From Gammaproteobacteria bacterium (GTDB taxonomy: Bacteria; Pseudomonadota; Gammaproteobacteria; Chromatiales; Chromatiaceae): 10,519 nucleotides of DNA. The stretch lies in the NCBI GenBank assembly GCA_030594925.1, contig JAUVEG010000027.1, forward strand, positions 1-10,519, given 5' to 3'. How positions within the stretch are numbered: the first letter of the stretch is position 1; each line of letters starts with the position of its first letter. The notes under the pieces were generated by a model. That model saw only the letters and a list, made by a program, of their open reading frames with translations, ran no database searches and was not told the DNA's origin. Of this stretch, positions 1 through 10,519 are shown piece after piece. A program made the position numbers and the translations under genes.

Positions 1-2
1 GC

Positions 3-425
3 GCCGAGCATCTGCTGGGGCATGGCGACATGCTCTATCTGCCGCCTGGAAGCAGTATTCCCCAGCGGCTGCATGGAGCCTTCGTGGATGATCACGAGGT
101 GCATAATGTGGTCGAGTTCCTGAAACAAAATGGTACTGCAAACTATGTCGGTGAGATTCTTCAGGAGCCTTCCGAGGCCATTCCGGGGCTGTCGCCAGAG
201 GCCTCGGGGGTTGATCTGGAAGATAGTGATCCGCTGTTTGACGAAGCCGTGCAGATCGTTACCGATACACGCCGCGCCTCCATCTCGGGAGTGCAGCGCC
301 GTCTCAAAATCGGTTATAACCGGGCAGCGCGTATGGTCGAGGAGATGGAGCGCATCGGCATCGTCTCTCCGCCTGAAACCAATGGTTCCAGAACCGTGCT
401 GGCTCCACCGCCTGTCGAGGTTTGA
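3..425 (+). CDS. ftsK: DNA translocase FtsK, C-terminal part (5' end outside window)
   Basis: FtsK is the septal DNA pump that moves the chromosome terminus toward the division site and activates XerCD recombination at dif. The 140 visible residues are the end of the motor domain and the whole gamma domain. GDMLY followed by [18 protein letters not shown] (about visible residues 8-36) is the conserved end of the RecA-like motor. After a short acidic linker, DPLFDEAV through SISGVQRR and [13 protein letters not shown] to LAPPP (about residues 76-137) is the winged-helix gamma domain that reads KOPS sequences and contacts XerD. I aligned this by memory to the E. coli C-terminus and it matches closely to the last residues. 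The gene enters from the left edge, so no start is visible. The next gene, lolA, follows at once, as in E. coli. Confidence 0.96.
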
Positions 426-429
426 TTGC

Positions 430-1155
430 ATGCCTATTTCACAAGCGAGACCAACTCTCAGACTGACGAGGCATGAAAGAGATTATTTTTCTCTCGCCAA
501 GACGCAAAGACCGCAAAGGTTTTTCTTGGCGAGCTTCGCGTCTTGGCGAGAGCTATTACTCATTTTATTGATATCACTGCTGTCCCTGTTTTCAGCACCG
601 CTGCATGCGACAGCGCTGGACAGCTTTCTCTCCGGATTGAAGACTATGCAGGCGGACTTTGTGCAGAGTGTCGAGTCGCAGGGAGGCAGTCAATATGCAA
701 CACAAAATGGCATTTTTTATCTCAAGCGTCCGGGTAAATTTCGCTGGGATTATGCCGGCAAGGATGCGCAATTGATTGTTGCTGACGGCAGGACGGTGTG
801 GTTGCTGGATCGCGATCTCGAACAGGTTTCGCACCAGCCGCAAAAAATGGCGCTGCGCGGCACGCCTGCCCAGCTGTTGTCACAGGGAGAGAAGGTTGAC
901 AAACATTTCACCATTCTGCGTCAATATAAACGTGATGGAATGGAGTGGATGGCGCTTGCTCCCGTTGACAAAGATAGCCAGGTTGAGGAGGTGCATGTTG
1001 CTTTTCGTGACAACAAGCTTTTGAAACTGGAGATGACAGACAAGCTCGGCCAGCATACCAGGTTTAGCTTCAGCAACGTGAAGCGTAATCCTGTTCTCAG
1101 CAAAAGCCTGTTTAAATTCAAGGCGCCCCCCGGTTTCGATGTCTGGGAACACTGA
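430..1155 (+). CDS. lolA: Outer-membrane lipoprotein carrier protein LolA (start uncertain)
   Basis: LolA is the periplasmic chaperone that takes lipoproteins from the LolCDE transporter to LolB at the outer membrane. The mature part (from about TALDSFL, near nt 610) shows the family pattern: MQADFVQ, GIFYLKRPGKFRWDY, LIVADGRTVWLLDRDLEQV, a PAQLLS stretch and the C-terminal FKAPPGFDV. Mature length of about 181 residues is normal. The start is unclear. ATG 430 (GAGG at 417-420) gives 241 residues with about 45 charged residues before the hydrophobic core LLLILLISLLSLF. TTG 526 (AAGG at 516-519) gives 209 residues with a normal signal peptide cleaved after LHA. TTG 526 lies inside a 62-bp palindrome that seems to interrupt the original start region. 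The gene sits between ftsK and rarA, as in E. coli, and its last 17 nt overlap rarA. Function is secure; only the N-terminus is open. Confidence 0.9.
   Translation: MPISQARPTLRLTRHERDYFSLAKTQRPQRFFLASFASWRELLLILLISLLSLFSAPLHATALDSFLSGLKTMQADFVQSVESQGGSQYATQNGIFYLKRPGKFRWDYAGKDAQLIVADGRTVWLLDRDLEQVSHQPQKMALRGTPAQLLSQGEKVDKHFTILRQYKRDGMEWMALAPVDKDSQVEEVHVAFRDNKLLKLEMTDKLGQHTRFSFSNVKRNPVLSKSLFKFKAPPGFDVWEH
491..552. repeat. 62-bp palindromic repeat inside the lolA signal-peptide region
   Basis: CTCTCGCCAAGACGC (491-505) is perfectly complementary to GCGTCTTGGCGAGAG (538-552). Pairing continues with gaps to a GCAAAG/CTTCGC step. A second CTTGGCGAG at 525-533 repeats the right arm. The type (CCAAGACGCAAAG...) resembles dispersed palindromic repeats I recall from intergenic regions of many bacteria, but copy number here cannot be tested. 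It contributes codons to any lolA start upstream of 553. In mRNA it would fold into a strong hairpin with TTG 526 in the loop. Confidence 0.8.
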
Positions 1156-2464
1156 TCTCTTCGATCAGCAGGAGGGGCGATTCAGGCCGCTCGCAGATCG
1201 TATGCGGCCGCGTAATCTGCAGGAGTTTTACGGACAGCTGAACATCGTCGGCGAAACCTCGCCACTGCGTCAGGCCATCGAGAATGACCGGCTCCATTCG
1301 ATGATCTTCTGGGGGCCTCCCGGGACTGGAAAAACCACACTGGCCTCGATGCTGGCGAATCACTCCGGAGCAGCTTTCATCAAGCTCTCCGCGGTGCTTT
1401 CCGGGGTCAAGGAGATTCGCGCCGCTGTCGAACAGGCGCGTGTACTGCGCCAACAGGGGCGCATGACGGTGCTATTTATCGATGAGGTGCATCGCTTTAA
1501 CAAGTCCCAGCAGGATGCTTTTCTTCCGCACGTTGAAGATGGCACCATTGTCTTTGTCGGCGCCACCACCGAAAACCCCTCCTTCGAACTCAATAATGCG
1601 CTGCTCTCCAGGGCCCGCGTCTATGTATTGAAAGCGCTCGGCGAGGATGCCTTGCTATCGATCATCCGCACTGCGCTGACGGACAGCAAGCGCGGGCTGG
1701 GTGAGCGTAGCCTGACAATCGCAGAGGATGATCTGCAACTGCTGGTTCAGGCAGCCGATGGCGATGCCCGGCGTGCGCTGAATCTGCTTGAAATTGCAGC
1801 GGATCTCAGTGAATCCGACCAGATCAGCCCGGCAACGATCAAAGAGATCGTTGCCGGCAGGGTGCGCCGCTTCGACAAGGGAGGTGAAAGTTTCTACGAC
1901 CAGATCTCCGCTTTGCATAAATCCGTGCGCGGATCATCACCCGATGCCGCGCTCTACTGGTTCTGCCGCATGCTCGACGGCGGCTGTGATCCCCTCTATA
2001 TTGCCCGCAGGGTGGTGCGCATGGCCTCTGAAGATATCGGCAACGCCGACCCGCGCGCGCTGCAGCTGGCGCTCGAAGCCTGGGATGTGCAGGAGCGCCT
2101 CGGCAGCCCGGAGGGAGAACTTGCCATTGCACAGGCGGTCATCTATCTGGCGGTTGCAGCAAAGAGCAACGCCGTCTATACAGCCTATAAAAGCGCCATG
2201 AAGGCGGCAAAAAACTCGGGGTCACTGGAGGTTCCGCTGCACCTGCGCAACGCCCCCACAAAGCTGATGAAAGAGCTCGATTACGGCAAAAAATACCGCT
2301 ATGCGCACGACGAGCCCAACGCCTATGCAGCTGGTGAAAGCTATCTGCCCGAAGAGCTTGCCGGGCAATCCTGGTATCACCCCGTCGATCGCGGGCTTGA
2401 GGCCAAGATCGCCGAACGCCTGGCCTGGCTGCGTGAGCTGGATGGCAGAAACGAAAAAACATAA
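1139..2464 (+). CDS. rarA: Replication-associated recombination protein A (RarA/MgsA), AAA+ ATPase
   Basis: RarA is a clamp-loader-like AAA+ ATPase that acts at stalled replication forks. The 441 residues align with E. coli RarA along the full length. Visible motifs: [18 protein letters not shown] at the N-terminus, Walker [10 protein letters not shown] (residues 59-67), Walker B VLFIDEVH (111-118, D115/E116), sensor 1 GATTENPSF (141-149), the arginine finger region LLSRAR (155-160) and sensor 2 GDARRALN (208-215). The C-terminal half carries the tetramerisation-type region with [29 protein letters not shown] and [15 protein letters not shown] 1139 is chosen because the residues after it match the family N-terminus. 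It lies inside the last codons of lolA (17-nt overlap) with no clear Shine-Dalgarno, so translational coupling to lolA is likely. In E. coli the next gene is serS; here it is a phosphofructokinase. Confidence 0.96.
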
Positions 2465-2470
2465 CTCCCC

Positions 2471-2498
2471 TGTCATTTCGACCGCAGGGAGAAATCTT
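2471..2498. repeat. Candidate fragment of a dispersed repeat upstream of the pfk gene
   Basis: The 28 bases between rarA and the next Shine-Dalgarno hold TGTCATTTCGACC, then GCAGGGAGAAATCTT. The segment contains an ATTTC/GAAAT inverted pair (2475-2479 and 2491-2495). It resembles a repeat phrase I recall from many bacterial genomes (TCATTTCGACCG...GGGAGAAATCTT). It looks like one half of such an element. The identification rests on memory, not a search. Confidence 0.4.
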
Positions 2499-2511
2499 GA
2501 AGGAGAAAATC

Positions 2512-3633
2512 ATGACCAAACATATCGGTATCCTCACGGCGGGCGGGGACAGCCCGGGTCTGAACGCTGCCATACGCGGCGTGGGCAAGGCGGCGCAAAG
2601 CTATTACGACATGCAGATTATCGGCTTTCGTGATGGTTTTCGAGGCCTCGTAGAGAATCGCACCATGGCGCTGGACGGGGGTGTCTTGTCGGATATTCTC
2701 ACCAGAGGCGGCACCATCCTGGGAACCGGACGCGACAAGCCAGATCGCATGATGGTAGGCGGCAAAACCATGGACATGACCGACGTTATTGTCGAGAACT
2801 ACCATGCGCGGCATCTGGATGCGCTGGTGTGTCTGGGTGGTGGCGGTACGCAAAAAAATGCGTTGCTGCTCAAGCAGAAGGGGCTGAATGTGATTACCCT
2901 GCCCAAGACCATCGATAATGACGTCTGGGGTACGGATGTCACCTTTGGCTATGATACTGCACTGGGCATCGCCACAGATGCGATCGACCGCCTGCACAGC
3001 ACTGCGCATAGCCATCACCGCATTATCGTGGCCGAGATCATGGGGCACAGGTCGGGCTGGCTGGCGCTGGGCGCAGGCATTGCCGGCGGCGCCGATGTCA
3101 TCCTGATTCCGGAGATCGCCTACGATGTCGATCGTATCGCCGAGGCGATTCGCATGCGTGTGCGCAGCGGCAAGAATTTCAGCATCGTTGCGGTGTCGGA
3201 GGGAGCGATGCCGATTGGTGTTGCCGAAAAATTTCACCAGGCGGATGCAATCAAACGTGATCCGAAGAGCAAGAGAGAGAAAAAAGAGGCGAAAAAGGTG
3301 TTGGCGCAGATCGAACGTGAACATATCGACAATACGCTCTCTCTCTCCGGCAAGCTGGAGAAGTTGACCGGTCTGGAGTCGCGCATCACCATCCTTGGTC
3401 ACCTGCAGCGCGGCGGCACGCCATCAGCTGCAGATCGGATTCTGGCGACCCGTCTCGGCACTGCCTGCGCCGACCTGATCGACGCAGAAAACTATGGTGT
3501 GATGGTAGCTGCCAGGGGCGAGGAGGCTGTTGCGATTCCACTGGAAGAGGTGGCCGGCAAGAAAAAACTGGTGCCGCCGGAGCACGCCTGGATCGAGAGC
3601 GCCCGCCGCGTCGGTACAAGTTTTGGAGATTGA
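2512..3633 (+). CDS. 6-phosphofructokinase family protein, probably PPi-type or mixed
   Basis: Interconverts fructose 6-phosphate and fructose 1,6-bisphosphate; the phosphoryl donor is uncertain. ATG 2512 has AAGGAG at 2500-2505; TTG 2497 is in frame but has no such site. The 373 residues show the PfkA fold: GGDSPGLN (11-18), [10 protein letters not shown] (65-74), GGGGTQKNA (109-117), PKTIDND (131-137, catalytic D135 and D137), MGHRSGW (177-183) and [14 protein letters not shown] (296-309). The lysine in PKTIDND (E. coli position 124) is the residue found in pyrophosphate-dependent enzymes, where ATP enzymes have glycine. At E. coli 103-104, PPi enzymes usually read DD and ATP enzymes DG, but this protein reads GG. 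A lysine/arginine-rich insert lies at about 248-262. A reversible PPi enzyme would suit an autotroph using a PPi-linked Calvin cycle, but no hppA or Calvin gene is in view. Substrate assignment is tentative; family assignment is firm. Confidence 0.9.
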
Positions 3634-3648
3634 GGTAGGTTTTAAGTT

Positions 3649-3897
3649 TTAAGTTTTAGGTTTGTAACTATTCAGCATGTTGTCAAATGAGCTAATAAGT
3701 CGCTGTTGCAGGGTGTATCTAAAGGAAACGTCGGAGGCATGGATGCCGAAGCGAGCCTACATGGCCGGTTCATGTTCCTGACGGAACCGGCATTTCCCAC
3801 GTCCCTGTGGGTCAGATGTATTCACGGCATTTTCCGGTAGATACGCCCTGCAGCAGCGACGTTTCCGCGTGTGCTGAATAGTTACTTAAGTTTTAGG
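3649..3897. mobile_element. MITE-like inverted-repeat element between pfk and rpsO
   Basis: The core (3664-3885, 222 bp) has perfect 14-bp ends: GTAACTATTCAGCA at 3664-3677 and TGCTGAATAGTTAC at 3872-3885. A second pair matches at 18 of 20 (3701-3720 with 3839-3858). An inner hairpin GCCGGTTC/GAACCGGC lies at 3764-3771 and 3784-3791. Identical 12-bp direct repeats TTAAGTTTTAGG flank it (3649-3660 and 3886-3897), with three extra T on the left, so they may be a target duplication. However, the left flank is itself a run of TTTTAAG units. No coding sequence is visible inside. It fills most of the 410-bp gap before rpsO. Confidence 0.7.
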
Positions 3898-3937
3898 GTG
3901 AGGGAAAGGAGGGGGGGTAAAAAACTCTAATCTCCTG

Positions 3938-3966
3938 CTGAACAGCGGGCGGCTCTGTGTTATCAT
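3938..3966 (+). promoter_or_regulatory. Candidate extended -10 promoter for rpsO
   Basis: TGtTATCAT at 3958-3966 fits an extended -10 (TGnTATAAT) with one mismatch in the hexamer. CTGAAC at 3938-3943, 17 bp upstream, is only a weak -35 (3 of 6). The site lies after the inverted-repeat element and about 78 nt before the rpsO start. It is a visual call only. Confidence 0.3.
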
Positions 3967-3994
3967 TCCTCGTCTTTATCCGTGGTCATCCTGG

Positions 3995-4055
3995 ACTCAT
4001 TGCCGGGGGCCATTTTTTTAATATATTTCAATGGAGAAATATCATGGCAATGAGT
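3995..4055 (+). promoter_or_regulatory. Structured rpsO leader: start codon region can pair with upstream leader
   Basis: ACTCATTGCC (3995-4004) is perfectly complementary to GGCAATGAGT (4046-4055), which spans the G of the rpsO ATG and the next three codons. Inside it, ATATTTC (4023-4029) pairs with GAAATAT (4036-4042), putting the GGA of the Shine-Dalgarno GGAG (4033-4036) in the loop. A competing pairing GCCAT (4009-4013) with ATGGC (4044-4048) is also possible. S15 is known to repress its own mRNA in several bacteria through different RNA structures. This arrangement is a candidate for such control, by inference. Confidence 0.5.
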
Positions 4056-4313
4056 GCAACAGATACACAGGCTGTTATTGATCAATACAAGCGTTCCGAG
4101 GGTGACACCGGTTCCCCGGAGGTTCAGGTGGCGCTGCTCACTTCACGCATCACCTACCTGACGGAACACTTCAAAACCCACAAAAAAGACCACCACTCAC
4201 GACGTGGCCTGGTCCACATGGTTAACTCCCGCCGCAAGTTGCTCGACTACCTGAAGAAAAAGGATCTGCAGCGTTACAGCGACCTTATTTCAAGTCTTGG
4301 CCTGCGCCGCTAA
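4044..4313 (+). CDS. rpsO: Small ribosomal subunit protein S15 (uS15)
   Basis: S15 binds 16S rRNA early in 30S assembly and helps form an intersubunit bridge. The 89 residues equal the E. coli length. Conserved blocks are visible: [14 protein letters not shown] (residues 20-33), [12 protein letters not shown] (44-55), [12 protein letters not shown] (63-74) and the C-terminal LGLRR. ATG 4044 is chosen over upstream codons because it gives the family N-terminus and has GGAG at 4033-4036, seven bases away. The open frame extends upstream to 3957, but that part is leader. pnp follows, the usual partner in Gammaproteobacteria, but the spacer holds a 160-bp palindromic repeat. The leader shows pairing that could hide the start codon, described separately. 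Confidence 0.98.
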
Positions 4314-4316
4314 CTA

Positions 4317-4476
4317 AGGAGCTGACCAATAATAACTTCCCGATTCTGCTTGCCCTGTTGTCCCTCTTCTGCGTTGCAGCAAGAGTTACATAACACTGCT
4401 ATGCGCCCCTTGCTGCGCCTTGAATACGAACAACATTGCTGCGCATTATCCGGGAAGTTATTAATGGACAACTCCT
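4317..4476. repeat. Palindromic repeat copy A, between rpsO and pnp
   Basis: The ends are inverted repeats: 4317-4342 matches the reverse complement of 4451-4476 at 23 of 26 positions (AGGAG.TG.CCA.TAATAACTTCCCG). An inner pair GCAGCAA (4376-4382)/TTGCTGC (4410-4416) adds a second stem. A clearly related copy lies at 6663-6821 in the same orientation. It begins 4 bases after the rpsO stop and ends 37 bases before the pnp GTG. It supplies the leader codons that falsely extend the pnp frame upstream. Confidence 0.85.
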
Positions 4477-4513
4477 ACATAACTACTCAATAACACCAGT
4501 CGAGGATTCACTT

Positions 4514-6610
4514 GTGACACCCACACCGATTCGTAAAACATTTCAATTTGGCGAGAATGCCGTAACGCTGGAAACGGCTGAAATAGCCCGTCAGGCAGAT
4601 GCAGCCGTGATGGTCAACATGGATGAAACCATCGTTCTGGCAACAGTTGTCGGCAGTAAAGATGCAGATTCAGGACGTGACTTTTTCCCCATGACTGTCG
4701 ATTATCAGGAAAAAACCTATGCTGCGGGTAAGATCCCCGGTGGTTTTTTTCGTCGTGAAGGACGTCCCAGCGAGAAGGAGATCCTCACCTGCCGCCTGAT
4801 TGACCGGCCGATTCGTCCGCTGTTTCCAAAGGGTTATACCAATGAGGTGCAGATCATCCTCACGGTGGTCTCCCTGAATCCTGATATCGATCCTGAAATA
4901 CCGGCGCTGATCGGCGCTTCTGCTGCACTGGCGATCTCCGGATTGCCGTTCAATGGTCCCGTTGGCGCGGCGCGTGTCGGCTACAAGGATGGCGAGTATC
5001 TGCTCAATCCTCCCGCCGGACTTGGTGAAACTTCTGACCTGGATCTGATCGTTGCAGGTACGGAACATGCTGTACTGATGGTTGAGTCTGAAGCAAATTC
5101 CCTGCCCGAGGATGTCATGCTGGGTGCGGTTCTGTATGGACATGAGCAGAGCCAGGTTGTAATCGATAGCATCAAGGAGCTGGCTGCAGAGGTCAACAAG
5201 CCGGTTATGCAATGGTCTGCGCCTGAAGTCGATGAGGAGCTGGTGGCTGTTGTCGAGGCTGCTGCGACGCACGGTGTCGTTGAAGGCTATCAGATTGCCG
5301 ACAAAATGGATCGTTATGCACGGCTTGATGAGGTCAAGGCGGAGGTCGTCGAGCAACTCTGTGGTGGTGATGATCCAAAATGGGACAGCTCCCAGGTTGG
5401 TGATGTGCTCGGTAAACTGAAGAAAAAGATTGTGCGCAGCCGTATTCTGGCGGGAGAGTCCCGTATCGATGGCCGTGACACCAAGACTGTGCGTCCGATT
5501 ACAGTACGCACCGGTGTATTGCCGCGCACGCACGGTTCGGCGCTCTTCACCCGGGGTGAGACCCAGGCGCTGGTCGTTACGACGCTGGGTACAGAGCGTG
5601 ATTCACAGATCATCGATGCGCTGGAAGGCACCTATAAAGAGCACTTCATGCTGCACTACAACTTCCCTCCATATTGCGTTGGCGAAACTGGCCGTGTCGG
5701 CAGTCCCAAGCGTCGTGAAATTGGTCACGGGCGCCTTGCCAAGCGCGGCGTGCAGGCATCGATGCCCAACATGGACGAATTTCCCTATTCGATTCGTGTG
5801 GTTTCAGAGATTACAGAGTCAAACGGCTCCTCTTCGATGGCGTCCGTGTGCGGCACCAGCCTCTCATTGATGCATGCCGGTGTGCCGTTGAAATCCCCAG
5901 TCTCCGGTGTCGCCATGGGCCTCATCAAGGAGGGCGATGATTTTGCCGTACTCACCGATATCCTCGGTGATGAGGATCATCTCGGTGATATGGATTTCAA
6001 GGTTGCAGGCCCCGCTGAAGGCGTCAACGCCCTGCAGATGGATATCAAGATCGAGGGCATCACCAAAGAGATCATGGAGATTGCGCTGGATCAGGCGAAA
6101 CATGCCCGTCTGCACATTCTCGATGAGATGAACAAGGTGATCTCGGCGCCTAACGAACATATGTCCGAGCATGCGCCGCGTATCACCACTGTCAGGATCA
6201 ATCCTGACAAGATTCGAGATGTCATCGGCAAGGGTGGCGCCACCATTCGCTCCATCACGGAAGAGACCGGCGCCGCCATCGATATCAATGACGATGGCAT
6301 CATCAAGGTGGCCTCTGCCGACAAGGCTGCTGCAGAAGCGGCAATCAAACGCATCGAGCAGATTACCGCAGACGTGGAAGTCGGCATGGTCTACGAAGGC
6401 AAGGTTGCGCGCATCATGGATTTCGGCGCATTTGTCACCATTCTTCCCGGTAAGGACGGCCTTGTGCATATCTCCCAGATCTGCAACGAGCGTGTCGAGA
6501 AAGTGACCGACAAGCTGAGTGAAGGCGATATCGTCAAGGTCAAGGTGCTGGAACTGGACAAGCAGGGACGTGTCCGACTGAGTATGAAGGCCGTCGAAGA
6601 GGGCGAGTGA
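4514..6610 (+). CDS. pnp: Polyribonucleotide nucleotidyltransferase (PNPase)
   Basis: PNPase degrades RNA 3' to 5' using phosphate and works with RNase E in the degradosome. GTG 4514 (GAGG at 4502-4505) gives 698 residues starting [20 protein letters not shown], the family N-terminus; the frame continues upstream only through repeat A. Domains in order: first RNase PH domain with [22 protein letters not shown], an alpha-helical linker, second RNase PH domain with the phosphate-binding [11 protein letters not shown] (437-447) and catalytic D486 and D492 in [17 protein letters not shown] domain with VIGKGG (570-575) and S1 domain from about 623 ([19 protein letters not shown]) to the end. All catalytic residues seen are intact. 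A rho-independent terminator follows, then repeat copy B. In E. coli, pnp is autoregulated after RNase III cuts a stem upstream of it; here repeat A occupies that place. Confidence 0.98.
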
Positions 6611-6638
6611 TTTCCTATCCAGACTGCCTGTAGTCATC

Positions 6639-6662
6639 AAGGGGGCCGCAAGGCCCCTTTTT
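6639..6662 (+). terminator. Rho-independent terminator of pnp
   Basis: GGGGCC (6642-6647), loop GCAA (6648-6651), GGCCCC (6652-6657) and a run of five T (6658-6662) form a textbook intrinsic terminator 28 bases after the pnp stop. Repeat B begins on the next base. Confidence 0.93.
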
Positions 6663-6821
6663 AGGAGGTGTCCAAAAATAACTTACCGATCCTGCTTGCC
6701 CTGTTGTTCGTCTTCAGCGTTGCAGCAAAAATTACATAACCCTGCTATGCACTTCTTGCTACGCCTTGAATACGAACGATATTGCTGTGCGATATCGGCA
6801 ACTTATTTCTGGACAACTCCT
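6663..6821. repeat. Palindromic repeat copy B, after the pnp terminator
   Basis: This is a second copy of the element at 4317-4476, in direct orientation, with long shared stretches such as CTGCTTGCCCTGTTG, GCGTTGCAGCAA and GCCTTGAATACGAAC. Its ends pair: 6663-6690 matches the reverse complement of 6794-6821 at 24 of 28 positions. Length is 159 bp against 160 for copy A. No coding sequence is supported; the open frame across it on the minus strand is only repeat DNA. Confidence 0.85.
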
Positions 6822-6847
6822 TAGTGGCAGGTTCGACTTCCCATCGG

Positions 6848-7029
6848 ATGTGGTGAGAGATGAAGCTTCCGCGTCTGCCGTACATGGACGTACAAATGCC
6901 GTGAGCGCAGGATGCGCAGGAACGGCCTGCTCACGCCCCTGATCTACGTCCATGTAGGCCAAGCGCATCAATCTGCAGTCAATCTCCACTGCATCTGGTA
7001 TGCATGCCTGGCGCGTCGAGTCACCACAT
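6848..7029. repeat. Second palindromic element upstream of gshA
   Basis: TACATGGACGTA (6881-6892) pairs perfectly with TACGTCCATGTA (6945-6956). Inside it, CGTGAGC (6900-6906) pairs with GCTCACG (6929-6935), so 6881-6956 can form a nested stem. A wider 9-bp pair, ATGTGGTGA (6848-6856) and TCACCACAT (7021-7029), may mark the outer limits. It differs from repeat A/B but shares the 10-base core GCCTACATGG (as its reverse complement, 6950-6959) with the element before rpsO (3755-3764). Together with repeat B it fills the gap between pnp and gshA; no gene is seen there. Confidence 0.6.
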
Positions 7030-7067
7030 GAAATTATGCGGATTATTCAAACAGATGAGATTTTCCT

Positions 7068-8654
7068 GTGAACAATCTTGAGAGCCTGGTCAGTGAACTG
7101 CAGCAGAGCGGGGCGGCTGATTTGCTGCAGAAATCTCTGACCGGACTTGAAAAAGAGAGCCTGCGTGTAGCGCCTGATGGCACCCTGTCGCAAAAGGAGC
7201 ATCCTGAAGCACTTGGGTCTGCGCTGACACACTCTTGTGTCACAACCGATTACTCGGAAGCGATGCTGGAACTGATTACACCGCCGCTGCATGGCGCCAG
7301 GCAGAGTCTTGACTCTCTCTCTGATATCCATACCTACGTCTATAAAAACCTCGGCGAAGAGATTCTGTGGGCGACATCGATGCCATGCGTGCTCGCAGGC
7401 GAGACGCATATTCCTATCGCCCGTTATGGTGAGTCGCACGCCGGGCGCATGAAGCATATCTACCGCGTCGGTCTGGGGCATCGTTACGGCAAGGTGATGC
7501 AGGTTATTGCCGGAGTGCACTACAACTACTCGATTGCAGAGAGCTTCTGGCCGCTGTGGGCAGGCATCAAAGGAGACGCCAAGGGCCAGCAGGGAGAGAT
7601 GCAGCATCTGATCGACTCCAGTTACATGGCGATGGTGCGCAATCTGCAGCGCTACGGATGGATCATCCCCTATCTGTTCGGTGCCTCCCCGGCCGTGTGT
7701 AAAACATTTTTTGGCGAGCAAGGCACGAATATGCAGGAGTTTGACGAGGGGACATACTACGAACCCTATGCAACCTCACTGCGCATGAGTGACATCGGCT
7801 ATCAGAATCAGAAAGAGGAGAGTGTCGGCATCAAGGCCAACTACAACACTCTTGAAAGCTACATTGACTCGCTAAAGTGCGCCATCAACACATCTTCTCC
7901 GGTGTGGGAGCAGGTTGGTCTCAAGGATGAAAAGGGCAACTACAAACAGCTCAATACCAACATTCTGCAGATCGAGAATGAATACTACAGCACAGTCAGG
8001 CCCAAGCAGTTGCTGCAGGGGATGGAGAAACCCACCAGTGCACTGAATACGCGCGGCATTCGTTATGTCGAATTGCGCTCACTCGACGTCAATGCCTATC
8101 AGCCGCAGGGTATCGATGAAACCCAGATGCTGTTTCTGGAAGCATTTCTGCTGACCTGCATGTTTCAGGAGAGCCCTGCGATCACTCTCGGGGAACGTCC
8201 TGAAATCGACAATAACCTGCTGCTGAGCGCACGCCGCGGCAGGGAGCCAGGGTTGATATTGCGTCGCAATGGCGTCGATATCACGCTTAAGGTTTGGGGT
8301 GAACAGCTGCTTTCCAGTATGGAGTCAGTCTGCGCACTTCTGGACAGCAATGAGCGTGATGCTCCCTATCAGGCGGCCCTGAACCAGCAGCGCAGCAAGA
8401 TCAAGAGCGCTGAGGAGACGCCGTCAGCTCTGATGCTTGCAGAGATGCATGACAATGGCGAGAGTTTTTATCACTTTGCAAGGCGCAAGTCGTTGCAGCA
8501 CAACCGCTACTTTCATCAACGTAAAATCAGCAGTGAGACAGAGCAGCGTTTTATTGATGAAGGCGTCAATTCACTGCAGCGCCAGCAGCAGAAAGAGGTG
8601 GCGGATAGTGGTGATTTTGCCGATTTTCTGGCGGATTATTTTGCGAGTGGGTGA
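7068..8654 (+). CDS. gshA: Glutamate-cysteine ligase (GshA, gamma-proteobacterial type)
   Basis: GshA joins L-glutamate and L-cysteine with ATP to make gamma-glutamylcysteine, the first step of glutathione synthesis, in the cytoplasm. The 528 residues match the E. coli-type family: GLEKESLRV (26-34) with metal-binding E28 and E30, HPEALGSALTH (45-55), TTDYSEAMLELITPP (59-73) with D61 and E68, SMPC, the GRMKHIYRVGLGHRYG block, ISGVHYN-type IAGVHYNYS, and RGIRYVELRSLDVNAY further on. GTG 7068 is the first possible start, since the frame is closed by TGA at 7056, and it gives the expected N-terminus; only a weak TGAGA lies upstream. No gshB is in the window. It stands alone after the repeat-filled gap and ends before a hairpin and a convergent small gene. 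Confidence 0.97.
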   Translation: MNNLESLVSELQQSGAADLLQKSLTGLEKESLRVAPDGTLSQKEHPEALGSALTHSCVTTDYSEAMLELITPPLHGARQSLDSLSDIHTYVYKNLGEEILWATSMPCVLAGETHIPIARYGESHAGRMKHIYRVGLGHRYGKVMQVIAGVHYNYSIAESFWPLWAGIKGDAKGQQGEMQHLIDSSYMAMVRNLQRYGWIIPYLFGASPAVCKTFFGEQGTNMQEFDEGTYYEPYATSLRMSDIGYQNQKEESVGIKANYNTLESYIDSLKCAINTSSPVWEQVGLKDEKGNYKQLNTNILQIENEYYSTVRPKQLLQGMEKPTSALNTRGIRYVELRSLDVNAYQPQGIDETQMLFLEAFLLTCMFQESPAITLGERPEIDNNLLLSARRGREPGLILRRNGVDITLKVWGEQLLSSMESVCALLDSNERDAPYQAALNQQRSKIKSAEETPSALMLAEMHDNGESFYHFARRKSLQHNRYFHQRKISSETEQRFIDEGVNSLQRQQQKEVADSGDFADFLADYFASG

Positions 8655-8714
8655 AAAGCAGTAATAGTCGTTGTTCCCGGATAACGTACCTTCTCAATAA
8701 CTCTGTGGCGGAAA

Positions 8715-8754
8715 CAGGGTTGGAGGGTTGCTTTATTGGCAACTCCCAACCCTG
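8715..8754. terminator. Stem-loop after gshA, possible bidirectional terminator
   Basis: CAGGGTTGGAGGGTTGC (8715-8731) pairs with GCAACTCCCAACCCTG (8739-8754) with one bulge and a 7-base loop. It lies between gshA and the convergent minus-strand gene. There is no proper T run on either side, so intrinsic termination is uncertain. Confidence 0.5.
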
Positions 8755-8764
8755 CACGGAACCC

Positions 8765-8998
8765 TTATATCCCCCCAACCAATTTAGCATTCAGTCCCTG
8801 TGAGCGAATCTGCCCGAGTAACTGAACCGATTTGATTCGCTTTGCATCATAGTCAACAATCATCAGATGCCTGGTGCGACTATTCATACAGGCAGAGTGG
8901 ACGCCATCTTCTATGGAGACATTCCGCTCTACATTATGGATCTCGTTATCTGACAATGTTTCATCGATATGTACGATGACTACGGCATTGTGACTCAT
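8765..8998 (-). CDS. Small HMA-like (ferredoxin-fold) protein without CxxC motif
   Basis: A 77-residue soluble protein with no signal peptide or membrane segment. The pattern suggests beta-alpha-beta-beta-alpha-beta: strand AVVIVHID (5-12), helix SDNEIHNVERNVS (16-28), strands GVHSACMNSRTRHLMIVDYD (32-51), helix SVQLLGQIRSQG (57-68), last strand NAKLVGGI. This is the layout of heavy-metal-associated domains such as CopZ, and GV.SA.....RHLMIVDYD fits their middle part. However, the metal-binding CxxC after the first strand is missing and the only cysteine is C37. I recall similar small proteins in sulfur-oxidising Gammaproteobacteria but cannot name a function. ATG (8996-8998) has GAGGAG upstream on this strand. 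It is divergent from the lipoprotein gene and convergent with gshA. Confidence 0.75.
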   Translation of the reverse strand: MSHNAVVIVHIDETLSDNEIHNVERNVSIEDGVHSACMNSRTRHLMIVDYDAKRIKSVQLLGQIRSQGLNAKLVGGI

Positions 8999-9026
8999 AT
9001 CTCTTTTCTCTCCTCATGCGGTTATG

Positions 9027-9061
9027 CCAAAGGTAATATCCTTTGGTATCTCTAAGGATAT
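9027..9061. promoter_or_regulatory. Overlapping inverted repeats upstream of the small HMA-like gene
   Basis: CCAAAGG (9027-9033) pairs with CCTTTGG (9040-9046). The segment ATATCCTT (9036-9043), which overlaps that second arm, pairs with AAGGATAT (9054-9061). The two pairings exclude each other. They lie 28 to 63 bases upstream of the minus-strand start, where an operator or an alternating leader structure could act. Function is unknown. Confidence 0.4.
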
Positions 9062-9125
9062 AGTATTAATCGAGATAAGCAAAGTGGGTATCATTATTGT
9101 TTTTATTTACCAGTGTTATATTTCT

Positions 9126-9144
9126 GATAATGATTCTTAATATT
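9126..9144. promoter_or_regulatory. Fur-box-like sequence in the divergent intergenic region
   Basis: GATAATGATTCTTAATATT matches the 19-base E. coli Fur consensus GATAATGATAATCATTATC at 14 positions. An extra half-site-like ATCATTAT lies at 9090-9097, an inverted match to ATAATGAT (9127-9134). The surroundings are very A+T-rich, so chance is possible. It lies between the divergent small gene and the lipoprotein gene. Confidence 0.3.
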
Positions 9145-9319
9145 AGAAAATCAGATGTTTTCGATATATACGGGGTATATAGCAGGGAGCAGCCACAGCC
9201 ATTCAGTAAAATGCTGCAGCTGTTGTATGATAGACGTTCTCTGTACCGGATTGTCTGAGAAACCGTATCTCCACCTATCCGGATTCCTGTTATTGATCAT
9301 AGTACTTGAGGAGAAGAGC

Positions 9320-10252
9320 ATGCGTCGTCGCGTGATTCAGATAATCAGTTTACTGCTGGTTGGGGTGCTGCTGAGCGCCTGTGAGCAAAAACCGAAGAGT
9401 GCCCCGGAGGTCAGCGAGGCATTCTGGCAGGCTGTCATCACTGATGACAGTGATGATGTGGTTGCGTACTCAACTCTGCAGAGTGTCGAAGGCTATGAGC
9501 GATTTGATCGTGAGTGGCGGGATATGGCAACGACATGGGGGAAGATTGTCATCGATGGAGATGTTGCGCAAATCGATACAGAGATCTCCAAACCGGGTGG
9601 GGAACACGCGGATCTCCTCTATTTCGTGACCTACCTGGTTAATACGGATGAAGGCTGGAGAGTCGACTACCAGCGCACGGCTGATGCTGTCAGCGTCAGC
9701 GGCGCAGTGGTGGATTTTGTTGGCCAGTTGACATCGCTGGGGCAGAATATCCAGCGGCAGGTCGAAGCCTCCTCTGAAAGTGCTGCGAGGCAAATTGCAG
9801 CCTTCGTCGGTCAACTCGAGCAGATGGCAGGGGAGTACCAGAAGCAAACGAGCAAGGCCATAGATACTGCCGCCGGCAGAATGCAACGGCTGCTTGACGA
9901 ATTTGTCCGTTCTCTGCAAGAGGCGGTCGAAGAGTTGCAGGAGCCAGCTGATGAGGGCGGGCAACCTGGAGATACAGAACGCTCGGACATCAAGGAGTCG
10001 GTTGCGGCCCTGCAGTCATCCAGCGACGCATTGAAAAACCCTACTATCGACAGCATCGCCAGCGCCGGTCAGCAGTTGGCTGCCGTGACAGAAAAACTTG
10101 CCCGTCTTAGTGATCAAAAACTGCAGCGCTATATGCAGAGATGGGAGCAACTCTCTGAAGAGTTCATGTTCGAACTGGCCAATCTGGTCGCTGTTTTTAC
10201 CAGTGTTGCTCAGCCGGGAGAGAAAGCGCAACAGCAGGGAGCATCTGAGTGA
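9320..10252 (+). CDS. Predicted outer-membrane lipoprotein with NTF2-like head and helical tail
   Basis: I do not recognise a named gene. ATG 9320 has GAGGAG at 9308-9313. The frame runs on upstream to 9155, but that part is Cys-rich and unlike a real N-terminus. The 310 residues start with MRRR, a hydrophobic core and the lipobox LLSAC (C21). Residue 22 is Glu, not Asp, which favours sorting to the outer membrane. Residues 28-127 (SEAFWQAVITDD ... WRVDYQ) resemble a small NTF2-like/DUF4878 fold: a helix about a protein moving to a membrane-exposed beta region with a conserved-looking GWRVDY. Residues 128-208 and 222-290 are long amphipathic helices rich in Gln, Glu, Ala and Ser, with an acidic Gly/Pro break at 208-220. 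The helical part could be a coiled coil or lipid-contacting. It would be a client of the Lol pathway. Exact role unknown. Confidence 0.75.
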   Translation: MRRRVIQIISLLLVGVLLSACEQKPKSAPEVSEAFWQAVITDDSDDVVAYSTLQSVEGYERFDREWRDMATTWGKIVIDGDVAQIDTEISKPGGEHADLLYFVTYLVNTDEGWRVDYQRTADAVSVSGAVVDFVGQLTSLGQNIQRQVEASSESAARQIAAFVGQLEQMAGEYQKQTSKAIDTAAGRMQRLLDEFVRSLQEAVEELQEPADEGGQPGDTERSDIKESVAALQSSSDALKNPTIDSIASAGQQLAAVTEKLARLSDQKLQRYMQRWEQLSEEFMFELANLVAVFTSVAQPGEKAQQQGASE

Positions 10253-10310
10253 GCCTGTAGGTGTGTTCGGGCTTCGAACAGACTGAAGCGGGTTGCGATC
10301 AAGTGTTTAC

Positions 10311-10362
10311 GGGTGAATGGACAAATCGATTCACCCCCTCCACATCCCGCTGGAGAGGGGGT
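10311..10362. terminator. Inverted repeats between convergent genes, possible terminator
   Basis: GGGTGAAT (10311-10318) pairs with ATTCACCC (10329-10336). An overlapping stem ACCCCCTCCA (10333-10342) pairs with TGGAGAGGGGGT (10351-10362) with a two-base bulge. A small extra pair TGTTCG/CGAACA lies at 10264-10269 and 10275-10280. The position between the convergent lipoprotein and glgB genes suits termination in both directions, but no T run follows either stem. Confidence 0.4.
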
Positions 10363-10389
10363 CAATCAGCTGGGATCCCTCCTGAGCTA

Positions 10390-10519
10390 TTAATCCACCG
10401 CCTGCAAAATAACACCTGACAACGGCGGCAGTGTCAGCACGATGGATTGCTCGAATCCCATGTCTGCGACTGCTTCGGTTTTGATTTTCCCCTGGTTGCC
10501 CATGTTCGATCCGCCGTAG
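10390..10519 (-). CDS. glgB: 1,4-alpha-glucan branching enzyme GlgB, C-terminal end (5' part outside window)
   Basis: Only the last 42 residues are visible. They begin [10 protein letters not shown] and end with [15 protein letters not shown], then TAA. YGGSN.GN.G and the closing LTLPPL block are the signature of the all-beta C-terminal domain of glycogen branching enzymes (alpha-amylase family GH13), which make alpha-1,6 branch points in glycogen. The catalytic domain lies beyond the right edge, so activity cannot be judged. The gene is convergent with the lipoprotein gene; other glycogen genes, if present, would be to the right. Confidence 0.85.

Follow-up and report, generated by a model that had tools for sequence, protein, structure and literature searches.

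A small mobile palindromic repeat lies in frame within the signal-peptide codons of lolA and three other genes of an uncultured gammaproteobacterial genus

We analysed a window of 10,519 nucleotides, contig C169 of the metagenome-assembled genome G000 (1.78 Mb in 330 contigs, with 72% completeness). Gene order is ftsK, then lolA, then a rarA-like gene, and an insert spanning about 442-562 lies in frame inside the signal peptide of lolA (Table 1). G000 belongs to a set of six genomes (G000-G005), all incomplete, of one uncultured gammaproteobacterial genus. G001 (JADWMH01 Sva-25), G003 (DAOUQU01 CSMAG_134) and G004 (JAUXDV01 CSMAG_2860) are all Gammaproteobacteria MAGs, and G002 corresponds to JAQYVP01, Chromatiales bacterium SG_15_bin39. 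A second lolA contig is present in G000 (C11, L039). It is close to G004:C81 (L011, L042), with 13 differences in 720 bases, and identical to it around the lolA insert; given this contig, close to the G004 species, the G000 bin seems to be mixed. The window also carries a second, unrelated MITE-like repeat, in two copies (4313-4476 and 6663-6825) that flank a long ORF looking by eye like pnp. These copies are 85% alike over 134 bp, and the first has 26-nt inverted ends that are 88% complementary.

Table 1. Features of the lolA locus, in positions of the window.
Feature	Position	Strand	Basis
GAGG, likely ribosome-binding site of lolA	417..420	+	within the last ftsK codons, 9 nt before ATG 430
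lolA ORF, 241 codons, with repeat-encoded n-region	430..1155	+	TIGR00547, 202.5 bits against a cutoff of 112; PF03548
ATG, ancestral start of lolA and probably still in use	430..432	+	uninterrupted homologues, G004, G000 C11, P0003
CAAG, degenerate left tetranucleotide (likely target)	442..445	+	CTAG in G004 and C11
Left arm of the mobile repeat, ATG 473 included	442..490	+	aligned copies
Central palindrome of the mobile repeat	491..552	+	arm complementarity, dispersed copies, RNA fold
Right-end remnant (ATTACTCA beside consensus ATTACTAG)	553..562	+	by eye against the consensus end GGATTACTAG and P0003
Hydrophobic stretch and cleavage region native to the LolA signal peptide (ILLISLLSLFSAPLHA)	562..609	+	alignment with P0004, P0005, P0008-P0013

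The 62-bp palindrome in the lolA signal region, noticed in a first-pass annotation of the window, is real: its 28-nt arms are 86% complementary and their outer 15 bp pair perfectly. The predicted RNA fold of 442-562 has an energy of -46.4 kcal/mol (z = -5.2), a stability equalled by 0 of 200 shuffled sequences. Chance does not explain the palindrome, since it belongs to a dispersed repeat. A search of its own genome with 480-562 as query gave 71 matches at E <= 0.001 (the best 40 of 133 candidates were scored), many of them being both strands of one copy. Matches were obtained in 9 of 38 genomes, comprising G000, relatives and other members of the class, and the repeat is multi-copy in five of the six genus genomes. 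G005, of the same genus, had no match at the nucleotide or peptide level; matches to the repeat peptide sum to 423 over the other five (several per copy are possible) and to 0 in G005. Two genomes of other genera, G006 and G036, share mainly the central palindrome, which has different flanks there (L057, L065 and L072 in G006; L058, L066 and L073 in G036), as if the palindrome behaved like an exchangeable module across genera.

Alignment of the copies delimits a conserved unit of ~161 bp, larger than the palindrome, with a 48-bp left arm whose consensus contains GGCATGAAAGAGATTATTTT and a right arm of ~50 bp. Among 100 unique full copies in the loci collected, the insert measures 158-163 bp in 60, 206-210 bp in 22 and other lengths in 18; in 62 of them the length cannot be divided by 3. 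This set consists of full copies; those with one arm or diverged arms, including the copies of the M16 peptidase gene described below, were left out. The 206-210 bp copies carry a nested unit of ~48 bp. This unit (CTTCCGCG..TACATCCATGTAGG) recurs within many palindromes in both orientations (L012, L049, L050, L052, L193, L196, L299) and may be a repeat within the repeat. The window copy matches consensus positions 3-116 at 95% identity over 444-558 and appears to have lost ~44 bp of its right arm.

The outer boundaries, examined at 66 left and 50 right ends, are sharp: conservation ends at CTAG-type tetranucleotides. Of the 100 full copies, 54 have CTAG on the left, 52 on the right and 33 on both sides; the two tetranucleotides are identical in 36. 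Alleles with the repeat (hereafter filled) show a tetranucleotide at each side of the insert, and those lacking it (empty) show a single one of the YTRG type (CTAT in the nirF-like gene of G003). The two sides differ in the signal-peptide alleles (CTAG or CGAG/CTGG; TTGG or CTGG/CTAG; CTAG, TTAG or CTAA/CCAG). Since the side tetranucleotides are not identical, duplication of a 4-bp target is likely rather than proved, and a tetranucleotide borne by the element would give the same picture. When the consensus ends were compared by eye for terminal inverted repeats, CTAG alone was evident. A 5-bp CTATT duplication spotted by eye around the lolA insert was discarded, as G001 and G004 lack it and it disagrees with the CTAG-type boundaries.

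The repeat is thus dispersed, multi-copy, within the 70-300 bp range and devoid of a coding gene of its own, as expected of a MITE. PF13546, which we take to be the IS701-type transposase and which was the sole family searched, gave no match in the six genus genomes, themselves incomplete (control positive in 2/14). Rfam gave no match to the repeat at gathering scores, a literature query with sequence words of the palindrome led to one unrelated satellite-DNA paper, and the repeat peptide of P0003, used as protein query, retrieved itself alone among 12 candidates.

We then compared lolA among relatives. Fifteen LolA sequences were aligned out of 594 homologues (the best 120 of the 594 were listed), the 13 best database matches being P0001-P0013. 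The insert is present and in frame in P0001, P0002 and P0003; in the last, which begins MRIFLARQ.., the right arm (..QGLL) is retained and is followed by ILLISLLSTPLHA. P0006 seems to be a partial case of smaller size, and P0007 agrees with the lolA of G003, called from an internal Met. The other eight (P0004, P0005, P0008-P0013), at least 73% identical in the alignment, are uninterrupted; they are known as called proteins alone, and a repeat in their leaders is possible. In the genus, lolA is filled in G000, G001, G003 and G004 and empty in G005. The palindrome of the G003 allele contains two nested units (+96 bp) with the frame kept. G002 is uninformative because lolA was not found there, nor was the rarA orthologue. 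The LolA protein tree mixes filled alleles with empty ones, although its support is weak; this pattern suggests losses, recombination or repeated insertion at one site.

Seven of the eight uninterrupted homologues start with M-R and the eighth with MSMRR. In the uninterrupted lolA of G005, ATG lies 5 nt after the ftsK stop; GAGG precedes the ATG CGA by 10 nt, and a further ATG is found two codons earlier. The position of ATG 430 reads GTG, then CGT, in G004 and in G000 C11. By this comparison the ancestral start of lolA is ATG 430, which is probably also the present one. The first-pass annotation had instead proposed ATG 473. As it described, this codon reads MKEIIF up to 490, out of the lolA frame, and its reading frame stops after 32 codons. 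However, ATG 473 is part of the insert, because the repeat unit extends to the left and includes GGCATGAAAGAGATTATTTT; as a codon of the repeat consensus, it is ruled out as the ancestral start. Insertion into the signal and start region of lolA holds, but not with 491-552 as its limits, the element extending well left of 491. Removal of 491-552, supposed to restore a clean signal peptide, joins MKEIIF to LLLILL.. by arithmetic, a coincidence. Empty relatives start at another codon, matching ATG 430, an outcome which the annotation had itself named as contrary to its view. Its statement that translation must now begin at 430 or within the repeat is supported, TTG 526 being indeed in the lolA frame. 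Of the two consequences it offered, a replacement start agrees less well with the data than an N-terminal extension beginning at ATG 430, although TTG 526 may serve as a second start.

Open frames were scanned across repeat copies, and orthologues were then sought by homology, regardless of frame, in the six genus genomes. In-frame copies were found inside the signal peptides of two more genes and, in reverse orientation, of an M16 peptidase gene. The first, called nirF-like on our own reading, encodes a PF02239 cytochrome d1-type domain; the second, gene B, encodes a secreted protein of uncertain family with sub-threshold matches to TolB and DPPIV_N (beta-propeller). The nirF-like gene is filled in G000 (C202, and C231 cut by the contig end), G001 and G002, and empty in G003 (MKRLISLLLLFFTMAAAHAQ) and G004; it was not found in G005. 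Gene B is filled in G000 and G002 and empty in G001 and G004, and was not found in G003 or G005. A further filled gene B protein, P0122, exists in the database; with the query locus itself it made up the matches of the gene B protein query (2 of 319 candidates). The M16 gene is filled in G000 (cut by the contig end), G001 and G002, and empty in G004, where one CTAG marks the site. It was not found in G003; G005 has an M16 homologue, whose N-terminus falls outside the filled/empty comparison. The upstream gene ends within the left tetranucleotide of the M16 insert, and its stop codon is intact in all three filled alleles. With lolA, these make at least four firm genes among the matches listed, a lower bound.

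L309 (G002:C209) is a candidate fifth case: a secreted protein, CAP-like by eye, with a truncated reversed repeat copy in its n-region and no empty allele seen. Other leads were set aside. Long ORFs across copies L192 and L197 had no Pfam match and were taken as chance; the ORF at L261 had one sub-threshold match, downstream of the repeat; and at L189 and several others the repeat lies in the leader, outside the signal peptide. Leader copies just upstream of apparent starts (L064, L110, L191, L308, L310, L311, L189) belong to genes that look by eye glgC-, skp- and lptE-like, and could influence how the mRNA folds or how stable it is.

We count 13 distinct filled DNA alleles (four nirF-like, two gene B, three M16 and four lolA, G000 C11 being counted with G004). 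In every one the frame runs open and unshifted between the native start and the hydrophobic region; two of them (nirF-like C231 and M16 of G000) meet a contig end at a later point. Each retains the upstream start, which is ATG in 12 and GTG in lolA of G004. A less biased count, omitting the allele that led to each gene, is 9/9, and no out-of-frame filled orthologue emerged when the six genus genomes were searched by homology. Of 94 copies outside these signal peptides, 12 were open in the same phase, compared with 6/6 in signal peptides, a comparison biased by the fact that the genes were found partly via their open frame.

Length changes between orthologous filled alleles were counted as distinct lengths per gene minus one (nirF-like 2, lolA 2, M16 1, gene B none). 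They are multiples of 3 in 5/5 cases in signal peptides and in 1/9 at orthologous sites elsewhere that differ in length (Fisher one-sided p = 0.003). This count depends on the in-frame count, since alleles sharing one frame necessarily differ by multiples of 3. The control sites came from the loci collected, where 94 of the 100 unique full copies had enough flank, and their position outside genes was judged by crossing ORFs alone. The insertion events compared number four. In lolA of G004, changes of -2 and -1 cancel to -3. In the M16 genes of G000 and G002, the nested units are read in different frames and both come back in frame.

Selection was estimated separately for the N-terminal part, made up of the first native codons and the repeat, and for the mature part; the pairs are few and related, and the values are descriptive. 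N-terminal dN/dS lies between 0.57 and 1.15 in 15 of 16 pairs and is 0.29 in one. By gene, it is 0.66-0.79 for the nirF-like gene (6 pairs), 0.85 for gene B (1 pair), 0.29-1.15 for lolA (6 pairs) and 0.66-1.11 for M16 (3 pairs). The mature parts give 0.03-0.23, with 0.03-0.10 for LolA indicating strong constraint. Frame and openness are thus maintained while the amino acids drift, the N-terminal part evolving almost neutrally. Eight of the 13 N-termini were examined for composition: they have a net charge of +4 to +14 and no long hydrophobic stretch, the maximum 15-residue mean hydropathy being 0.60-0.85 in seven and 1.61 in M16 of G002. Such a composition would suit the n-region of a signal peptide. 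Across the 13 alleles, 43-81 residues precede the hydrophobic region.

In lolA of G000, G001 and G003 the repeat part has a dS of 0.07, compared with 0.37-0.47 for the synonymous sites of the gene. Neutral evolution alone is insufficient here because the repeat part is more alike than synonymous sites. Some orthologous copies elsewhere are likewise more alike than their own flanks. Homogenisation among copies or transfer between species are possible sources of this similarity.

From these sequence comparisons we consider it quite probable that the mobile repeat is a translated, disposable insertion into the n-region in lolA and the three other genes. The sequences themselves establish the insertion and its limits, the existence of empty alleles, the retained frame and the almost neutral drift of the insert. 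A small non-autonomous element (~161 bp, with a CTAG-type target) entered the signal-peptide codons of lolA in an ancestor. Ribosomes would initiate at the original ATG 430, traverse the repeat in frame and reach the untouched hydrophobic region, giving a LolA with a basic, non-hydrophobic n-region of ~44 residues instead of ~5. Through the Sec machinery and signal peptidase, the peptide encoded by the repeat would then be lost along with the signal peptide, cleavage being predicted after 609, and mature LolA would be unchanged. The same course is proposed for the nirF-like gene, gene B and the M16 peptidase gene. The recurrence in four genes would arise because an n-region tolerates nearly any insert provided that frame and openness are kept, and the cell would presumably be indifferent to the extension.

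The main rival is internal initiation, in which the repeat provides a replacement start (TTG 526 in lolA, an internal ATG elsewhere) and the upstream part is an untranslated leader. TTG 526 is in frame, has AAAGG 6 nt upstream and opens a conventional-looking signal peptide. A late in-frame ATG occurs in the repeat in 3/4 nirF-like and 1/2 gene B alleles, and several copies sit in leaders just upstream of apparent starts (L064, L110, L191, L308, L311). Against this, the repeat has no in-frame ATG in nirF-like G000 C231, in gene B of G000 or in any of the four lolA alleles, the native upstream start persists in 13/13 alleles, and an internal start gives no reason for the upstream frame and openness to survive length changes. 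We therefore judge this reading unlikely overall. It is less well excluded for M16, because all three alleles have an early in-frame ATG in the reversed repeat (LQM); a late one (EKM) is present in two.

Ribosome bypassing, for which the byp elements of yeast mitochondria are a case, or removal of the hairpin at the RNA level would leave the repeat in the gene and absent from the protein. The hairpin is very stable, and removal of the palindrome happens to yield a good signal peptide. That signal peptide, however, uses the repeat-derived MKEIIF, and a bypassed insert need be neither in frame nor stop-free, whereas the 13 filled alleles are both. Because frame would not be required, we give this explanation very little credence. 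Least probable of all is an assembly or binning artefact or a decaying pseudogene: G000 is indeed fragmented (330 contigs), incomplete and possessed of a second lolA contig near G004, but the same site is filled in JADWMH01 Sva-25, DAOUQU01 CSMAG_134 and JAUXDV01 CSMAG_2860 (the two CSMAG genomes may share a project), and mature LolA is strongly constrained.

Translated repeats within genes have precedents. Rickettsia palindromic elements (RPE) were reportedly described by Ogata in 2000. RPE are palindromic repeats translated within Rickettsia genes (PMC2229807, PMC2759123, PMC3733652), and Gmk is active with its RPE insert (PMC2229807). The repeat studied here resembles them in being a short palindromic mobile repeat that occupies protein-coding genes in frame and is presumably translated with them: in four genes and 13 alleles it is in frame and stop-free, and uninterrupted homologues exist. 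It differs by its host lineage and by the location of the four firm cases, all inside signal peptides; the likeness lies in the way the elements work. The enterobacterial RU-1/ERIC and RU-2/YPAL, MITE-like repeats of 100-170 bp with open frames (Delihas 2007, PMC2759123), are similar in size and in their open reading frames. RU form a fusion in a small putative protein, whereas the present repeat lies in conserved genes for secreted proteins, has empty orthologues and keeps frame across species. REP/BIME and GTAG- and CGTC-tagged repeats are palindromic, of high copy number, mostly intergenic and sometimes intragenic (PMC3733652). The present repeat shares these traits, but it is longer (~161 bp) and has CTAG-type tetranucleotides at both ends, which sets it apart from a CGTC-tagged REP (a stem-loop of 20-40 bp with the tag at one end). 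The same paper cautions that REP cases at gene N-termini may be misannotation (PMC3733652), a caution addressed here because frames were compared between filled alleles. A literature search, mostly without subscription papers, did not find recurrent frame-conserved residence of a repeat in signal peptides of conserved genes among the matches listed. In-gene translated repeats are known (RPE, RUs), and what the present cases add is the repeated in-frame occupation of signal peptides.

A further reading, possible but rather doubtful in our estimation, would make signal peptides a refuge. The repeat would be suited to being read in either orientation as a basic, non-hydrophobic peptide extending the n-region, signal peptidase would act as an excision at the protein level that hides the insertion from selection, and the family would be partly shaped by this niche.

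lolA is generally essential in gammaproteobacteria. With the three other genes, it offers several natural cases in which a mobile repeat is accepted inside genes, apparently because the inserted peptide is discarded. They show to what length a signal-peptide n-region may extend in nature (43-81 residues before the hydrophobic region), and they are a warning for gene callers, the filled lolA of P0007 having been called from an internal Met. Pairs of empty and filled alleles allow the cost of the insert to be measured, and the survival of protein-coding repeats within genes becomes a directly testable question.
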